Below, in pieces: positions 1-64,000 of a stretch of DNA of 64,000 nucleotides. The notes under the pieces are model-generated. The model saw only the letters and a list, made by a program, of their open reading frames with translations. It had not been told where the DNA came from and ran no database searches. A program made the translations under genes and the position numbers. Within the stretch, counting starts at the first letter, position 1; every line of letters begins with the position of its first letter. Source of the DNA: Cyanidium caldarium (lineage: Eukaryota > Rhodophyta > Bangiophyceae > Cyanidiales > Cyanidiaceae); assembly GCA_026184775.1 (NCBI GenBank), contig JANCYW010000006.1, positions 372,001 through 436,000 of the forward strand. Direction: 5' to 3'.

Positions 1-2740
1 GCAGCCGCGGCACGAAATCGCCCGAGTTGGTCACCCGGAAATGCACCGGCACCAGAAAGTCCAACAGCTGGGCAAACGCCGCATCGCCCGCTTTGGGTGC
101 CCCGAACGTGGTCAGCAGCAGCGACGTGCGTCCCAGTCGCAGACGCGCCGCCAGATGCAGCGCCGCCAGGTTGGCCAGCGCGCCGCCCAGCGAATGGCCG
201 GTGAGGAAGATCGGCCGCGGTGACTCCATCACCAGCTGCATCACTTGTAGCTCCAGTCGCTTGTACACCCGTCGATACATCTGGAAAAAGCCGGCATGCA
301 CCCGCGGACCTCCGCCCGGCAAGCGCCACTGCTGCACGCTCTGCGCACCGGCCGACACCAGTCCGATCACTCGGTTGACGGTGTGCTGCGCTCGCCATTC
401 CTGATAATCGCGCACGCTGGCGGCGATCTCTGCGTCGAGCGCATCGTCGTCGAAGCGCATCGGCACCATGGTGGCTCTCAGGTCGGCGCGCAGGTTCTTG
501 CGTGAGCGCGTGCCCCGAAACGCCACCACAATGCGGTCGGCAGCGGACGCCACCAGCCCGAAGGTGTCGCTGTCGGCGTCGTATAGCATGGTGACCGCGC
601 TGACGGTGAGGCGTGCATCGGCGATGTGACATGGAAACGGCTCGCCGGGATGAAAGGCGTACGTGGCCCCCGCCAAGTTCAACTGCTGCACCATGGTGTC
701 CACACAGAACACATAGCGACGCAGGCGGGGCACTTGCTCGGGCGGGATGTAGTCGGCTTGATACACCCGCAGATTCACCTCACCGGGCGCGGCGGCGTGG
801 GTGGTCACCTGTGCATCCAGCGTCCGCGGGATGCGACGCAGCTCGTCGACAGGCTCGGGTTGTTGCACTGGCGGCGGCGGCGGCGGCGGCACTGTGGCCA
901 GGCCCGACAGCGGCTGCAGCAGGCGGTCGATGACCTGGCGCGGATGGAGCACCCCGGTGCCCAGCCCCTGCAGCGGGTGCAGAAACGCCATCGGCGATTC
1001 TGTCTCGGCCGCTGTCGCCGTCGACCGGTGCGCCACTTCGCGGTCGCGCGGCATCAGAATGTACAGCGGCGCCGGCTCGGTGCAACAGTAGCGCATAAAG
1101 GTGAGCTCGAAATCCTCCTCCCGGGTGGCCAGACAACAGAGTAAGCGTTGCAGCACCCGCGGCGTCAACGGCGGCAAAAACAGCAGCACCATGGTGACGA
1201 TGGCCGCCAGCAGCATGCCGTTCTGCACGAAGATGTAGTTGGAGGTGTAGATGGGCTCGAAAGCGACGCCGCCGATAAAGTACACGGCGTTGCCAAAGTT
1301 GTATGCGCTCTCCGCTCCGGCGGCGTGCAAGCGGTTCAGCACGTACAGCACGGATGCGATGTTGTTGGGCAACAGAATGGACAGCAGCAGCGAGTTCACC
1401 GTGACCACCACCACGCTCAGCACCATCACATACAGGAATATGCGGAAGCCGAGCTGTCGTCGCCGGCTGGTCACGTAATTCTCTCGGAAGAGGTGTCGCC
1501 GAGTGCGCCGCAGCTCGTACACGATGAACACGATCACCAGCAGCTCGAAGAGGGTCAGCAGCGCGGTGCACACCCACACCTCGGCGTTGTCGATGGTGGT
1601 AGCGCGGTTGATGCGGATCACGCTCACCAGCGTCGCAAAGGCGATGCGGCTGGGGCTGGCGCGACACACCGCCGAGAACACGATATACATCGCGCTGAGG
1701 CTGCCGATCAGACACAGCTTGGGCGTCACCACACGCCACCAGGGGATGCGCTGGGTGTCGCGGAAGCGAAACAGATGCCCGAGCATCCACAGCGAGCCGT
1801 ACACGCCCCAGTAGTAGGCGACGCTGGCGGCGGCATCGAAGTAGTAGGCCAGATCGGGCATGACCAGTCGGGTGCGTCTCGGGTTGGCCAACTTTTGGAT
1901 CCACAACACCGGCTGGAACATCCACAGGAAGCACCAGGTGCTGGCCGCCACCGTGTACTGCACGCGGGTGCGCTGTGCGGCCGGTCGGGCGAACAGGCGC
2001 GCCGTGTAGTAGAGGTGCAGCAGCAGGGCGATAGCAAACTCGAGGACACCGACCACGCCGGCGGCGATGGTGAACGCGCCCTGCCACAGGTAGATGGCGG
2101 AGCCGGCCGCTCGCGCCTCCACGGCGATCGTCGTGGTGGTCGCCAGTTCCAGCGCCGCAAAAAACCACAACAGCACCAGCACGAGGTTCATCTGCGACGA
2201 GCGGAACACCTCGAACTTTTCCAGCGGCATTACGGTGCGCACCCGCATGTGCTTGCGCGCCTTTGATGGCAGTCGTCGCGCCGACTCCGTCCATAACAGC
2301 GCCCAGGCGAGGCTGGAGCTGTCGTGACGAAGCAGCGGGTCGGCATCTTTGGAGGGGCGCGAGGTGACCGCCTCGGCATCGTCATCCATGCTCAGCGCCG
2401 CGGGTGGTGCGGCGAGAGGCCCTCGATGGATCTCCTTGGGTGCCTCTGCGGAAGCGCGGTCAGCGGACATCGGATGCTGGGCGGCGGCGCCAACAAAAGT
2501 GGACGGATGGGTGTCGCTTATCCGGGCCGCAGAGGTGGCGGCTAGTTCCGCCTTGTACATGGAGACCATAGCGGTGAGCGCATCCACCTTGCTATCCACT
2601 GCCCGCACCACCACCCCCAGCGGCCTGAACAGCCAACGCACCGCACTGCCCACCTGTGAACGCTTCTTCGTGGCGGCCGGAAAGGCGTCGCCCTCCGATC
2701 GGTGCCGGGTGGGCGCGCCCCCGGCGCCACTTGAAACCAT
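1..2740 (-). CDS. Multi-pass membrane class 3 lipase (3' part missing at window edge)
   Basis: Probable membrane-bound triacylglycerol or sn-1 diacylglycerol lipase. The frame stays open from the stop at 3161-3163 down to base 1. The C-terminal alpha/beta-hydrolase domain shows the lipase-3 strand VVAFRGT (near base 510) and the nucleophile elbow TGHSLGG, with Ser850 if translation starts at 2740. The His and probably the last Asp of the triad lie near or beyond the window edge. Before it, residues of about 185-530 hold 8-9 hydrophobic segments, and between them lies a poly-Pro spacer. The first 180 residues are low-complexity and probably cytosolic. I chose the Met at 2740; Met at 2569 or 2389 would also work. 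The membrane half may be a Wntless/GOST-like seven-helix module, a pairing I recall from other protists, but this is not proven here. Confidence 0.85.
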   Translation of the reverse strand, partial: MVSSGAGGAPTRHRSEGDAFPAATKKRSQVGSAVRWLFRPLGVVVRAVDSKVDALTAMVSMYKAELAATSAARISDTHPSTFVGAAAQHPMSADRASAEAPKEIHRGPLAAPPAALSMDDDAEAVTSRPSKDADPLLRHDSSSLAWALLWTESARRLPSKARKHMRVRTVMPLEKFEVFRSSQMNLVLVLLWFFAALELATTTTIAVEARAAGSAIYLWQGAFTIAAGVVGVLEFAIALLLHLYYTARLFARPAAQRTRVQYTVAASTWCFLWMFQPVLWIQKLANPRRTRLVMPDLAYYFDAAASVAYYWGVYGSLWMLGHLFRFRDTQRIPWWRVVTPKLCLIGSLSAMYIVFSAVCRASPSRIAFATLVSVIRINRATTIDNAEVWVCTALLTLFELLVIVFIVYELRRTRRHLFRENYVTSRRRQLGFRIFLYVMVLSVVVVTVNSLLLSILLPNNIASVLYVLNRLHAAGAESAYNFGNAVYFIGGVAFEPIYTSNYIFVQNGMLLAAIVTMVLLFLPPLTPRVLQRLLCCLATREEDFELTFMRYCCTEPAPLYILMPRDREVAHRSTATAAETESPMAFLHPLQGLGTGVLHPRQVIDRLLQPLSGLATVPPPPPPPVQQPEPVDELRRIPRTLDAQVTTHAAAPGEVNLRVYQADYIPPEQVPRLRRYVFCVDTMVQQLNLAGATYAFHPGEPFPCHIADARLTVSAVTMLYDADSDTFGLVASAADRIVVAFRGTRSRKNLRADLRATMVPMRFDDDALDAEIAASVRDYQEWRAQHTVNRVIGLVSAGAQSVQQWRLPGGGPRVHAGFFQMYRRVYKRLELQVMQLVMESPRPIFLTGHSLGGALANLAALHLAARLRLGRTSLLLTTFGAPKAGDAAFAQLLDFLVPVHFRVTNSGDFVPRL

Positions 2741-3356
2741 AAGCAGAAAAGCGCGTCCGTCGCACCTAGCTGCTGCGGCACTAGTGGTGGCCTCCGGTGT
2801 CGCCCGTAGCGCGGCACTGCCGAGTGACCACGCGTCGCCCAGGGACCCAACCGCACGGGCCACTGTCCCCGCGTCCGATGAATCCCGCCCGCGCGTTCCC
2901 CGTTCTGCGGTTTGCGGGTGCGCCTGCGTGCGCTGCAAATCTGGATCGGTGATGGCGGCTCGCGAGCGGTCGATGGAGGACGCGCCCTCACACAGGGCAA
3001 GCACAGAGGTGCGGAGGTACGCCCTGAGGCGGGTGTCGGGAGCAGAGCACAGGACCGCGGTCAGTGCCCGTCTCTGCGGAGGGTAGCTTCGCTGAACCCG
3101 CTTGCAAGACGCAGTCTCTCCGAGGCAGGCTCCTTTGCGCTGCAGACGCCGTGTGCGTGCTCACTGCCCGAGGGCGCTTGCACGTTCTCCCCGACAGTTC
3201 GGTGGGGCGTTTGGCGCACCCGACCTTGTGCCATCGTCACTGCGTCGGCATGCTGAATTGACGGCCGCCCTTCCGCCCGCAGTCCGCTGTTCCGCCCCGG
3301 AGACGTCGTCTTCGCCGCGGCGCTCTCATCGGGAAGCGATCTCTACGCGGCGAGGC
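2741..3356. other. Divergent intergenic region
   Basis: Shared upstream region of the lipase and the tRNA deaminase. The deaminase frame is open leftwards to about 3102, but that stretch is Arg/Pro/Ser-rich and looks like translated spacer. I see no RNA gene or repeat. Confidence 0.5.
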
Positions 3357-4181
3357 ATGGCCTTCGCCCCATCGCTTGCGGTGCGGGCGCCGCAACGAGT
3401 CTCTCTCACAACCCTCCTCCGTACGATCACGGCCAGAGCGGGCTTCATTCCCGGGTGGCCTCGATGGAAGCGACGGTTGCGGCAGATTCCGGCGGGCACC
3501 CGCGGCGGCCGTGTCCGGTGTCCGCCGCGGCGTTTCTCAGCGGGCTGGGCACAAGAGCAGCAGCGACAGCAGCCGATCGACAAATGCCTGACCGACGTGT
3601 CGGCAACTACCGCGCTACCTCGCTGGGTGTGCTGCGATTCATCGGGTGTACAAGACGTGCTTTATATGCAGCAGGCGTTGCACATGGCGCGCGAGGCCTT
3701 CGACTGCGGCGAGGTGCCGGTGGGCGCAGTGCTGGTGGCGGTTTCGGAGGGCGGCGTGGCGACAGTGCTGGCGGCGGCGCGCAACGGCGTCGAGGGGCGC
3801 CACGACGCGACCGCGCACGCCGAAATGGAATGCATACGCAGTGCATGTGCGCAGCTGGGCAACTGGCGACTCAATCGGCGCGGCAGCGCTGCCGCCGACG
3901 CCGTGCCCTGGCGCACGATTCTATACAGCACGCTGGAACCGTGCGCGATGTGTCTGAGCGCGCTGCAGTTGGCGCGGGTGACCGAGCTGGTGTATGGCGC
4001 GCGGGACATGCGCCTGGGCGCGGTAGAATCGTATATGCGCCTGCTGCAACATGCGCCGCCCCATCCGTTCCACAAGCTGGAACGCGTGCGCGGCGGCGTG
4101 CTGGCCGCGGAGTCGGCCGCGTTGCTGCGGGGATTTTTTCGACAGCGGCGCCGCGCGTCCATCGCCGAGATGGACATCTGA
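3357..4181 (+). CDS. TADA: tRNA adenosine(34) deaminase, plastid-type TadA
   Basis: Converts the wobble adenosine of tRNA-Arg(ACG) to inosine, an essential step in bacterial and plastid decoding. The deaminase domain starts near residue 104 and carries the zinc/catalytic site HAE (154-156) and PCAMC (195-199), spaced as in TadA. The N-terminal 100 residues are basic and unconserved. They begin MAFAPS, with the early Phe typical of red algal transit peptides, so I start at 3357 although the frame is open from 3102. The C-terminal helix with FFRQRR fits bacterial TadA. A single-subunit, organelle-type enzyme is more likely than the ADAT2/3 heterodimer. Tail-to-tail with the next gene (83 bases apart). 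Confidence 0.88.
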   Translation: MAFAPSLAVRAPQRVSLTTLLRTITARAGFIPGWPRWKRRLRQIPAGTRGGRVRCPPRRFSAGWAQEQQRQQPIDKCLTDVSATTALPRWVCCDSSGVQDVLYMQQALHMAREAFDCGEVPVGAVLVAVSEGGVATVLAAARNGVEGRHDATAHAEMECIRSACAQLGNWRLNRRGSAAADAVPWRTILYSTLEPCAMCLSALQLARVTELVYGARDMRLGAVESYMRLLQHAPPHPFHKLERVRGGVLAAESAALLRGFFRQRRRASIAEMDI

Positions 4182-4264
4182 CACATATTTCAGAGGCGGC
4201 ACTAGGAGCGCAGCGGTGATTGGCGCGCCTGTCATAGAAGAGATGTCCGCTTCGCGCCTCTCCC

Positions 4265-5317
4265 CTAATCTGGCGTGCCTTTGAGCGACGGCGGCCGCGA
4301 CACCAGGAACACCTTCTTGCGTATCAGGTTGAAGCCGACGATCGCGCCGCATTGCTTGCAGCGCCGCTCATCGCGTCTCTTGCCGCTGGCACTGGTGAAC
4401 AAACACGTCACCTGTTGTCCACAGTTGGGGCAGGCGCCGCGCACTACTTCCGGCGAGCCCAGATCCAGATAGTTCAGCACGCGCGGCGTGAGAAAGTTGC
4501 TGAACCAGATGGTGCCCAACGCGGCGAGCATCATCAACAGACTGGCGCGCATGGCAAACTGGTCGTCAAAGGTGAGGTGAACGTGCCCTAGAACGTATAA
4601 ATCCAACAGGGCGAATCCCAGGAAAGACGACACGCATAGCAGCACGGCCGGCGCGTACATCAGCACGATCTTAAGACGATCCTCTACGGCGTCGCCGAAC
4701 AGTAGATACAGCAGGCGCTGATCCACCCGCGACTGCGAGTTCATCACCGTCTGGATGTCGATATTATCGGTGCCGCCCGCACCCAGCTTCTCCTTCAGAC
4801 TCTCCAGCTCCTCGGGGCTGAGGCGGAACTCGCTCAACAGTTTGCGGTCAAAGTCGCGTTGCTGCGTGGCCTGCACCCACAGCTTCTCCAGATCGTTCAA
4901 TCGGATCGAGGACGAGCCCAAGTGCTCCAGTTCGTCGCGCAACGTCTTGAATTCATCTTCGGTAAGCACCGGGTGCCCCTCATAATACGAGCGTAACGCC
5001 TCCAGGAACAGCGACTCCAGCGCCCCGCGGTACGAGCCCATGTCGGGCGTGCCACCTCCGCCACCCAGGCCGTACCCGCTGCCGCCGGGCCCGCCGGCTG
5101 CGCCCCACCAGTCGTCCGGGTCGCCGCCCGACTCGTCCCGGTCGCCACCCGGGCCACCGCCATCGCCCCGTCGATACAGCGACGCCCGCAAAGCACGGCG
5201 ACGATGTAGTCGCGGTGTCAGTGGCCTCCACTCGCGCGGACTATAGCTGTCGCGGTGATGCCGCGACTCGGGGCGCCTCCCCCGAGCCGGGTGAATCGGT
5301 GCCACGAACGCCCCCAT
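4265..5317 (-). CDS. PGRL1: PGRL1-like thylakoid membrane protein
   Basis: Related to PROTON GRADIENT REGULATION 5-LIKE 1, which works with PGR5 in cyclic electron flow around photosystem I. The match covers the helical motif YYEGHPVLTEDEF (PGRL1 has Y.SGNP.M.DEEY), two membrane segments, a loop with FSNFL, and a C-terminal pair CPNCG (Cys296/299) and CKQC (Cys320/323) resembling the zinc/redox cysteines of PGRL1. Met at 5317 gives 350 residues beginning MGAFVAP, a good red algal transit peptide; the frame is open to 5614. A Gly/Asp-rich linker (about residues 55-85) and an extra 45-residue helical region before the first membrane segment differ from land-plant PGRL1. It could be a paralogue within the family rather than the strict orthologue. 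Confidence 0.8.
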   Translation of the reverse strand: MGAFVAPIHPARGRRPESRHHRDSYSPREWRPLTPRLHRRRALRASLYRRGDGGGPGGDRDESGGDPDDWWGAAGGPGGSGYGLGGGGGTPDMGSYRGALESLFLEALRSYYEGHPVLTEDEFKTLRDELEHLGSSSIRLNDLEKLWVQATQQRDFDRKLLSEFRLSPEELESLKEKLGAGGTDNIDIQTVMNSQSRVDQRLLYLLFGDAVEDRLKIVLMYAPAVLLCVSSFLGFALLDLYVLGHVHLTFDDQFAMRASLLMMLAALGTIWFSNFLTPRVLNYLDLGSPEVVRGACPNCGQQVTCLFTSASGKRRDERRCKQCGAIVGFNLIRKKVFLVSRPPSLKGTPD

Positions 5318-5931
5318 CCACCCCAAGCAAGTGCCTGGTAGCGTATCTTCCGAGATACGACGTGCCACTGCGGTTATCGGTGTGCTCGCCCGCAATTGGC
5401 CCGAGCGGACGGTGCAGACAAGCGGCAGGCAACGGCGGTAGACACGGCGCGCCCCGACGAGGTTCCCGCACCGCAGGCGGTCCTGCACACCGCGCGGATT
5501 CCCTCCCAAACGCGGCGGCCGGAGGATGCCACAGGGCGAGTGTGCTCCCGTGAAGGGAAGAATGAAGAACAGGTCGGTGTTGAGGGAGATGCCGACAAGA
5601 GACCACCCTCTCAACAGAGGCTCCTCGGTGGGTGCACCGGATGCTGGTGCCTTGTCTCTCAGAGAGGATACTACTCAGACGCAACGCCATCTCGTGCGAC
5701 TCTGCGACAATGAATCCATATTCCCTGATCCCCTTTCTCCACCCCTCATTCCCTTGAACAGCTCCCTCCCACTTTGTTGTGTCCACCTGCCTGTCGGGTG
5801 GTCCAGAGACATCGACCCGTCCATCCGGCAGGGCACGGACAGGCGTGTGCGATGCATGAAACCGTCGGTGCTCGGGCACTCTCCGTTCGACACTGACAAG
5901 CACGCCACCTCAAGCGGGGGAAGGGAATGAA
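5318..5931. other. Divergent intergenic region
   Basis: Upstream region of the PGRL1-like gene and the patatin gene. Frames on both strands here encode low-complexity Arg/Pro/Ser stretches with no recognisable domain. A pyrimidine-rich tract lies near 5725-5770. Confidence 0.45.
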
Positions 5932-7908
5932 ATGGCTGTCAAGAGTCGACAATCAGCTACCCACGTAGGCGTGGTAGAGGAGCAGTTTACCCTGGATCCG
6001 CCGACTGGCATGGAGGCACGAAGAACACCGTCTCACCTCTTCCGGCGGAGGCGGGTGGCGTTCGTGGCCGCTCCGTCGAGACGACTGTCGCGGCTGTCGC
6101 GAAGACAGCAAGCGCGGGTGTGCGCCGAAAGGTCGCGGCGTGCACAGCGGCGGTTGGAGGCGCAGCTTTCTGAGACGCCCCAGTTGGTACTACCGGCGTT
6201 TCTACGGCACGAACGGACGGGGGCGGTGGAGCGACAACGACGGCTTCCCGAACCGCAGACGGCGTCAGCTGCCTCGCCGCCCGAGATGACGTCGCTACCG
6301 GCGCCAACACCCACCGCCGCAGCCTGGAACGCGTTCCTCGCCCATTTACCCACCCATCCCGTGCTCCAATTGTTACACCGACGGCGAGACAGCGGCTCGC
6401 GTCCCCGCCAGCGCACCGATCCGTATCGCCTCGCGTTGGCCATTGAAGGCGGCGGCATGCGTGGCAGCGTGGCCGCCGGCATGTGTGCGGCCCTGAAGTA
6501 TCTGGGTTTCGCTGACGCCATCGACGTGGTGTACGGTTCGTCGGCCGGTTCCATCTGCGGCGCGTACCTGGTGTCGCGCCAGCTGCCGCTGTACGGCGCC
6601 TCGCTGTACTTTGGCGACGTGGCCGACCACCGCTTTATCGACAAACGCGCCCTGCTCTATCCGTACATTCGGCGCCAGCACGCTCGCCCGGTGCTCGACC
6701 TGGATCTGCTGCTGGATGACATCATGGTGAACCGCAAGCCGCTCGACTGGGAGTCGTTCATCCGCCGCCACCAGCTGCAGCCGCTGCGGCCGTTGGCCAG
6801 CTCCTTGACGCGCATGCGCAGCACTGTCCTAGATGGTATCGAATCGTTGGAGCAGTTGCGGAATGCGCTGCGGGCCAGCGCTCGGGTGCCCGGCATCGCC
6901 GGCCCGCTGGTCACCATCGGCGACGAGACGTTCGCCGACGCCAGCCTCTTCGAACCGATCCCGTACCGCACCGCGCTCGCCGAGGGATGCACACACGTGT
7001 TGGTGCTGCGTACGCGGCCGTTCGGCGCCCAAGTGCCGCAGCGCGGCGGTCTGTACGAGCGCCTGGTGGCGGCGCCCGAGTTTCGGCGCTTCCCGGCGGT
7101 GCGCGAGCACCTGATCCGCGGCGGCCATCACCGTCTCTATCGTGACGACCTGCGTCGGTTGGAGGATCCGCAGTGGCAGCGGCACGCGGACGTGCGAGAG
7201 GCGGTGGGCGCCCGCTGGACGCCATCGCTACCGCCCGAGGCGTGCGTGCTGCCGATCGCCCCGCCGCCGGGCTCACGCGAAGTGCGCCAGCTGGAAGTGC
7301 GCCCGCCGGTGATATTCGCGGCTACGCGACACGGCTTCGAACTGGCGCACAACGTGTTGCAGGCTCGGTGGCAGTTGGCGCCGGATGCCGGTGCCCGCGC
7401 CGCCCGTCTGCTGTTCACCGATCAACTGCTGCAGCAGACGCTGCAGGAGAAGCGTCTGGCGAGCAGCCGGCGGGTGCGCCCGTCGGGTAAGCGTCGCGAG
7501 GGTATGGCGTCGCAGCGACGGTTCCCGTTGTCGGTGTTGTCGCGCCGCGCGGACACGCTCTCGAATAGGACATTGATGCGGACCGCCGCGACGACGACGA
7601 CGACGACGCGCTCTGACCGCAAAGAGATTGCATCGCCGCATCCCTTTGCCACCAGCGAGTACCTGGCGACGTTGAATCGCCCGCGCTCTCCTCATCGTCG
7701 CCGCTTCCCCTCCATGTCGTTGCCCATCGGCACGATGCACCTGCCCAGCGGCCTTCATCCGCGCACCATTTTGCTGCTGGAGCAGTGGCGCCGTATCCGC
7801 AACCAGCTGGAGGTGCGCGCGCCAGACCTACTGCGGCGCCTGCGCGATGCCGCCCAACACACCTTGCCGGACGCCACCGCCGTCCGACCGCAGAAGGAAG
7901 AGATGTAA
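5932..7908 (+). CDS. Patatin-like phospholipase
   Basis: Acyl hydrolase expected to cleave phospholipids or neutral lipids with a Ser-Asp dyad. Residues 165-400 carry the oxyanion-hole loop GGGMRG (173-178), the nucleophile motif GSSAG (Ser204) and, further on, the dyad segment FADASLFEP. The N-terminal 150 residues are Arg-rich and the last 200 are basic and poorly ordered, with an Arg/Thr stretch from an (ACG)n tract at about 7591-7609. The enzyme is longer than bacterial patatins (about 300 residues). Met at 5932 is the first in frame; Met27 is an alternative. The stop lies only 54 bases from the stop of DDX1 on the other strand. Confidence 0.88.
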   Translation: MAVKSRQSATHVGVVEEQFTLDPPTGMEARRTPSHLFRRRRVAFVAAPSRRLSRLSRRQQARVCAERSRRAQRRLEAQLSETPQLVLPAFLRHERTGAVERQRRLPEPQTASAASPPEMTSLPAPTPTAAAWNAFLAHLPTHPVLQLLHRRRDSGSRPRQRTDPYRLALAIEGGGMRGSVAAGMCAALKYLGFADAIDVVYGSSAGSICGAYLVSRQLPLYGASLYFGDVADHRFIDKRALLYPYIRRQHARPVLDLDLLLDDIMVNRKPLDWESFIRRHQLQPLRPLASSLTRMRSTVLDGIESLEQLRNALRASARVPGIAGPLVTIGDETFADASLFEPIPYRTALAEGCTHVLVLRTRPFGAQVPQRGGLYERLVAAPEFRRFPAVREHLIRGGHHRLYRDDLRRLEDPQWQRHADVREAVGARWTPSLPPEACVLPIAPPPGSREVRQLEVRPPVIFAATRHGFELAHNVLQARWQLAPDAGARAARLLFTDQLLQQTLQEKRLASSRRVRPSGKRREGMASQRRFPLSVLSRRADTLSNRTLMRTAATTTTTTRSDRKEIASPHPFATSEYLATLNRPRSPHRRRFPSMSLPIGTMHLPSGLHPRTILLLEQWRRIRNQLEVRAPDLLRRLRDAAQHTLPDATAVRPQKEEM

Positions 7909-7938
7909 GTATAGATAGGTATGGTGCGAGGTTGCGGC

Positions 7939-7944
7939 AATAAA
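7939..7944 (+). terminator. Possible polyadenylation signal AATAAA
   Basis: The AATAAA hexamer sits 31 bases after the patatin stop, in the short gap between converging genes. If used, the patatin transcript would end inside or next to the 3' end of DDX1. Confidence 0.35.
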
Positions 7945-7962
7945 ATTACCTGCCTGCAGTCG

Positions 7963-10269
7963 TCACTCTGGCGACGGCTTTCCGCTGGCGTGCCCCAGAA
8001 ACCACAGCTGCGCCTGCCGCTCCATCGTTTGTAACCACTCCAACGTCGGGCGCAGGCGCTCCATCTGTTCGCGCACGCTGGCCGCCTCCGCTGCTCCCGC
8101 TGACGTGTTGGCGCCGCCGCTGCCGCCGCCGCCTTCGCCGCGCTTCACTCCGTATACCACTTTTTGCGCAGTGGCATCGTGGCCATCGCGCAGAAACGTC
8201 ATCACATCGGGCACTTCCGTGATGTCACTGCCGCCACCCACCTGCTCGGCAATCTGCCGCACCACCTCGGCCTCGTCCAGCCACAGCGTGCAGCCGCCCT
8301 CGGTGGTGAGCGCGCGGTTCTGACACTTGGCGCCTCGGCGGCCGCGACAGGCAGTGTGAAACCACACCCGCTCCGGCACCGAGCTTACCAGCGACAGCGC
8401 CAGGCCGGTGTGATCGGCACGGCCGACGCGCCCCACCCGGTGCACGTAACCGTCGGGTTCATCGGGCAGCGTCATGTTCACCACGTACGGCAGTCCGACC
8501 ACGTCAATGCCGCGTGCTGCTACGTCCGTACAGATCAGGAAGCGGTATTCGCCCTCTTTGAAGCGCGCCAGGTTCTGTCGTCGCTCCGCGGCCGCCAGAC
8601 CGCCGTGCAACACAATAGAGGCGCCGCGTGTGCTCGTCAACCGCTCCAGAAAGCGATGCAGCACGGTGCAGTCCAGCTGGGTGCGACAGAAGAAAATCGC
8701 CTGCTCCATGCGATACCGCTCGATGAGCTGTGCCAACAGCAGCGGTTTGGCCCGTTTCGCGCGCAGCGACAGCGCGTCGGCGTCGTCACCCCGTGTATCC
8801 ACCTGGCTGTGCACGTCGTCGGTGTCGGGCCAGCGATGAACATCACCGGCGCCTTCCAGCACGGCGCGCGCGGTGTCCGGCGTCACCCACAGCACCAGGT
8901 GATCCACCGTGTCCGGCACGCTGTTCATACCTTTGGTGTCCACCCAGGTGGCGTGCTGTTGTACGCGATCGCTCAGCTGGCGCACCTTGCCCGAGTGCAG
9001 CGTGGCCGAGAACAGCACCACCTGCAGACGATGTCTTCGTCCGGTCTGGGGGATGCGGCGCAGCAGGTCGTAGATGAACGGTGCGCTGCCCTGGGCGATC
9101 AGGGCGTCGGCCTCGTCCAGCGCCAGAAAGCGCACCGAGCGCACATCCAGCCGGCCGGTCCGGAGACATTCGGTCAGTCGGCCGACGGTGCAGATGGCAA
9201 TGTCCAGGCGCTGTCGTCCAGTCGAGCCGACCGTGCCGCTGGCGGCGGCGGTACCGCTGGGCATGCCACCCACGAAGCATTCGATGTGCACCGCGGCGCC
9301 GGCATCGGTCTCAGGGAGGTAGCGGGCGAACTTGCGCATCTCCACCTCCACCTGCAGCGCCAACTCGCGGGTCGGCTCCAGCACCAACAGCAGCGGTGCA
9401 TTGCCCGGTCGATCACGTCCCTGCAAATCCAGCGCGCCCTCCTGCGCCGGCGTCGCCGTCTGGGATGCGGTGGCCGCCGCCACTGCCCGATAGTCACCGA
9501 CGTACGAGTGCTGCAGCATCTGAAAATGGGCACGCACCTGCGCACTCTTCAGCAGCACCGTGGGATATAGGGCGCGTCCCTGCAGATCGCCCAGATGCCA
9601 GCTGTATGCCACGCCCAGGTCGATGCCGTTCTTGAAGAAGCGCACTTCGCCCGCATCCAAGTCCAGCGCGCAGGCGATGACGTCGCCCCGTCCAAAGGAC
9701 TCGCCGTACGTCTCAAACGAGCCGCCGCTCGACTTTTTCCCCGTGCCGCCGTACGCATACGAATGTGCATCGGTGCCGAGCGCCAGCGTGGAGTCGGCGG
9801 TGCTCCAGCCCACTCGACACAGCCCATCACCCTCCTCCATCACCACCACCTCGAAACACCACCGCCCGCCAGCGCCCTCCCGAATACCCCGAGTGGCCCG
9901 CGCACCCGCCCACTGGTGCGTATGTCGCGCCGTGCAACGCGCCGCATCCGCCGCGTCCACCTCCAGCAACGCGTCGCGGTCGCGCTCGCTCCACACCCAC
10001 CCTCCCCCAGCCTTCTCCTCCACTTCCTCCAGCGGTTCCGCATCGACCTCTCCAGACGGCACGCTGAGACTCTCGTGCACAATCTGCAACGTCGGCAGAC
10101 AGAAAGCCCCCGTCTTACCCGAGCCGGTCTCCGCGGCCACACACACATCGCCACCGCCTAGTATCAACGGTATGGCTTCCGCCTGCACCGGCGTCGGACA
10201 CAGCCATCCCATCTCCTCGACAGATCGGATGACCTCTGGCATCACGCCCAGCTCCTCAAACGCGGACAT
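7963..10269 (-). CDS. DDX1: DDX1-type DEAD-box RNA helicase with SPRY insert
   Basis: Homologue of animal DDX1, an RNA helicase linked to tRNA splicing (RtcB ligase complex), mRNA processing and DNA-break repair. The start MSAFEELGVMPE aligns with the human start (MAAFSEMGVMPE). The Q motif and motif I (AETGSGKTG, residues 46-54) are followed by a SPRY domain at about 125-255, with the DDX1 signatures GLCRVGWST and GGTGKKS. The helicase resumes at EPTRELA (298-304), then LDEADAL, FSATLHSGK, TDVAARGIDVVG and HRVGRVGRA. The C-terminal region with GGCTLW and VVYGVKRG also follows DDX1. At 768 residues it is near the usual 740. The frame is open upstream to 10614, but that part is not conserved. 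Confidence 0.95.
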   Translation of the reverse strand: MSAFEELGVMPEVIRSVEEMGWLCPTPVQAEAIPLILGGGDVCVAAETGSGKTGAFCLPTLQIVHESLSVPSGEVDAEPLEEVEEKAGGGWVWSERDRDALLEVDAADAARCTARHTHQWAGARATRGIREGAGGRWCFEVVVMEEGDGLCRVGWSTADSTLALGTDAHSYAYGGTGKKSSGGSFETYGESFGRGDVIACALDLDAGEVRFFKNGIDLGVAYSWHLGDLQGRALYPTVLLKSAQVRAHFQMLQHSYVGDYRAVAAATASQTATPAQEGALDLQGRDRPGNAPLLLVLEPTRELALQVEVEMRKFARYLPETDAGAAVHIECFVGGMPSGTAAASGTVGSTGRQRLDIAICTVGRLTECLRTGRLDVRSVRFLALDEADALIAQGSAPFIYDLLRRIPQTGRRHRLQVVLFSATLHSGKVRQLSDRVQQHATWVDTKGMNSVPDTVDHLVLWVTPDTARAVLEGAGDVHRWPDTDDVHSQVDTRGDDADALSLRAKRAKPLLLAQLIERYRMEQAIFFCRTQLDCTVLHRFLERLTSTRGASIVLHGGLAAAERRQNLARFKEGEYRFLICTDVAARGIDVVGLPYVVNMTLPDEPDGYVHRVGRVGRADHTGLALSLVSSVPERVWFHTACRGRRGAKCQNRALTTEGGCTLWLDEAEVVRQIAEQVGGGSDITEVPDVMTFLRDGHDATAQKVVYGVKRGEGGGGSGGANTSAGAAEAASVREQMERLRPTLEWLQTMERQAQLWFLGHASGKPSPE

Positions 10270-10550
10270 TGGGTGGTGCAGAGAGAGCGAGAGCGAGAAT
10301 GTCGGTCGGGTGGTGTCTCGGGTGTTCCCACACCCGCGGCGTCCGAAGACGAGCGCGATGCGATCGGGCGCGCGACGCAACTCGGGAATCGCGCACGTCG
10401 GCGACGAGAACGCACCGGAGGGGAGGCATGAGCGCCGGAGGATGGCACGATGCGGAGAGAGAACTCGAGAGACGCCCAAAGTCCATGGGGCGCCCATGAG
10501 AAATTGTACAGAGTGTGTGGAAGGGCATCGGCATTGGATTGTCTTTGTGA

Positions 10551-12281
10551 ATGTCGCCGGGGCACGCTCTGAACGTGCGTTGGCGGCAGCAGGCGTTGTC
10601 GCGGCTGACCGCACCCGAGCCGGCCCGTCTCAACGCGCTGGTGGGCGGCAGTCCGGACGGGGAGCGGTTTTACACGGTAGACGCGGCGGGCGACCGTTGG
10701 CTGAACGATGAGTTTCCGGGGGATGTTGTCGCGGACGATGGGAGGCCGAGGTTCGGTGGCGTAGAGGCGCACAGGCTGGTGGAGTGGCGACGGTGTCCCG
10801 ACGACGGCCGGCTGTTGCGGACGCGCTGTCTGTCGTTGTCGGTGCCGGGTGTGCGTATGGAGGTGGAGGCGTTGCGACGCGGATCGGTGCTGACGTATGG
10901 AGGGGGTGATGGCGGGGAAGTGGGGCCGATCAATTACGTGGCCTCGGGTTGCATGCCGCTGCTGGGATTTGTGGTGGTGGCGTGTTGCGGCGAGATCGGC
11001 GACGGTGCTGGGCATTTGGTGGTATACCGGCCGCTGGCGGGCACCGATGGGATGCGCGACTGCTTTCCGGTGCGTCTGCCGACGCCCGACTCGGCCTGGT
11101 CGGTGGATGTGTGTCCGTCGCACCCGCTGCTGGCGTACGGCTGCAACGCGCATGAGGTGCGCTTTGTGGAGTTTGCGCTGGCGCCCACGGCCATGCAACG
11201 GCTGCGGCGGGCGGGCCTGGATGTGAGCGGGCGCGCGGCTTGTGGTGTCGGACGCGGCAGCATGCACGACCTGTCCGCGGCCGATCGGATGCGCCTATCC
11301 GCGATGCGTTACGCTGCCGCAGAGTTGTGGGTGCGCGAATGGCCGGAGCGTCTGCAGCATCGCCACAACGTGCCACGAGTGGCGTTCGGTATCGGCGACG
11401 AGGCGCCGCTGGCCTGCTCGGGTGTAAAGATCGCCTCGGCGTCGTTGGATCAGACGGTGCAGTTGGCGTGGATTGTGTCGCCGCGCGACTGGATACGGCG
11501 AGTGCAGCGCGCGTCGACGGGCGATAGCACCGCATCATTGCGAGATGCATCGGGGGAAAGTGCGGCGACGAGCGCTGTGTTATCACCGAGCATGCGCCAC
11601 GTGCTGTCGCCAGGCCGTCGCGACCTGTACCGCGACGGCTGTTGGTTCGTCATGCCCATCAGCTGGCGTTTCTGGGAGCGAAACACCGAGGCAAGATGTG
11701 GGCCTGCATTGTGGCGCTGGAAACCGTCACGGTTTGCAAATGCTCCGCGACCCGATCCGAGACACGAGGCGGTGCGCGCGGTCCTCGTCGATGCGGTCGA
11801 AATGGAGCAGGCCGCCGAGCAGTTCATGCGACACACTGTGCACGCGTGGGTGGTCGGCACCGGTTACTCGCTGTACTTGTATCGCACCCGCGAGTGCGAT
11901 CTATCCGGTAGCCGCTGCATCGATCGGTGTGTCGGCTCGCTGGACCTGTTCGACATCGAATCGAATGCGTTGCACCCCATGTTTGGCATCCGTTTCGGGG
12001 CGTTCAGTGAAGGGTTGCAACTGCTGGCGGTCGCCCTGGGCATGCTACCGCCATCAGCGGGCGGTCTGCGACTGGTGCAGGTGGATCCACACCACGGCAC
12101 CCTACGCGACTGGACATCGCCGAGTGCGGCAGCCAGAGATGCCGCGGACGACGCTCTCGGCAAACCGCTGCGGACGGTGTTGTCCCGCCTGACGGAACCG
12201 ATCTGTGGGATGTGCTTTGAGGGGCGCGAGCTGTTGCTTCTCGACCGGCGTTGCCGTCTCACCTCCATTCAGTTCACATAG
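10551..12281 (+). CDS. Beta-propeller-like protein of unknown function
   Basis: I do not recognise this 576-residue protein. It has no signal peptide or membrane segment and is rich in beta-forming repeats such as WSVDVCPSHPLLAYGCNAH and HNVPRVAFGIGD. The first of these, placed before an acidic Val/Phe strand, is typical of degenerate WD40 blades. The phrase around HNVPRVAF, followed by a Ser-Ala-Ser strand, recalls the fungal CRT10 family (regulators of ribonucleotide reductase genes), but the resemblance is weak. Its start is 281 bases from that of DDX1 on the opposite strand, so the two may share a promoter region. Met at 10551 is the first in frame. Confidence 0.75.
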   Translation: MSPGHALNVRWRQQALSRLTAPEPARLNALVGGSPDGERFYTVDAAGDRWLNDEFPGDVVADDGRPRFGGVEAHRLVEWRRCPDDGRLLRTRCLSLSVPGVRMEVEALRRGSVLTYGGGDGGEVGPINYVASGCMPLLGFVVVACCGEIGDGAGHLVVYRPLAGTDGMRDCFPVRLPTPDSAWSVDVCPSHPLLAYGCNAHEVRFVEFALAPTAMQRLRRAGLDVSGRAACGVGRGSMHDLSAADRMRLSAMRYAAAELWVREWPERLQHRHNVPRVAFGIGDEAPLACSGVKIASASLDQTVQLAWIVSPRDWIRRVQRASTGDSTASLRDASGESAATSAVLSPSMRHVLSPGRRDLYRDGCWFVMPISWRFWERNTEARCGPALWRWKPSRFANAPRPDPRHEAVRAVLVDAVEMEQAAEQFMRHTVHAWVVGTGYSLYLYRTRECDLSGSRCIDRCVGSLDLFDIESNALHPMFGIRFGAFSEGLQLLAVALGMLPPSAGGLRLVQVDPHHGTLRDWTSPSAAARDAADDALGKPLRTVLSRLTEPICGMCFEGRELLLLDRRCRLTSIQFT

Positions 12282-12398
12282 CGGACGCACTGGTGTGGCG
12301 CTGCATAGTCGATCATTGGGGTGCCTAAAAGCGCCCAGTGGGAGTGTATGCCCCAATCGTGACCACCCAGTACCCACGAAGCTCCAGCAGTCACCAGA

Positions 12399-14018
12399 AT
12401 GGTCCCTACTGTCCCTCGCACTCGGACGGACGCATCTTCGCTCGCCCGCCCGCCCATCGCCGCGACATCGGGCGGTGCGGTTCCCTTCGCCAAAACCCGG
12501 GCGCACGCGCGCGCGCATTTTCACTTTCCGGTGCGCGGGTGCGCGTGCGGAGGAGGTTCGATTCGCGGTGGACGCTTTCGAGAGCGGGTGTTGCGTCGAA
12601 CAGCCTTCCATTCGCTTATGTGGGTCGTGCAGACGACGCTCATTTCGCGGAAGTTCGGCACTGTCCACGCCGGACATGATGACGGTCACCATGAATCGCC
12701 GTGGAGAGCGGCGAGGCCGCCACGATCGCCTCGTCGGCCGCGCTGGCGGTGCGCCCAGGCGGACGTGGAGCGTCGAGTCGACAGCGACAACTACGCGGTG
12801 AACACCGCGACGCTGCAAGAGGATCCAGCAACCAATCTGAAGGGATGGATTAAGACGCGCGGCTCGCTGGTTCCCGGACGCGAAGTGGTGTACTGGTTTA
12901 CGGGGGACATTCACGCGTACGTGGACAACGGCGGGGCGACGCGGTTGTTCCGTTTCGAGGGCTACAACATCGGCCGCTGTGTGCCGCAAGAGGGCGGCTG
13001 GCGCCTGCTCACTCGCGAAGTGGGACTTTATCGCGATGCGGAGACCGGCGAGATCCTGCACGGCGAGTGGCAGAACCCGTTCACCAATCGTCTGAACGAG
13101 GTGGTGCACGTGTGGAACGACCCGGTGAATCAGGAGTTTTCGCTGGTGAGCCGGCGCACCGGACGGCCGTTTCTGGTGCCCACGACGCGCAGCGGCAAAG
13201 ACATCTACTGGCACATGGAGCTGTTCCTGCGGTATCCGAATCCGCTGCCGCGCAGCGAGTTTCCGGAGAGCTCGGCCAGCAACCTGTACCAGAGCGCCGA
13301 GCTGTTCCAGTTTTTCTGCGAGGAGAGCGACTTGGCGGATGCGCGCCTCGACTCGGCGCCGTGCCAATTGAGTTGGGTGCGCGTCAGCCAGTGGTTACCG
13401 TGGATGAACATGGGCAGCCGACCCGGCCGCCTGGTGTACCACTGCCGTGGCAAGAAGCTGGAGCACGGCTTCGCAGACTTGCCCGAGGATGTACGCGCCT
13501 ACGTGCAGCGCGAGCATCCAGAATATCAGCAGGCGCCGCAAGCGTTCACCGCGCCCAACGAGACCAGCTGGACCTATTTCCGCAAGATGATCACCGAGAG
13601 GGGCGCGCCGCGCATCGACGGCAGCGTCGCAGCCCCGGATGCTCCGCCGAGCACTCCGCCCTCCCCGCGGCGTCTGTCGCCGCTGGATCAGGCGCCCGTA
13701 CTGCGCCGCTTCACCCGCGCAGATCTGGCGCAGTACGATGGCTCGGATGCGGGCCGCGGCATCTACATCTCGGTGAACCGACGCGTGTTTGACGTCACCT
13801 CAGGCGCCCGCAACTACGGCCGTGGACAGCCGTACAATGTGCTGGCCGGACGAGACGCCAGCAAAGCGCTGGTGCGGGCGGATCTGTCGCCTCGCTGGCT
13901 CGACCTCAACGAGCCGCTCATCGTGATCGACGACCTGAGCGAAGACGAGCGTGCCGTGCTGGAGCACTGGACGCGGTACTTTGCCGATTCGTATCCCGAG
14001 ATAGGGTACCTCGTCTGA
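12399..14018 (+). CDS. DUF1838 domain fused to a cytochrome b5-like (MAPR) domain
   Basis: Residues of about 130-400 resemble DUF1838, a mainly bacterial domain of unknown function. Matching phrases are LFRFEGYNIGR, EVGLYRDAETGEIL and VVHVWNDPVNQEF. A Pro/Ser linker follows. Residues 432-539 then form a heme/steroid-binding domain of the MAPR type (as in PGRMC1), with LRRFTRADLAQYDGS, VFDVTSG, NYGRGQPYNVLAGRDASKAL and a closing W..YFADSYPEIGYL. MAPR proteins bind heme through Tyr rather than the His pair of cytochrome b5, and no His pair is seen here. The first 120 residues are Arg/Ala-rich and could be an organelle-targeting leader or untranslated; Met at 12618 is an alternative start. The fusion is unusual and its reaction is unknown. 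Confidence 0.82.
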   Translation: MVPTVPRTRTDASSLARPPIAATSGGAVPFAKTRAHARAHFHFPVRGCACGGGSIRGGRFRERVLRRTAFHSLMWVVQTTLISRKFGTVHAGHDDGHHESPWRAARPPRSPRRPRWRCAQADVERRVDSDNYAVNTATLQEDPATNLKGWIKTRGSLVPGREVVYWFTGDIHAYVDNGGATRLFRFEGYNIGRCVPQEGGWRLLTREVGLYRDAETGEILHGEWQNPFTNRLNEVVHVWNDPVNQEFSLVSRRTGRPFLVPTTRSGKDIYWHMELFLRYPNPLPRSEFPESSASNLYQSAELFQFFCEESDLADARLDSAPCQLSWVRVSQWLPWMNMGSRPGRLVYHCRGKKLEHGFADLPEDVRAYVQREHPEYQQAPQAFTAPNETSWTYFRKMITERGAPRIDGSVAAPDAPPSTPPSPRRLSPLDQAPVLRRFTRADLAQYDGSDAGRGIYISVNRRVFDVTSGARNYGRGQPYNVLAGRDASKALVRADLSPRWLDLNEPLIVIDDLSEDERAVLEHWTRYFADSYPEIGYLV

Positions 14019-14213
14019 TGTAAAGCGTGTAAAGTGTGTATCGTGGGACAAGTGGAGGGAGCGTGGACAGCGGCGGATCGATGCGGGTGTCGGTAGAGCG
14101 GCCACCCGGTGGGCTGTGGTCGGCGGTGTGACGACCGTCGACCAGCAGGCTGGCAGGCATGAAAAGCGCGAGAATCAGGATGAACGTGCACGTGGGTTGG
14201 CGAACCAGATACA

Positions 14214-15236
14214 ATGGGTCTCGGTAAAGTAGGTATGGAGGTTGGGGGCCGAGAGGCTGCTGTGCCCCCTCCGCTCTTCTGTCCGACAACCATCGCGCCC
14301 GGCCGGCGACATCGTTGCCGCTGGCGCATCCCGCACACACCGTGCAGCGCGCGAAAGCGACGCCTGTCGGGCGTGCTGCTCACCTCACGTCTCTCTCGCG
14401 CCAACTTCTCTCCGGCGCCAAGCACCCGCGTTACCCGCTTCCGTCCGTGCATCGACATTCACGACGGCCGGGTCAAGCAAGTGGTGGGGTCGACGCTGAC
14501 CGCCGATGGCGCTGCAGTGCAGCAGACCAACTTTGAGACGGACGTGCCGGCGTCCTACTTTGCGGACCGTTATCGCGAGGACCGCCTGCCCGGTGGTCAT
14601 GTCATTATCCTCGGGGGCGAGCGCGCGGCATCGGAGCGAGCGGCGCTCGAGGCGCTGGCGGCTTTTCCGCACGGACTGCAGTTTGGCGGAGGCGTCTCTG
14701 CGGACAACGCGCGGCATTACTTGGATGCCGGCGCCAGCCACGTCATCGTCACCTCGTACGTATTCCATCACGGCGCCGTGGATATCGGGCGGCTGGAGCA
14801 ACTGCGGCGCGTCACCGGTCGGGAACGCCTGGTGTTAGACTTGAGCTGCCGACCACATCAAGTCGATGACACTGTCGAATACTTTGTGTATACGGAGCGT
14901 TGGACGCGGCGGACCGATGTGCGCCTGGATGCCACCTCTTTGCAGCGCCTGGCGGAGTACTGCAGCGAGTTTCTGGTGCACGCGGTGGACGTGGAGGGCA
15001 AGAAGTGCGGCTTGGACGAGACGCTGGTGCAACGGTTGGCCGACATCTCGCCCATCCCAGTGACGTATGCGGGCGGGGTGCGCAGCGTCGGCGACCTGGA
15101 GTACGTCCGCCAAGCCGGCGGCGGCCGCGTCGATGTGACGGTCGGCAGCGCGTTGGACCTGTTTGGCGGCACGCTGCCCTACACCGAAGCCGTCGCCTGG
15201 CAACGCCTGGTAGAGCGCGCGAAGGAGAGTGTGTAA
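14214..15236 (+). CDS. HIS6: HisA: phosphoribosylformimino-AICAR-P isomerase
   Basis: Fourth-step isomerase of histidine synthesis (ProFAR to PRFAR), a TIM-barrel enzyme. It is of the eukaryotic HIS6/HISN3 type, shown by FRPCIDIHDGRVKQVVG near residue 75, LQFGGGVSADNA, LVLDLSCR, HAVDVEGKKCGLDE and VTYAGGVRS. The catalytic Asp pair fits the first beta strand (CIDIHDG) and a later one (AVDVEGK). About 70 extra N-terminal residues, rich in Arg, Ser and Pro, suggest plastid import, as in plants. The first Met is at 14214 and Met9 is an alternative. Downstream, gyrase A follows on the same strand. Confidence 0.93.
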   Translation: MGLGKVGMEVGGREAAVPPPLFCPTTIAPGRRHRCRWRIPHTPCSARKRRLSGVLLTSRLSRANFSPAPSTRVTRFRPCIDIHDGRVKQVVGSTLTADGAAVQQTNFETDVPASYFADRYREDRLPGGHVIILGGERAASERAALEALAAFPHGLQFGGGVSADNARHYLDAGASHVIVTSYVFHHGAVDIGRLEQLRRVTGRERLVLDLSCRPHQVDDTVEYFVYTERWTRRTDVRLDATSLQRLAEYCSEFLVHAVDVEGKKCGLDETLVQRLADISPIPVTYAGGVRSVGDLEYVRQAGGGRVDVTVGSALDLFGGTLPYTEAVAWQRLVERAKESV

Positions 15237-15471
15237 GATTGCGGCACACGACCGTATGCATGCGGCACTCCCGTTGTCTCGTTCCGCGTGTGGCAGTTCC
15301 CGTTCATCGTTTGCGTGGAGATCCCCCTCCCGCCATTCCACATGAGACATTTTGCGCTAATCTATGTCACGTCTCCGACACCGGCCGCCAACGGCGACGC
15401 CTCTGACCACATTCCTTGCGTGGCGGTCGGTGCTCTTTGAAAATCACGCTCGCCCACCTCACGCCGCCGCT

Positions 15472-18387
15472 ATGTTCTCGCTGGCATTTCTGCCCACCGT
15501 TCTACCGTGGCGCCGCCAAGGAGGGGGCCAGGCGGGCGGGCGCAGTGTCGACCGCCCCGTGCAATGGCCAACTGCAGCCGTCGGGCGAGGTGCGTTTGTC
15601 GTCTCGCGCAACCCCTCATTTCCTCTACCCGTCGGCGCCGAACCAGCGAGCGGCTCCCGGCAGGCACCATGTTTCCTTCTCCGCATGGCTGAGGTGAAGG
15701 CGCCAACTGCTGCCGACCTAAACGGCAGCAGCGGCGGCGGCGGCGATGGTGATGGCGGCGGGACGGCCACCCTGACGGCGGGCAACATCGAGCCGTCGGA
15801 CGTGACCCAGATCCTCTCGCGCTCCTACCTAGAGTACGCACTGAGTGTCATCCATGCGCGAGCACTGCCCGATGCCCGCGACGGCCTCAAACCGGTGCAC
15901 CGACGCATTCTGTATGCGATGAGCCAGCTGGGCCTCAATCCGAACTCGCAGTTCCGCAAGTGTGCTCGCGTGGTGGGCGAAGTGCTCGGACGCTTTCATC
16001 CACACGGCGACAGCGCGGTGTACGATGCGCTCATTCGCATGGCGCAACCGTTCTCTATGCTGGAGCCGCTGGTGGACGGACAGGGCAATTTGGGGTCAGT
16101 GGACGGCGACAAGGCCGCCGCCATGCGCTACACCGAATGCCGACTCACTTCGCTCAGCAAAGTGGCGCTGCTGGCCGACTTGGATCGGGCCACGGTGGAT
16201 TTTGCGCCCAACTTTGACGGCTCCGATAACGAGCCGGCAGTGTTGCCGGCGCGCGTGCCCAACCTGTTGCTCAACGGCTCGCACGGCATTGCGGTAGGCA
16301 TGGCCACCAATGTGCCGCCGCATAACCTCAGCGAGCTGGTCGCCGCGCTGCAAGCGCTGATCGAGAACCCGGAACTGTCGGACGAGGAGCTCATCGCGTA
16401 CGTGCCCGCGCCGGACTTTCCCACCGGCGGTCTCATTTTGGACACTGACGGGGCGCGCCAACTGTACACCACCGGCTCCGGGAGCGTGATGGTGCGCGCG
16501 AAGACCTCTTTCGAGCGAATCCGCGCCAAGGGCCGGCTCGCCCGCGATGCCATTATCGTGCATGAATTGCCATACCAAGTGGTGAAGGCGGCGCTGTTGG
16601 CGCGCATCGCCGAACTGGTCAACGAAAGGAAACTCGATGGCATCGCCGACCTGCGCGACGAGAGCGACCGCGACGGCATGCGTGTCGTCATCGAGATGAA
16701 ACAGAACGCTGACAAGAACGTCGTGTTGAACAATCTGTTCAACGCTACCGCGCTGCAGACGTCGTTCGGCGGCAACATGGTTGCGCTGGTGGGCCGCAAG
16801 CCCGAGCGTCTCACCCTGAAACGCTCGCTGCAGGTGTTTGTGGAGCATCGCGTGGAGGTGGTGCGGCGACGGAGCCGCTTCGAGCTGGAGCGGGCGCGCG
16901 AACGGGAGCACATCGTGCAGGGTCTGCTGACGGCGCTGCAGTCGCTGTCGGAGGTGATTCGGACGATACGGGAGGCGGCCACGGTGCAGGATGCGCGCCA
17001 GGCGCTCACTGCCCCTGAGGGGGCGTTCCGCCTCAGCGAGCCGCAGGCGGAGGCTATTCTGTCCATGCAGCTGCGCCGGTTGACCCAGCTGGAGTCGGAG
17101 CGGCTGCGGACCGAGGGCGCCGAGCTGGCGGTGCGCATTGCCGATCTGGAGCACGTGTTGGCCAATCGGTCGCGCGTAATGCAGATCATCGCCGACGAGC
17201 TGCGCGAGCTCGACCGCCAGTACGGCAAGCCGCGGCGCTCGCAAATCGTCGATTACAACGGCCGGCTGACGTCGCGCGATGTGGTGCCCAACGGCTCATC
17301 GGTAATCATCGTCAGCAAGCAGGGCTACCTGAAACGGGTGCCGCTCAGCGAGTTTCAGGCGCACGGTCGCGGTCACGTGGGCGTGCGCGGTGCGCAAATC
17401 CGCGAGAACGACTCGGTGGCGCATTTCTTCGCGTGTCAGGATCACGACGCGGTGTTGGCGGTGTCGGAGCGCGGCGTGGCGTACACGGTGCACGCGTTTG
17501 AGATTCCGCGCGCCTCGCGGACGGCGCGCGGCGTGCCCATTCACGAGGTTTTCCCGGGCATCGGTATGAACGTGAGCGACGTGGAGGGCAACGGGATGTC
17601 GGTGACGTCGACCGACGACGCGTCCGACATGCACCTGTTGCCGCGACTGAGTTCCCTCATGCCGGTGTCCACTTTCGATGCCGACACGCACATCCTGTTG
17701 CTCACGCGCAAGGGATGGCTGAAGCGTACGCCGCTATCTGCGTTTGACCACGTGCGATCGAACGGTCTGATTATTCTGTCGTTGGATGCCGACGATCAGG
17801 TCGGCTGGGTGCAGTTGTGTCGAACCGGCGACACGGTGGTGTTGGCGTCGGCGCGGGGACAGGTGGCGCGCATGCTGGTGGCCGACCAGACGTTGCGGGC
17901 GACGGGCCGCACCAGCCGCGGCGTGCTGTCGATGAAGCTGCGGTCGGATGATAACATCGCGGACATGGCGGTGATCCGCCAGCCGGCGGATGGAGAAGAG
18001 GTGGCGTCGTTGTTGGCCATCACAGCGCTGGGCCACGGCAAGCGCATGAATGTGGAGGATTTCCGGGTGCTGGGTAGACGCACCCAGGGCGTACGCGGTA
18101 TCCGACTGCGCCGCGACCGCAACGACCGGCTGCTGTGTTTGCGGACGGTGCAGCCGGGCGATCACCTGGTGCTCATCACCGAGATGGGCACGGTGGCCCG
18201 TTTCTCAGCGGCAAACATTCCGCTGCGGAGTCGAACGGCCGGCGGGGTGATTGTGCAGAAACTGCGACCCGGTGATCGCGTGGCCCAATGCAGCGTGTCC
18301 ACCGTCGATGATGAGGAGGACGAGGACGACGGCGAGGAAGAGGAGGCGGCGGCGGCGGCGGATGAGGAGACCGACCGCAATAGCTAG
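15472..18387 (+). CDS. GYRA: DNA gyrase subunit A (organellar)
   Basis: Breakage-reunion subunit of the bacterial-type topoisomerase that works with GyrB on organelle DNA. Typical GyrA sequence includes [29 protein letters not shown] and [17 protein letters not shown]. The catalytic Tyr220 lies in AAAMRYTE, and [12 protein letters not shown] follows. The C-terminal half holds the six-bladed DNA-wrapping domain. Its GyrA box, normally QRRGGKG, reads AHGRGHVG here (17356-17391). The protein ends in an acidic tail of Glu, Asp and Ala. The frame is open from 15364, but Met at 15472 gives MFSLAF, an early-Phe transit peptide, so I prefer it. Probably plastid or dual plastid/mitochondrial. Confidence 0.95.
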
Positions 18388-18794
18388 GGACCGCAGAATG
18401 GATGTTCCGTGTAAACCGCCACGATTCGGTGCCCGAGCAGTGGTCTCTCTTACAGACGATGCCACGCAGCGCCTATCCGATTCCGCGGTTCCCGCATTCG
18501 ACTTGTCGACGGCACCCGCACATCGCGGAGTTCCATCCGTCACGTGGCCCGGCCGTGACAGCCTTCCCTGTGACGCGAGCTGGACGGCCAACGCGTCACG
18601 TTTGGCCAAGCGGCATCCCGCTCGCGTTGCCTTCATGTCCAACGTTGCCGCTGGCCGTGACTGTCTCTAGCGCTTGCTCTGCCCTGGCTGTGGCCCGCTG
18701 GCGAAGATTTGTGTGTGTGCGTGCGCGCAGATTATCCCAGTACGCAATCACGGATTCGTCTGGGCAGTTGCCGAAACCGAAGCGCCGGCGGCGA
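18388..18794. other. Intergenic region upstream of the WDR26-like gene
   Basis: The WDR26-like frame is open back to 18402, but this stretch translates as unconserved Pro/Arg/Ser sequence. No other signal is seen. Confidence 0.45.
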
Positions 18795-21065
18795 ATGACC
18801 CGGGCGGCGACCGGCGCGACGGAGCGGTCGGGCGCGGTCGACTCGGAAGGCGGATGGAACGGTACGACGGCAGCATCCGCTGCTGACGATGGCGCAGTCG
18901 CCGTTGGGCACGTGGCGAGCGGAGAGGAATGGGAGAACGGGGCGCCGACAGCGGGTGCGGCGGACGGCCAGCGGGATGCGCCTGACCGACGAGCTGCTCC
19001 GGGCGAGCGCACCCGCCTGGGACTGGATCGTTCCGAAGTGGTGCGGCTCGTATTGCAGCAACTGGAAGATCTCGGCTATGTGCAGACGGTGCGCGCTCTG
19101 GAGAAGGAATCCCGCTGTCGTGCCCAGTCCGGATGGATACGGCAGTTGCGAGAGCGCGTGCGGCAGGGCGAGTGGGAGGCGGCGGTGGAGGTGTTGCAGG
19201 CCGTGGACGCAACCGTGTCCAGCAGCGAACCGGTCACATTGGAACGCGCTGAGGCGACCCGTCTAGAGGAGGCGCGCTTTTTGTTGATGGAGGAAAAGTT
19301 TTTGGAGCTGTTGCGTGGCGTGAGCGCCACATCAAGCTCGCTGCCGACCTCGGCGGCGGTGAACGGAGCTGCAGCGGCGTCGGCCAACCTGGATGCGGAC
19401 GCGAATCCCGTTGCCGTCTCCACGACGTCGTTGTGGGCAGCATTGCAATGTCTGCGGGAAGAACTGGCCCCATTGGAGGTGGCGATGCGCGAGCCGCTGC
19501 GCATGCACCGCCTGGTGTTGGCGTTGTTGGAGGCCGGCGCGCCGTCGGATGATGCCGATCCGGTGAACGCCTCCGCGGCCGTCGTCGAACGGGCACGACA
19601 GGCACGGGAGCTGGTGTTTCAACGACTACAGCGGCTGTTTCCCAAGGAGTGCACCGTGGAGAGCGGCCGCCTGGAGCTGTTACTGTATCGAGCGCTGCGC
19701 CACAACCTGGCAGCGTCGCTGTATCCGTACACCCGACAGCGCCAGGTGTCCCTGCTGGAGGACATGGTGTTCGATCCGAGCCGCGTGCCGACGCACGACT
19801 CGCACACGCTGTGTCGACACACCAATGAGGTGTGGCACGTGCAGTTCTCGCATGACGGCCGATGGCTGGCGTCAGGCGGCAAGGACGCCAAGATTGTGCT
19901 CTGGGATATGAGTCGGTTGGATTTAACGGCGGGAGATGCCAGCACGAGAAGCCGATTGGTCACTGCGGCGGCGGCGACAGCGACGCCGACGGATACTTCC
20001 GGCGGCTTGCGATCGCCCAGCGATGCCTCCAGCGACGGCGATGGCGAGCGCGACAGCAGCGACCACACCCGTGATGATGACGAGGCGGAGGAGAGAGGAG
20101 GTTCGGCGGCGGAGGCGACCGCCGACAGCGATCGTCGGCCCGTCCACAGTGGCACCGGCCGTGGCGGCGTCGTCGCCACCGCCACAGATGACGCTCGCCT
20201 GGCGCTGGAACTGCACGGACATCGCGGCGCGGTCAACTTTTTGGCGTGGTCGCCCAACGACCGCCTGTTGCTATCGGCCGCCAACGACATGGAAGTGCGG
20301 ATATGGCACGTGCACACCGGCAAGTGCATCTGGGTGTGCCAGAGTCGCCACCAACCGGTGACCGCCTGTGCGTGGTTGCCCGACGGCGAGCGTCTGTTGG
20401 TGTGTTACGCGGATCGCCAGGCGTTTATCTGGCGATTGACACCGGCCGCCGCCACCGCGACCACCGCGACGGACGCCTCCCGGCAGATATCACCCGCGGC
20501 GTGCACGGCGCAGCTGCTGCTCACCATGCGCGGTCGACTCTTCCATGACGTCGCCTTTGTGCCCGGCTCTCACATGCTGGTGGGCGTCTCCGACGAGCGC
20601 CAAATCCATCGCTACGTGCTGGGCAGTGCCCTGCGCGAGCTGGAGCCGTGGCTCGCCGAAGACGACCTGCTGACGTCGCTGAGCCTGTCCCGCACCGACC
20701 GCGGCCGTTACGCCCTGGTGAACGTGTCCAGCGAGTCGCAAACACACCCGGAGATCCACGAATGGGACTTGCAGGCCGGCGTGCTGGTGCGTCGATACGT
20801 CGGCCTGAAACAGGGCCGCTTCGTCATCCGCAGCTGTTTCGGCGGCGTGAACGACTGCTTCGTGGTGAGCGGCAGCGAGGATATGCACGTGTACCTGTGG
20901 CAACGGAATGACGGCCGGCTGTTGGCCAAACTGCCCGGCCACTCCGGCACGGTCAACGCGGTGTGTTGGAACCCGCGGCACGACAGTATGTTCGCCAGCG
21001 CCAGCGATGACGGTATGGTGCGCTTGTGGCAAGCGCCGGGCGCGGCCCGAGTTTACTCGCGCTGA
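18795..21065 (+). CDS. WDR26: WDR26/GID7-like subunit of the GID/CTLH ubiquitin ligase
   Basis: Predicted WD40 scaffold of the GID/CTLH E3 complex. A LisH motif lies at residues 77-107 (SEVVRLVLQQLEDLGYVQTV). A CTLH-like helical region follows (RQGEWEAAVEVLQ and ARFLLMEEKFLELL). WD40 repeats start near residue 340 (HTNEVWHVQFSHDGRWLASGG). Others read HRGAVNFLAWSPNDRLLLS and HSGTVNAVCWNPRHDSMFASAS, the last ending in VRLW. A long acidic, Ser/Thr-rich insert of about 90 residues separates the first and second clear blades. It is absent from animal and yeast relatives and is probably a disordered loop. I start at 18795; upstream in-frame Met codons exist. Tail-to-tail with the ARID gene. Confidence 0.88.
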   Translation: MTRAATGATERSGAVDSEGGWNGTTAASAADDGAVAVGHVASGEEWENGAPTAGAADGQRDAPDRRAAPGERTRLGLDRSEVVRLVLQQLEDLGYVQTVRALEKESRCRAQSGWIRQLRERVRQGEWEAAVEVLQAVDATVSSSEPVTLERAEATRLEEARFLLMEEKFLELLRGVSATSSSLPTSAAVNGAAAASANLDADANPVAVSTTSLWAALQCLREELAPLEVAMREPLRMHRLVLALLEAGAPSDDADPVNASAAVVERARQARELVFQRLQRLFPKECTVESGRLELLLYRALRHNLAASLYPYTRQRQVSLLEDMVFDPSRVPTHDSHTLCRHTNEVWHVQFSHDGRWLASGGKDAKIVLWDMSRLDLTAGDASTRSRLVTAAAATATPTDTSGGLRSPSDASSDGDGERDSSDHTRDDDEAEERGGSAAEATADSDRRPVHSGTGRGGVVATATDDARLALELHGHRGAVNFLAWSPNDRLLLSAANDMEVRIWHVHTGKCIWVCQSRHQPVTACAWLPDGERLLVCYADRQAFIWRLTPAAATATTATDASRQISPAACTAQLLLTMRGRLFHDVAFVPGSHMLVGVSDERQIHRYVLGSALRELEPWLAEDDLLTSLSLSRTDRGRYALVNVSSESQTHPEIHEWDLQAGVLVRRYVGLKQGRFVIRSCFGGVNDCFVVSGSEDMHVYLWQRNDGRLLAKLPGHSGTVNAVCWNPRHDSMFASASDDGMVRLWQAPGAARVYSR

Positions 21066-21197
21066 AAGGGGCAGGTGCCGGCGGTATCATCGGCGAAGTC
21101 GTGGTGTGTCGATAGAAACGTCTCTGTGCAACTCGTCCGACTGCGGTTCGGCTCTCTCTTCCCCTGCCGACCACCGCCATATCCTATTCGGGGACGT

Positions 21198-22988
21198 TCA
21201 GGCGAACAGCGGATCGTCCTCCTGCTCCTCCATCTCCTCTCCAGCCGGGTCCGTGCTTGGATCGCCCACCGCCACTTTGGCACTCGCATTTTCCATCGGG
21301 ACGTTCACCACCTCGCTGCCAACGCGCCCGCCGTGCTCTCCGTGCTCCGCGCCGTTACCGTGCCCGTCGCGGCGCTCGGTCTCCACCGGCGACGGAGCGC
21401 GCACCTCCGGCGCCTCCCGCCGACCCTCCTCCCCGCCGCTGCCTGTTCTCGCATCGCCCGCGGCCGCAATCAGTTGTTGCGTGGTCGGGTGCACCGGTCG
21501 CGGCGTCGGCGCCGTCCGACTGCCCGCCTCACCACCACCACCCCGCCTGCCGTACGACATCGCCCCTCTCTCCGCCACCTCATCACCGTCGGCATCGACA
21601 TCCCACGGCATGCGCTCCGGATACGCCTCCAGGAACGCCTGCAGAAACTGCTGGCTGGCGGTGCGGATGCGGAACGAGTGATCGGTGGACTCGCGGTAAT
21701 AGTTGCGCATGCTTCGCCATATCTCCGGCCAACGTTTGCGGGCGATCACCGTCTCAATGCCGCCGAGCCGTTTCACGCCGCAGTACAGCGAGTACAGATC
21801 CAGTGGCTTGCCGCGGAAAACCGGCATCTGCCACGGAACGCCCGTCTGCTGCTCCCAAAAGTGGGCCAGCGCCTCGTAAAAGGCCGCCTCTCGGGCCGGA
21901 TCGCGTTGCAACGGCGTGGCGCCGTCGGTGGTGGCCACGCGCGGGCCGGTGGAGCGGATGCCCCGAAAGGGCCCCATCAGGTGACCGCTGCTGATGCCGC
22001 CGCCGCCGGCGCCGTCTACTCCAGTGCGGGCCTCTACGGCGCGGTACTTTTTCGGTCGAAACGGCGGCTCGCCCACCACTTGCGCATTCTCCATCGCCGC
22101 CGACTCCACAATGCGCGCCATAATCGAGTTCCACCGGGTGCCAGTGCGCACCGATGCCAACGCCTGTACCGCGTCGCCGCTCACCGAGCCCGGTTTGACA
22201 TTGCGCGGCGCGCACAGCCAGCAAAAGTATTGCGCGTGCTGCAGCTGCATGCGGTCCCATTCGGCGTCGCTGAGGCCGGTGCAGAACTTGTGCGACCATC
22301 CCTTGCAGCGGAAACACTGGATCATCGGGCCAAAGTCGGTCATGTTGCCGCAGGCGCAAAGCACAATGTCGGCGGCGACGGCAGTGTCGCTGGAGGCGGA
22401 CGCGGAGGCGGCCGCTTGGCGGATGCGGGCGGGGGCCGGATTCCCGCTCTTGCCGGAAGGCGGCATGCCGCGCCCGCTGCTGGGGTCGTTGTTGCGGCGC
22501 GTTTTGGGCCGTTTGGCCCGCGTCGTGTATATCGAGGCGCGCTCGTTCCCCACGCTGGCGGTATGATTGCGATTCCGCGGGCCGGTTGCCATTTCGCGAC
22601 TGCCGCCGCGCGATGCGCTGCGCCGTCGCCCGCTGTCGTCGTCGTCGTCGTCGTCTCCGCGGTCGCTCCGTGAACCGTTCGGCGTCGTTGCTCTTGCACT
22701 CGCCACCGTTGCCGTCACGCCGCTGCGGGTCACCCGTTCCGCGCTGTCGCCATTGCCGCGGTCGCTATCGTTCACCGCCGCTGCCGCCGTGCCTCCCGAC
22801 CTCCGACCACCGATATCTACGTCCGCTGCGGACGGCGGGGCAGCATATCGCACATACACCCGCAGCTGTTCATCACCACCGCCACCACCACTGCCCCCAC
22901 ACTTTGGGACCACTTCGGGCACACCACGCTCCCGCTCACCCATGTCAGCTGCCGACGGTCGCTGAGCGGATCCCGCCCGCTCGCCCAT
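21198..22988 (-). CDS. PHD-finger and ARID-domain chromatin protein
   Basis: Nuclear DNA- and histone-binding protein. A C4HC3 PHD finger lies at residues 208-262: CACGNM, then MIQCFRCKGWSHKFC, then FCWLC. An ARID domain lies at about 366-455, with FYEALAHFWEQQTG, PLDLYSLYCGVKRLGGIETV and WPEIWRSM. Both ends are low-complexity. The N-terminus holds a run of seven Asp from a (GTC)n tract at 22635-22655, and the C-terminus is Glu-rich. PHD plus ARID occurs in KDM5 demethylases and some plant ARID proteins, but no JmjC domain is present, so this is not KDM5. Met at 22943 is an alternative start. Confidence 0.9.
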   Translation of the reverse strand: MGERAGSAQRPSAADMGERERGVPEVVPKCGGSGGGGGDEQLRVYVRYAAPPSAADVDIGGRRSGGTAAAAVNDSDRGNGDSAERVTRSGVTATVASARATTPNGSRSDRGDDDDDDDSGRRRSASRGGSREMATGPRNRNHTASVGNERASIYTTRAKRPKTRRNNDPSSGRGMPPSGKSGNPAPARIRQAAASASASSDTAVAADIVLCACGNMTDFGPMIQCFRCKGWSHKFCTGLSDAEWDRMQLQHAQYFCWLCAPRNVKPGSVSGDAVQALASVRTGTRWNSIMARIVESAAMENAQVVGEPPFRPKKYRAVEARTGVDGAGGGGISSGHLMGPFRGIRSTGPRVATTDGATPLQRDPAREAAFYEALAHFWEQQTGVPWQMPVFRGKPLDLYSLYCGVKRLGGIETVIARKRWPEIWRSMRNYYRESTDHSFRIRTASQQFLQAFLEAYPERMPWDVDADGDEVAERGAMSYGRRGGGGEAGSRTAPTPRPVHPTTQQLIAAAGDARTGSGGEEGRREAPEVRAPSPVETERRDGHGNGAEHGEHGGRVGSEVVNVPMENASAKVAVGDPSTDPAGEEMEEQEDDPLFA

Positions 22989-23486
22989 ATTCCCCGGATA
23001 TGCCCCGTTTCACGTCACCGCCTCCCGCAATCAACCTCTATATCGCCCGATACGTACCGGGCGCACCCTCCCCGGTCACTCCCCGCTCGATATATCCCTC
23101 TCGGGCTGCCCCTTGTGCACACCCGCGCTTCCAGAGGCCGTCCTCCGCCAGCCGCTATGTGCCCGTCGAATACCGCCAGTTCCGCCCACTCTCCAGCGAC
23201 TTGTCCACCACTATGCGCTCCCGGCTATCCCAATTACCTGCTTGCCAAGTCCGTATGCACCTCGCCAGCCCCACGTTGCCGTGACCTGGCCCCTTCCACA
23301 CGCCGCTCACCTGCCCCGCAAGCCACGGCGGGCGACGCGTGGTCTTTGAAAAATGGCGTGCGGCGCGCATTTTCCACCGACGCGCGCGGGCGCGCGTTCG
23401 AGAACCACCCGACGACGGGCGACGAAGAGAGGACGGGAGACATGGTGGCGGTTCTGGGGAGAAATTGACTGTATTATCTTCTCGCT
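22989..23486. other. Divergent intergenic region
   Basis: Lies between the ARID gene and the XPG gene. The + strand is pyrimidine-rich from 23000 to 23290, with two short AT-rich spots (near 23040 and 23090). No gene is recognised. Confidence 0.45.
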
Positions 23487-26279
23487 ATGGGCGTAAAGGG
23501 TCTGTGGGATTTTTTGGCGCCGGCAGGTCGGCGTGTGGGGTTGGAGACGCTCAGTGGGCGGTGGGTGGCGGTGGATGCGTCCGTGTGGTTGACGCAGTTG
23601 GTGCGAGCCATGCGCGAGGCGGACACCATGCGGTTGGTGCGGAATGCGCACCTGTTGGGGATATTCCGGCGGTGCTGCAAGTTGTTATATTATGGCGTGG
23701 ACGCGGTGTTTGTGTTTGACGGGGCGGTGCCGGCGTTGAAGCGGCGGACGCAGGATCGACGGCGACGGCGGCGCGATAGACAGGCGGCGCGGTTGCGGCG
23801 CGTCGCGGAGCGTCTGTTGCTGATGCGGTTGCACAGAGAGAGAGGCAAAGGCGAGCGAAGAGAGGTGGCGGAGGAAGAGGATGCGGCAGTGGGCTGTGTG
23901 GTGGAGCAGGCGGTGAAGGAGGCGGGGGAGGAAGAGGTGCTGCCCGGGGGTGGTATGACTGCGATGGAGGAAGAGGAAGAGGCGGAGACGCCGCTGCAGG
24001 TGCCGAGTGTGGATGAGGTGGACTGGGAGGCGGTGGCCTCGTATCCAGCATCGATGCAAAAGGAGATTATCGCCGAGCTGGTGCGGCGCATCAACATGGA
24101 GACGTACGGTGCGGCCGCGCAGGAGGAGACCGAGCGCGACCCGAGCGCCTTCTCGCAGCTGCAGATGGACCGCTTCCTGCGGGCCACCGAGTTGAAGATG
24201 CGCGTGCGCAACGCCCGCTCTCAGCTGCAGGAACGCGATAGGAGCGGACGGCGCATCGCCTCGGACACCACCCGCGAATACGTGTTGATCAAGGAGAGCG
24301 GGAGCGGTGTGAGAGAGACTATCAGCTCGGCACGGGAGACAACGCCCGAGGCACCGGTGGCGACATCCCCAGTGCCGGCAGCACCGCTCGAATACGATAG
24401 CGGGACCGGCTGGGCGAATGTCGCGCAGCCGCACGGTCTGTTCGCTGCGGCGGGCGAATATCTGGCCTCGGAGGGCAACGCGCGCCCGTCCGGGGATAGT
24501 CGAGATGCGGCGATGGGGGTGTCTTGTGGAGTGGTGGCGCCGACGAAGGCAACCGTGCTGCCGGAACCACCATCATCGCCTTCGGCATCGCCGGCAAGCA
24601 AGTCGCCCAGGGAGGTGGACGATGACGACGTGGACGAGTACGCGGATATCGCTTGGAGCGACGGTGAGATGGTGGAGCGCGAATTTGTGGCAGACGATGC
24701 GGAGACCCCCTCGGAGCACGATTTCCGTCTTGCAGAGGACGAGTCGGAGGTGCCAGCACTCCCGCGATCGTCGCCACGGGAGAGTGAAGTATCGATCGTG
24801 CGCGAGAGCGAGGATGCGCCGGCCGCTGAGCCGTGGTCGCCAGCGCGACCAACCGAGATGGAGGTGCGGCCGCAGCCAGAGACGCCGCCCTCATGGTCGG
24901 ATACGGGGAAATCATCCGAGACGCCCAACCACAATAAGGTCGTCGTCGACGGTGCGCGGGATGTGTCGACGGAGGACGCCATTGCTGGGCATGGCGTATT
25001 ATCACCCACTCCATCGGAAACGGAGCCGGACACGTGCGACTCGCACGATCCAACGCCCTCGGTGTCGCCGGCCGCCCCGGCCGCAGACCGCAGCAACCAT
25101 GCGCTCTCGCCTGAGACTGCCAGCGCTCGTGCGGCGGATGTACGTGCGTCCGCAACATCCGCCATTTCCGCTCCGCCCTCCTCACCTCCGGACGAGCCCG
25201 ATGCCGACTTGCCGCTGGACGAAGCGCAGTTGCGGGCGCAGTGGCAATCGCTCACCAAGCAGACCGATTCGATCAGCAACGAGATGGTGTTGGAGGTGCG
25301 CCAGATGCTATCGCTGCTGGGCATCCCCTTCATGCAGGCGCCGGCCGAGGCGGAGGCGCAGTGCGCCCACCTCAACGCCGTCGGCGCGGTCGACGCGGTG
25401 GTCACCGAGGACTCGGATGCGTTCCTGTTCGGAGCGCGCCGCGTGTACCGACACATTTTCGAGGAGAGCAAGTACGTCGAGGAGTACGATATGGCGGTGG
25501 TGGAGCGTGACATGGGCATGGACCGCGACCGACTGATCTGCATGGCGCTGCTACTGGGCGGCGACTACACCGACGGCATCTACGGGGTGGGCATTGTGAA
25601 TGCGGCGGAGATTGTGGACGCGTTCTGTGACGCTGCCAGCGCGTCGCCTGCCGAACGCGACGCTTTCCCCGCGTCGCAGGGGTTGCAGTCGTTTCGCGCC
25701 TGGATGGAAGCGGTGGACACCGAGGAGCCGGCCGCCACGAAGAAGAGGAGGCAGCCGCCCGAGTCGGAGGACAAACGAGAGCGCTTCCAGCGCGTGCATC
25801 GCAACGTCCGACGCATGTGGCATTTACGTGATCGCTCGTTCCCCAATCGGCACGTCATCGACGCCTACTGCCGCCCGAACGTGGAGCGACGGTGGGTGCT
25901 GCCCGATGGTCGGCGCGCGTTCGCCTGGCGCGAACCGGACGTGGCCGGTCTGGAGGCGTTCTGCGCCGACAAGTTCGGCTGGGACGCGGTGCGCGTCCGC
26001 GAAATGCTGCAGCCGGTGTTGCGAGCGTGGCACGCCTGCCGTCGGAAACAGATGCGTATCGATGCGTACTTTCACCCGCACCGCTTTGCCCGCATCCGCT
26101 CGCAGCGGCTGCAGACCGCGGTGCGCGGGATGGCGTACGGCCACACCGCACGGCAGACGGGAGAGGGTGAGCGTCGGGAGAGCGGCGCAGCGGAGGAGGT
26201 GCCGCTGTTGGCCGGCACCGAGGAGATGATGTTGCCGGCAGTGGCGCCGGTGAAACGGCGTCGGAAAACGACGCGGTGA
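23487..26279 (+). CDS. ERCC5: XPG/RAD2-type structure-specific endonuclease
   Basis: 3' incision nuclease of nucleotide-excision repair. The N region starts at residue 1 (MGVKGLWDFLAPAGRRV, with WVAVDASVWL and AVFVFDGAVPALKRRT). A long acidic, Ser/Pro-rich spacer covers about residues 110-580, as in XPG but not in FEN1 or EXO1. It is followed by the I region: MLSLLGIPFMQAPAEAEAQC (about 605-625), VTEDSDAFLFGA, then GGDYTDGIYGVG at about 690. The carboxylates expected for metal binding are present in all these motifs. A short Gln-rich QMRIDAYF motif near residue 855 matches the PCNA-binding type. Length of 930 is a little short of human XPG (1186). Confidence 0.95.
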   Translation: MGVKGLWDFLAPAGRRVGLETLSGRWVAVDASVWLTQLVRAMREADTMRLVRNAHLLGIFRRCCKLLYYGVDAVFVFDGAVPALKRRTQDRRRRRRDRQAARLRRVAERLLLMRLHRERGKGERREVAEEEDAAVGCVVEQAVKEAGEEEVLPGGGMTAMEEEEEAETPLQVPSVDEVDWEAVASYPASMQKEIIAELVRRINMETYGAAAQEETERDPSAFSQLQMDRFLRATELKMRVRNARSQLQERDRSGRRIASDTTREYVLIKESGSGVRETISSARETTPEAPVATSPVPAAPLEYDSGTGWANVAQPHGLFAAAGEYLASEGNARPSGDSRDAAMGVSCGVVAPTKATVLPEPPSSPSASPASKSPREVDDDDVDEYADIAWSDGEMVEREFVADDAETPSEHDFRLAEDESEVPALPRSSPRESEVSIVRESEDAPAAEPWSPARPTEMEVRPQPETPPSWSDTGKSSETPNHNKVVVDGARDVSTEDAIAGHGVLSPTPSETEPDTCDSHDPTPSVSPAAPAADRSNHALSPETASARAADVRASATSAISAPPSSPPDEPDADLPLDEAQLRAQWQSLTKQTDSISNEMVLEVRQMLSLLGIPFMQAPAEAEAQCAHLNAVGAVDAVVTEDSDAFLFGARRVYRHIFEESKYVEEYDMAVVERDMGMDRDRLICMALLLGGDYTDGIYGVGIVNAAEIVDAFCDAASASPAERDAFPASQGLQSFRAWMEAVDTEEPAATKKRRQPPESEDKRERFQRVHRNVRRMWHLRDRSFPNRHVIDAYCRPNVERRWVLPDGRRAFAWREPDVAGLEAFCADKFGWDAVRVREMLQPVLRAWHACRRKQMRIDAYFHPHRFARIRSQRLQTAVRGMAYGHTARQTGEGERRESGAAEEVPLLAGTEEMMLPAVAPVKRRRKTTR

Positions 26280-26409
26280 AGACGGAGACGAGGTGTCCAA
26301 GGCGAGGCGCCACTCGGCGCCGCCAGAGCTACACCCGATCGTTGGGGCATTCCCATCCCGACCGCTACGCAGCTACATCTTTCCGTTACGTATCTACAAT
26401 GCTCCTCTA

Positions 26410-26817
26410 TCAAGATCGCTTCTGGTCGTCACCCGATTGAAACGTTCGGCGACGCGCCGCGCCCACCGATCCCTCCGTCGGCGTCCGCGCCGCCCACCGA
26501 CTCGAGCCACCACCACCACCCCCGTCACCACCACCACCCCCGCCACCACCACCACTCCACGCCGCCCGCTTCTCCCGCATCCATCGCGCGGCATTCGCGC
26601 CGTACCGAAACACCCGCTTCACAAACCAGTGCGGATGACACGCACACGCCGGGAACACGCACCGACCACCGCCCGTCGGTTGCACCCCACGGCACAACAC
26701 GTTCCGCAACCACGTCTTGCGATACCCATACCGCTCAGCACGTAACACCAGTCGATACGTTCGTCGCACACCCAGTATAGCCACAGTAAGCGCTACGATC
26801 GTTTCCGACACCACCAT
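26410..26817 (-). CDS. Small single-pass membrane protein, unknown
   Basis: Candidate gene of 135 residues that I do not recognise. It opens with MVVSETIVALTVAILG, a plausible membrane segment, followed by a basic region rich in Arg, Tyr and Trp with four Cys (LCRG, RCVFPACAC). The last 50 residues are Gly/Arg/Ser and come from a CCACC-type repeat on the other strand. The first 85 residues look protein-like, with no codon-repeat bias. The frame is open upstream to 26934. It sits between XPG and KEA and overlaps neither. It may be a small organelle membrane protein, or it may not be translated. Confidence 0.45.
   Translation of the reverse strand: MVVSETIVALTVAILGVRRTYRLVLRAERYGYRKTWLRNVLCRGVQPTGGGRCVFPACACHPHWFVKRVFRYGANAARWMREKRAAWSGGGGGGGGGDGGGGGGSSRWAARTPTEGSVGAARRRTFQSGDDQKRS
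26507..26556. repeat. CCACC-type simple repeat
   Basis: Irregular run of CCA/CCC triplets. On the minus strand it would encode the poly-Gly tail of the small membrane protein. Confidence 0.8.
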
Positions 26818-26962
26818 ACTGGGAGATGAGGCGGTCGGCGAGGGTGCGCACCGGATCGCTTGCACCGCCCGCCCGACCGAAACGCGCTCGGCATCGATCG
26901 TTCCGCGCGCGCTCGCGCCTCTCTCCCATGACACGCGCTACGACTCGGGTTTACAGCACGCA

Positions 26963-29401
26963 TCAGGTGACCGGCGGTTCGGCGGTGCCGTCTCCGGATT
27001 CGCTCTCGGCAGCGTCGCGCTCGCTACGGTAGGCGGTATACTGTGGGTAGTCGTCTTCGTGACGGGTGGAGGTGCTCTTGTTGGGCAGCGGGGCGATCGG
27101 CGCGGGCACCACCTTGGGGGGCGTGGGGCGGCCTTCCGGCTCGTCTTCATCGTCGTCGGATGGTGCGGCCGCCGCGTGAGTGTCCGACGGCGGGGTCGCG
27201 TTGTGGGCGTCTTCGTTTTTGGCGGCGGCGGCAGCAGCAGCAGCAGCAGCAGCAGCAGCCCGGTCCGCCTCCTGTTTCAATAGCGTATTGCGCATCTCCA
27301 GCGGCACCGCCAGCGGCACCGACGGGCCGACGGCCAGTGGCGGCGGGCCCTCGTCGTCCTCGTCGCTGCTGAGGGCGCGCGAGGTTGTCGTTGCAGTGCC
27401 TCCCGCCTCGGCGGTTGCCGCCGCTTTCGCTTCCGGCGGCGCGCCGAACATCTCCAGTCCAAACTCTTTCACCGCCCGTCGTCGCGCATCGTCGATCAGT
27501 CGGGCGATCTCCTCTGCCGGCGTATTGAACGAGCGCAACACGGCTCCACCCAACAACAGACTGGCCTCCAGCAGCTCCGGCACGATAGCGGTGGCGCCGG
27601 CCAGCTCCAGGATCTTGCGGTGTCGCTCGTCGCGCGCCCGTACGAACAACGGTTTGTCGGAAAACTCCTGTCGCATGACGGTCACGGCGCGCGACGCCGC
27701 ATTCGGATCGTGCAGCGTGACCACAAACGCGCGCGCCTTGCCAGCGCCGGCCGCCCGCAACACGTCCGGCCGACAGGCGTCGCCGAAGAACACCGGCAGG
27801 CCCTTCTTGCGTGCCTCGATCACCCGCGTCGGGCTCATGTCGAACGCCACCCACGGGATCAGGCGCGCGCTCAACAGATCGCACACCGACTGGCCGACGC
27901 GTCCGTAACCGGCCACCAGCACGAAATCGCTCGACGAGCTCACGTCCTCCGAGCGCGTGCCGATCAGCCCGCGCCGCTGCTCGATGGTGGACGCCACCCG
28001 CGTACCCAGCTCGCACAGCACCGGCGTGCAGGCCATGCTGATGGCGACCACCAGCGACAGGATCTGCGCCAGCTCCGGATCGACAACGCCGCTGCGCTGC
28101 GCCAGTCCGAACACCACGAAAGCAAACTCGCCGCCCTGCGCCAGGATGAGGCCGGTGCGCTGCGCGTTGGCGAAATTGAGACCGAATACGCGCGCCAACG
28201 CCGTGATCACGCCCGCTTTCAGCGCCAGCACGCCCACCACCAACGACAGCACCACCCGCATGTAGCGCGACAGCAGCCGCAAATCCACCCCAAAACCGAC
28301 GGTGATGAAGAACAGCCCCAGCAGCAGACCGCGGAAAGGCAAAATGTCCGCCTCGATCTGGTGGCGATACCGCGTCTCCGCCAACAGCGTGCCCGCCAGG
28401 AACGCACCCAACGTGTCGCTCAAACCGAACCCCTCCGTCAGCGCGCTCATGCCCAGCACGGTGGCCAGAATGGTGGCCACGAACGCCTCGGGCGACTTGG
28501 CGCTGGCGGTGGCGCTGAACACCGGATCGAACAGGAAATGGCCGGCGAAGAAGATGCTCGTCAGCGCCACGAACGCCTTGGCCGCCGCCAGTCCCAGCGC
28601 CCGCACCAGCGACATGCCGCCGCCGCTGGCGCCTAGCAGCGGCACCACCACCAGCAGCGGCACCACCGCCAGATCCTGCAACAGCAGAATGCCGAACGAG
28701 GCGCGCCCGAAGCGCGTGCCGATCTCGCCGCGCTCATTCAACAGCTGCAACACGAATGCCGATGAGGAGAGCGCCAACGCACCGCCCACCACAAAAGCCG
28801 CCCGGTGCGACAGGCCCGCCAGCGAGCACACCCAGCCGAGCGCCAAACCAGTGAGGGCAAACTGCGCCAACCCCAGCCCGAACACGTCCTTGAACAGCGA
28901 CTTGAGGCGCGATACGCTCAGCTCTAGCCCCATCTCAAACAGGAAGAACACCACTCCGAGTTCGGCGAGCGCCTTGCTGGCGCCGATCTCCTTCACAATG
29001 CCCAGGCCGTTCGGACCCATCACCACGCCGGCCAGCAGAAAGCCCAGGATGGGCGACGTGCCCAGCTGTTTCATCAGTGGGATCACAAACACGGTAGCCA
29101 AAAGCAGCGCCAGCGCGTCGGCCACCGGCTGATGCATTTCAAACTTGGTCGCCTCCTGTCCGACCTTGATGAGCTTGCCGCCAAAGGTGGCCGCGGCGTT
29201 CTTCGGCGCTGTGGCCCGGGAGGACGAGGTCGCTGCCGTCGACGCCACCAATCGCAGGCGCCGTCGACCCGCGTTTGATAGAGTCAAAGTGCGGCTGCTG
29301 TGAGCGAGGCGCTCAGCGCACGGCGTCGTGTCGGTGTTGGCGGCCGCAACCGACGACGGCCGCGGCGCCGCCTCCAAAGTGACGCAGGCGCTCCCGGCCA
29401 T
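26963..29401 (-). CDS. KEA: KEA-type K+/H+ antiporter with RCK (TrkA-N) domain
   Basis: Cation/proton exchanger of the CPA2 family, related to bacterial KefB/C and plant plastid KEA1-3, which adjust stromal pH and ion balance. About 12 membrane helices include ILGFLLAGVVMGPNGLG, ELGVVFFLFEMGLELS, FGILLLQDLAVVPLL and LGAFLAGTLLAETRY. The cytosolic or stromal Rossmann domain begins VLVAGYGRVGQSVCDLL and contains VFFGDACRPDVL. The tail is disordered, with a poly-Ala run. Met at 29401 gives 812 residues with a Ser/Ala/Arg-rich leader (likely transit peptide). The frame is open to 29893, so a longer leader is possible. No KEA1/2-type long coiled-coil N-terminus is seen; it is closest in layout to KEA3. 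Confidence 0.93.
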   Translation of the reverse strand: MAGSACVTLEAAPRPSSVAAANTDTTPCAERLAHSSRTLTLSNAGRRRLRLVASTAATSSSRATAPKNAAATFGGKLIKVGQEATKFEMHQPVADALALLLATVFVIPLMKQLGTSPILGFLLAGVVMGPNGLGIVKEIGASKALAELGVVFFLFEMGLELSVSRLKSLFKDVFGLGLAQFALTGLALGWVCSLAGLSHRAAFVVGGALALSSSAFVLQLLNERGEIGTRFGRASFGILLLQDLAVVPLLVVVPLLGASGGGMSLVRALGLAAAKAFVALTSIFFAGHFLFDPVFSATASAKSPEAFVATILATVLGMSALTEGFGLSDTLGAFLAGTLLAETRYRHQIEADILPFRGLLLGLFFITVGFGVDLRLLSRYMRVVLSLVVGVLALKAGVITALARVFGLNFANAQRTGLILAQGGEFAFVVFGLAQRSGVVDPELAQILSLVVAISMACTPVLCELGTRVASTIEQRRGLIGTRSEDVSSSSDFVLVAGYGRVGQSVCDLLSARLIPWVAFDMSPTRVIEARKKGLPVFFGDACRPDVLRAAGAGKARAFVVTLHDPNAASRAVTVMRQEFSDKPLFVRARDERHRKILELAGATAIVPELLEASLLLGGAVLRSFNTPAEEIARLIDDARRRAVKEFGLEMFGAPPEAKAAATAEAGGTATTTSRALSSDEDDEGPPPLAVGPSVPLAVPLEMRNTLLKQEADRAAAAAAAAAAAAAKNEDAHNATPPSDTHAAAAPSDDDEDEPEGRPTPPKVVPAPIAPLPNKSTSTRHEDDYPQYTAYRSERDAAESESGDGTAEPPVT
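27231..27259. repeat. (CAG)n triplet repeat inside KEA
   Basis: Uninterrupted CAG/GCA triplets. Read on the minus strand they give the main part of a poly-Ala run in the disordered C-terminal tail of the antiporter. Such tracts vary in length between strains. Confidence 0.9.
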
Positions 29402-30069
29402 CAAAGCCGCCGCCGCCACCGCCCGTCGCACCCACCGCAACACCGGCTCTACTCCGGTCGCTGCTGCGCCCGAACCCGGCGACCGACGCGAGCCCGATCC
29501 GGCTCGCGCTCGGACGGAGGCCAGTGACGGGAGACCCCGACCGTCCGTGTCTCGTCCGCAGTGCTGCCGCCGCCACGAACCCAACACCTCCGTCGCCGTC
29601 TGCCATCCCCTCTCATCCCCTCCACGTCGCCATCGCCAGTACCGCACCGCGTCACCAGACCCCCGAGCACCCCGCGCCAGTCGGGCGCTCGTCGGCCCCC
29701 GCCTCCGCCCACCGCCGCGATCACCGCCCACCGGAGCCGCCCACATCACCCACGACGACGGCCCTGCCTTGCCACTCATTCCAACCACCACTATCCAATC
29801 ACTACACAATCTACGCCCTTCCGTGCGTTGACACGATCCGCACGATCGCTCCCGGCCATCGTCCCGGCCGTCACGCGCCCTGCCCGACAACAACCCGCGC
29901 GCGGATTCGATGCCGATCGCGCGCGCCCGCCCGGACGACGCGGCCGTGCACCGTTCGCCGCGCGGACGCGTCTCCGTTGCGGGAGAGCGCCAGACGGTGC
30001 GCGTCGCGATCGATTCGGTCGGCGTCGAGCATTTCGTTCACCGCGGTGCATCTTCCGTGAACAGCAGTT
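29402..30069. other. Divergent intergenic region
   Basis: Lies between KEA and TSPO. The KEA frame continues to 29893 as Arg/Gly-rich sequence and could be part of its leader or of the 5' untranslated region. Nothing else is recognised. Confidence 0.45.
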
Positions 30070-30729
30070 ATGTTGCAACCGGATCGGCCGTTGGGAATGT
30101 GGACGGCGGCGGCGGCGGCCGGGAAGGACTCCGGGCTGGCGGCGTTGTTGACGGAGCACGAGACGGCGGTGCGGGCGGCGTCGGCGGCGGCGGTGGTGAT
30201 AGGCGCCTCGGTGGTGGAGAGCTGGGCGATGCGGTGGTCGCGGCGGTCGGGGGTGCCGAAAGTGGGCGCGGTGAACGACAAGGGGAATGCACACGGATCG
30301 GGTGGCGGTTCGAGGTCGTTGGACCCGTGGTACGAGTCGCTGAAGAAGCCGTGGTATCATCCGCCGTCGTGGGTGTTTCCGACGGTATGGCTGCCGCTCA
30401 AGGCGCTGCAGGCTGGGGCGCTGTTCTACCTGTGGGGTGCGCCTGAATCGGGCGCGCAGGAAAAGGCGCTGGCCACGGCGGTGTACGGCGTGCACCTGGC
30501 GCTGGGCAGTTGGTGGAACGCGCTCTTCTTCCGAAAGCACCGTATCCGAAAGTCGCTCTATGCCATGGGTGGTTTCTACGTGACGCTGGCCGGGGCCATC
30601 GCCGCATTTTACCGGGTGGAACCCATGGCGGCCGTGTTGTTGGCACCGACGCAAGCCTGGGTCACCATCGCCGCCCTGCTCAACTACCAGGCATTCGCGC
30701 TGAACCCCGGTGCCGATGCCGACGCCTGA
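30070..30729 (+). CDS. TSPO: TSPO/tryptophan-rich sensory protein
   Basis: Five-helix membrane protein that binds tetrapyrroles and sterols. It sits in the outer mitochondrial membrane of animals, in the secretory pathway of plants, and in bacterial membranes. Family signatures are WYESLKKPWYHPPSWVFPTVW (helix 1-2 loop), ALYLxxG-like VYGVHLALGSWWNALFF, and the Ala/Pro segments of helices 4-5. The first 85 residues are an extra Gly/Ser/Ala-rich extension before the core, as seen in plant TSPO. Met at 30070 is first; Met10 is an alternative. The link to tetrapyrrole stress would suit an alga, but the location is not shown by the sequence. Confidence 0.9.
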   Translation: MLQPDRPLGMWTAAAAAGKDSGLAALLTEHETAVRAASAAAVVIGASVVESWAMRWSRRSGVPKVGAVNDKGNAHGSGGGSRSLDPWYESLKKPWYHPPSWVFPTVWLPLKALQAGALFYLWGAPESGAQEKALATAVYGVHLALGSWWNALFFRKHRIRKSLYAMGGFYVTLAGAIAAFYRVEPMAAVLLAPTQAWVTIAALLNYQAFALNPGADADA

Positions 30730-31163
30730 GCCGCCGCGGACAGTGTGTGAGAGATGAAGCGGGACGCCCGTTTCCAGACACGGCCTGTCACCTTCCGATA
30801 CGTCGTCGAGGGTGCTGCTGCTATAGGGTAGCCTCGATGGCGCGTCCTGTAAACGTTTCGCGGTGTCCTGGACCGGTGGAATCCACTCGGCATCGGAGTG
30901 CCGATGACGTCACCGAGGAGGAGGGGAGTGCGGTGGAGGGGTATGCATGTCACGGTGGTGATACTCCTAGCGAGTTGTGCACGGTTTGCATCACTCCAGT
31001 GGTCTGCATCCCGGGGTGTTGTCCCAAGCGTGGTGCAGGCCCCGGTCCGCCCGATGCTGCATTCCCCGCAAAGCGTCGCGCCGGGCATCGCGACGCCGTC
31101 TCTCCTCTCTCCGGTGCCGGCTCGCTCCGGGGCATGCACCGTGCTTGGCGGTGGTTACGCACC
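30730..31163. other. Intergenic region before the quinone oxidoreductase
   Basis: The oxidoreductase frame is open through this stretch, with in-frame Met codons at 30837 and 31134, but the translation is Cys/Arg/Pro-rich and unlike the family. A leader peptide from one of these Met codons is possible. Confidence 0.45.
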
Positions 31164-32249
31164 ATGAGTACTATGCGAGCGGTGGTACCCACGGAAGAGT
31201 TCCATGCGGCCAAGCGACCACCGCCGCTGACGATCGGTGAGGTGCCGCGACCAACCGCGCTGCAAGAGGGGCAGTTGTTGTTGCGGGTGGCGAGCACGTC
31301 GGTGAACCGCGCCGACTTGGCGCAGCGACGGGGGCGGTACCCGCCGCCACCAGGTGCGTCGGACATTTTGGGGCTGGAGGCGTTTGGGCAGGTGGCGGAG
31401 AGTCGGGCGGATGGGTTCCGCGTGGGAGACGAAGTGGTGGCGCTGATGCCTGGCGGCGGGTACGGCGAGTACGCGGTGGTGGACGCGGGCACGGCGTTTT
31501 CGCTGAACGACTTTGCCGGACACTACTACACCTTTGATACCCAACAGGGGTCGTGGACGAAGTGTGGTCCAGATCGGCGGGTGGCCTGCGCCGGCATCGC
31601 CGAGGCGTTCCTGACGGCGTACCAGATGCTGCGGTTTGATGCGCGGCTGGCCGCCGCCCAGCGCGGCGAGACGGTGCTCATCCACGCCGGTGCGGGTGGC
31701 GTCGGCTTGGCGGCGGTACAGTTGGCGCGCGATATGGGGTTGCGCGTGCTGGTGACCGCCGGTACCGACGCCAAAGTGCGCGCCTGCATGCAGCTGGGCG
31801 CAGAGCGCGGCTGGGTGTATCGTGACCGCCCGGTGGACGAGCTGGTGGCGTGGTGTGGCGGGGCGGACTCGGTGGATATCGTGCTGGACTGTGTGGGCGC
31901 CTCGTATGCGGCAGTGCATCCGCAGCTGCTGCGGAGACACGGTCGTTGGGTGGTGTTCGGGCTGCTGGGCGGCAACCGGGCGGATATCGACCTCGGGCAG
32001 GTGTTGCGCAAGAACTTGCGCATCAGCGGCACCACTTTGCGCTCTCGCGAACTGCCGTACCGCACGGAATTGGTGCAGCAGTTTGCCGAGTATGCGGTGC
32101 CCAAGTTGGTCGACGGCACGCTGGTGCCCACCGTTGACGCGCACGGCATTTTCCCGCTGCACGATGCCGAGGGGGCGCATGCCTACGTGGAGCAGTCCTC
32201 CAATATCGGCAAAGTGGTGTTGCTGGCCGACTTTACCACCGGTAAGTAG
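31164..32249 (+). CDS. PIG3/TP53I3-like NADPH:quinone oxidoreductase
   Basis: Zinc-free medium-chain dehydrogenase that reduces quinones with NADPH. The order of motifs follows human PIG3: SVNRADLAQRRGRYPPPPGAS, ILGLEAFG, GDEVVALMPGGGYGEYA, then AFLTAYQML, the cofactor loop HAGAGGVGLAAVQLA, DIVLDCVGASY and GRWVVFGLLGG. It ends NIGKVVLL, as in PIG3. An insert of about 30 residues near 115-145 (FAGHYYTFDTQQ) is not in the animal enzyme. I start at MSTMRAV, which matches the family start; a longer, targeted form cannot be excluded. The 3' end is 79 bases from the opposing lipase gene. Confidence 0.92.
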   Translation: MSTMRAVVPTEEFHAAKRPPPLTIGEVPRPTALQEGQLLLRVASTSVNRADLAQRRGRYPPPPGASDILGLEAFGQVAESRADGFRVGDEVVALMPGGGYGEYAVVDAGTAFSLNDFAGHYYTFDTQQGSWTKCGPDRRVACAGIAEAFLTAYQMLRFDARLAAAQRGETVLIHAGAGGVGLAAVQLARDMGLRVLVTAGTDAKVRACMQLGAERGWVYRDRPVDELVAWCGGADSVDIVLDCVGASYAAVHPQLLRRHGRWVVFGLLGGNRADIDLGQVLRKNLRISGTTLRSRELPYRTELVQQFAEYAVPKLVDGTLVPTVDAHGIFPLHDAEGAHAYVEQSSNIGKVVLLADFTTGK

Positions 32250-32328
32250 GGCGGAATTGGCTATTGAGTGGACGAGGGAGGCGGCGTCGCTCGCATTGCG
32301 CCAAGCAACACTCCCTCGAACCGACGAC

Positions 32329-33504
32329 TCAAGAGCGCGCTTGAATCCACTCCAGCACCCGCTGCCGCGCTTCGGGGCCTTTGGGCTCGTGCAGCAGCAC
32401 GTGCCACATGCCGTCCAAATAAATGACGCTCTTGTCTTTGCTCGGGCTGCGCTGGAGCAGTTCTCCTACGGCGCGCGGATCCACCAGATTGTCGTCGGTG
32501 CCGTACAGCGCCAGAAACGAGTAATCCGCCGAGTCGATGTGGCGCGCGGATGCCTGCTGCGCCTGGATGATCTCCGCGCCGAGGCGCGCCTTGAGTTTGC
32601 CGCGGTGTGTCTGCGGGTCGTTTTCAAACTCGCGCTGAATGTCGGGGAACTTGACACACCCCGGAATCTGTATGGCATCGTACCGCGGGAACACCGCCGA
32701 TACGATGCCGGACAGCGAGTACAGGATGCGGCCCTTGAGGCCGAACAGGTTCGCCGGCGGTTGCAGGGCCGCCGAGATGAACACCACTCCACCACCGCCC
32801 GAGCTGCCGCGGGCGTTGGGCAGGAGCACTTGCTGGCGAAAGCGTCGCATCACGTGAAACGCCAGCAGGCCGCCCATCGACTCGCCCATCACAAACGTCG
32901 GCGGCGGCGGCGGAGATGCATGGTCGGCGGTCGTCGCCGCCGCCCCCAACACCGCTTCGCGCACCAGTCGCAAGTGCGTCATGGCGTCCACCTCCAGCGT
33001 CTGGAAGCGGTCCACCACGCGCCAGTCGCCGCGGCCCTGCGCCGTCAGCGTCCGCCCGTGCCCCATGTGGTCATGCGCAAACACCACGTAGCCCGCGCGA
33101 TTCAACGACTCCACCACGCTGCCGGCGTACTGCCGTCGCAGCCCGCCAGGGCGATCCGGATCCAACAGCTCAAAACTCGAGTTGGAGTGCAGCCCGTGCA
33201 GATACAGCACCATACCGCGCACCCGGTCCGCATCGCACGCCAGCAGTCCCAGCTCCCGCGGCGCCTCCAGCATCCGATGCAAGTCGCCCTCATCCGATGT
33301 GTGCGGGAAGCGCTCCGCACTCACCGCCTCACCCCCTCCGCGGTGACCGTCCGCGCGGCCCGTGGCGGCAGACAGCAGCGCCAGCACCTCCTTCGGCTGC
33401 CGCAGCACGGCCCACGGCACCCAGCACTGCCCGAATATCAAGTGCCCCGTCGGTCGCTCCGAACGGAATCGGTAGGTCACGTGCAGCACTTCCGTCTCGC
33501 TCAT
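32329..33504 (-). CDS. Monoglyceride-lipase-like alpha/beta hydrolase
   Basis: Serine hydrolase of the monoacylglycerol/lysophospholipase group. Residues 98-108 carry the oxyanion-hole motif LYLHGLHSNS, then HDHMGHGRT, the nucleophile elbow MGESMGG (Ser209), the acid in YGTDDNLVDP and the His in DGMWHVLLHE. The triad is therefore complete. An unusual Gly-rich insert (RGSSGGGG) and a Pro/Ser loop before the elbow lengthen the protein to 391 residues against about 300 in human MGLL. Start taken at MSETEV; Met codons at 33576 and 33678 are also in frame. Divergent from the methyltransferase gene. Confidence 0.88.
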   Translation of the reverse strand: MSETEVLHVTYRFRSERPTGHLIFGQCWVPWAVLRQPKEVLALLSAATGRADGHRGGGEAVSAERFPHTSDEGDLHRMLEAPRELGLLACDADRVRGMVLYLHGLHSNSSFELLDPDRPGGLRRQYAGSVVESLNRAGYVVFAHDHMGHGRTLTAQGRGDWRVVDRFQTLEVDAMTHLRLVREAVLGAAATTADHASPPPPPTFVMGESMGGLLAFHVMRRFRQQVLLPNARGSSGGGGVVFISAALQPPANLFGLKGRILYSLSGIVSAVFPRYDAIQIPGCVKFPDIQREFENDPQTHRGKLKARLGAEIIQAQQASARHIDSADYSFLALYGTDDNLVDPRAVGELLQRSPSKDKSVIYLDGMWHVLLHEPKGPEARQRVLEWIQARS

Positions 33505-33754
33505 AGTGTGGAGGGGTAGCGTGGACAGTCGCTGTCGGTGATGAACGCTGAACGGCACGTCGACGGTGAGAGGCATCGAAGAAGCCGAGCGGTCGCCGTG
33601 GTTCATCGGTCGCGTTCCCGGCGCGCTGACGAGACGAGGCCGGGGGGAGCGCAGCGTGGAGAGCCGTGAGGGCGACACGAGATGGCCCGGTGAGGATACA
33701 GTAGGTGCAGAACAAGCTAGACGAGAGGACTGCTGTGGACGAAAGAGTCACAAT

Positions 33755-34717
33755 ATGGCCAAAATGTCCACCCAGAACGATGTTGCGGCGGCGGCGCTGT
33801 TGGCGGTCGTGCTGTACGCCTGGCAGGACCGCCGCTGTCGACGGCAGCGGCGACAGCTGCAGTTGGGCGGGCAGGGCGGTAGCGGTGACTTGGTCTGTGA
33901 CGGGTCCGGTAAGATGTTTGATGCGGTGGCTCCGCGGTACGATCTACTGAATCGCATCATGTCGTTCGGCCTGGATCGGCAGTGGCGGGCGGAGGCTATC
34001 GATGCCTGCCTGCAACCGCTCGTGCAGTGGGCAGGCGAGGCCACCACCTCAGACGGCCAGTCGCAGCAGCAGCGTCTCGAGCTGTTGGATGTGGCCACGG
34101 GCACCGCCGATGTGGCCCTGGACGCGCTGCATCGTCACGGGCGGTGGTTGCGGGCGGTGGTGGGCGTGGACGCCTCGGAGGGCATGATCGCTCTAGCGCG
34201 GCAGAAAGTGCACCGCGCGGCCGCAGACGAGCGCGTGCAGTTGCAAGTGGGCGATGCGGAGTCGTTGCCGGCCGAGTGGAGCGGCCGCTTCGATGCGTGT
34301 GTGATCGCGTTTGGCGTGCGCAACTTTGCGCACCGGGCGGCTGCGCTGCGCGAGATCCATCGGGTGTTGCGCAAGCCGAGCACCGACCACAGCGATACCC
34401 GGCCGCCGTCCCGGCTGGTCATTCTGGAGTTGATCGAGCCGCGCACCGCGCACCCGCTGGCACCGGTGGCGCGCCTCTTTCTGCGCGCCGGCGTGCCGCT
34501 GTTGGGCGCGCTCTTCTCCGGCCGCCCGCGCGAATACCTCTACCTGCAACGCAGCGCTCGCGCCTTCCCGCCCGTCGAGTCGTTTGTGCGCTTCCTATCC
34601 GACGAATGCGCACTGCACACGCTGCAGGTGCGCCATCTGTCGCCGTTCGGCCTCGGCCCGACGCTCCTGGTGACCACGCCCGCCCCGCTACAGGATGCCA
34701 AGGCGATGACTACTTGA
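33755..34717 (+). CDS. UbiE/COQ5/MenG-type quinone C-methyltransferase
   Basis: SAM-dependent enzyme that methylates the ring of ubiquinone (COQ5, mitochondria) or of menaquinone/phylloquinone (MenG, plastid). The UbiE signature is clear: MFDAVAPRYDLLNRIMSFGLDRQWR, here at about residues 53-77, LLDVATGTADVAL as motif I, VGVDASEGMIALAR, FDACVIAFGVRNF and the late SFVRFLSDEC. The first 50 residues contain a short hydrophobic segment (AAAALLAVVLYAW) and a Gln/Arg-rich stretch. A basic N-terminal targeting peptide is not obvious, so the organelle cannot be decided. Motif I has Ala where most relatives have Gly-Asp (GTGD), a mild change. Confidence 0.9.
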   Translation: MAKMSTQNDVAAAALLAVVLYAWQDRRCRRQRRQLQLGGQGGSGDLVCDGSGKMFDAVAPRYDLLNRIMSFGLDRQWRAEAIDACLQPLVQWAGEATTSDGQSQQQRLELLDVATGTADVALDALHRHGRWLRAVVGVDASEGMIALARQKVHRAAADERVQLQVGDAESLPAEWSGRFDACVIAFGVRNFAHRAAALREIHRVLRKPSTDHSDTRPPSRLVILELIEPRTAHPLAPVARLFLRAGVPLLGALFSGRPREYLYLQRSARAFPPVESFVRFLSDECALHTLQVRHLSPFGLGPTLLVTTPAPLQDAKAMTT

Positions 34718-34758
34718 GGGGGAGGGAGGGATGGGATGGGATGGGATGGGATGATGGG
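34718..34758 (+). repeat. G-rich ATGGG repeat, possible G-quadruplex
   Basis: Directly after the stop codon at 34715-34717 there are eight runs of three or more G separated by A, AT or ATGAT, including four ATGGG units. In RNA or DNA this can form a four-stranded G structure in the 3' untranslated region of the methyltransferase. Confidence 0.8.
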
Positions 34759-35003
34759 AGGGCGCTCTCACCGGCTGGCGTTTGTCCCACATTGAGCCAT
34801 GCGTTTACGTCAATCCACCCACCAGTTGTCTTATGCACTCGCTCTGGTGTTTGTGCTCACAACCGCCTCTCCGTCCTGTGGGCTCTTTGTGCCTCTCCCT
34901 CTCGCATTCCCACCGCCGCCGGTCTCGGTCTCGTCGACCTGAGGCGTGCGCGGGTTCCGCGCATCCCTTTCCGAAAACTTGTCATCCTCACCGTCCGAGC
35001 GCG

Positions 35004-36653
35004 ATGGCGCCCACGGGTTGTGGCACGGTGGTGGCGATAGGAGTTGGATCGGATCAAGCACCGGATCGCACCACTCTATTCGCAGCGTGTCTCTGTCGTC
35101 CGGGGGATGAGCCGCAACAGTGGACGCACCATCCGCGGAGCGCGTACGCTGAGGATTTTGCGCGCCCGTGCACGCAGATGACGTTGCGCGAGCGTCCCAG
35201 CAAGTCGGAGATGGCCGACAAGCGGCGCACTTGGGAAGTGGTGCTGAACCAGCCGATGTGGTCTTTTGGTGCTTGGTCCGGGGTGAACGAGTGCGGCGTG
35301 GCCGTGGCCACCGATTGGGTTCGGACGCGGGAGGCCGCACCGCCGCGACAGTCCGACAGCGCGGCGTTGCTGGCGCCGGATCTGGTGCGGTTGGCGTTGG
35401 AGCGCGCCAAGAGCGCTCGCAGAGCCGCCGAGTTGGTGATACGACTGGTGGAGCAGCACGGTTTAGGGCACGATGCGCGGATATGCGCCGCGGTGGCGTG
35501 CGGAGCGCGTTTCGTCATGGCCGACGCCGCCGAGGCGTGGCTGTTGGAGGCGGCGTGCGGCTTTTGGGCGTTGCGGCCGCTGCGCGACGGCGTGTTCTGC
35601 TGGGGGAATGCGTTGAGTATCGGGGCGGCGGATTTTTTGGCGGACGGCGCCGTAGAGCACGCCCGGCAGCGCGGTTGGTACGATGCGCAGCGCGATGGAC
35701 GTTTCTGCTTTGCGCGAGCGTTTGGCCCGGCCGAAGCCTCCGCGGACCAGAGTGCCCCAGATGCGGGGCGACTGCCCTGTGGTCACGCCATACCCGCCGG
35801 CGCCCACACGCTGGCGACGATGCTGCACGATGTCCTCCGACACGCTTGCAGCGATCACGCCAAAGCCACCTGCCTCGATGCCGCCGCAGCCCCCGGCGGC
35901 ATGCCCGGGCTGGCGCAGCTGTCCGCCCTGGCGCGCGAACCCTCCAAGCGCGTGCACCTCTTCACGTTCACGCCGTGCCCGCACGACTCGATGTTCAAAC
36001 CGTTCTTCCTGACGCACGATGGCGGCGCGACGCTCGATTCGCGCATGCAACAGCACCTGCAGGCCGACGGTGCCTTTCACCGACGCCGACGACTGGCGCT
36101 GCAACACGGCCAGATCGACCACCACAGCTCCCGAGTGCCGGTGCTGCGCAAAGTGCCTGCCGAACAGCGACGCGTTTGCTACATCCCGGACACGGTGCGC
36201 GAACGCCTGCGCTTTCTCGAGCTGATCGGCATCGAGAAGGCGCTCACGCTGTGCGCGCTGCCGCTGTCGTTCCGCAAGCGCGAACACGAGACGCTCCGTC
36301 GCGACACCAGCGACGCCATGCAGCGCGCCGACAAGAAACTGCTCAAAGTGGAGACCAAAATGCTCTACCCGGTGCCGCTGCCCATGGACGAGTGGGAGCG
36401 CCTTTTCGACAAGTACGCAGTGGACACGCGGGCGAACTTGTGCGAAAAGGCGCTCATGCGCGAGGAATACGAATACGAGCTGTTCGCGCAGGAGTACGCG
36501 CCCGACACGTTAGCCTGGCGTCGCATTCGCGGCGTGCAACTGACGCAGATGCCCGGCGAGCACCTGTGCATGCCGCTGGCCGACCAAGTGCAGGAGCAAC
36601 CCGACGCCCAGGATCGCCACGTCTATCGCTATTCGGATAACGCGAAACCGTAA
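35004..36653 (+). CDS. SCRN: Secernin-family protein (peptidase C69-like)
   Basis: Member of the secernin/dipeptidase C69 family of N-terminal-nucleophile hydrolases; animal secernins act in regulated exocytosis. The N-terminal Cys6 (TGCGTVVAIG) is in the place of the nucleophile. Further matches include QPMWSFGAWSGVNECGVAVA, the segment LVRLALERAKSARRA, VMADAAEAWLLEAACGFWA, the LSIGA loop, and FKPFFLTHDGGATL near residue 335. The C-terminal 200 residues are helical and basic. The frame is open upstream to 34782, but secernins start close to the Cys, so I use Met at 35004. 549 residues is longer than human secernin-1 (414). Confidence 0.88.
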   Translation: MAPTGCGTVVAIGVGSDQAPDRTTLFAACLCRPGDEPQQWTHHPRSAYAEDFARPCTQMTLRERPSKSEMADKRRTWEVVLNQPMWSFGAWSGVNECGVAVATDWVRTREAAPPRQSDSAALLAPDLVRLALERAKSARRAAELVIRLVEQHGLGHDARICAAVACGARFVMADAAEAWLLEAACGFWALRPLRDGVFCWGNALSIGAADFLADGAVEHARQRGWYDAQRDGRFCFARAFGPAEASADQSAPDAGRLPCGHAIPAGAHTLATMLHDVLRHACSDHAKATCLDAAAAPGGMPGLAQLSALAREPSKRVHLFTFTPCPHDSMFKPFFLTHDGGATLDSRMQQHLQADGAFHRRRRLALQHGQIDHHSSRVPVLRKVPAEQRRVCYIPDTVRERLRFLELIGIEKALTLCALPLSFRKREHETLRRDTSDAMQRADKKLLKVETKMLYPVPLPMDEWERLFDKYAVDTRANLCEKALMREEYEYELFAQEYAPDTLAWRRIRGVQLTQMPGEHLCMPLADQVQEQPDAQDRHVYRYSDNAKP

Positions 36654-36757
36654 CGGAGACGGGGGAGTGTCGGCGGGCCAACGACATCCGATCTGTCGCC
36701 CGCCTATACCCCTTTCCCATTTGGGAGCGCGTTCGCTCCACCACATCACCTGCTCAC

Positions 36758-37633
36758 TCACACCAATCGACCGTAAAACTCACACAACGGGTATCGCCGG
36801 GCGAGCGGCGCCCACTGCACAATTACACGGTCGGCGCAGCCGTACAGACACCGCCCGCTGACCGACAGGTGTTGTACGCGCGCCACGGTCTCCACGAACA
36901 CCAGTCGCGGGCGGTCTGTTGTCGGACACAGTGCACCGCCGCCGTTGCCTATGCGCCGCAACACCCGCATCATCCACGCCGCCGCACATAGCGGGATACA
37001 AGTGCCCGGCCCGTTGCAGATGATCACCGCGGGAAACGAGCAGGCCGGAGGGCGTTGCCGCCCCAGCCACGGTGTCTGCGACCGCCACCACCACCACAAT
37101 AACAGCCGCCACGACGCCAGCAACGCCGCTACCGAGGTGAACACCGTGCTCAACCAGTTCTGGCCGACTTCGCGCGCCCGCGGTATGGCGTGCCAGCCCA
37201 GCACACGCCATGACGGCGGCAGTGCCTCGGCAAAGCGCTGTCGCCAAGTCGGCGTGCGTCGATCGGTCGCCGCGTACACGAAACTGACGTCTACCGGCGG
37301 TGCGTCGGCGGGCAGTCCCCACAGTCCGTGGTCGCCCCGCAACAGCGCCAGCATCTCCGTGGTGTGCCCGCCCGAGCCCAACACCACCACCACGTGCACC
37401 GGCCGCGTTGACGACGAGAATGTCTCGTGGGCAGCCTGAGCGTCTGCTGAGCACCCGTCCTTTGGGCGGTCCGGTGTCTCGACGGCTTGTCGTCGTCGTC
37501 GTCGCCATTCATCTGCCCGTTGCACGTGCTGTCGGCGACGCCCTCGCTGTTCCAGCATCACCCGCAACGCCGTGACGACCACCGCCACCAGTACTGCTAC
37601 CCAACACCCCCAAAGCACTACAGCCCTGTGCAT
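36758..37633 (-). CDS. ALG14: ALG14, membrane subunit of UDP-GlcNAc transferase
   Basis: ER membrane anchor that recruits ALG13 to add the second GlcNAc of the lipid-linked N-glycan precursor. It has an N-terminal membrane segment (VVLWGCWVAVLVAVVVTALRV), the loop VVVLGSGGHTTEMLALL, then VIICNGPGTCIPLC, FVETVARVQHLSVSGRCLYG and the closing IVQWAPLARRYPLCEFYG, all diagnostic of ALG14. About 50 basic residues lie between the membrane segment and the core. The catalytic partner ALG13 is not in this window. The stop overlaps no neighbour; the secernin 3' end is 104 bases away. Confidence 0.95.
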   Translation of the reverse strand: MHRAVVLWGCWVAVLVAVVVTALRVMLEQRGRRRQHVQRADEWRRRRRQAVETPDRPKDGCSADAQAAHETFSSSTRPVHVVVVLGSGGHTTEMLALLRGDHGLWGLPADAPPVDVSFVYAATDRRTPTWRQRFAEALPPSWRVLGWHAIPRAREVGQNWLSTVFTSVAALLASWRLLLWWWWRSQTPWLGRQRPPACSFPAVIICNGPGTCIPLCAAAWMMRVLRRIGNGGGALCPTTDRPRLVFVETVARVQHLSVSGRCLYGCADRVIVQWAPLARRYPLCEFYGRLV

Positions 37634-37704
37634 GAGAGAAAGCTACCGCGTCGTCCGCAACCCCAACCTGCCCACACCGCCAGTGCCGACTCGCGGTTCG
37701 GTCG

Positions 37705-38475
37705 TCACCGTGGCGAGCGGCGAGACTGCCACGGCGGCGTATTCTCATCTCCGTGCGCCCAAATGCCCAACCGTGCACTGCGAGCGAGTCGCTCCAACTG
37801 GGCCACCTCAGCACGTCCATCGTACGCGGCATAGTGCCACGCCCAGCCGCTGATGAGCATGGCCCGGTTGATGTGCAGCCGGTCGTGCAGGCGGATGACA
37901 TCCGCCACCACCCGGCCGTACACATCAAAATCGGTGATCCACAGCTGTATCGACGTACCTCGCGGCAGCAGCGCCTGCAGCACCTGCTTGCTCTCCGCTC
38001 CGAAAGCGTCGTGCTTCTCGGGCGCGTCCATCGACCGCAGCCGCACACACATCACCCGTCGCAATTGATACGTGGCACGGCCGTCGTCCACGCGACACAC
38101 CCGATACCCCAGATGAAACAGCTTACGCTGCGAATAGGTGGCAAGTCGCTTGGCGGCGACGGCGCTGGGCGAGGCCGCCCCGCCCCGCACCGGCGACTCC
38201 CGCCGCCGACCGCCCTCCAGCGAGCGGGTCACCTCATAAGCCAGCTCCCGCACCGCCACACTGATATCCATATCCGGATTGCTCACCGCATACTCCACCA
38301 CCAACGTGTCGCCGTCCACCACACGGTCCACGCTGCACACCAGACACACCTCGCGCACCGCGCTGTCCGGCCGCAAATCGAACAGCTGGTCGCGATACCG
38401 ATCCACCACGCCGCGCTTGGCACTCATAAGCGGCACCGGTTGATCGACGCACTCCCGACTGCCACAATTGCCCAT
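37705..38475 (-). CDS. Staphylococcal-nuclease-like protein with N-terminal acylation motif
   Basis: Ca2+-dependent nuclease fold (SNase). All active-site residues of S. aureus nuclease have counterparts: Asp54 (VDGDT), Arg145, Asp150 and Glu153 (VRLRSMDAPE), and Arg188 (DVYGRV). An insert of about 85 residues lies between the first strand and RLRSMDAPE. The protein begins MGNCGS, a consensus for N-myristoylation at Gly2, with Cys4 suited to palmitoylation. Plant CAN1/CAN2 nucleases have the same layout and sit at the plasma membrane, so this is probably their algal counterpart. Located 71 bases upstream of ALG14 on the same strand. Confidence 0.88.
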   Translation of the reverse strand: MGNCGSRECVDQPVPLMSAKRGVVDRYRDQLFDLRPDSAVREVCLVCSVDRVVDGDTLVVEYAVSNPDMDISVAVRELAYEVTRSLEGGRRRESPVRGGAASPSAVAAKRLATYSQRKLFHLGYRVCRVDDGRATYQLRRVMCVRLRSMDAPEKHDAFGAESKQVLQALLPRGTSIQLWITDFDVYGRVVADVIRLHDRLHINRAMLISGWAWHYAAYDGRAEVAQLERLARSARLGIWAHGDENTPPWQSRRSPR

Positions 38476-38866
38476 GGCGATGGATCGCTACCCCCATACG
38501 CAGCCACCGGTGTGTCGCGGCGTGCACGGGAGAGACGGTCTCTTTAGGGGGTAGCGCGACCGAGGGGTGCACGCGGGCACGATCACCGACGCGCAGTCAT
38601 GGACATCCGAACACGCACGCACGATCCAGATCGCGCAACGGTCGGCGATCGGCCGATTCGATGCGCGCGGGGATTTGAAATCATCGCGCGCGATCGGGGC
38701 GGATGCGCCAGCCACCCGCTGGGAACACGCTTGCGCGGATAGCGTGACACGCACCGCGGTGTGTGCGTGCGGGCTGCTCCGGCTGGCCGGCTGTGGAGTG
38801 TTCGACGCCCTCCGCGACATGACGGTCGTCTGTGGCTCAAAGTCCTTCTAACCTTCGTTCAGCGCT
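38476..38866. other. Intergenic region between GH31 and the nuclease
   Basis: About 390 bases between two minus-strand genes. It contains a GC-rich imperfect inverted repeat around 38665-38698 (CGCGCG on both sides of GGGATTTGAAATC). I checked for tRNA and snRNA signatures and saw none. Confidence 0.4.
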
Positions 38867-41800
38867 TCAACCGTTCTGGGCGCATTCTTCGCGGGCGACC
38901 GTCGATGGACCGCGGAAGAGTTGCACGGCATCGGTGTCGTGGGCGATGCGCACGCGCACCTCGTCGCCGTAATCGTACTCCATGCACCAGTCATCTTGCG
39001 GGTCGGCCGGTACGACAAATTCTTGTGCGCGCACCACCCGGTAGCCCGCCTGCACCAGTTCGAGCGGGGTGAAGCTGCTGGTGCGGTGCGACGGCGGCGA
39101 TGTGTCCGGCAACGACGGTGACGACGACGACGGCGGCGGCGGTGGTGGGGATGACGACGGCGGCGGTATTGCCGCCGATGTCTCCGCTGGCGCGGATGTC
39201 GGCAGATGCGGCGCGGACAATGACCATCCGGCACTGCCGCTGTCGTGTCCACCACCGCCGCCGGCTATCGACTCTTGCGCAGTGAGCAACCGGGTGATGG
39301 CACCCTTGGAGCCGCCGGAACGCGTCAGCGACTTGCCCGGGTGCGGGGGAGCGCGCGGCGGCAGCGAGTCCGAGTAGCCGTCTGATTCTGCCGACGAGAT
39401 CGGCGGCGGCCGCAACGACGGTTTCGTGTCCATCGAGCGCGCCAGCTCTAGCTGCTCGCGCACGATAGCGTCAGCCAGGATCTCGTTCTTGGCGCGCAAC
39501 ATCCGCCGCTCCGCCAGCCACCTCTCGCGACGCAAGCCGGCGGGCGTCGGCGTCGGCGACACAAAGTGGAGACAGCAGCGCGGATTCCACGCCACCACCG
39601 GCGGTGGTTGCGGCCATTCGGGATGATATCCCTGGCGCAACCACTCCACCCCGCACTCGTAGGCGATCTCGTAAATGCTGCGAATCTGTCGCAACGTCAA
39701 CATACCCGCACCACCATCGTCGGCGAACTGCGACAGCCACTCGGTTTGCGCCAGCACCTGACTGGGCGTGCGGCTGCCGTCCAACAGCGCCGCCATCTCC
39801 GCGTGCAGCGCCGTCTTGCACCAATTGTCCAACCGCATCGCCTGCAGGAGGTCGGTGAGTTTCTCGGCGCGCCGATCGCGACGCGCCACCAACTCCTCCG
39901 CGCGCACCCGCACCATAAAGCGCGACGCCAGCGGCAGCGCCGGCAACACGCACGACAGCGTCTCCGCCGCCTCGTCGTAGGCAAACGTGCAACGCGCGGC
40001 GATGTCATCGTCGGGCGCCTCCGCCACCCGTCGATACACCTCCAGGGTGTACTCGCCCGCATCCATGCCCAGCACGTTGCGCACGCCGACCAGGTGAATG
40101 GCGTACTGGCGCCGCTCCGGCCACTGCAGCGGTCCGCCGAGCTCCCGTGACGCCGACGCCCGGAAATCGCAACCCACCTCCACCCACAACGAGTCGCGCC
40201 GCCGCCGCGCGTACTCCTGCGTCAGTTCCTGGCCTGAATTGAACTCCACCACCATGCGAGTCATGCAGTGACATCGCAACGGATCGCTGCCGCCGCTGCC
40301 ATCGTCCTCGATGAGCTGAAACGCCCCGTCGTCTCCGGCGATGACGGTCACGTCCAGGTGCGCCGGGTGCTCCAGACCGGCATCGGCATCGTAGTGCGCG
40401 TCGTCGGCCATTGCCGCCAGACTGTTGGCGATGCCACTGCGACAGCCGGCCGACGACGCCACCGGGACGATGCGACCGAATTCGGCAAACACCGGCACCT
40501 CCTCCAGCGTGCCGTACACCGCCATCCAGCGGCCACCCTGCAGATACTCGCCCGACGGCAGGCGGCGCCAGTGGCCCGGCGGCAACCACATCACCCGCCG
40601 TGCCAATCCCACATCGGGCGCCGCCGGCTCCAGAAACGGCGCCAGCAGCAACGAATCACCCAGCGAGAACTGCGTGCCGCAGCCGGTGTACGCCACCGGG
40701 TTGCGCCGCGGCCACTGCCAGTACATCGGGCGGCAGAGCGGCACACTGCGCAGCGAGCTCTTCACGCTCTCCGAATACAGATACGGCACCAGCCGATGCC
40801 GATAGCGCAAGGCGGCCGTCGCCGCGCGCTGCACCGTCGGCTCGTATCCCCACGGCCAACGCCGCATAAACGGCGATTTGTTGCAGTGCAGCCGCAGGAT
40901 CGGTGAATACAGCCCCAGCTGCACCCAACGCACAAACAGTTCGCCGTCCGGCTCCACCCCGCCCATGAAGCCGCCAACGTCGTGCGACCAGTAGAAGAAG
41001 CCGACGTTGCCGGCGGTGCTGGTCACCAGCGGCTGTATCGCCAGCGACTCCCAGGTGGCGTGCGTGTCGCCGGAGAACCCGATGGGGTATCGGTGCGCGC
41101 CGAGCCCGCCGTACCGCGACAGGATCAACGCCCGTCGTTGGCCGTCCGCTCGCGGTCGACCGTGATCCAGATAATGTACGTGGTTCAGCAGGAACAGCGG
41201 GTCCAGGCCAGCCACGCCCGAGTAGGTCCCCTGTTGCCAGTCGATCCACCACAGGTCGACGCCCTGCTGCTCCAGCGGGTGATGCAGCAAGCGGAGGTAG
41301 TGGCGCACAAACGACGGCGAGGTGACGTTGAAGTGGATGGGCTTGTCGCTGGCCGGATCGATGCCCATCGCCTCGGCCATCTCGCGGTACGCCGCCTCGT
41401 GCGGATGCACACCGCCGGCCGGGTGCACATTCAGGGCGACGCGCACGCCAAGCTGGTGCAGCGCGGCGATCATCTTGTCCGGTTCGGGGAACAGCTCCCG
41501 GTTCCAGGTGTAGCCGGTCCACCCCGGCAGGTGCCAGTCCATATCGATTACGCACACCGCCAGCGGTACGCGCCGCCGCTCTTGCCACTCGCGCATCCAC
41601 TCCAGCAGTTCGCCCTGCGAGTACGCCCACCAGCGCGACCACCAGTTGCCCAGGGCGAAACGCGGCACCAACGGCACGCGACCGCTAAAAGCGGTGAACG
41701 ACTGCAGCGCCTGCTGGTAGTTGTCGCCATACATGAGCACGTACAGGTCAACCGAGCGCTCGTCGCAGTCACGTTCGCGCACCCACCCCGAGGCGTCAAA

Positions 41801-42859
41801 CACCGGAACGCCTGAGTCGTCCACCACTGCCCAGCCCTTTCGGGACAGTAGCCCGGTGCCGAGGTCCACGTAGCGGCGCGCGTTGCCGTTCTCGTCCCGG
41901 CGGTGATTGCGGTCGTACTGCCAGCCGTTGGCGCCGTCCAGCGTACGACAGGTGCCGCCGCAGTTGCCCTGTCGCGCGTCGGATTCGCCAAACGCGAACA
42001 CGTTGGCGCCGCCGGCACCTCGCGCCGGCTGCTCGATGGCCGCGGCCACCGCCACCGCCGACGATGCCTGCACCGTCGATGCCAGGTTGAGCAAAATGCG
42101 CAGGCCGCCGTGGTCGAACGCACCCTTGCCGGCGCTCGGGTCGTAGAACAGGGTGAACGCTGCGGTGCGCAGCTGCAGCAAGCCATCGAAGCGCCGTCGC
42201 ACGCTGAACTCGGCCGGCGGTAGCACCTTCCGCCGCCAGAAACGCAACGAGGCGCGGTCCTCAAAGTGGTTGCCGGGCGGCGCCAACGGGACACACTCGC
42301 AGCGCACGGTGAACGCATCGAGCACGGTGAAGCGCGCTTGGAACGCCAGCCGGCCGCGATACCCACCACCAACGCCCAGCACCGTCGATTCACGCGGCGC
42401 CACCGGCGAACCCCACTGCGCCACGCTCGCAACGCTCTGTCGCGACGGTTGCAACAAGTGTGAGGGCAGACCGCGCGCCTCCCCGGACTCACTGCCGCCC
42501 GACGCCCCGCCCTCTCCTAGCGGCGACGGAGTGTAGGACGCGCCCGGTGCCTGCAACAACTCGGCGCTGCCCCCGACTTGTTCGCCCGCGGCACGCTCTG
42601 CCGGCAGCGACGCTGCCGGCCGCGGCGTGCGCCGCTTGCGCCGTTCGCGCCGCAACCGCCCCGACCGAACGCTCGCCGGCGAGCCGTCCACTGTATCGCC
42701 TGCGTCCGGCGTCGACGCCCTCGCCGTCGGCGTGTCTCCATACGATCCCAAAACGTACTCGTATATCGACGGACCTGGAGGCGCGTCCACCGCTTCACGC
42801 TCCTCCGAGTCGGATGCGTCCACGCCAAACATACTGGACGTGCGCGACGACCGCTTCAC
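38867..42859 (-). CDS. GH31 family glycosidase with long N- and C-terminal extensions
   Basis: Probable alpha-glucosidase or alpha-xylosidase, a retaining GH31 enzyme. The catalytic barrel covers about residues 390-760. It contains FALGNWWSRWW, VIDMDWH, the nucleophile Asp (about 538) in WWIDWQQG, SRYGGLGAHRYPIGFSGDT with the acid/base Asp at about 598, and GFFYWSHDVGGFMGG. IDWQQG and this pattern resemble a bacterial GH31 group more than the eukaryotic lysosomal or ER glucosidase II enzymes (which have WxDMNE). The first 190 residues are Ser/Pro/Gly-rich. The last 300 hold a helical region (LTDLLQAMRLDNWCKTALHA), a poly-Pro/Ser linker and a short conserved-looking end. No signal peptide is seen, so it is probably cytosolic; floridean starch or glycoside turnover is plausible. 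Confidence 0.9.
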   Translation of the reverse strand: MKRSSRTSSMFGVDASDSEEREAVDAPPGPSIYEYVLGSYGDTPTARASTPDAGDTVDGSPASVRSGRLRRERRKRRTPRPAASLPAERAAGEQVGGSAELLQAPGASYTPSPLGEGGASGGSESGEARGLPSHLLQPSRQSVASVAQWGSPVAPRESTVLGVGGGYRGRLAFQARFTVLDAFTVRCECVPLAPPGNHFEDRASLRFWRRKVLPPAEFSVRRRFDGLLQLRTAAFTLFYDPSAGKGAFDHGGLRILLNLASTVQASSAVAVAAAIEQPARGAGGANVFAFGESDARQGNCGGTCRTLDGANGWQYDRNHRRDENGNARRYVDLGTGLLSRKGWAVVDDSGVPVFDASGWVRERDCDERSVDLYVLMYGDNYQQALQSFTAFSGRVPLVPRFALGNWWSRWWAYSQGELLEWMREWQERRRVPLAVCVIDMDWHLPGWTGYTWNRELFPEPDKMIAALHQLGVRVALNVHPAGGVHPHEAAYREMAEAMGIDPASDKPIHFNVTSPSFVRHYLRLLHHPLEQQGVDLWWIDWQQGTYSGVAGLDPLFLLNHVHYLDHGRPRADGQRRALILSRYGGLGAHRYPIGFSGDTHATWESLAIQPLVTSTAGNVGFFYWSHDVGGFMGGVEPDGELFVRWVQLGLYSPILRLHCNKSPFMRRWPWGYEPTVQRAATAALRYRHRLVPYLYSESVKSSLRSVPLCRPMYWQWPRRNPVAYTGCGTQFSLGDSLLLAPFLEPAAPDVGLARRVMWLPPGHWRRLPSGEYLQGGRWMAVYGTLEEVPVFAEFGRIVPVASSAGCRSGIANSLAAMADDAHYDADAGLEHPAHLDVTVIAGDDGAFQLIEDDGSGGSDPLRCHCMTRMVVEFNSGQELTQEYARRRRDSLWVEVGCDFRASASRELGGPLQWPERRQYAIHLVGVRNVLGMDAGEYTLEVYRRVAEAPDDDIAARCTFAYDEAAETLSCVLPALPLASRFMVRVRAEELVARRDRRAEKLTDLLQAMRLDNWCKTALHAEMAALLDGSRTPSQVLAQTEWLSQFADDGGAGMLTLRQIRSIYEIAYECGVEWLRQGYHPEWPQPPPVVAWNPRCCLHFVSPTPTPAGLRRERWLAERRMLRAKNEILADAIVREQLELARSMDTKPSLRPPPISSAESDGYSDSLPPRAPPHPGKSLTRSGGSKGAITRLLTAQESIAGGGGGHDSGSAGWSLSAPHLPTSAPAETSAAIPPPSSSPPPPPPSSSSPSLPDTSPPSHRTSSFTPLELVQAGYRVVRAQEFVVPADPQDDWCMEYDYGDEVRVRIAHDTDAVQLFRGPSTVAREECAQNG

Positions 42860-43059
42860 GCCCGACCTGCCCGAACGGGCGATGCTCGCAGTGCAGCGAC
42901 GCGCGTCGGGATTGCGGACGGGACGCGGGGAGCGGTTTACGGGCGGTTCACCGCAGCGTACCCACCAAAACAGCAGCAGGCGGAGGAGTGTTGGTGGTGG
43001 AGGGTGGCGTGTTGTGGTGTGGGTGCGTGGGATGCGTGGGAACCGGTGAAGGGGCTGGA

Positions 43060-43611
43060 ATGGCGCTCAGAGGCCTGCTGCGGAGTGTCTGGACGCGGGG
43101 GTGCGGGGTGCGGCGGGCACGGACCGCCGCTCAGAGACGTGCCGAGGGGGCAAGTCTACGAGGGCGACTGGATGGGTTGGGGTGGCGTTCGCTGGGTGCG
43201 CGAAATCAGTCGCTCGATGCGGGGCGACGATGGCTACACGCCTTGCCGGAGGCGAACGCCGCACCGCCGCAGCGACTGCATATCAGCGACAAGTGCGTGC
43301 AGCGGTTGAAGCAGCTGGGTGACGCTTCGCGCAGTCGACAGCCGCCGGCGCTGCGCGTTATCGTGGACAGCGGCGGGTGTTCCGGCTTTCAGTATCGCTT
43401 CGCGCTGGAGCACGACGAGCCGCACGAGGACGACAAGGTGTTTGAGCGGGACGGCGTGCGCCTGTTTGTGGACGCCATCAGCTTGCCGTTTCTGGACGGT
43501 GCCACGGTCGACTATGAGGAGGAGATGATTCGCGCCGCCTTCAAAGTGGAGAGCAACCCCAACTCAGAGGCCGGCTGCAGCTGTGGCTCCAGCTTCGCGC
43601 CCAAGATGTGA
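43060..43611 (+). CDS. ISCA2: ISCA2-type iron-sulphur cluster assembly protein
   Basis: A-type Fe-S carrier used in mitochondria to build [4Fe-4S] clusters. The three ligand cysteines are present: Cys in VDSGGCSGFQYRF and the pair in GCSCGSSF close to the C-terminus. The text between, LFVDAISLPFLDGATVDY, fits the A-type family, and SNPNSEAGCSCGSSF points to the ISCA2 branch. The first 75 residues are Arg-rich and start MALRGLLRSVWTRG, a good mitochondrial presequence. The frame is open far upstream (42460), overlapping GH31 antisense, which I take as chance. Its start is 200 bases from that of GH31 on the other strand. Confidence 0.93.
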   Translation: MALRGLLRSVWTRGCGVRRARTAAQRRAEGASLRGRLDGLGWRSLGARNQSLDAGRRWLHALPEANAAPPQRLHISDKCVQRLKQLGDASRSRQPPALRVIVDSGGCSGFQYRFALEHDEPHEDDKVFERDGVRLFVDAISLPFLDGATVDYEEEMIRAAFKVESNPNSEAGCSCGSSFAPKM

Positions 43612-43999
43612 GCGAAGCGGAGCGGCGGTATGCAGCGCTGGCGAGAATGGGGAGGACGGCGAATACGGTCACCGAGGTCGACACCAAGCGACCTGCGCGG
43701 TAACTGGCGGTGCAGGTGTTGCCCTGTGAATCGATATCGTAAAAGCCGTTGCCGTGTACTTGGCACGACTTGAGACTCCTTGCCTCCTCGGGATGTCCTC
43801 CTCAGTCAGTCCACGCATCGGGTCCACCGGGAGGTCGGTGCGCCCGAACGAGACGTATCTCCGGCCGTTACCGGGTTCGTTCTCTGCTCTGGAGGGCCGC
43901 TGCGTTGCCTCTCGAGCGGGCAGCGGTGGACGGTTTGGAGCGGCATCAGCGGGCTGCGCGACATTCCCAGTGTGCCCGTGGCGCGGCCTGCGGCCTCTC
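43612..43999. other. Intergenic region upstream of the SIL1-like gene
   Basis: The SIL1-like frame is open from 43754 through this stretch, with Met codons at 43754 and 43793. The translation is unconserved. If used, it would place the hydrophobic segment about 100 residues from the N-terminus. Confidence 0.45.
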
Positions 44000-45202
44000 A
44001 TGGTGGAGTCCAGCGCACCGGGGAGCCACAGCTCTGGTGAATCCGTCGGGGCGCTCCGACGCTCGAGGGCCGCTTGGTTCTCACTCGCCCTGTTGCTGTT
44101 GTTGCTGGTCGGCTTTCTGCCTCTTCTAGTCCACGCACACCAGCTCCTCCCGGCGGTGGCCGAGTCGGCGGCGCTGGAGCGACGGGCACCGCGTGCACTG
44201 CCGGGCGACTCGTGGTTTCTGTCCCTGGCGGAGACCATCGCGGTGGGCGCGGAACGACAACGCCGCGAGACCGAGCGCTCGGTCCTGCGCACCGCAACCG
44301 ACACTGTGACGTCCGGTGAAGCGCGTTCGGCAGCGCCTGAAAAAGTCCACAGTGGTTGCCGCCGTCGGCGCTGGTGGCGCTTTCCGCGTTGGCGCATCCA
44401 TCCGCCCGATGTCGAGCGGCCGCCCCGGGAGGGCGGTTCGCGCCCGTCCGACGGGGACTTGTCGTTGTTGTTGTATCGTGCGGTGCTGACGCTGCGCTTG
44501 GCACCTGTCGGCGACTGGGAGGCGCGCCTGTTCGCCCTCAGCACGGTTCGCGAACTGTGCCACGACCTGAAACGCTCGCAGACGCTGCTCGAGCTGGGCG
44601 GCATCGTGGCCGTGGCCAGCGCCCTGGACGATGCCCACCCGCGCGTGCGGGCAGCTGCCGCGCAAGTGCTGGGCGTAGCGTCGCAGAACAACCCACGCAT
44701 GCACTCCGCGGTGGCGCCGTTCGCCAACGCGCTCATGCGGCGCAGCGCCGACCGCCGCGAGGACATCCACGTGCGCAGCGCGTGCCTGTTCGCGGTGCTG
44801 GCCTCGATGCCCGCCGACCACATTCGTCGCGTGGAACTCGACCCCGTCAGCGCACTGCGTTCTATCGCCGACGCGCTGCAGATGCGGTTGCGACAGCTGC
44901 CACCGGAGCCGAGCGTGAGCCAAGCGGCGCATCGGTACATTCGGCGCGCATTGGTGATGGGCCGCGTACTGCTCGAGCGCGAAGACGCCGCCCGGCGGTG
45001 GCATCGGCGTCGACACCGCCGGCTGGGCAGCCGATGTCCGCGACCGCTCTGGCGGCCGCTCATGCGGCAGCACCAGTTGCGCGAGCAGGCCGCAGCACTG
45101 CTGGTGTCCGAGGCGTTGGACGGCGACGCGCGTCTGGAGGTGGCCAACTTTTTACGGGCGCTGTCGCGATCCGATGATACCGCGCAACACACGGCCGGAT
45201 GA
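44000..45202 (+). CDS. SIL1/Fes1-like Hsp70 nucleotide-exchange factor (ER)
   Basis: Armadillo-repeat protein resembling HspBP1/Fes1/SIL1, which release ADP from Hsp70. The core repeats read ALSTVRELCHDLKRSQTLLE, LGGIVAVASALDDAHPRVRA and AAQVLGVASQNNPRMH, close to HspBP1 (LAD.CE..DNA..F and A.LIGTCSQNN). A strong hydrophobic stretch, WFSLALLLLLLVGFLPLL, lies at residues 25-42, so the protein enters the ER lumen or is anchored there. This points to SIL1, partner of BiP, rather than cytosolic Fes1. The C-terminus is Arg-rich. I chose Met at 44000 because it puts the hydrophobic segment near the start. Confidence 0.75.
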   Translation: MVESSAPGSHSSGESVGALRRSRAAWFSLALLLLLLVGFLPLLVHAHQLLPAVAESAALERRAPRALPGDSWFLSLAETIAVGAERQRRETERSVLRTATDTVTSGEARSAAPEKVHSGCRRRRWWRFPRWRIHPPDVERPPREGGSRPSDGDLSLLLYRAVLTLRLAPVGDWEARLFALSTVRELCHDLKRSQTLLELGGIVAVASALDDAHPRVRAAAAQVLGVASQNNPRMHSAVAPFANALMRRSADRREDIHVRSACLFAVLASMPADHIRRVELDPVSALRSIADALQMRLRQLPPEPSVSQAAHRYIRRALVMGRVLLEREDAARRWHRRRHRRLGSRCPRPLWRPLMRQHQLREQAAALLVSEALDGDARLEVANFLRALSRSDDTAQHTAG

Positions 45203-45416
45203 GGGTATGGGTCTACCGCACCGCAGATACCCTTCCCGGCGGTGCTCGGTGCGCATTCTCTGGTTGTCGTGGGTCACATACTTTACATCGGAAGCGCCAC
45301 GCCATCCCACACTCGTTACCGACGTGATCTACACTTTCTGCTCGCCCGGTATGTGCAGATGCCCGTCATCGCTTGGCAACGTCCTTTTCTGGCGCCACTC
45401 CGATTCCCTGTTATCA

Positions 45417-47735
45417 CTACCGCGCATGCTCCGAAAAGGCCCAGCCCGATACATTCCGCTCGCCCCACGAGCGCGCTTTGCGCAGCAGGGCATCCTCCGT
45501 GGCACGTGGCTCCGGCTGGGCGTCCCTTTGCAAAGCGTCGGCGTGGTCGATCGCCTCGCTGTCGCCCTCGAGATCGGAGGACACGTCCGTGCGCGCGTCG
45601 CGCATCTCCTCGTTCTGGTCGCTGTCCGAGGCGTCGGCGTTCACCGCGGCCGGCGCTCCCGACGGGTCGCGTGACCGCGACGCGGCGCCCGCTCCCGATT
45701 GAGCGATGGGCATCGGCTGGCTGGCCGCCACGGTCGCCGACCGCGGCTCCGTCGGTGCCGCCCGGTGCAGCGCCGCGGCCTCCCGCGCCGTCTCCGCGTC
45801 CGACCCGGCGTGCGCCTCCCCCAGCAGCGCCCGCTCGTGCAGGCGTGCACATCGTTCGAACAAGTTCACGTCCATCTCGATCATCAGCTTCTGCACGTTG
45901 AAAGTCAAATTCATCACCGTCGTGTTCCAGTGATTGCGTTCGTTGTTGGCCAGCGCCGCAAACACCAGCGGGAAGACGCGCTCGCGGTACTGCAGAATGA
46001 GCGACACCAGGTACTCGTTGTTCCACAGGAAGAGCGTGCGCTCAGCCACCTGGAAATGCGGTGACTGGACGCACTTGGCGATGCGGCGGAACAGATCCTC
46101 CAGCACGACGCTAAACTCGCGCGGATGCGTCTGCTCGATCACCTCCTCCAGCTCGGCCAAGAAGAGCACCTCTTTGGGTGAGTTGGTCAGCGGCCAGTAC
46201 TTGAGCAGACCGCGGATCACATCCACCGCCAGCGGCGGGTGCTTTTCCACAAACTGCGTCATGCAGTACACCAGCTGCTGGTGGTACTGCGCGATGCAGC
46301 GCGGGATGTGCAGCGGCAGCAGCGCCCGCCGCATAAAGTTCTTGTGCTCCTCCTTCAGCGGCAACGCAAACCCGTTGATAATGGAGCCGAGGATCTCCAA
46401 AAGCTCGGCGACGCCGTTGTGCCGCTCCGACTCGAACACGAAGAAGAGGAACACGTTGGCGATGGCGCGGCGTATGAAGGGGCGCAGCGGCATGAACTTG
46501 CCGTAGATGCGGTGCAGCACGGTCTTGAGGTAGTCGCGCTCCCGCGGGTCCTCCGAATCGAACAGATCCAAGACGCCCAGCACGAAGCGCTGATCGATGT
46601 ACTTGCGGGCCACACGCGGATCCACCTCCGGCGAAACCACAAAGCGCAGCAGCAGCTCGTACACGATCTGCAAGTGCGGCCAGGCCGGTTCCAGCACCGG
46701 CTCGTCTTCGTCGATGTCACCGGCGAGCGCCGCCTCCAAACTGGTGCCGCTCGCTGGATGCAGCGTGCGAAACAGATTCGCCCGAAACATATCCACCAGC
46801 GGCCGGTACACCTCCTCCGGCAGTGCGCCCTTGGTGGTCGATACATAGTCGACCAGCTCGATCAGCGTCGTGCGCTTGCCCTCCTTTTCGGCCGCGTCTC
46901 GTGTGCCGTCCGTGAAATCGTACACTTGGCAGCACAGTTGCACCTTGGTCTTGAACAGCTCGGTTCGGATGCGGCCACGCGGTGCGTCCATCAGCGCCGG
47001 CAGCTCGCTGAAAGGTGTCGGTGGCTCCGGTGTGGGCGATACCGATGGCGACGCGGTGCTACGGCCATGCATGATACCGCTCGCGGAGGTGCGCGTTGTC
47101 AAATCCGCTGTCGCTGTCCGACTCGTTTTGGCAGGTATATCTACTGGTCGCGACAACGCCGCCGCCGTGCTGCTCATAGGGGCAACCCACGCTGTCGTCG
47201 ATGGGCCGGCAAACGTGTCCACTGGTGGGTGCGGCGCCAGCGGCAGGTGGCTCGGCGTTCGACTCGGGGCCGCTGCGTCCGCCGGCCGGGGCGATGGCGA
47301 TGCCATTTGCACCATTGGTGTATCCGACGCCTCCCGTTTCATATGGGCAGACTCGGTGGTAGTGGCACCAGAACCACCGCCGGCCTGCTCGCCGAGCGCG
47401 TGACGTCGTTGGGCGCTCTCGCTGCGCGTCGTTCCCGCCGCGTTGTTTGTGTGTAAATGCAATGGTCCACGCGGCGACATCGCCAGCGGCCGCTCCGGGT
47501 CACTCGCAGAAGTGATAATGCCCAAATCGTTCGGCATCCGCGCGTCGTAAGACGGAAGCGACGACTTGCTCGTGCCGCCGCCACTTTGGCCGGGAGACCG
47601 TGACCGACCGGGAATAAAAACGGGCGGCGATGGCGACCTGGCCTTGGCCGCGCTCTCCGACGCCATACTGCTTCCGTGCTCGGTGCCCTCCGGCAGACCG
47701 TTCGTCATCCGAGCAGCGGTGCTAGAATGCAGCAT
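45417..47735 (-). CDS. PPP2R5: PP2A regulatory subunit B56 (B')
   Basis: Substrate-selecting subunit of protein phosphatase 2A. The HEAT-like B56 fold covers about residues 245-640: VQLCCQVYDFTDGTRD, TTLIELVDYVSTTKGALPEE, WPHLQIVYELLLRFV, FVLGVLDLFDSEDPRERDYL, LKTVLHRIYGKFMPLR, LLPLHIPRCIAQYHQQLVYC and HWNTTVMNLTFNVQKLMIEMD are all strongly conserved. The N-terminal 240 residues are Ser/Thr/Pro-rich and the C-terminal tail is acidic, both probably phosphorylation-prone and disordered. Met at 47735 is used; Met at 47708 and 47933 are alternatives. Confidence 0.95.
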   Translation of the reverse strand: MLHSSTAARMTNGLPEGTEHGSSMASESAAKARSPSPPVFIPGRSRSPGQSGGGTSKSSLPSYDARMPNDLGIITSASDPERPLAMSPRGPLHLHTNNAAGTTRSESAQRRHALGEQAGGGSGATTTESAHMKREASDTPMVQMASPSPRPADAAAPSRTPSHLPLAPHPPVDTFAGPSTTAWVAPMSSTAAALSRPVDIPAKTSRTATADLTTRTSASGIMHGRSTASPSVSPTPEPPTPFSELPALMDAPRGRIRTELFKTKVQLCCQVYDFTDGTRDAAEKEGKRTTLIELVDYVSTTKGALPEEVYRPLVDMFRANLFRTLHPASGTSLEAALAGDIDEDEPVLEPAWPHLQIVYELLLRFVVSPEVDPRVARKYIDQRFVLGVLDLFDSEDPRERDYLKTVLHRIYGKFMPLRPFIRRAIANVFLFFVFESERHNGVAELLEILGSIINGFALPLKEEHKNFMRRALLPLHIPRCIAQYHQQLVYCMTQFVEKHPPLAVDVIRGLLKYWPLTNSPKEVLFLAELEEVIEQTHPREFSVVLEDLFRRIAKCVQSPHFQVAERTLFLWNNEYLVSLILQYRERVFPLVFAALANNERNHWNTTVMNLTFNVQKLMIEMDVNLFERCARLHERALLGEAHAGSDAETAREAAALHRAAPTEPRSATVAASQPMPIAQSGAGAASRSRDPSGAPAAVNADASDSDQNEEMRDARTDVSSDLEGDSEAIDHADALQRDAQPEPRATEDALLRKARSWGERNVSGWAFSEHAR

Positions 47736-48437
47736 GGCCGCTGCCAGCCCACCTTCCTCCCGCGCAGCCCGAAGCCAGCGGTCCACGCCCGAACCGAGAC
47801 ACCCAACGAACCGTTGCGACGAGGACGAGGTGCGCGTCAGCCACAGCACCGGCTTCCGCCTGGCACTGGCGGACCGCCCACCGAGTTTCGTCGGAAGACA
47901 GCCTTCACGTTCCCGAGGCGGCCGGCCCTGCACTCAGACACGCGCGTCACCGCGACCGCAGAAGCCACCCCGGCCGTCACTGCCGCGCCCAGCTTCGATA
48001 CCCCCAGCCGTCCCACTCTGCACGCGTCTCAACCACCCGTTCTTTCCACCTCCGGCTGGTGCGCCGACAGCGAACTCGTTTTCGACAACCTCCGTTTTCG
48101 CGAGCGTCTCGCGGCCCGACAACACCCCTGGCCGCGGAGGAGCAGTGAGAGGCGAGAAACCGGTGCGGCCCGCAACGCCCACAGATGTTCACCGCGATCG
48201 GGGCGCGCAGTTGCCGCGGCCGAACGAATCGATCATCATGAGTTAGATGAGACAAACTTGGTTGTTTCGGGAGGAGTGCCCGCTTCGCGAATGCCGGCAC
48301 GTTCCACCCGCGCTCAGCAATCGTGGTGTGGTGCGTGCACATCTCGTCGGCTTTTGCGGGGTGTTCATCGTGCGCACGACCTCACCCGAAGACGGTAAAC
48401 GACCTTCTTTGCGGATGGTATACTTCCATCCTGTCTC
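47736..48437. other. Divergent intergenic region
   Basis: About 700 bases between the B56 gene and HAAO. The + strand is pyrimidine-rich around 47890-48060. Frames exist on both strands but are Pro/Arg/Ser-rich with no recognisable motif. Confidence 0.45.
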
Positions 48438-48956
48438 ATGCGCCAGTTCGCGGCGTTCAATGTGAAGAGATGGCTGGAGGAAAATCGGCACCTTCTCAAG
48501 CCGCCGGTGGGCAACCGGGTGTTGGCCGACGGCGAGTTCAAGGTGATGGTGGTGGCGGGCCCGAACGAGCGCACCGATTACCACGTGGAGAATCACGAGG
48601 AGATATTCTACCAGCTCGAAGGCGACTTGATCTTGAAGTTTGTGGACGAATCGGAGGAGCCGCCGCGGTTCGACGAGGTGCACGTTGGCGGCGGCGAGCT
48701 GTTCGCGCTGCCAGCGCGGGTGCCGCACTCGCCGCAACGCTTGCCGGGTTCGATCGGCTTGGTCGTCGAGCGCGAACGCGACGCCACTGAGCTGGACCGA
48801 TTACGTTGGTACTGCCAGCAGTGTCGCTCGGTGATGTACGAGGAGAGCTTTCACTGCGCCGACCTCACCAAAGACCTGTTGCCAGTCATCCAGCGATATC
48901 GCGCCGACCAAGCGCATCGCACGTGCAAGCAGTGCGGTTGGGTGGAGCATGTGTGA
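48438..48956 (+). CDS. HAAO: 3-hydroxyanthranilate 3,4-dioxygenase
   Basis: Iron cupin enzyme that opens the ring of 3-hydroxyanthranilate to give the direct precursor of quinolinate in NAD synthesis. Iron ligands His49, Glu55 and His97, the substrate arginines Arg45 and Arg101, and Glu111 match the Cupriavidus enzyme with a constant two-residue offset. A second, rubredoxin-like iron site is present at the C-terminus: Cys126/Cys129 and Cys163/Cys166. This makes it the short bacterial/fungal type (172 residues), not the animal type with two fused cupins. No targeting peptide is seen, so it is probably cytosolic. Works with the kynureninase about 10 kb downstream. Confidence 0.97.
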   Translation: MRQFAAFNVKRWLEENRHLLKPPVGNRVLADGEFKVMVVAGPNERTDYHVENHEEIFYQLEGDLILKFVDESEEPPRFDEVHVGGGELFALPARVPHSPQRLPGSIGLVVERERDATELDRLRWYCQQCRSVMYEESFHCADLTKDLLPVIQRYRADQAHRTCKQCGWVEHV

Positions 48957-48969
48957 AAAAAGTAGTGGC

Positions 48970-49061
48970 GAGCGATGGCAAATCAGATACTCAACTGGCG
49001 TCGAGCAACCCCAAAGAGCGATGACAAATCAGACGCTCAACTGGTGTCGAGCAGCCGCCGG
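48970..49061. repeat. Tandem duplication, 46-base unit, two copies
   Basis: Copy 1 is 48970-49015 and copy 2 is 49016-49061. They begin GAGCGATGGCAAATCAGA and GAGCGATGACAAATCAGA. The first 37 bases differ at four places; the last nine are more diverged. It starts 14 bases after the HAAO stop. Confidence 0.85.
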
Positions 49062-49266
49062 AGCTCCAGTGACGTGCACATGTTCCCGGTGAGCTTTGGC
49101 GGGGTCTGGACAATTCCGAGGCCGTGCTAGCTGGAAGGGTGTACTTCGCGCCCAGCAACAGCACGACTGAGCGGCCCAACAGCTGCACGACTGCGCTCTG
49201 TTCATAGCGCTTCGGTAAACCTGGGTTGCGGCGCTTGTACTCTGCCAAGGCGTGCGAAACCCGCAT
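48991..49266 (-). CDS. Possible small protein, unknown
   Basis: Weak candidate of 91 residues. The first half is protein-like: MRVSHALAEYKRRNPGLPKR, then a hydrophobic stretch VVQLLGRSVVLLLGAKYTLP. The second half overlaps the 46-base tandem repeat and is low in quality. The frame is open upstream to 49374, past the opposing PDI start. I do not recognise a family. Confidence 0.25.
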   Translation of the reverse strand: MRVSHALAEYKRRNPGLPKRYEQSAVVQLLGRSVVLLLGAKYTLPASTASELSRPRQSSPGTCARHWSSGGCSTPVERLICHRSLGLLDAS

Positions 49267-49372
49267 CGCCGCAGCGATGCCCACTCCGAGTGTCCGCACA
49301 TTCCCAACGCACGTCTGTGCAGGTGCGGCGACGGCTTTCGGTGCCAACCGTCGCGGGGCGCGGATCGTGAGC

Positions 49373-50605
49373 ATGGCGGCGCGCAGCGGATGCCTTCGTG
49401 CAGCGATTGCCCTGCAGAAGATCTTCGTGGTGATGGCCGTGCTGTCCGTCCTAGCAGTGTTGCCGGTTGCGGCCGTTTATGAGCCGGACGTGGGCAGCAA
49501 CGACTTTGACACGGTGGTGGACGGCGGGCGCCACGCTCTGGTGGAGTTTTATGCGCCGTGGTGCGGCCACTGCAAGGCGCTGGCTCCGGAATTTCGAAAG
49601 GTGGGCGAAGCCTATGCGGATCGCGACGACGTGGTGATTGCGCAGGTCGACGCCGACAAGCACCGCGAGCTGGGCCAGCGGTTTCAGGTGCGCGGCTATC
49701 CGACGCTGCTGTGGTTTGCCAAGGGAAGGGGCGAGCTGGCACCCGAGCCGGTGCAAGCGGGTCGCACCGCCAAGGATCTGATGGCGTTTGTGGCGGAAAA
49801 ATCGGGCATTCTGTCGTCGGCCGAGGTGCCGCCGGGCATGCTGCATCAGGTGTCGCCGACCGAGTTGGAGCGCAAAATCGCGGCGCTGCGGGACGCGGAG
49901 GGCCGGACGGTGGTGGTGGTGGCCCACGAACCGGCGACGTCGTCGCTCAAAACCGCCGACCTGGCGGCGGTGGCGAGGGCGTTTCGCGACGAGCCGCTGG
50001 CCATGGTGGTGCTGGACACTTCGCAGGCTGGTGCCGCAGAGGCGCTCAAGCGGCATGCACACCTCCGCCAGACGGCCACCGATGGCGGTGCGCTGGTGGC
50101 GGCCTTGCCGACCAACCGTCCGGCGGTGGCGGTGCCGTTGCGAGAGCGGGTGCGCTCGCGAGCTGAGCTGTTCGACGCGCTGAATGTGGGGTTGGGCTAC
50201 GACTTGCTCCTCAGCGGTGACCTTCAAGAGAATGCCGGCGTCGACGAGGAGCTCGAGAGCATGCTGATACGTTTGATGCGGGGCGAGCGCGGCCTCACCA
50301 TCCAGTCCGTGAAGCAGGCAGCTGACCGCCGCGTGAAACTGTTCCGCGTTCCCGGCGGACCGAGACCGGACTCGCTGGCATACTATGCCAAACTCGCCGG
50401 CAAGCTGGGCGACCACGGCTCCGCGTCCATCACCGTAGAGCTGTCGCGACTCGAGGGCCTGCTGAAACAGTTGCCGGCCACAAGCTTGAGCAAGCGGCAG
50501 GTGCGGTCGTTTTACCGCCGCCTCAACGTGCTGCGCCGACTGGCGCCCGTCGCCCGTCAGGAGGCGGTTGCATACCCGAAAAGCGACGAGAAGAGCGAGT
50601 TGTGA
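49373..50605 (+). CDS. Protein disulphide isomerase, one thioredoxin domain plus ERp29-like domain
   Basis: ER oxidoreductase that forms and reshuffles disulphide bonds. The signal peptide is about residues 1-34 (IFVVMAVLSVLAVLPVAA). The first thioredoxin domain has the active site WCGHC at 63-67 in FYAPWCGHCKALAPEF, and the cis-Pro in VRGYPTLLWF. A middle region lacks a second CxxC and looks like a redox-inactive thioredoxin fold. The C-terminal helical part ends KRQVRSFYRRLNVLRRL, as in the ERp29 C-domain of plant PDI-D. The last residues are KSEL, one change from the ER-retention signal KDEL. Met at 49373 is chosen because it precedes the signal peptide directly. Confidence 0.9.
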   Translation: MAARSGCLRAAIALQKIFVVMAVLSVLAVLPVAAVYEPDVGSNDFDTVVDGGRHALVEFYAPWCGHCKALAPEFRKVGEAYADRDDVVIAQVDADKHRELGQRFQVRGYPTLLWFAKGRGELAPEPVQAGRTAKDLMAFVAEKSGILSSAEVPPGMLHQVSPTELERKIAALRDAEGRTVVVVAHEPATSSLKTADLAAVARAFRDEPLAMVVLDTSQAGAAEALKRHAHLRQTATDGGALVAALPTNRPAVAVPLRERVRSRAELFDALNVGLGYDLLLSGDLQENAGVDEELESMLIRLMRGERGLTIQSVKQAADRRVKLFRVPGGPRPDSLAYYAKLAGKLGDHGSASITVELSRLEGLLKQLPATSLSKRQVRSFYRRLNVLRRLAPVARQEAVAYPKSDEKSEL

Positions 50606-51017
50606 CGCAGACGTCGGGAAGGAGAATGGAAAGAGCTCCCGTCGGGCGTGGTAGGTTGCGTGCGTTTTCGAGATGCGACACCAAGGCAAAAGCAGCGATA
50701 GGTAAAAACTTCAATGTTGCCGACGTCTGTCGCGAGTTCTCCCTCCAACAAGCCTCCCAAGTCGCCTCCACCTCGCCACCCACTGTCACCATCTGCACTC
50801 CACCCAGCCGCCCTGGACATATTCACCCACTCCATCGTTTTCTCAACGTCCTCTGCAGAACCCCCGGTCTCCCGTCGTATCGTCTCCATTCGCCCATTGC
50901 ACGCATCGCGGCAATGGGGGGCAGCCGCGCCGTTGCGCACAGACGGACGGGCGAGCGCGGTGAAGGTCGCTGCAAACAGGCACGCTGGGGCTAGGACGGA
51001 ATTGTGGGCACCAGCAA
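50606..51017. other. Intergenic region between PDI and the zinc-knuckle gene
   Basis: Minus-strand frames here (for example 50557-51024) have some acidic, protein-like stretches but overlap the PDI 3' end and match nothing I know. I do not call a gene. Confidence 0.4.
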
Positions 51018-53357
51018 GTGCCACCGGGTGACAGCGCCATGGTGGCCAAGAGGGAGAGGGAGGGGGCCGCGGCGGGAGGGAGTTGCGCGGCGTTGGCGCG
51101 GCAAATCCTGCAGAGGGTCGGCGCGGCGGGTGTGGTGTTGGAGCCGAGCGTTGTAGCGGAGGTTTTCGGCGGGGCAGCCACGTCCAAGCGTCCGCGAACG
51201 CTCGGTCTGCCAGGCGGAGAGGCTAACGGTGGGGGAAGTGCTTACGCGTTGAATGACGCGCTTCTGAGTGCGTTGCCTTGCGGGCAGGAGTACAACATCG
51301 ACTTTGCGGTGCGCGTGTCCGGCGGTGCCGATGCGGCCGCCGCGGAGGCCGTGGCGCGCTCCCGTCGTGCGGCAGCAGAGTTGGAGCTTTTGCGGCAGTC
51401 GACGCCGGCGTGCATCGCTATGGAGGATGCGGATATCTTTTTCGATGCTGCCCTGACGCTTTGCGAGTGCGTCTATTGCAAACGTCCGGTGCTGCACACT
51501 CGGTTCTACGAGCACGTCCTGCGGTGCTGCCCGGACGCGGCGGTGCCAGCATTGGTGGAGTGCACCAGGCAGGTGGCCAATATTGGCTCTCAGCTGGCTC
51601 GCGGTGTCGTGGAGCGCGACATGGGCAACTGCGTCTTGGCGCGGGAGGTGCCCGAGTTGTACTTTGCGCAGCTGCTGGACGAGGAGGACGGCAACATACG
51701 GGTGCGCTTTGGGCGTCACGGCAAGCGAATCGGCAAGCTGTACGATTCGCACCTGCTAGCGGCACTGGGTATGGCGAATGCCGCGCTGCTCTCTGCCGGC
51801 GAGGCCACCGCCAATGCGCAGGCGGGCCTCACCGCCGAAGAACTCAGCATGTTTCGGCCGGGACAGGCATACCGAACGTCAGACATCGATGCCACTACCA
51901 ACGGTGCCAGCGAATGTGCCAAGCCGCTGAGCTGGCAACCGTTGGCCTCGAGCGCGTCCCGCAGGTGGAACCTGAAACGCTTCACCGCCGTCGCTCAAGA
52001 GCGGCCGCGTGCCCTCGTCAAAGACGGTAGCACGAGAGCGGCCGCCGCATCCGGGACGGCCACGGCACCGGCTGAGCTGCTGCAGTTGGACTTTTCGTGG
52101 GCGCGCCTGATACAGCTCGCCATGCCTCCGCTGATGCAACGGAACCGGGCGATGGACCGATCGACGGCATCCTCGTCGCCCGAACCATCTTCCACCCGGG
52201 ACGGCGCGCTGGCACCGCGACTGCCATCGCTGGCGGCCATGCTGTATCGGACGCAATCGCACCGGAGTGGGAGTGTCGCATGGCTGACGGAAATGCGACG
52301 GCCGGAACCCGCGCGACCCGGCACCATGGTGTATCACGGCCAGAGCTTTTTTGCTCAACCGGGCACCTTCCTGACCGATCCAGTGCCTGGCAAACCGCGA
52401 TCGACGGTGGCCGCCGATGCACGCGGACCAGGAGATGTGTCCACAGCATCGCGCATGCGTCCATCGGTACCCGCCCATGCGGCTGCACCTCGAATGAACG
52501 TGTTCAGCGACGCACCACTGCCGACGTCGGGCAGAGGCGCGGCTCGTGCATCGTTGCTCGGCAAGCAGTTGGCACCGAACGCGACGGCGGCGAACGGCAG
52601 CCTTCGACACGGTATGATGAACCCATCGCAAGTGCCGAGCGCACACATCCACAGCAACCGCAGCGGGAACAGCGCGAGTTCGGGCTCGATGGCTCGGCCG
52701 GCCAGTCCGTCGCTCAGCCCGAGTCGATCGCCGCACCTGGGATACCTGCAAGCGGCGGCGTCGGTGCCAGTGGATCCGTGCCTGGCGGAGTGGCTGCGAC
52801 GGGACGGCCTGATGCGGGAAATGCTGGCCAATGCGCAACGACAAGTGCTCGCCGGTCGACGGCTCACGCCCGAGGATCAGCGCTCTGCGTGCCGCGCCCT
52901 CGAGCAGCGTCTAATGCAGCAGCGTTTGGTGGCGATCTTGCAGTCGGCGCGACACGCGAGGCAGAGGAGCGAGCACGGCACCGAATCTGCCGACACGCAC
53001 TCGATTCTCAGCGACCTGCCAGCGTTGGGCGAGCAGCAACGGCACGCGCTGTACGATTTTCGTCGGCGCCTCCTGGAGGTGCACACCGCGCAGATGATGC
53101 AGCAAGCGTCGCGTCGCACAGCGGGCCCGCCGCAAATGTCGCTGCACACACCCAGTGAGGTGCCTGTGCCGAGCGCGCTGCGCAACGAGGTGGTGATGCG
53201 GAGTGCGGCAGTGCCGGGCGCCGCCAGCACCAGCACCACGTCGACATCGCCGCCGCCGCGCCCACCGTCGGCCCTCGCATCTTCCGCGTCCGGCAGGGGA
53301 GACGTGCTGGCCACCATCGACAAGGTGCTCGGCATCGAGCGCAGTCGCCAATGGTGA
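51018..53357 (+). CDS. Zinc-knuckle protein, possibly SAGA-related (Sgf11/ATXN7L3-like finger)
   Basis: 779 residues, not recognised as a whole. Near residue 150 it has CVYCKRPVLHTRFYEHVLRC, a C2HC zinc-binding pattern of the kind found in Sgf11, Sgf73 and ATXN7 (C..C...V...R...H...C), which anchor the deubiquitinase module of the SAGA transcription complex. The finger is followed by helical sequence and then by about 300 residues of Ser/Ala/Arg/Met-rich, probably disordered sequence. A helical region near 590-700 contains two Gln/Arg-rich helices (LIMQQRLVAIL-like and HALYDFRRRLLEVHTAQMM). Nuclear role is inference. Met8 is an alternative start. Faces the coiled-coil gene tail-to-tail. Confidence 0.75.
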   Translation: MPPGDSAMVAKREREGAAAGGSCAALARQILQRVGAAGVVLEPSVVAEVFGGAATSKRPRTLGLPGGEANGGGSAYALNDALLSALPCGQEYNIDFAVRVSGGADAAAAEAVARSRRAAAELELLRQSTPACIAMEDADIFFDAALTLCECVYCKRPVLHTRFYEHVLRCCPDAAVPALVECTRQVANIGSQLARGVVERDMGNCVLAREVPELYFAQLLDEEDGNIRVRFGRHGKRIGKLYDSHLLAALGMANAALLSAGEATANAQAGLTAEELSMFRPGQAYRTSDIDATTNGASECAKPLSWQPLASSASRRWNLKRFTAVAQERPRALVKDGSTRAAAASGTATAPAELLQLDFSWARLIQLAMPPLMQRNRAMDRSTASSSPEPSSTRDGALAPRLPSLAAMLYRTQSHRSGSVAWLTEMRRPEPARPGTMVYHGQSFFAQPGTFLTDPVPGKPRSTVAADARGPGDVSTASRMRPSVPAHAAAPRMNVFSDAPLPTSGRGAARASLLGKQLAPNATAANGSLRHGMMNPSQVPSAHIHSNRSGNSASSGSMARPASPSLSPSRSPHLGYLQAAASVPVDPCLAEWLRRDGLMREMLANAQRQVLAGRRLTPEDQRSACRALEQRLMQQRLVAILQSARHARQRSEHGTESADTHSILSDLPALGEQQRHALYDFRRRLLEVHTAQMMQQASRRTAGPPQMSLHTPSEVPVPSALRNEVVMRSAAVPGAASTSTTSTSPPPRPPSALASSASGRGDVLATIDKVLGIERSRQW

Positions 53358-53570
53358 GTGCGCCGTTGCAATGGACGCGGAGTTGCACTCACGATGACAC
53401 CAGGTGATACGGTGAAGGAGGAGGAGGAGGTGGTGGTGGTTTTCGAGGCGTCCATCTCACGCTTTACGGCGCCGAGGTCTCGCTCGCGGGCGCAATCCGT
53501 TCCCCGACGGCAGCGCGCCCCCGTAAAGGTGCCGTTGTGCGAACTCTGCAGCAACCATTCCGCCGCGCAA

Positions 53571-55001
53571 TCACTCCAGACTCTCCGCGCCGCTAGAGTA
53601 GAAGCGCACAAACTCTCTCCATTGCATGTTGGCCTCGCGGCGGCCCACAATGGACAGCCACAATCGGTCAATGACCTCCGCGCTGGGCGCCGGAAAGGTG
53701 CCCGTCAGCCGTTGTGCATCGCTGACGCGCTTATCGGTCAGCCAGTGCTGCCGCAACACGCGCACCACGGCATCGCCAAACATGCGCCGGTCGACCAGGT
53801 TGCCCAGCGGTCGAAAGACCGACTGCCACGCCTTGCGCATGTTCGCGTAGCGGTTCTGGTCATGCAGCTCGCGCACGACGATCTGCCGCACGTCGGAGTC
53901 GATGTGGGACACGCTCGACCGGGGGGTGGAGGCAATGCCCTCCACGTCGGCGCCGGAGAGGCTCGTTTGTCCGAGTTGGGACGCGCCGTCATCCTGGCCA
54001 GGCCCTCTCGGCAGCTCTTCCGTTCTGCTGAGCTCTGCGGCCCATTCGTTATCGACAGGGCACGCGGGTAACGCCGTGGGCGCCGTTTCGACCTGACGAC
54101 GATGCTGTTCGGCCCGGCGCCACTGTTCTAGGCGCTCCGCCCGGGCCTCGGCCTCGCCCCGGGAGATTTTGGCCTCCTCCAAGTCCAGCTCCAGCTGCCG
54201 GATGCGGCGGGACATCCGGGCGCGCAGGTCGCTGATCTCGTCTAGCAGCTCGCGCTTCTCGACCAGCAGCGAGTCGATTTTGGCTTGCAGACCCTGGAAG
54301 AGCAAGCGATCGCGTTGGCGGGAGGAGCGGCGCTCACGACTCTGGTCGGCGGTGTCCACCGATGCCGACCGCTCGACTTGCGCCTCGGGGCGCTCCGCCA
54401 GCGTGTATGACGCCTCTTGCGCCGGAAACGCCTCCAGGCCGGTCGTGTCGCCTCCGTCATCAGCGCCAGCGGTGAGCTGATTGGTGGCAGCGAGGGCGCT
54501 CCTCTCCCCTGGTGGCACATCAGGAGTGGCATGTTCCTCCGCCATCTCTGTCGTCACCTCGATGAGAGCCGCTGCAGTGGCGCGCACTGGCGGTGATGGC
54601 GGTGCCTTGAGGGGCGAGTTGTCAACCGCCGCCGCGGCCGGATAGAGTGTCCAACTCTGGTCGATATCCAGCAGGCCGATTCGGTTGGGCGACTCGTTCT
54701 CGTCAGTCAAAGCTTGTTGGGAGGTGCGATCCTCCGCATGGGCAGGCGGCGTTGGCGCACGCGCGTTGGCGTCACCGTTCACAGCCGCCGCCTCCGGCGT
54801 TTCAGCGGGCGCCTCCCCGCTCGCCTCGGCATCCACGGGCACTCTCCCTGGGGGACAGTGGAGCGCGTCGCTCGGCGGGCGAGAGACATCGTCAAGAGCT
54901 GACACCGACACACGTTGCGCGGTGCCCAACTCCAGCGAGAGCCGTGCGCGCGGCCCGCTGCCGGACTCGCGCCGTGGTGCGTCGGCGAAAGAGGCGTTCA
55001 T
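53571..55001 (-). CDS. Coiled-coil protein of unknown function
   Basis: 476 residues, no recognised family. The N-terminal half is acidic, Ala/Pro/Ser-rich and probably disordered. A long coiled coil covers about residues 225-305 (LLFQGLQAKIDSLLVEKREL, LLDEISDLRARMSRRIRQLE, LDLEEAKISRGEAEARAERL). A linker follows, then a compact, conserved-looking C-terminal domain of about 100 residues with Trp and Arg: MRKAWQSVFRPLGNLVDRRM, VLRQHWLTDKR and RLWLSIVGRREANMQWREFV. Such a layout is common in cytoskeletal or membrane-tethering proteins, but nothing more can be said. I start at MNASFADAP (55001); Met at 55088 is also in frame. Confidence 0.7.
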   Translation of the reverse strand: MNASFADAPRRESGSGPRARLSLELGTAQRVSVSALDDVSRPPSDALHCPPGRVPVDAEASGEAPAETPEAAAVNGDANARAPTPPAHAEDRTSQQALTDENESPNRIGLLDIDQSWTLYPAAAAVDNSPLKAPPSPPVRATAAALIEVTTEMAEEHATPDVPPGERSALAATNQLTAGADDGGDTTGLEAFPAQEASYTLAERPEAQVERSASVDTADQSRERRSSRQRDRLLFQGLQAKIDSLLVEKRELLDEISDLRARMSRRIRQLELDLEEAKISRGEAEARAERLEQWRRAEQHRRQVETAPTALPACPVDNEWAAELSRTEELPRGPGQDDGASQLGQTSLSGADVEGIASTPRSSVSHIDSDVRQIVVRELHDQNRYANMRKAWQSVFRPLGNLVDRRMFGDAVVRVLRQHWLTDKRVSDAQRLTGTFPAPSAEVIDRLWLSIVGRREANMQWREFVRFYSSGAESLE

Positions 55002-55672
55002 AGGGAGCGGTGCAGGCGTGCTCGCTGTGAAAATAAAAGATTGCGATACGCTGGCAAGGTCTCCAGCAGACTTCGCCGCAGGCCTCACTCGCTAACCGTG
55101 CGAGAGAAACGTGCGCGACCGTCGATGAACACCTCTCAATCGCCTGACGCGGTGGGCGCCAACGCTCGGGCAAGAAACCGGTCCGTCCCACTCGAATTTC
55201 GTTTGAAATGCGCAGGCGACGGATTGAGCGTTGAGCGGGAATTCTCAGGTCTGCGGACGTGCTGCCACGGGGCAAATTGGAGTCTTTCAAGGGTTGACGC
55301 TGACCTGAGCCACAACAGGCGCTCTGCAGAAAATACCTGGCGAGTGCACACCGTTGCACATAATCTGGTCTAACTTGCAGACGAGTCTCATGGATGCCTT
55401 GTGCTCAATACGTTTTGACCCGTTGTAGCGCCCGAGAGCCTTTGTCTTGGTGATGAAGCAGCTCAAGTCCGGCACGCAGAGTTGTCCGTTCCCCCCCCCC
55501 CCGAAAAGGCTCCACTACCCGCGTCCACGCATCGGAGGTTTGCCGCCGGTCGCCGCGATCGGACTTTCGTTCCATCATTTTGCGGGTCACGCGGACGCGC
55601 AATGACGTATCGCCAACTTGACCCTATCACACACGGAAAAGCGACGCTGCTTCCGCCTTGCACCGTGCGAAG
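55002..55672. other. Divergent intergenic region, less GC-rich
   Basis: Noticeably richer in A and T than the genes around it, with no clear gene on either strand. It holds a run of twelve C (55491-55502) and an isolated branch-point/acceptor-like string near 55368-55379 without a matching donor. Confidence 0.5.
55491..55502. repeat. Poly-C tract (12 C)
   Basis: Uninterrupted run of twelve C about 170 bases upstream of the helicase start. Length-variable in populations and prone to sequencing error. Confidence 0.95.
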
Positions 55673-56818
55673 ATGGAGGGTACGCCATTTCTGGACATGC
55701 CGCTCAAGGCAGACCTGATTCGAGGCATTGTGTTCCACGGATTCATCAGCGCGTCCCGAGTGCAAGCGTCGGCGTTGCCGCCCATTCTGAACGGACGGGA
55801 CGCCATCTTGTGCGACGCCAACGGCGTAGGGAAGACGACGCTGGTGGCGATAGCCACCCTGCAGCTCGTGGCGACCAATCGCTGCACGACGCAGGCGCTG
55901 CTCCTCTCTCCGACGCGCGAGCTGGCACAGCAAACGGCGCGGCTGATCGAGGCACTTGGCGGCCGATATCTGCAGGTGCGCTGCTTGGCCATCACTGGCG
56001 GCCGAAGCCTGCAGTCCTCGACCAGCCCGTCGGTCGCCCGCGGCACCCCGGCGCATGTTATCAGTGGTACGCCCGGTCGCGTGCTGGACCTGGTGCGAAC
56101 GCGGGGCGCTTCGCTGCTGCGACACGTGCGGCTGGTGGTGATAGACGAGGCGGACGAGATGGTCTCCAGCGGGCTGCACACTCAGTTGCTCAAGATCTGC
56201 CACCTGTTGCCGTCCGACTGCCAAAAGGTGCTCGTTTCGGCCACGTACGGCCGTCCAGAAGTGGACGAACTCATGGAGACGCTGCTTCGCGACCCGGTGT
56301 CCGTCAATTTTGCGCAGCAACTCTGGTCTGCACCGCGCAACGTACAGCAGTACTTTGTGCCCGTGCAAGGCGACGCCTGGAAACTCGATGCGACTTGTGA
56401 CATTTACGACCGCGTTGTGGCGCCGGCGCAGTCCATGATATTTGTCAACGCGTGCGACAAAGCCGAGTGGCTGCACCGAAAGCTTGCCGTCCGCGGCTTT
56501 ACTGCTGGCATGTTGCACGGCGAAATGGGCCAGAGAGACCGAGAGAACGCGGCGCGCGATTTCCGGAGAGGCCACTCAAGGCTGCTCGTCGCAACCGACG
56601 TCGTTGGGCGCGGCTTCGACGTAGCCTCTGTCAGCCTCGTCATCAACTACGATCTTCCTGTTCGTGGTGAGTCGTACGTGCACCGCGTCGGGCGCTGCGG
56701 CCGTTTCGGCAGGAACGGTGTGGCTATCTCTATCGTCAACCAAGAGGAGGTGTTGCGACTGCGCGACATCGAAAAGCAGCTGGATGTCGACGTAAAACTG
56801 TTGCCGAACGCGCTCTAA
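55673..56818 (+). CDS. Divergent eIF4A-like DEAD-box helicase
   Basis: Compact helicase of about 380 residues with only the two RecA domains, as in eIF4A/eIF4A-III/Fal1. It has a Q-motif (GFISASRVQASALPPILNG), LLSPTRELAQQTA, GTPGRVLDL, IDEADEM, SATYG, a TDVVGRGFDVASV motif and YVHRVGRCGRFGRNG. Motif I reads DANGVGKT instead of the usual AQSGTGKT, motif V has RGFDV instead of RGIDV, and motif VI has GRCGR instead of GRSGR or GRGGR. Lys and Thr needed for nucleotide binding remain, so it is probably active. It could be a lineage paralogue of eIF4A-III. Start taken at Met 55673; Met at 55658 is five codons upstream. Confidence 0.88.
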   Translation: MEGTPFLDMPLKADLIRGIVFHGFISASRVQASALPPILNGRDAILCDANGVGKTTLVAIATLQLVATNRCTTQALLLSPTRELAQQTARLIEALGGRYLQVRCLAITGGRSLQSSTSPSVARGTPAHVISGTPGRVLDLVRTRGASLLRHVRLVVIDEADEMVSSGLHTQLLKICHLLPSDCQKVLVSATYGRPEVDELMETLLRDPVSVNFAQQLWSAPRNVQQYFVPVQGDAWKLDATCDIYDRVVAPAQSMIFVNACDKAEWLHRKLAVRGFTAGMLHGEMGQRDRENAARDFRRGHSRLLVATDVVGRGFDVASVSLVINYDLPVRGESYVHRVGRCGRFGRNGVAISIVNQEEVLRLRDIEKQLDVDVKLLPNAL

Positions 56819-56903
56819 GCGATGAAGCCGCGGGAGGCGTGAAGATAGGATATGCGGTTTTGTGTAAAGGAGGTGCGGCGTGTCAAAAACGAAATCTGCA
56901 AGG

Positions 56904-56909
56904 AATAAA
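56904..56909 (+). terminator. Possible polyadenylation signal AATAAA
   Basis: AATAAA lies 86 bases after the helicase stop within an AT-richer island between converging genes. Confidence 0.35.
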
Positions 56910-56990
56910 AATTTGCCGCGAGTCTGAAAATGTTTGAGCCTCTCCGATATTTCACAGTTTTTCCGTAGAGGCCAATTTTGACAGTTTATC

Positions 56991-58889
56991 CTAAATGCGC
57001 CGCACGACGCCACGCCACCGTTCCCCGTTGCTGGTCGACTCTCGCTCCAGTAACGCGAAAGTGCCACCGGCGACGCCCTTGGTCAACGTTCCCGGATTGA
57101 CTATGCATGCGTCGTGCTCCCACACAACGAACGGCTTCAACTTGGATGGTATAATGAACAGCTCCACGCCCCTCAGCTCCAGATGGTTCACAGCACTCAC
57201 GCGTAGCGGCGTGCTCGGTGAAGGCGGGTACAGCGGGTAGAAGCTTTGTTGCCGTAGCGGCTGCTCTGCGGTGCGCATCAAGCGCTCAAAGCCAGAGACT
57301 CCCTTAGCGAGACTGGCTGCGTTCAAATCCTCCAGTGCCGTGGACGCGACACCAGCGACGCGCAGCGGCGGTGCGTCGCTTGACGTCACGGAAAGCACGA
57401 AAGGGTTCGGCGTGCTGATCAGCCCTGCCGGCAGAGCGCCCTCCAGAGGCGGTTGGGGCAGCGCGCACACCGAATGCACGATGTCGTGGCAGGAAGGCGC
57501 CAGAACAATTGTTGTGCAGGGCAGCCGCTCGCGGGCCGCTCGGAGACGCTCCAGCACGCGGTGCTCTAACACGGAGGCGAGGACGACGTCTTGAACATCT
57601 GCGATGCGCCGGTGCCGCTCGTCCAGAAAAGGGCCCAACAGCACGATCACATCCGGACGCATCTCCTCGACGAGCCTCAAAAAGTCCGCTAACGGCTCGT
57701 ATCGCAGATTCAGCGATGTCGTGAACGGACCGGCAGCCACTGCGATGCGGAGCCGTGCGCCGGCGGCGGGCGCAAAGCCCGACGGTGCAGCCGTGGTCGT
57801 GCGCGGTCGGTTCGGCCGAACGTCCGAGGCATCGTCGTACAATTCGCGCACAACAATGCGGTTGCCGTCTGGGTTGGTGCCACGCACGGCAACAATCTGG
57901 CCAGGAAACACGAAGTATTCAGGCAGGGCAGATAGATCGAGGGCCACCATGTCACCCTCTTCGTCTTCAAGCAAGATGGACGGTGCTGCCGATGCCGCCG
58001 CCGCATCGCCCACGTGCATGCGTCCTATCACAACGACGTCGTCTTGGCTTTTGGTACGCAAGCCACAAGCTGATAGCTCCAGGCCGTTCCTCGCCAGAAT
58101 GCGAGAGGCGATGCTCTGGAGCCGCGCTCGCAAAGCCATTACACAATCACCAGGCAACTCGAACATGTACCGGCCCGAGATCGCCTCCGCGCTATCCACC
58201 ACCACGCTGACGCCACCAACGGCAACTGCACTGCCAGCGGCAAGATCATCGAAGGTGCCGGTATCCCCCAGCACCGCATCGGTGCAGCCTTTCTTCTTGC
58301 GCGCCGCGTACGTCTCGTCCGCATCATCATCACCGGGCAGACAAAGCTCTGCTCGAACGCGTTTCCGCGCGCCGGAGCCATCCAAACGCGCCTCGGTCGC
58401 CGCCGAGTTGTGCGTCGACGGCGACCGCTCGGGCGAACCCAACAAGCCCGTCTCATCCTTTTCCCCGACCAGCTCGGACGGTGCCCAGTTCAGCCACATA
58501 TCCAAACTGGGATCAAACCCGAAGCCGCTCAAAGGGGGCCCACGGGCGCGCGGCGCGTCACCCCTGCCCGAGTGCGAGGTCCGCGCCGTCGGCGGCTGCC
58601 GATTTCCTTCCGACGACCGTCTCTGCAGCACTCGACGCTCAAACGCTCGCAGCAGCTCCACTGTCAGGGGCGCTGCATCGTAATCGCGAGCTGGCGAGTT
58701 CACCGCCGCCTGAGCGTGATTCAGCAGGAACTGCTCCAGCTTCCGGAGGAGGCGCCTCCGGTCGACGTCGTACTTGGCGCCCAGGTCCACCAACGCATCC
58801 CGCAACTCTTCCGCATCCCGGCTGCCATTTGGCGCGCCCTGACTCGAATCTAGCAGCAGTCGCGCTTCCTGTAGGGCTTCATCGGTCAT
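56991..58889 (-). CDS. POLA2: DNA polymerase alpha subunit B
   Basis: Accessory (B) subunit of the polymerase alpha-primase complex that starts DNA synthesis at origins and on each Okazaki fragment. Diagnostic sequence lies in the inactive phosphoesterase/OB region: FVFPGQIVAVRGTNPDG, IAVAAGPFTTSLNLRYEPL, PDVIVLLGPFLDERH, VLAPSCHDIVHS, LISTPNPF and HLELRGVELFIIPSKLKPF, ending FVVWEHDACIVNPGTLTKG. The N-terminus (LQEARLLLDSSQGA) fits the small helical domain of POLA2. Met at 58889 (MTDEAL) matches the usual short start; the frame is open to 59057. 632 residues is the normal length. Confidence 0.95.
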   Translation of the reverse strand: MTDEALQEARLLLDSSQGAPNGSRDAEELRDALVDLGAKYDVDRRRLLRKLEQFLLNHAQAAVNSPARDYDAAPLTVELLRAFERRVLQRRSSEGNRQPPTARTSHSGRGDAPRARGPPLSGFGFDPSLDMWLNWAPSELVGEKDETGLLGSPERSPSTHNSAATEARLDGSGARKRVRAELCLPGDDDADETYAARKKKGCTDAVLGDTGTFDDLAAGSAVAVGGVSVVVDSAEAISGRYMFELPGDCVMALRARLQSIASRILARNGLELSACGLRTKSQDDVVVIGRMHVGDAAAASAAPSILLEDEEGDMVALDLSALPEYFVFPGQIVAVRGTNPDGNRIVVRELYDDASDVRPNRPRTTTAAPSGFAPAAGARLRIAVAAGPFTTSLNLRYEPLADFLRLVEEMRPDVIVLLGPFLDERHRRIADVQDVVLASVLEHRVLERLRAARERLPCTTIVLAPSCHDIVHSVCALPQPPLEGALPAGLISTPNPFVLSVTSSDAPPLRVAGVASTALEDLNAASLAKGVSGFERLMRTAEQPLRQQSFYPLYPPSPSTPLRVSAVNHLELRGVELFIIPSKLKPFVVWEHDACIVNPGTLTKGVAGGTFALLERESTSNGERWRGVVRRI

Positions 58890-59092
58890 GGTTTGTCGTG
58901 CGGCCACCACGATGTGGGGCAGACGCCTTGGCGCCAAAACGACGCACCCACGCAGGTGACGATCGGCGTCGCGGGCGTTCGAATCCGTCGGCACCCGAAG
59001 GTGTGGTGAGCGTTGCTGGCGGCGTGTGTAGCGTTTATGCCAGCTCAGGGGGCACATGAACCGATGCGGGCGTGGTTGCTATCTGATTCGCC

Positions 59093-60559
59093 TTACTTCT
59101 TCGCATCTGGGGCTCTCAGGGCGACAAGAACAGCCTCCAACACATCACAGAAGCGGTGGGCGTCCGCAAAGGTGTTGTAGAGTGGCACGGGCGCGACGCG
59201 GAGCACGTCGGGTTCGCGCACGTCACAGACCACTCCATGACGCAACAATCGTGTGTGCACTTCAGCGAGTGCCAGAACGCCGGTCAACTGCAACGAAAGC
59301 TGGCAGCCGCGTTCGTCGCGGTCGCTGGGCGTGAGAACACGCAACTGATCGGCGAGCCGTCGTCGTAACAACAGCTCCAGATATCCGGTGAGCAAAACGG
59401 ATTTGCGGCGCAGCGCTTGCATGCCGCCCGCATCTCGGATGAGCTCCAGCGATGCAATCACCGGCATCAGCGAGAGGACGGGCGGGTTGCTCAGTTGGAA
59501 CCCCACAGCGCCAGCAGCGAGCTCCTGCACCGGCAGCATGCGGAAGCGGCTCTCCCGACGGTTAGCCCACCAGCCACTGAAGCGCGGCACACCATCTGCA
59601 CCTGTCCGGTGGGCATGCCTCTCGTGCACAAAACAGCCGGCCACTGCTCCAGGTCCACCGTTGAGGTACTTGTAAGAGCACCAGCACGCAAAGTCGGGCC
59701 CCCAGTCGTGCAACCGAAGCGGCACGTTGCCCACAGCGTGTGCCAAGTCGAATCCGACGCGCACATCCGGCGACGCTGCGCGTGCTGCCCGCACAATGTG
59801 TTCCATCGGGAGCACTTGTCCAGTCAGGTAATGCACGCCGGGCAGCAGAATCAGGGCCACGTCGCTGGCATGCTCGCGAATGCAGGCCTCGATGTCCTCG
59901 ATCCGATAGTGACCACTGCTGCCGGCTGCCGGCCGCAGGAACACCAGGGCGTCGTCCGGGTCGAGGCCGCGGCACGCCACATGCGATGTCACCGCATATC
60001 GATCCGAGGGGAAGGCGTCCGCCTCCATGAGAATACGGTATCGCTGACTGGTCGGCTGGTAGAAAGCGATCATCATGAGGTGCAAGTTCACCGTCAAGGT
60101 GTTCATGTACACCACCTCGACGGGAAGCGCGCCGACGATGTCCGCACCGCCCGCGTCGATAGCGCGGTCCTCGATGGGCATCCACGGTTCTCCACCCTGG
60201 AAGTGCCCCACAACGCCCAACTGGCTCCACTGTTCCAGGTGCTGCAGCACCCGTTCGCGGGCCCGCCGCGGTTGCAGACCCAGCGAGTTGCCGCAGAGGT
60301 AGACGGCCTCGCCGCCGCCAGCGACAGCCGCGACCGCTCCATTTTCGGGCATGGCGCCGTCGGCACCATGTGCGTCCCCACCGCGATCAGTGTCTGGGGC
60401 GATGGCGCCGCTGAGCGGAATGGCAAACGCCTCGCGGTACTTGCGCAACGGGTCTCGCCGGTCCAACGCCAAGCTGCCACTCCACGACATTACATCCTCG
60501 ATGGACTCGTGCGGCGTCCCCGCCGCCTCCAACAAAAGCCCTTCCAAACTTCTGCGCAT
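59093..60559 (-). CDS. KYNU: Kynureninase
   Basis: PLP enzyme that splits 3-hydroxykynurenine to 3-hydroxyanthranilate and alanine in the tryptophan-to-NAD pathway. Signatures are YLCGNSLGLQPRRA, GVVGHFQGGEPWMPI, FYQPTSQRYRILMEADAFPS, LPGVHYLTGQVLPM, VGFDLAHAVGNVPL and the PLP-binding Lys in WCSYKYLNGGPGAVAG. Later come WWANRRESRF and VCDVREPDVLRVAPVPLYNTF. An Asp/Gly/Ala-rich insert of about 30 residues near position 55-85 is not in animal enzymes. No targeting peptide is seen. The product is the substrate of the HAAO encoded at 48438-48956. It lies 203 bases upstream of POLA2 on the same strand. Confidence 0.97.
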   Translation of the reverse strand: MRRSLEGLLLEAAGTPHESIEDVMSWSGSLALDRRDPLRKYREAFAIPLSGAIAPDTDRGGDAHGADGAMPENGAVAAVAGGGEAVYLCGNSLGLQPRRARERVLQHLEQWSQLGVVGHFQGGEPWMPIEDRAIDAGGADIVGALPVEVVYMNTLTVNLHLMMIAFYQPTSQRYRILMEADAFPSDRYAVTSHVACRGLDPDDALVFLRPAAGSSGHYRIEDIEACIREHASDVALILLPGVHYLTGQVLPMEHIVRAARAASPDVRVGFDLAHAVGNVPLRLHDWGPDFACWCSYKYLNGGPGAVAGCFVHERHAHRTGADGVPRFSGWWANRRESRFRMLPVQELAAGAVGFQLSNPPVLSLMPVIASLELIRDAGGMQALRRKSVLLTGYLELLLRRRLADQLRVLTPSDRDERGCQLSLQLTGVLALAEVHTRLLRHGVVCDVREPDVLRVAPVPLYNTFADAHRFCDVLEAVLVALRAPDAKK

Positions 60560-60950
60560 GCCTCGCCTCTATGCAAGTGTTCTTGGGCGTGTCCACTGCA
60601 TCCCGTGGCACCGGGCTGGGGAGACACACCACCGGACCTCGTTGCGGCGGATTCGTCGCGGTTTCCGTGCGGGTCACGTCGTCAGCAACGTAGCGATGGC
60701 CCGAGCACCCCGTTGGTCAGTATGCATACGAGCGTTGCCGTCCAGTGCATCGTCCGGCGCTCGTTGGATACACTGGCGGGCACGGTGCCCGAGTCGGTGT
60801 TAGATTGGGCACCGCACAGCCCCCTCATCCAGCCGGGGACTCGCGTGCATCAAAGATAACTTTACGTCCACCGCGTAACGCGCGCCGACTTGGCCCTACT
60901 CCCTCTTCACTCAGTGTGGCGGTGATCGGGCAGACGTCTTTGGCGCCACA
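60560..60950. other. Intergenic region upstream of kynureninase
   Basis: About 390 bases between the Cpn10 stop and the kynureninase start. No gene, repeat or RNA signature seen. Confidence 0.45.
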
Positions 60951-61256
60951 TCACTCCACTTTGGCGAGGATCTCGTCGTCCCGAAATATCATGAACTCCT
61001 TCCCGTCGACTTTCACCTGCGTGCCGCCGTACTCCGGCAGCAGCACCGTGTCTCCTACCTTGCACGACGTCGGCAACAGCTTGCCGTCGCGAGAGTACGC
61101 GCCCGGCCCGGCGGCCACCACCTTGCCCTCCACCGCGCCCTTGCTCGCGGCCGACTCGGGCAACAAAACGCCGCCCGGGGTCGTCTTCTTCGGGATGATC
61201 TTCTCGATGAGAATGCGGTCTAGAAGTGGCAACAGTCGCCTCGCCGGCGTTGACAT
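60951..61256 (-). CDS. HSPE1: Chaperonin 10 (GroES), mitochondrial type
   Basis: Co-chaperonin lid of Hsp60. 101 residues, the normal Cpn10 length. It begins MSTPARRLLPLLDRILIEKI and has the mobile loop KKTTPGGVLLPES that contacts Hsp60, then EGKVVAAGPG, VGDTVLLPEYGGTQVKVDGKE and ILAKVE at the end. Mitochondrial Cpn10 is imported without a cleaved leader, which fits the lack of one here. It has one GroES domain, whereas plastid Cpn20 has two. The frame is open upstream to 61622, but that part is unrelated to the family. Confidence 0.95.
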   Translation of the reverse strand: MSTPARRLLPLLDRILIEKIIPKKTTPGGVLLPESAASKGAVEGKVVAAGPGAYSRDGKLLPTSCKVGDTVLLPEYGGTQVKVDGKEFMIFRDDEILAKVE

Positions 61257-61976
61257 CTTCAACGATCTGAACAGTAACCGATCGCTACAACTCCCAAAAG
61301 CTATGCCAGCCCAAGGTGTGGCGTCGCGGGATGTTCGTGCACGTGCCCCTGATCGGGTCAGCGTCAGCGACAATCGTGCGCAGCCCGGCGCCGCCGGAAC
61401 CGCCCCATTTCGCGAACGTTCGCAACCGGCCGCCGAGAATTTGGCGGGAGCGAGCAAGGTACGCAAGAACGAGGATAGCCACAGTGGTGTCCCAAAGGGT
61501 AGAGGAGAATGTATGGGGTGCGAATGCACACGTTGGACAGATGCCGTCGTGAACGGGGGGAGACGCCGGCTGGGTGTCGGTCGTCGCACCACAGCGCGCC
61601 CCGGCCCTCTCCAAGAGCGCAAAACAACTCCCAGTGAGGTCGCACGGGCCGCGCAGCTGGCTGCACGGCGCGGTGAGCTGTATTCTGGTCTCGTTGCTCA
61701 GTCCGACCCGTCTCCTCCAGCGCAGCGCCAGGCTGCTAACCGCTCGAGCGCCACAGCCGCCGCCCGGTTTCTCCCCACTCGGATCACTTGCCTTGCCCAT
61801 CGCACTTGCCCTTTGCGTTTATTACCGCTCGCCGGTGCACCGCGCTCGTCCATCTGCCCTTGGCGGCGGCCGCTGGCGCTCCGGTCGCTCCCACCGTTAC
61901 CGATTCTCCTTTGGACGGTGCCACGCCCGCACGGCAGTTTCCGTGTTTCGGGTGCTTGCGTGCAGGGTAATGCGTG
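61257..61976. other. Divergent intergenic region
   Basis: The longest gap in the window (720 bases), between Cpn10 and TRAPPC8. A minus-strand frame (61285-61800) has one hydrophobic stretch, but the rest is Arg/Pro/Ser-rich and I do not call it a gene. Confidence 0.45.
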
Positions 61977-64000
61977 ATGCACGGGGCCGAGGAGGCGGAC
62001 AAGCACAGATCGGCAGCAGGTGCGCTGCGGGACGGTCACCCCGTCAGTGGCGGGCGATGGCCGGGTGGGCAGGTGGCACCGCTGGGCGTGCCCGAGGCGT
62101 TATGGCAGGCACTGGGCGGCGTGATCGATGAGCGGCAGCGGGCGGTGCTCCAGCTGCAGGTGCAGCGCCAGCCGCTGTTGCTGGTGGTGGCGACGCCATC
62201 GGCCGAGGTGGCTTGTGAGCGCATGTTGCGACACTGGCGGGACACCGGGCAGTGCTTGTGGAGCGAATCTCCGGCGGATGGGTTTAGCGGCGCGGCTTGT
62301 TGGACCAGTCGTTTGGCGCGCCAGTTTGGTTATGTGCGCGCTCAGCGCGACGACGCGACGGCGGCGGTGGTGGCGGCGGCGACGGGTAAGAGCGGCGGGC
62401 GCTGGCCTGGTGCGCTGCCGGCGACGGCTGGCGGGTCGTCCGAGTGGCAAGCGCAAGTGCGCGCCTCACTGGCCAGAGGGCTGTACGGCGAGCTGGCGAC
62501 TTTCTCGGCGCGATTCGTCAGTCTGGGGGAGCTGATGGCAGCCGCCGCGCCCGACTTTTCCAGTCGGCTGGTGGCCAGTGCCGTTGATGCCCACGCCCGG
62601 CAGATGCAGGCGGTGCCCGCCGAACGCGAGGCGGTCGAGCTCGAGGCGCTGCAGGGTATCGACACCCTCGCCAACGAGTTTGCCACCATCGACCAGCCGT
62701 GGCACTCGTGTTATCGGCGCGCAGCGTCGTGTATGAAGAACTGGCATGGCATAGATTACGCGGAGCAGATCTTTGTGTACGTCGTGTTCGTTTACGGGGA
62801 CGAGCCCGTCGCGGACGTCCGCCAATGGCTGCCGCCCGTTGCCCAGCTGCCGACGGCGTACGCCGATGGTGTGTTTCAAGCCCGTCGCCCGGTGCTGGTG
62901 GTTCGGGTTGCGGAGCACGATGCACCGACGGTGACGGCCACGACGCCGAGCTCGAACGGCAGGGACGCGGCTGTCAAGGCGGGCGCCGACGGGTGGCTGG
63001 AACTCGGCCCGATGGTGTCCCCTGAGCGCGCGCACGCCTTCTTCGAGCGTCTTCTGACGCATGGGATCTTGCGGTTGCTGCTGCAGGAGTTGGACGGGCT
63101 GGCAGAGCACTGGGAGCGGGCATCCCGTCATGTGCGCAATCAGTTGCGCTCCTGGTTCACCCCAGGTGGCAACAAACAGCGCGAAGGTGTGGTCTTCTCT
63201 GGCCGCGCCGATCAGCCGACGCCACTGGCCTATCTGTGCTTCTCTGCAGAGGCCCGGCTGCGTTTCACCGGCGACCTACTGACCATGGTAGGCGCGCACA
63301 CGCCGGCACTGACCTGCTATCGGGCCGTGGCGTCCGATTTCAAGGCCGACAAGAGCGTGCTGCATCACGCATCCGCGCTGGAAGCGTGTGGCGTGTCCAT
63401 GCTGCTGGGGCGCGAAGCGCCGCACCGGGAGGCGTTGGGTGCCCTGGACGCCGCCCTAGACGCGTTTCTGTCGCACGGCGGTGTGGCTGTCGCCGCGCCC
63501 CTGATGTTTCTGTTGGGCGATGTACGTATCTGCCGTCGGGAGTGGTCCGAGGCCGCATCCCTGTTTGCGCGCTACGCCGTGGCCGGCGCGGCGGCCACGT
63601 CGGGCGCCACATCGCCTCGGCGCTGGCAGGCGCTGCCCTCTCACGTACACCGAGCGCTCTTCTACGAGTGCGCCGCCGACTGCCTGAGGCAGCCGGGTGC
63701 GACCCGGAGACCGCGGAAAGCGGCCTTTTTGCGGTTGAAAGCAGCCGAACAATACAATGCTGCCGGCTTGCCGCTGTTCGCCCTGCGCAGTGTATCGTTG
63801 GCGATGAGCGTTTACGGACGGGGACAGTGGTCGGGCATTATCGGCCAGCTTTTGCTGCGCCGCGCACAAGCATTTGAGGCGTGCGAGCGACACGACAAGG
63901 CGCACCACACCTACTGCGCCCTGCTGGCGGGCGCTCATCTGTCTATGGCGGATGAGCGGGCAGCGCTCACCAGTGCCGCGGTGTGCGCTGCACAGAGGGG
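61977..64000 (+). CDS. TRAPPC8: TRAPPC8/Trs85 (5' part; continues past the window)
   Basis: Subunit of TRAPP complexes that activate Rab/Ypt1 in ER-to-Golgi traffic and autophagy. The frame is open from Met at 61977 to the last base, giving 674 visible residues. The N-terminal part has the strand LLLVVATPSAEVACERML. The clearest family match is the helical-repeat region near residue 425: RFTGDLLTMVGAHTPALTCY then RAVASDFKADKSVLHHASAL, where TRAPPC8 has LGDFRSALSTYRLL and DYKTDKAW, and later YECAADCLRQPG. Human TRAPPC8 is about 1430 residues, so over half is probably beyond the window. It shares an upstream region with Cpn10. Confidence 0.82.
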   Translation, partial: MHGAEEADKHRSAAGALRDGHPVSGGRWPGGQVAPLGVPEALWQALGGVIDERQRAVLQLQVQRQPLLLVVATPSAEVACERMLRHWRDTGQCLWSESPADGFSGAACWTSRLARQFGYVRAQRDDATAAVVAAATGKSGGRWPGALPATAGGSSEWQAQVRASLARGLYGELATFSARFVSLGELMAAAAPDFSSRLVASAVDAHARQMQAVPAEREAVELEALQGIDTLANEFATIDQPWHSCYRRAASCMKNWHGIDYAEQIFVYVVFVYGDEPVADVRQWLPPVAQLPTAYADGVFQARRPVLVVRVAEHDAPTVTATTPSSNGRDAAVKAGADGWLELGPMVSPERAHAFFERLLTHGILRLLLQELDGLAEHWERASRHVRNQLRSWFTPGGNKQREGVVFSGRADQPTPLAYLCFSAEARLRFTGDLLTMVGAHTPALTCYRAVASDFKADKSVLHHASALEACGVSMLLGREAPHREALGALDAALDAFLSHGGVAVAAPLMFLLGDVRICRREWSEAASLFARYAVAGAAATSGATSPRRWQALPSHVHRALFYECAADCLRQPGATRRPRKAAFLRLKAAEQYNAAGLPLFALRSVSLAMSVYGRGQWSGIIGQLLLRRAQAFEACERHDKAHHTYCALLAGAHLSMADERAALTSAAVCAAQR

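Follow-up and report, generated by a model that had tools for sequence, protein, structure and literature searches.

Fusions of cytochrome b5 with oxygenases are common in eukaryotes, and cytochrome b5 also serves the desaturases to which it is fused. The protein considered here, from the red alga Cyanidium caldarium, carries a fused heme module of the same broad superfamily, but the module is of the MAPR type, with tyrosine at the position of the iron ligand, and its partner, DUF1838, is no known oxygenase. According to the accessible part of PMC11130977, the heme iron in the PGRMC1 crystal is five-coordinate, with Tyr113 as the axial ligand, while that of cytochrome b5 is six-coordinate; Tyr107, Lys163, and Tyr164 of PGRMC1 hold the heme by hydrogen bonds, and results obtained with a Tyr113Phe mutant conflict. 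DUF1838 is nearly absent from the literature searched, being named in one gene table, where (in the accessible part of PMC5031334) ArtU of the aurantimycin cluster is listed as DUF1838. The search found no literature on PGRMC in Cyanidioschyzon and, among the papers listed, none that looked relevant to the domain architecture of MAPR or cytochrome b5 proteins in red algae. As for the genomes, the accessible part of PMC9812998 describes three Cyanidiales with 20 chromosomes each and a mean chromosome size of 439.4 to 827.3 kb (8.8 Mbp in total for Cyanidium and 12.0 Mbp for Cyanidiococcus), the chromosome-level genome of Cyanidium having under 50 introns and intergenic distances that average 319.7 bp. 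The genome examined here, a single assembly, comprises 8,787,356 bases in 20 contigs.

The gene lies in the 64-kb stretch of DNA that was analyzed (the window, bases 372001-436000 of contig 6), in a frame found exactly where a preliminary description had put it and containing all five of the phrases quoted there. Its parts are as follows.

12399..14018, + strand: open frame, the longest possible reading of the gene, 539 aa
12618..12806, + strand: candidate N-terminus from Met74, rich in arginine, its ATG being the sole later one in frame ahead of the domain
12807..13602, + strand: DUF1838 domain with a strand-rich fold (residues 161-397 by Pfam, residues 137-401 as modeled)
13603..13694, + strand: proline-rich linker, free of stops and in the same frame, with low pLDDT in a two-domain model
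13695..14015, + strand: MAPR domain (PGRMC type), from Pfam, solved MAPR chains, and residue alignment

The window holds 70 open reading frames of at least 250 amino acids, many of them overlapping, so the length of a frame is by itself no proof here, and it is the domains that provide the evidence. Both were located by profile search, as the preliminary description had proposed. DUF1838 (PF08894) matches at residues 161-397 with 249.1 bits against a cut-off of 25, covering positions 2-231 of the 232 in the Pfam model, and Cyt-b5 (PF00173) matches at residues 439-493 with 31 bits against a cut-off of 23.7. The full protein matches no other Pfam family at E values up to 1, no NCBIfam family at E 1, and no PHROGs family at E 0.1.

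The frame was also examined by a codon-usage scan trained on the other frames of the window. Throughout 12732 to 13947, and so also in the linker, each step of the scan gave this frame the best of the six scores; its narrowest lead came at 13542, where it scored 0.16 and the opposite strand 0.12. GC3 is 0.82 in the DUF1838 part, 0.81 in the linker, and 0.79 in the MAPR part, compared with 0.754-0.804 in eight other frames of the window. Codon use across the linker is thus host-like, and the fusion is carried by a single open frame. One might still ask whether an error of assembly or reading joined two genes, as the sequence comes from one assembly and the N-terminus has no clear coding signal. 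The single open frame and the codon use through the linker argue against this, as does the chromosome-level, intron-poor character of the genome described in the accessible part of PMC9812998, and we consider such an artefact very improbable indeed.

The beginning of the gene is less clear than the rest. Before about 12730 there is no clear coding signal in any frame, which affects the first 70-100 residues. In-frame ATGs occur at 12399, at 12618, and then at 13215, inside the DUF1838 domain, with none between the last two, and the real start is either the ATG at 12618 or an unmapped piece upstream. The leader read from 12618 counts 11 Arg/Lys and 7 Asp/Glu in its 64 residues and is possibly a targeting peptide. 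A short exon upstream of the gene is also possible, three donor-acceptor pairs being compatible with the frame. The preceding frame, of 576 amino acids at 10551-12281, has no Pfam match at E 1e-4 and overlaps by 64 bases a frame on the opposite strand (7963-10614) that encodes a DEAD-box helicase with a SPRY domain. Neighbors of the fusion gene in the window include a HisA-type protein at 14214 and a WD40/LisH protein at 18402. A gene for the A subunit of DNA gyrase lies at 15364-18387 in this nuclear genome.

The DUF1838 part, which has the only match to its family in the whole algal genome, is complete. In an alignment of 37 proteins (including the alga and three divergent paralogues), all 37 match PF08894 and no second family at E 0.01. 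At least 85% of the rows agree in 54 columns, of which the alga keeps 50, including all those without variation in the 37 rows; it departs from the consensus at residues 167, 172, 176, and 281, in columns conserved in 32-34 of the 37 rows. Ten conserved polar residues are retained: Arg206, Glu207, His237, Asn240, Asp241, Asn244, Glu301, Arg328, Asn387, and Ser390. Like the DUF1838 proteins of Ktedonobacteria and ArtU, then, the algal protein has the whole domain and these ten residues; unlike the bacterial proteins, it is extended at the N-terminus and, past a linker, carries MAPR at the C-terminus.

When the C-terminal part was compared with solved structures, four chains matched at E values up to 10: 1t0g (2.9e-15, residues 435-538) and 1j03 (6.5e-15), both of which we take to be Arabidopsis proteins, 4x8y, which is PGRMC1 (5.5e-11), and the cytochrome B5 chain 6nzx, at only 0.0013. 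The single cytochrome B5 chain is a far poorer match than any of the MAPR chains, and a bis-histidine cytochrome b5 was rejected as the identity of this part. In a three-row alignment the algal MAPR is 37% identical to each of 1t0g and 4x8y and shares with them the motif elements FDVT.G, YG, Y, and AG.DAS, besides three tyrosines: Tyr473, Tyr479, and Tyr532 align with Tyr107, Tyr113, and Tyr164 of PGRMC1, on our own presumed placing of the PGRMC1 residue numbers on the letters of 4x8y. It differs from PGRMC1, 1t0g, and 1j03 in being C-terminal to another domain and in having serine (Ser531) at the position of Lys163, a heme contact that does not define the family. The algal MAPR part likely binds heme, judging from the tyrosines, and the serine may weaken the binding.

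These results bear out the fusion of DUF1838 and MAPR that the preliminary description proposed. Given the strength of the matches on both sides, the stop-free frame, and the coding signal through the linker, a complete DUF1838 domain is joined in frame to a MAPR domain in one nuclear gene.

The alga also has an ordinary PGRMC-like protein. PF00173 has 11 matches in the algal genome, that in the fusion included, but with the MAPR part as query there are only two at E values up to 10: the fusion itself and a stand-alone MAPR gene of 150 amino acids on contig 16 (169284-169592; L105:1776-2225, minus strand). Since these are the only MAPR matches, the fusion holds a second copy of MAPR. The two are 39% identical over 109 columns, and the stand-alone protein, in contrast to the fused domain, has a hydrophobic N-terminal stretch (by eye) and lysine at the position of Lys163. 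With a separate gene for the ordinary protein, a linker modeled with low confidence, and intergenic distances as short as those described for Cyanidium (PMC9812998, accessible part), the fusion might be nothing but the tethering of two unrelated activities, one that drift has fixed in a highly compact genome, with MAPR serving only as anchor or stabilizer. We think this unlikely, though it deserves to be taken seriously. The tyrosines of the MAPR part and the ten polar residues of DUF1838 have both been kept, which suggests selection on both parts.

Is the combination found elsewhere? All open frames of at least 40 amino acids in 124 loci were scanned with the MAPR part at E 0.01, and matches were confined to five algal loci (three of the fusion and two of the stand-alone gene) and to L121-L123, loci that had been chosen for weakly resembling that part. 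The 101 loci with DUF1838 from other organisms (L010-L104 and L115-L120, with some places represented twice) gave no MAPR match within flanks of at most 8 kb. A reading of 488 amino acids with DUF1838 in L116 was considered as a fusion and rejected, its extra part lying upstream and the protein ending with the DUF1838 domain. In 301 Chloroflexota genomes the MAPR part is matched in just three, and weakly (20.9-24.2 bits), and plasmid records contributed one more, at E 0.03; PGRMC1 and the plant-type chains are matched far better than any of these. Also, of 12 bacterial genomes with DUF1838 that were examined, 11 have no PF00173 domain at E 0.001, and in the twelfth the match is on a different contig from the DUF1838 genes. 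DUF1838 thus does not generally need such a domain.

This last result bears on what the two parts may do for each other. The preliminary description suggested that DUF1838 might be an oxygenase-like or a lipid- or steroid-handling domain requiring heme or the delivery of electrons, and one can picture a redox pair in which an oxygenase-like DUF1838 receives electrons or heme from MAPR, much as fused desaturases are supplied by cytochrome b5. The existence of the fusion, the three tyrosines that hold heme in PGRMC1, and the many cytochrome b5-oxygenase fusions of eukaryotes all speak for such a pair. However, 11 of the 12 DUF1838 bacteria examined show no PF00173, the MAPR chains are far closer matches than the cytochrome B5 chain, and neither Pfam nor NCBIfam relates DUF1838 to a known enzyme family. 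Moreover, a five-coordinate heme bound through tyrosine, as described for PGRMC1 (PMC11130977, accessible part), is unlike that of cytochrome b5. We regard a redox pair as decidedly improbable. A requirement of DUF1838 as such for heme or electrons is not supported. No evidence of oxygenase-like chemistry was found, while the handling of lipids or steroids is weakly suggested by the strand-rich fold.

That fold was predicted with confidence. Modeled alone by AlphaFold2 from the 37-protein alignment, DUF1838 has many long strands, a mean pLDDT of 95.3, and a pTM of 0.90. A Foldseek search of the PDB returned three chains at E values up to 0.001 (the beta barrel of ApoB, at 4.4e-6, and two chains O of photosystem II), and the query-normalized TM-scores were at most 0.32 among the 50 matches listed. 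The matches are weak and mixed, including photosystem II chain O, ApoB, outer-membrane proteins, and the haemophore 8xjc (E about 0.01), and a profile search of PDB sequences found one chain, at E 0.11. We read the predicted fold as barrel-like, without a convincing solved relative. Since no solved structure matches it well, the class of ligand and the catalysis proposed below are guesses. The two-domain model gave a linker of low pLDDT, a MAPR part of low confidence, and weak fold matches in the PDB and in a viral library, and it was because of these weak matches that DUF1838 was modeled and searched by itself, with weak matches again. The alignment behind the two-domain model held no MAPR relatives, and with the MAPR part at low confidence, the identity of that domain rests on its sequence.

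The closest relatives of the algal DUF1838 were sought by a scan of genome contigs, which confirmed at least 551 of 592 stretches and from which the best 80 loci were kept. Among these 80, the five best are from Ktedonobacteria (52-50% identity), the first being Thermosporothrix, at 52%. The class was confirmed for Thermosporothrix and Thermogemmatispora and is presumed for the rest. Below them come Bacteroidota, Cloacimonadota, and others, with Streptomyces accounting for the majority of the 80 loci. Counting the starting genome of each sample, DUF1838 occurs in 4 of 301 Chloroflexota genomes, 3 of 396 Actinomycetota, and 7 of 395 Bacteroidota (six of the seven over the cut-off). Relatives are present on 13 of 72,556 plasmid records and on none of the phage records, and the pattern matches in viral contigs (49 and 34) were discarded, none being a relative. 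The family is thus patchy in bacteria. Some Bacteroidota carry DUF1838 in tandem pairs (L029:4722-6549, L038:5821-7835, and L043:5869-7705), the second copy strongly divergent, with 28-31% identity to the alga.

Neither of two trees places the alga among the DUF1838 rows. The first had 40 rows, some very long; the second, of 34 rows, left out four plasmid rows and the three divergent paralogues from Bacteroidota and took in one further row, from Streptomyces. In the latter the alga falls on the side that contains seven rows each from Ktedonobacteria and Bacteroidota (62/75), on a long branch of 1.16. Holding it with the seven Ktedonobacteria costs 2.50 log units (p-AU 0.132), and holding it with these plus an Anaerolineae row costs 4.57 (p-AU 0.142), neither arrangement being rejected. 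It is plausible, in view of relatives that are bacterial in a comparison where the alga is the sole eukaryote, that the algal DUF1838 arrived by transfer from bacteria. As the tree cannot place the alga, neither transfer nor its direction is proven. The earlier suggestion that the gene was assembled after such a transfer gains a little from the bacterial relatives and from the lack of a MAPR match in the 101 DUF1838 loci.

Bacterial gene neighborhoods offer some indication of the metabolic setting. Over 120 loci and the window, surveyed by tblastn, an aldehyde dehydrogenase turned up in 12 loci (three weak algal matches away from the fusion, five Bacteroidota, L034, L115, L116, and the Anaerolineae locus L024), a zinc-type reductase in 7 (six Bacteroidota and one weak Streptomyces match), a hydratase of the LeuC/aconitase type in 7 (all in Bacteroidota sets, none weak), a DUF3598-type protein in 8 (five Bacteroidota and L034, L115, and L116, which are from Actinomycetota sets), and a glyoxalase-like protein in 3. 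Pfam supports these names in at least one member each: the reductase, the hydratase, and DUF3598, the aldehyde dehydrogenase in L043, L034, and L116, and the glyoxalase in L024; the member of the glyoxalase-like group in L027 has no Pfam match. Only a minority of the loci have the dehydrogenase, reductase, and hydratase genes as neighbors, and hardly any of these are from Streptomyces, the largest group. In the three Actinomycetota loci, as in Bacteroidota, DUF1838 has DUF3598-type and aldehyde dehydrogenase genes in its vicinity, a patchy neighborhood that crosses phyla. DUF3598 itself was tried as a distant homologue of DUF1838 and rejected (hhalign probability 0.1%, E 0.43, with only 7 DUF3598 rows); it has no match in the algal genome.

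These neighbors also bear on another conceivable function. DUF1838 might bind a tetrapyrrole or one of its breakdown products and exchange it with the heme site of MAPR, so that heme is buffered or moved. The strand-rich fold, the weak match to a haemophore, and the retained tyrosines of MAPR would suit a carrier of this sort. Against it, the fold matches are weak and mixed, and the recurring neighbors in bacteria are genes for dehydrogenases, reductases, and hydratases. A tetrapyrrole carrier strikes us as rather improbable.

The account we favor, tentatively and at somewhat less than even confidence, is of a bacterial-type DUF1838 domain, ligand-binding or catalytic, that in the alga is tethered to a MAPR docking module able to bind heme. 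The DUF1838 part would have come from a bacterium and been joined to a eukaryotic copy of MAPR within the algal lineage. It would be a ligand-binding, probably catalytic, strand-rich (barrel-like) domain, and its substrate may be a small, perhaps hydrophobic, metabolite of the carbonyl type. The MAPR part would bind heme through Tyr479 and, feeding no electrons to DUF1838, would serve for docking or the sensing of heme, bringing DUF1838 to a membrane-bound or P450 partner. Domain matches, the coding signal of the linker, the similar GC3, the bacterial type of DUF1838, the conserved residues, the confident fold, the three retained tyrosines of MAPR, the metabolic neighbors, and ArtU count in favor of the account, while the weak fold matches, the unplaced alga, the four departures from consensus, the change of Lys163 to serine, the minority status of the neighbors, and the lack of a DUF3598 match in the alga count against it. 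The P450 partner is one that we infer by analogy: in Thermosporothrix hazakensis DUF1838 has a cytochrome P450 gene close by (L014:5659-6981, minus strand), which clusters with frames in 6 Streptomyces loci, and the algal genome has six matches to PF00067 over the cut-off (two of them partial).

A bolder version, speculative and in our estimation improbable, would have a rare barrel-like bacterial enzyme captured by thermoacidophilic red algae, the second copy of MAPR letting the state of heme or a P450 partner gate the reaction of a metabolite. If that were true, the function of the entire DUF1838 family would have its first clue in this fusion. Being naturally fused to a domain whose chemistry is known, DUF1838 has a partner that can be tested. 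Since 11 of 12 bacteria with DUF1838 that were examined have no Cyt-b5 or MAPR domain, that partner would seem to be an algal addition, and if so, setting the alga beside the bacteria could show what belongs to the core reaction and what to its control.
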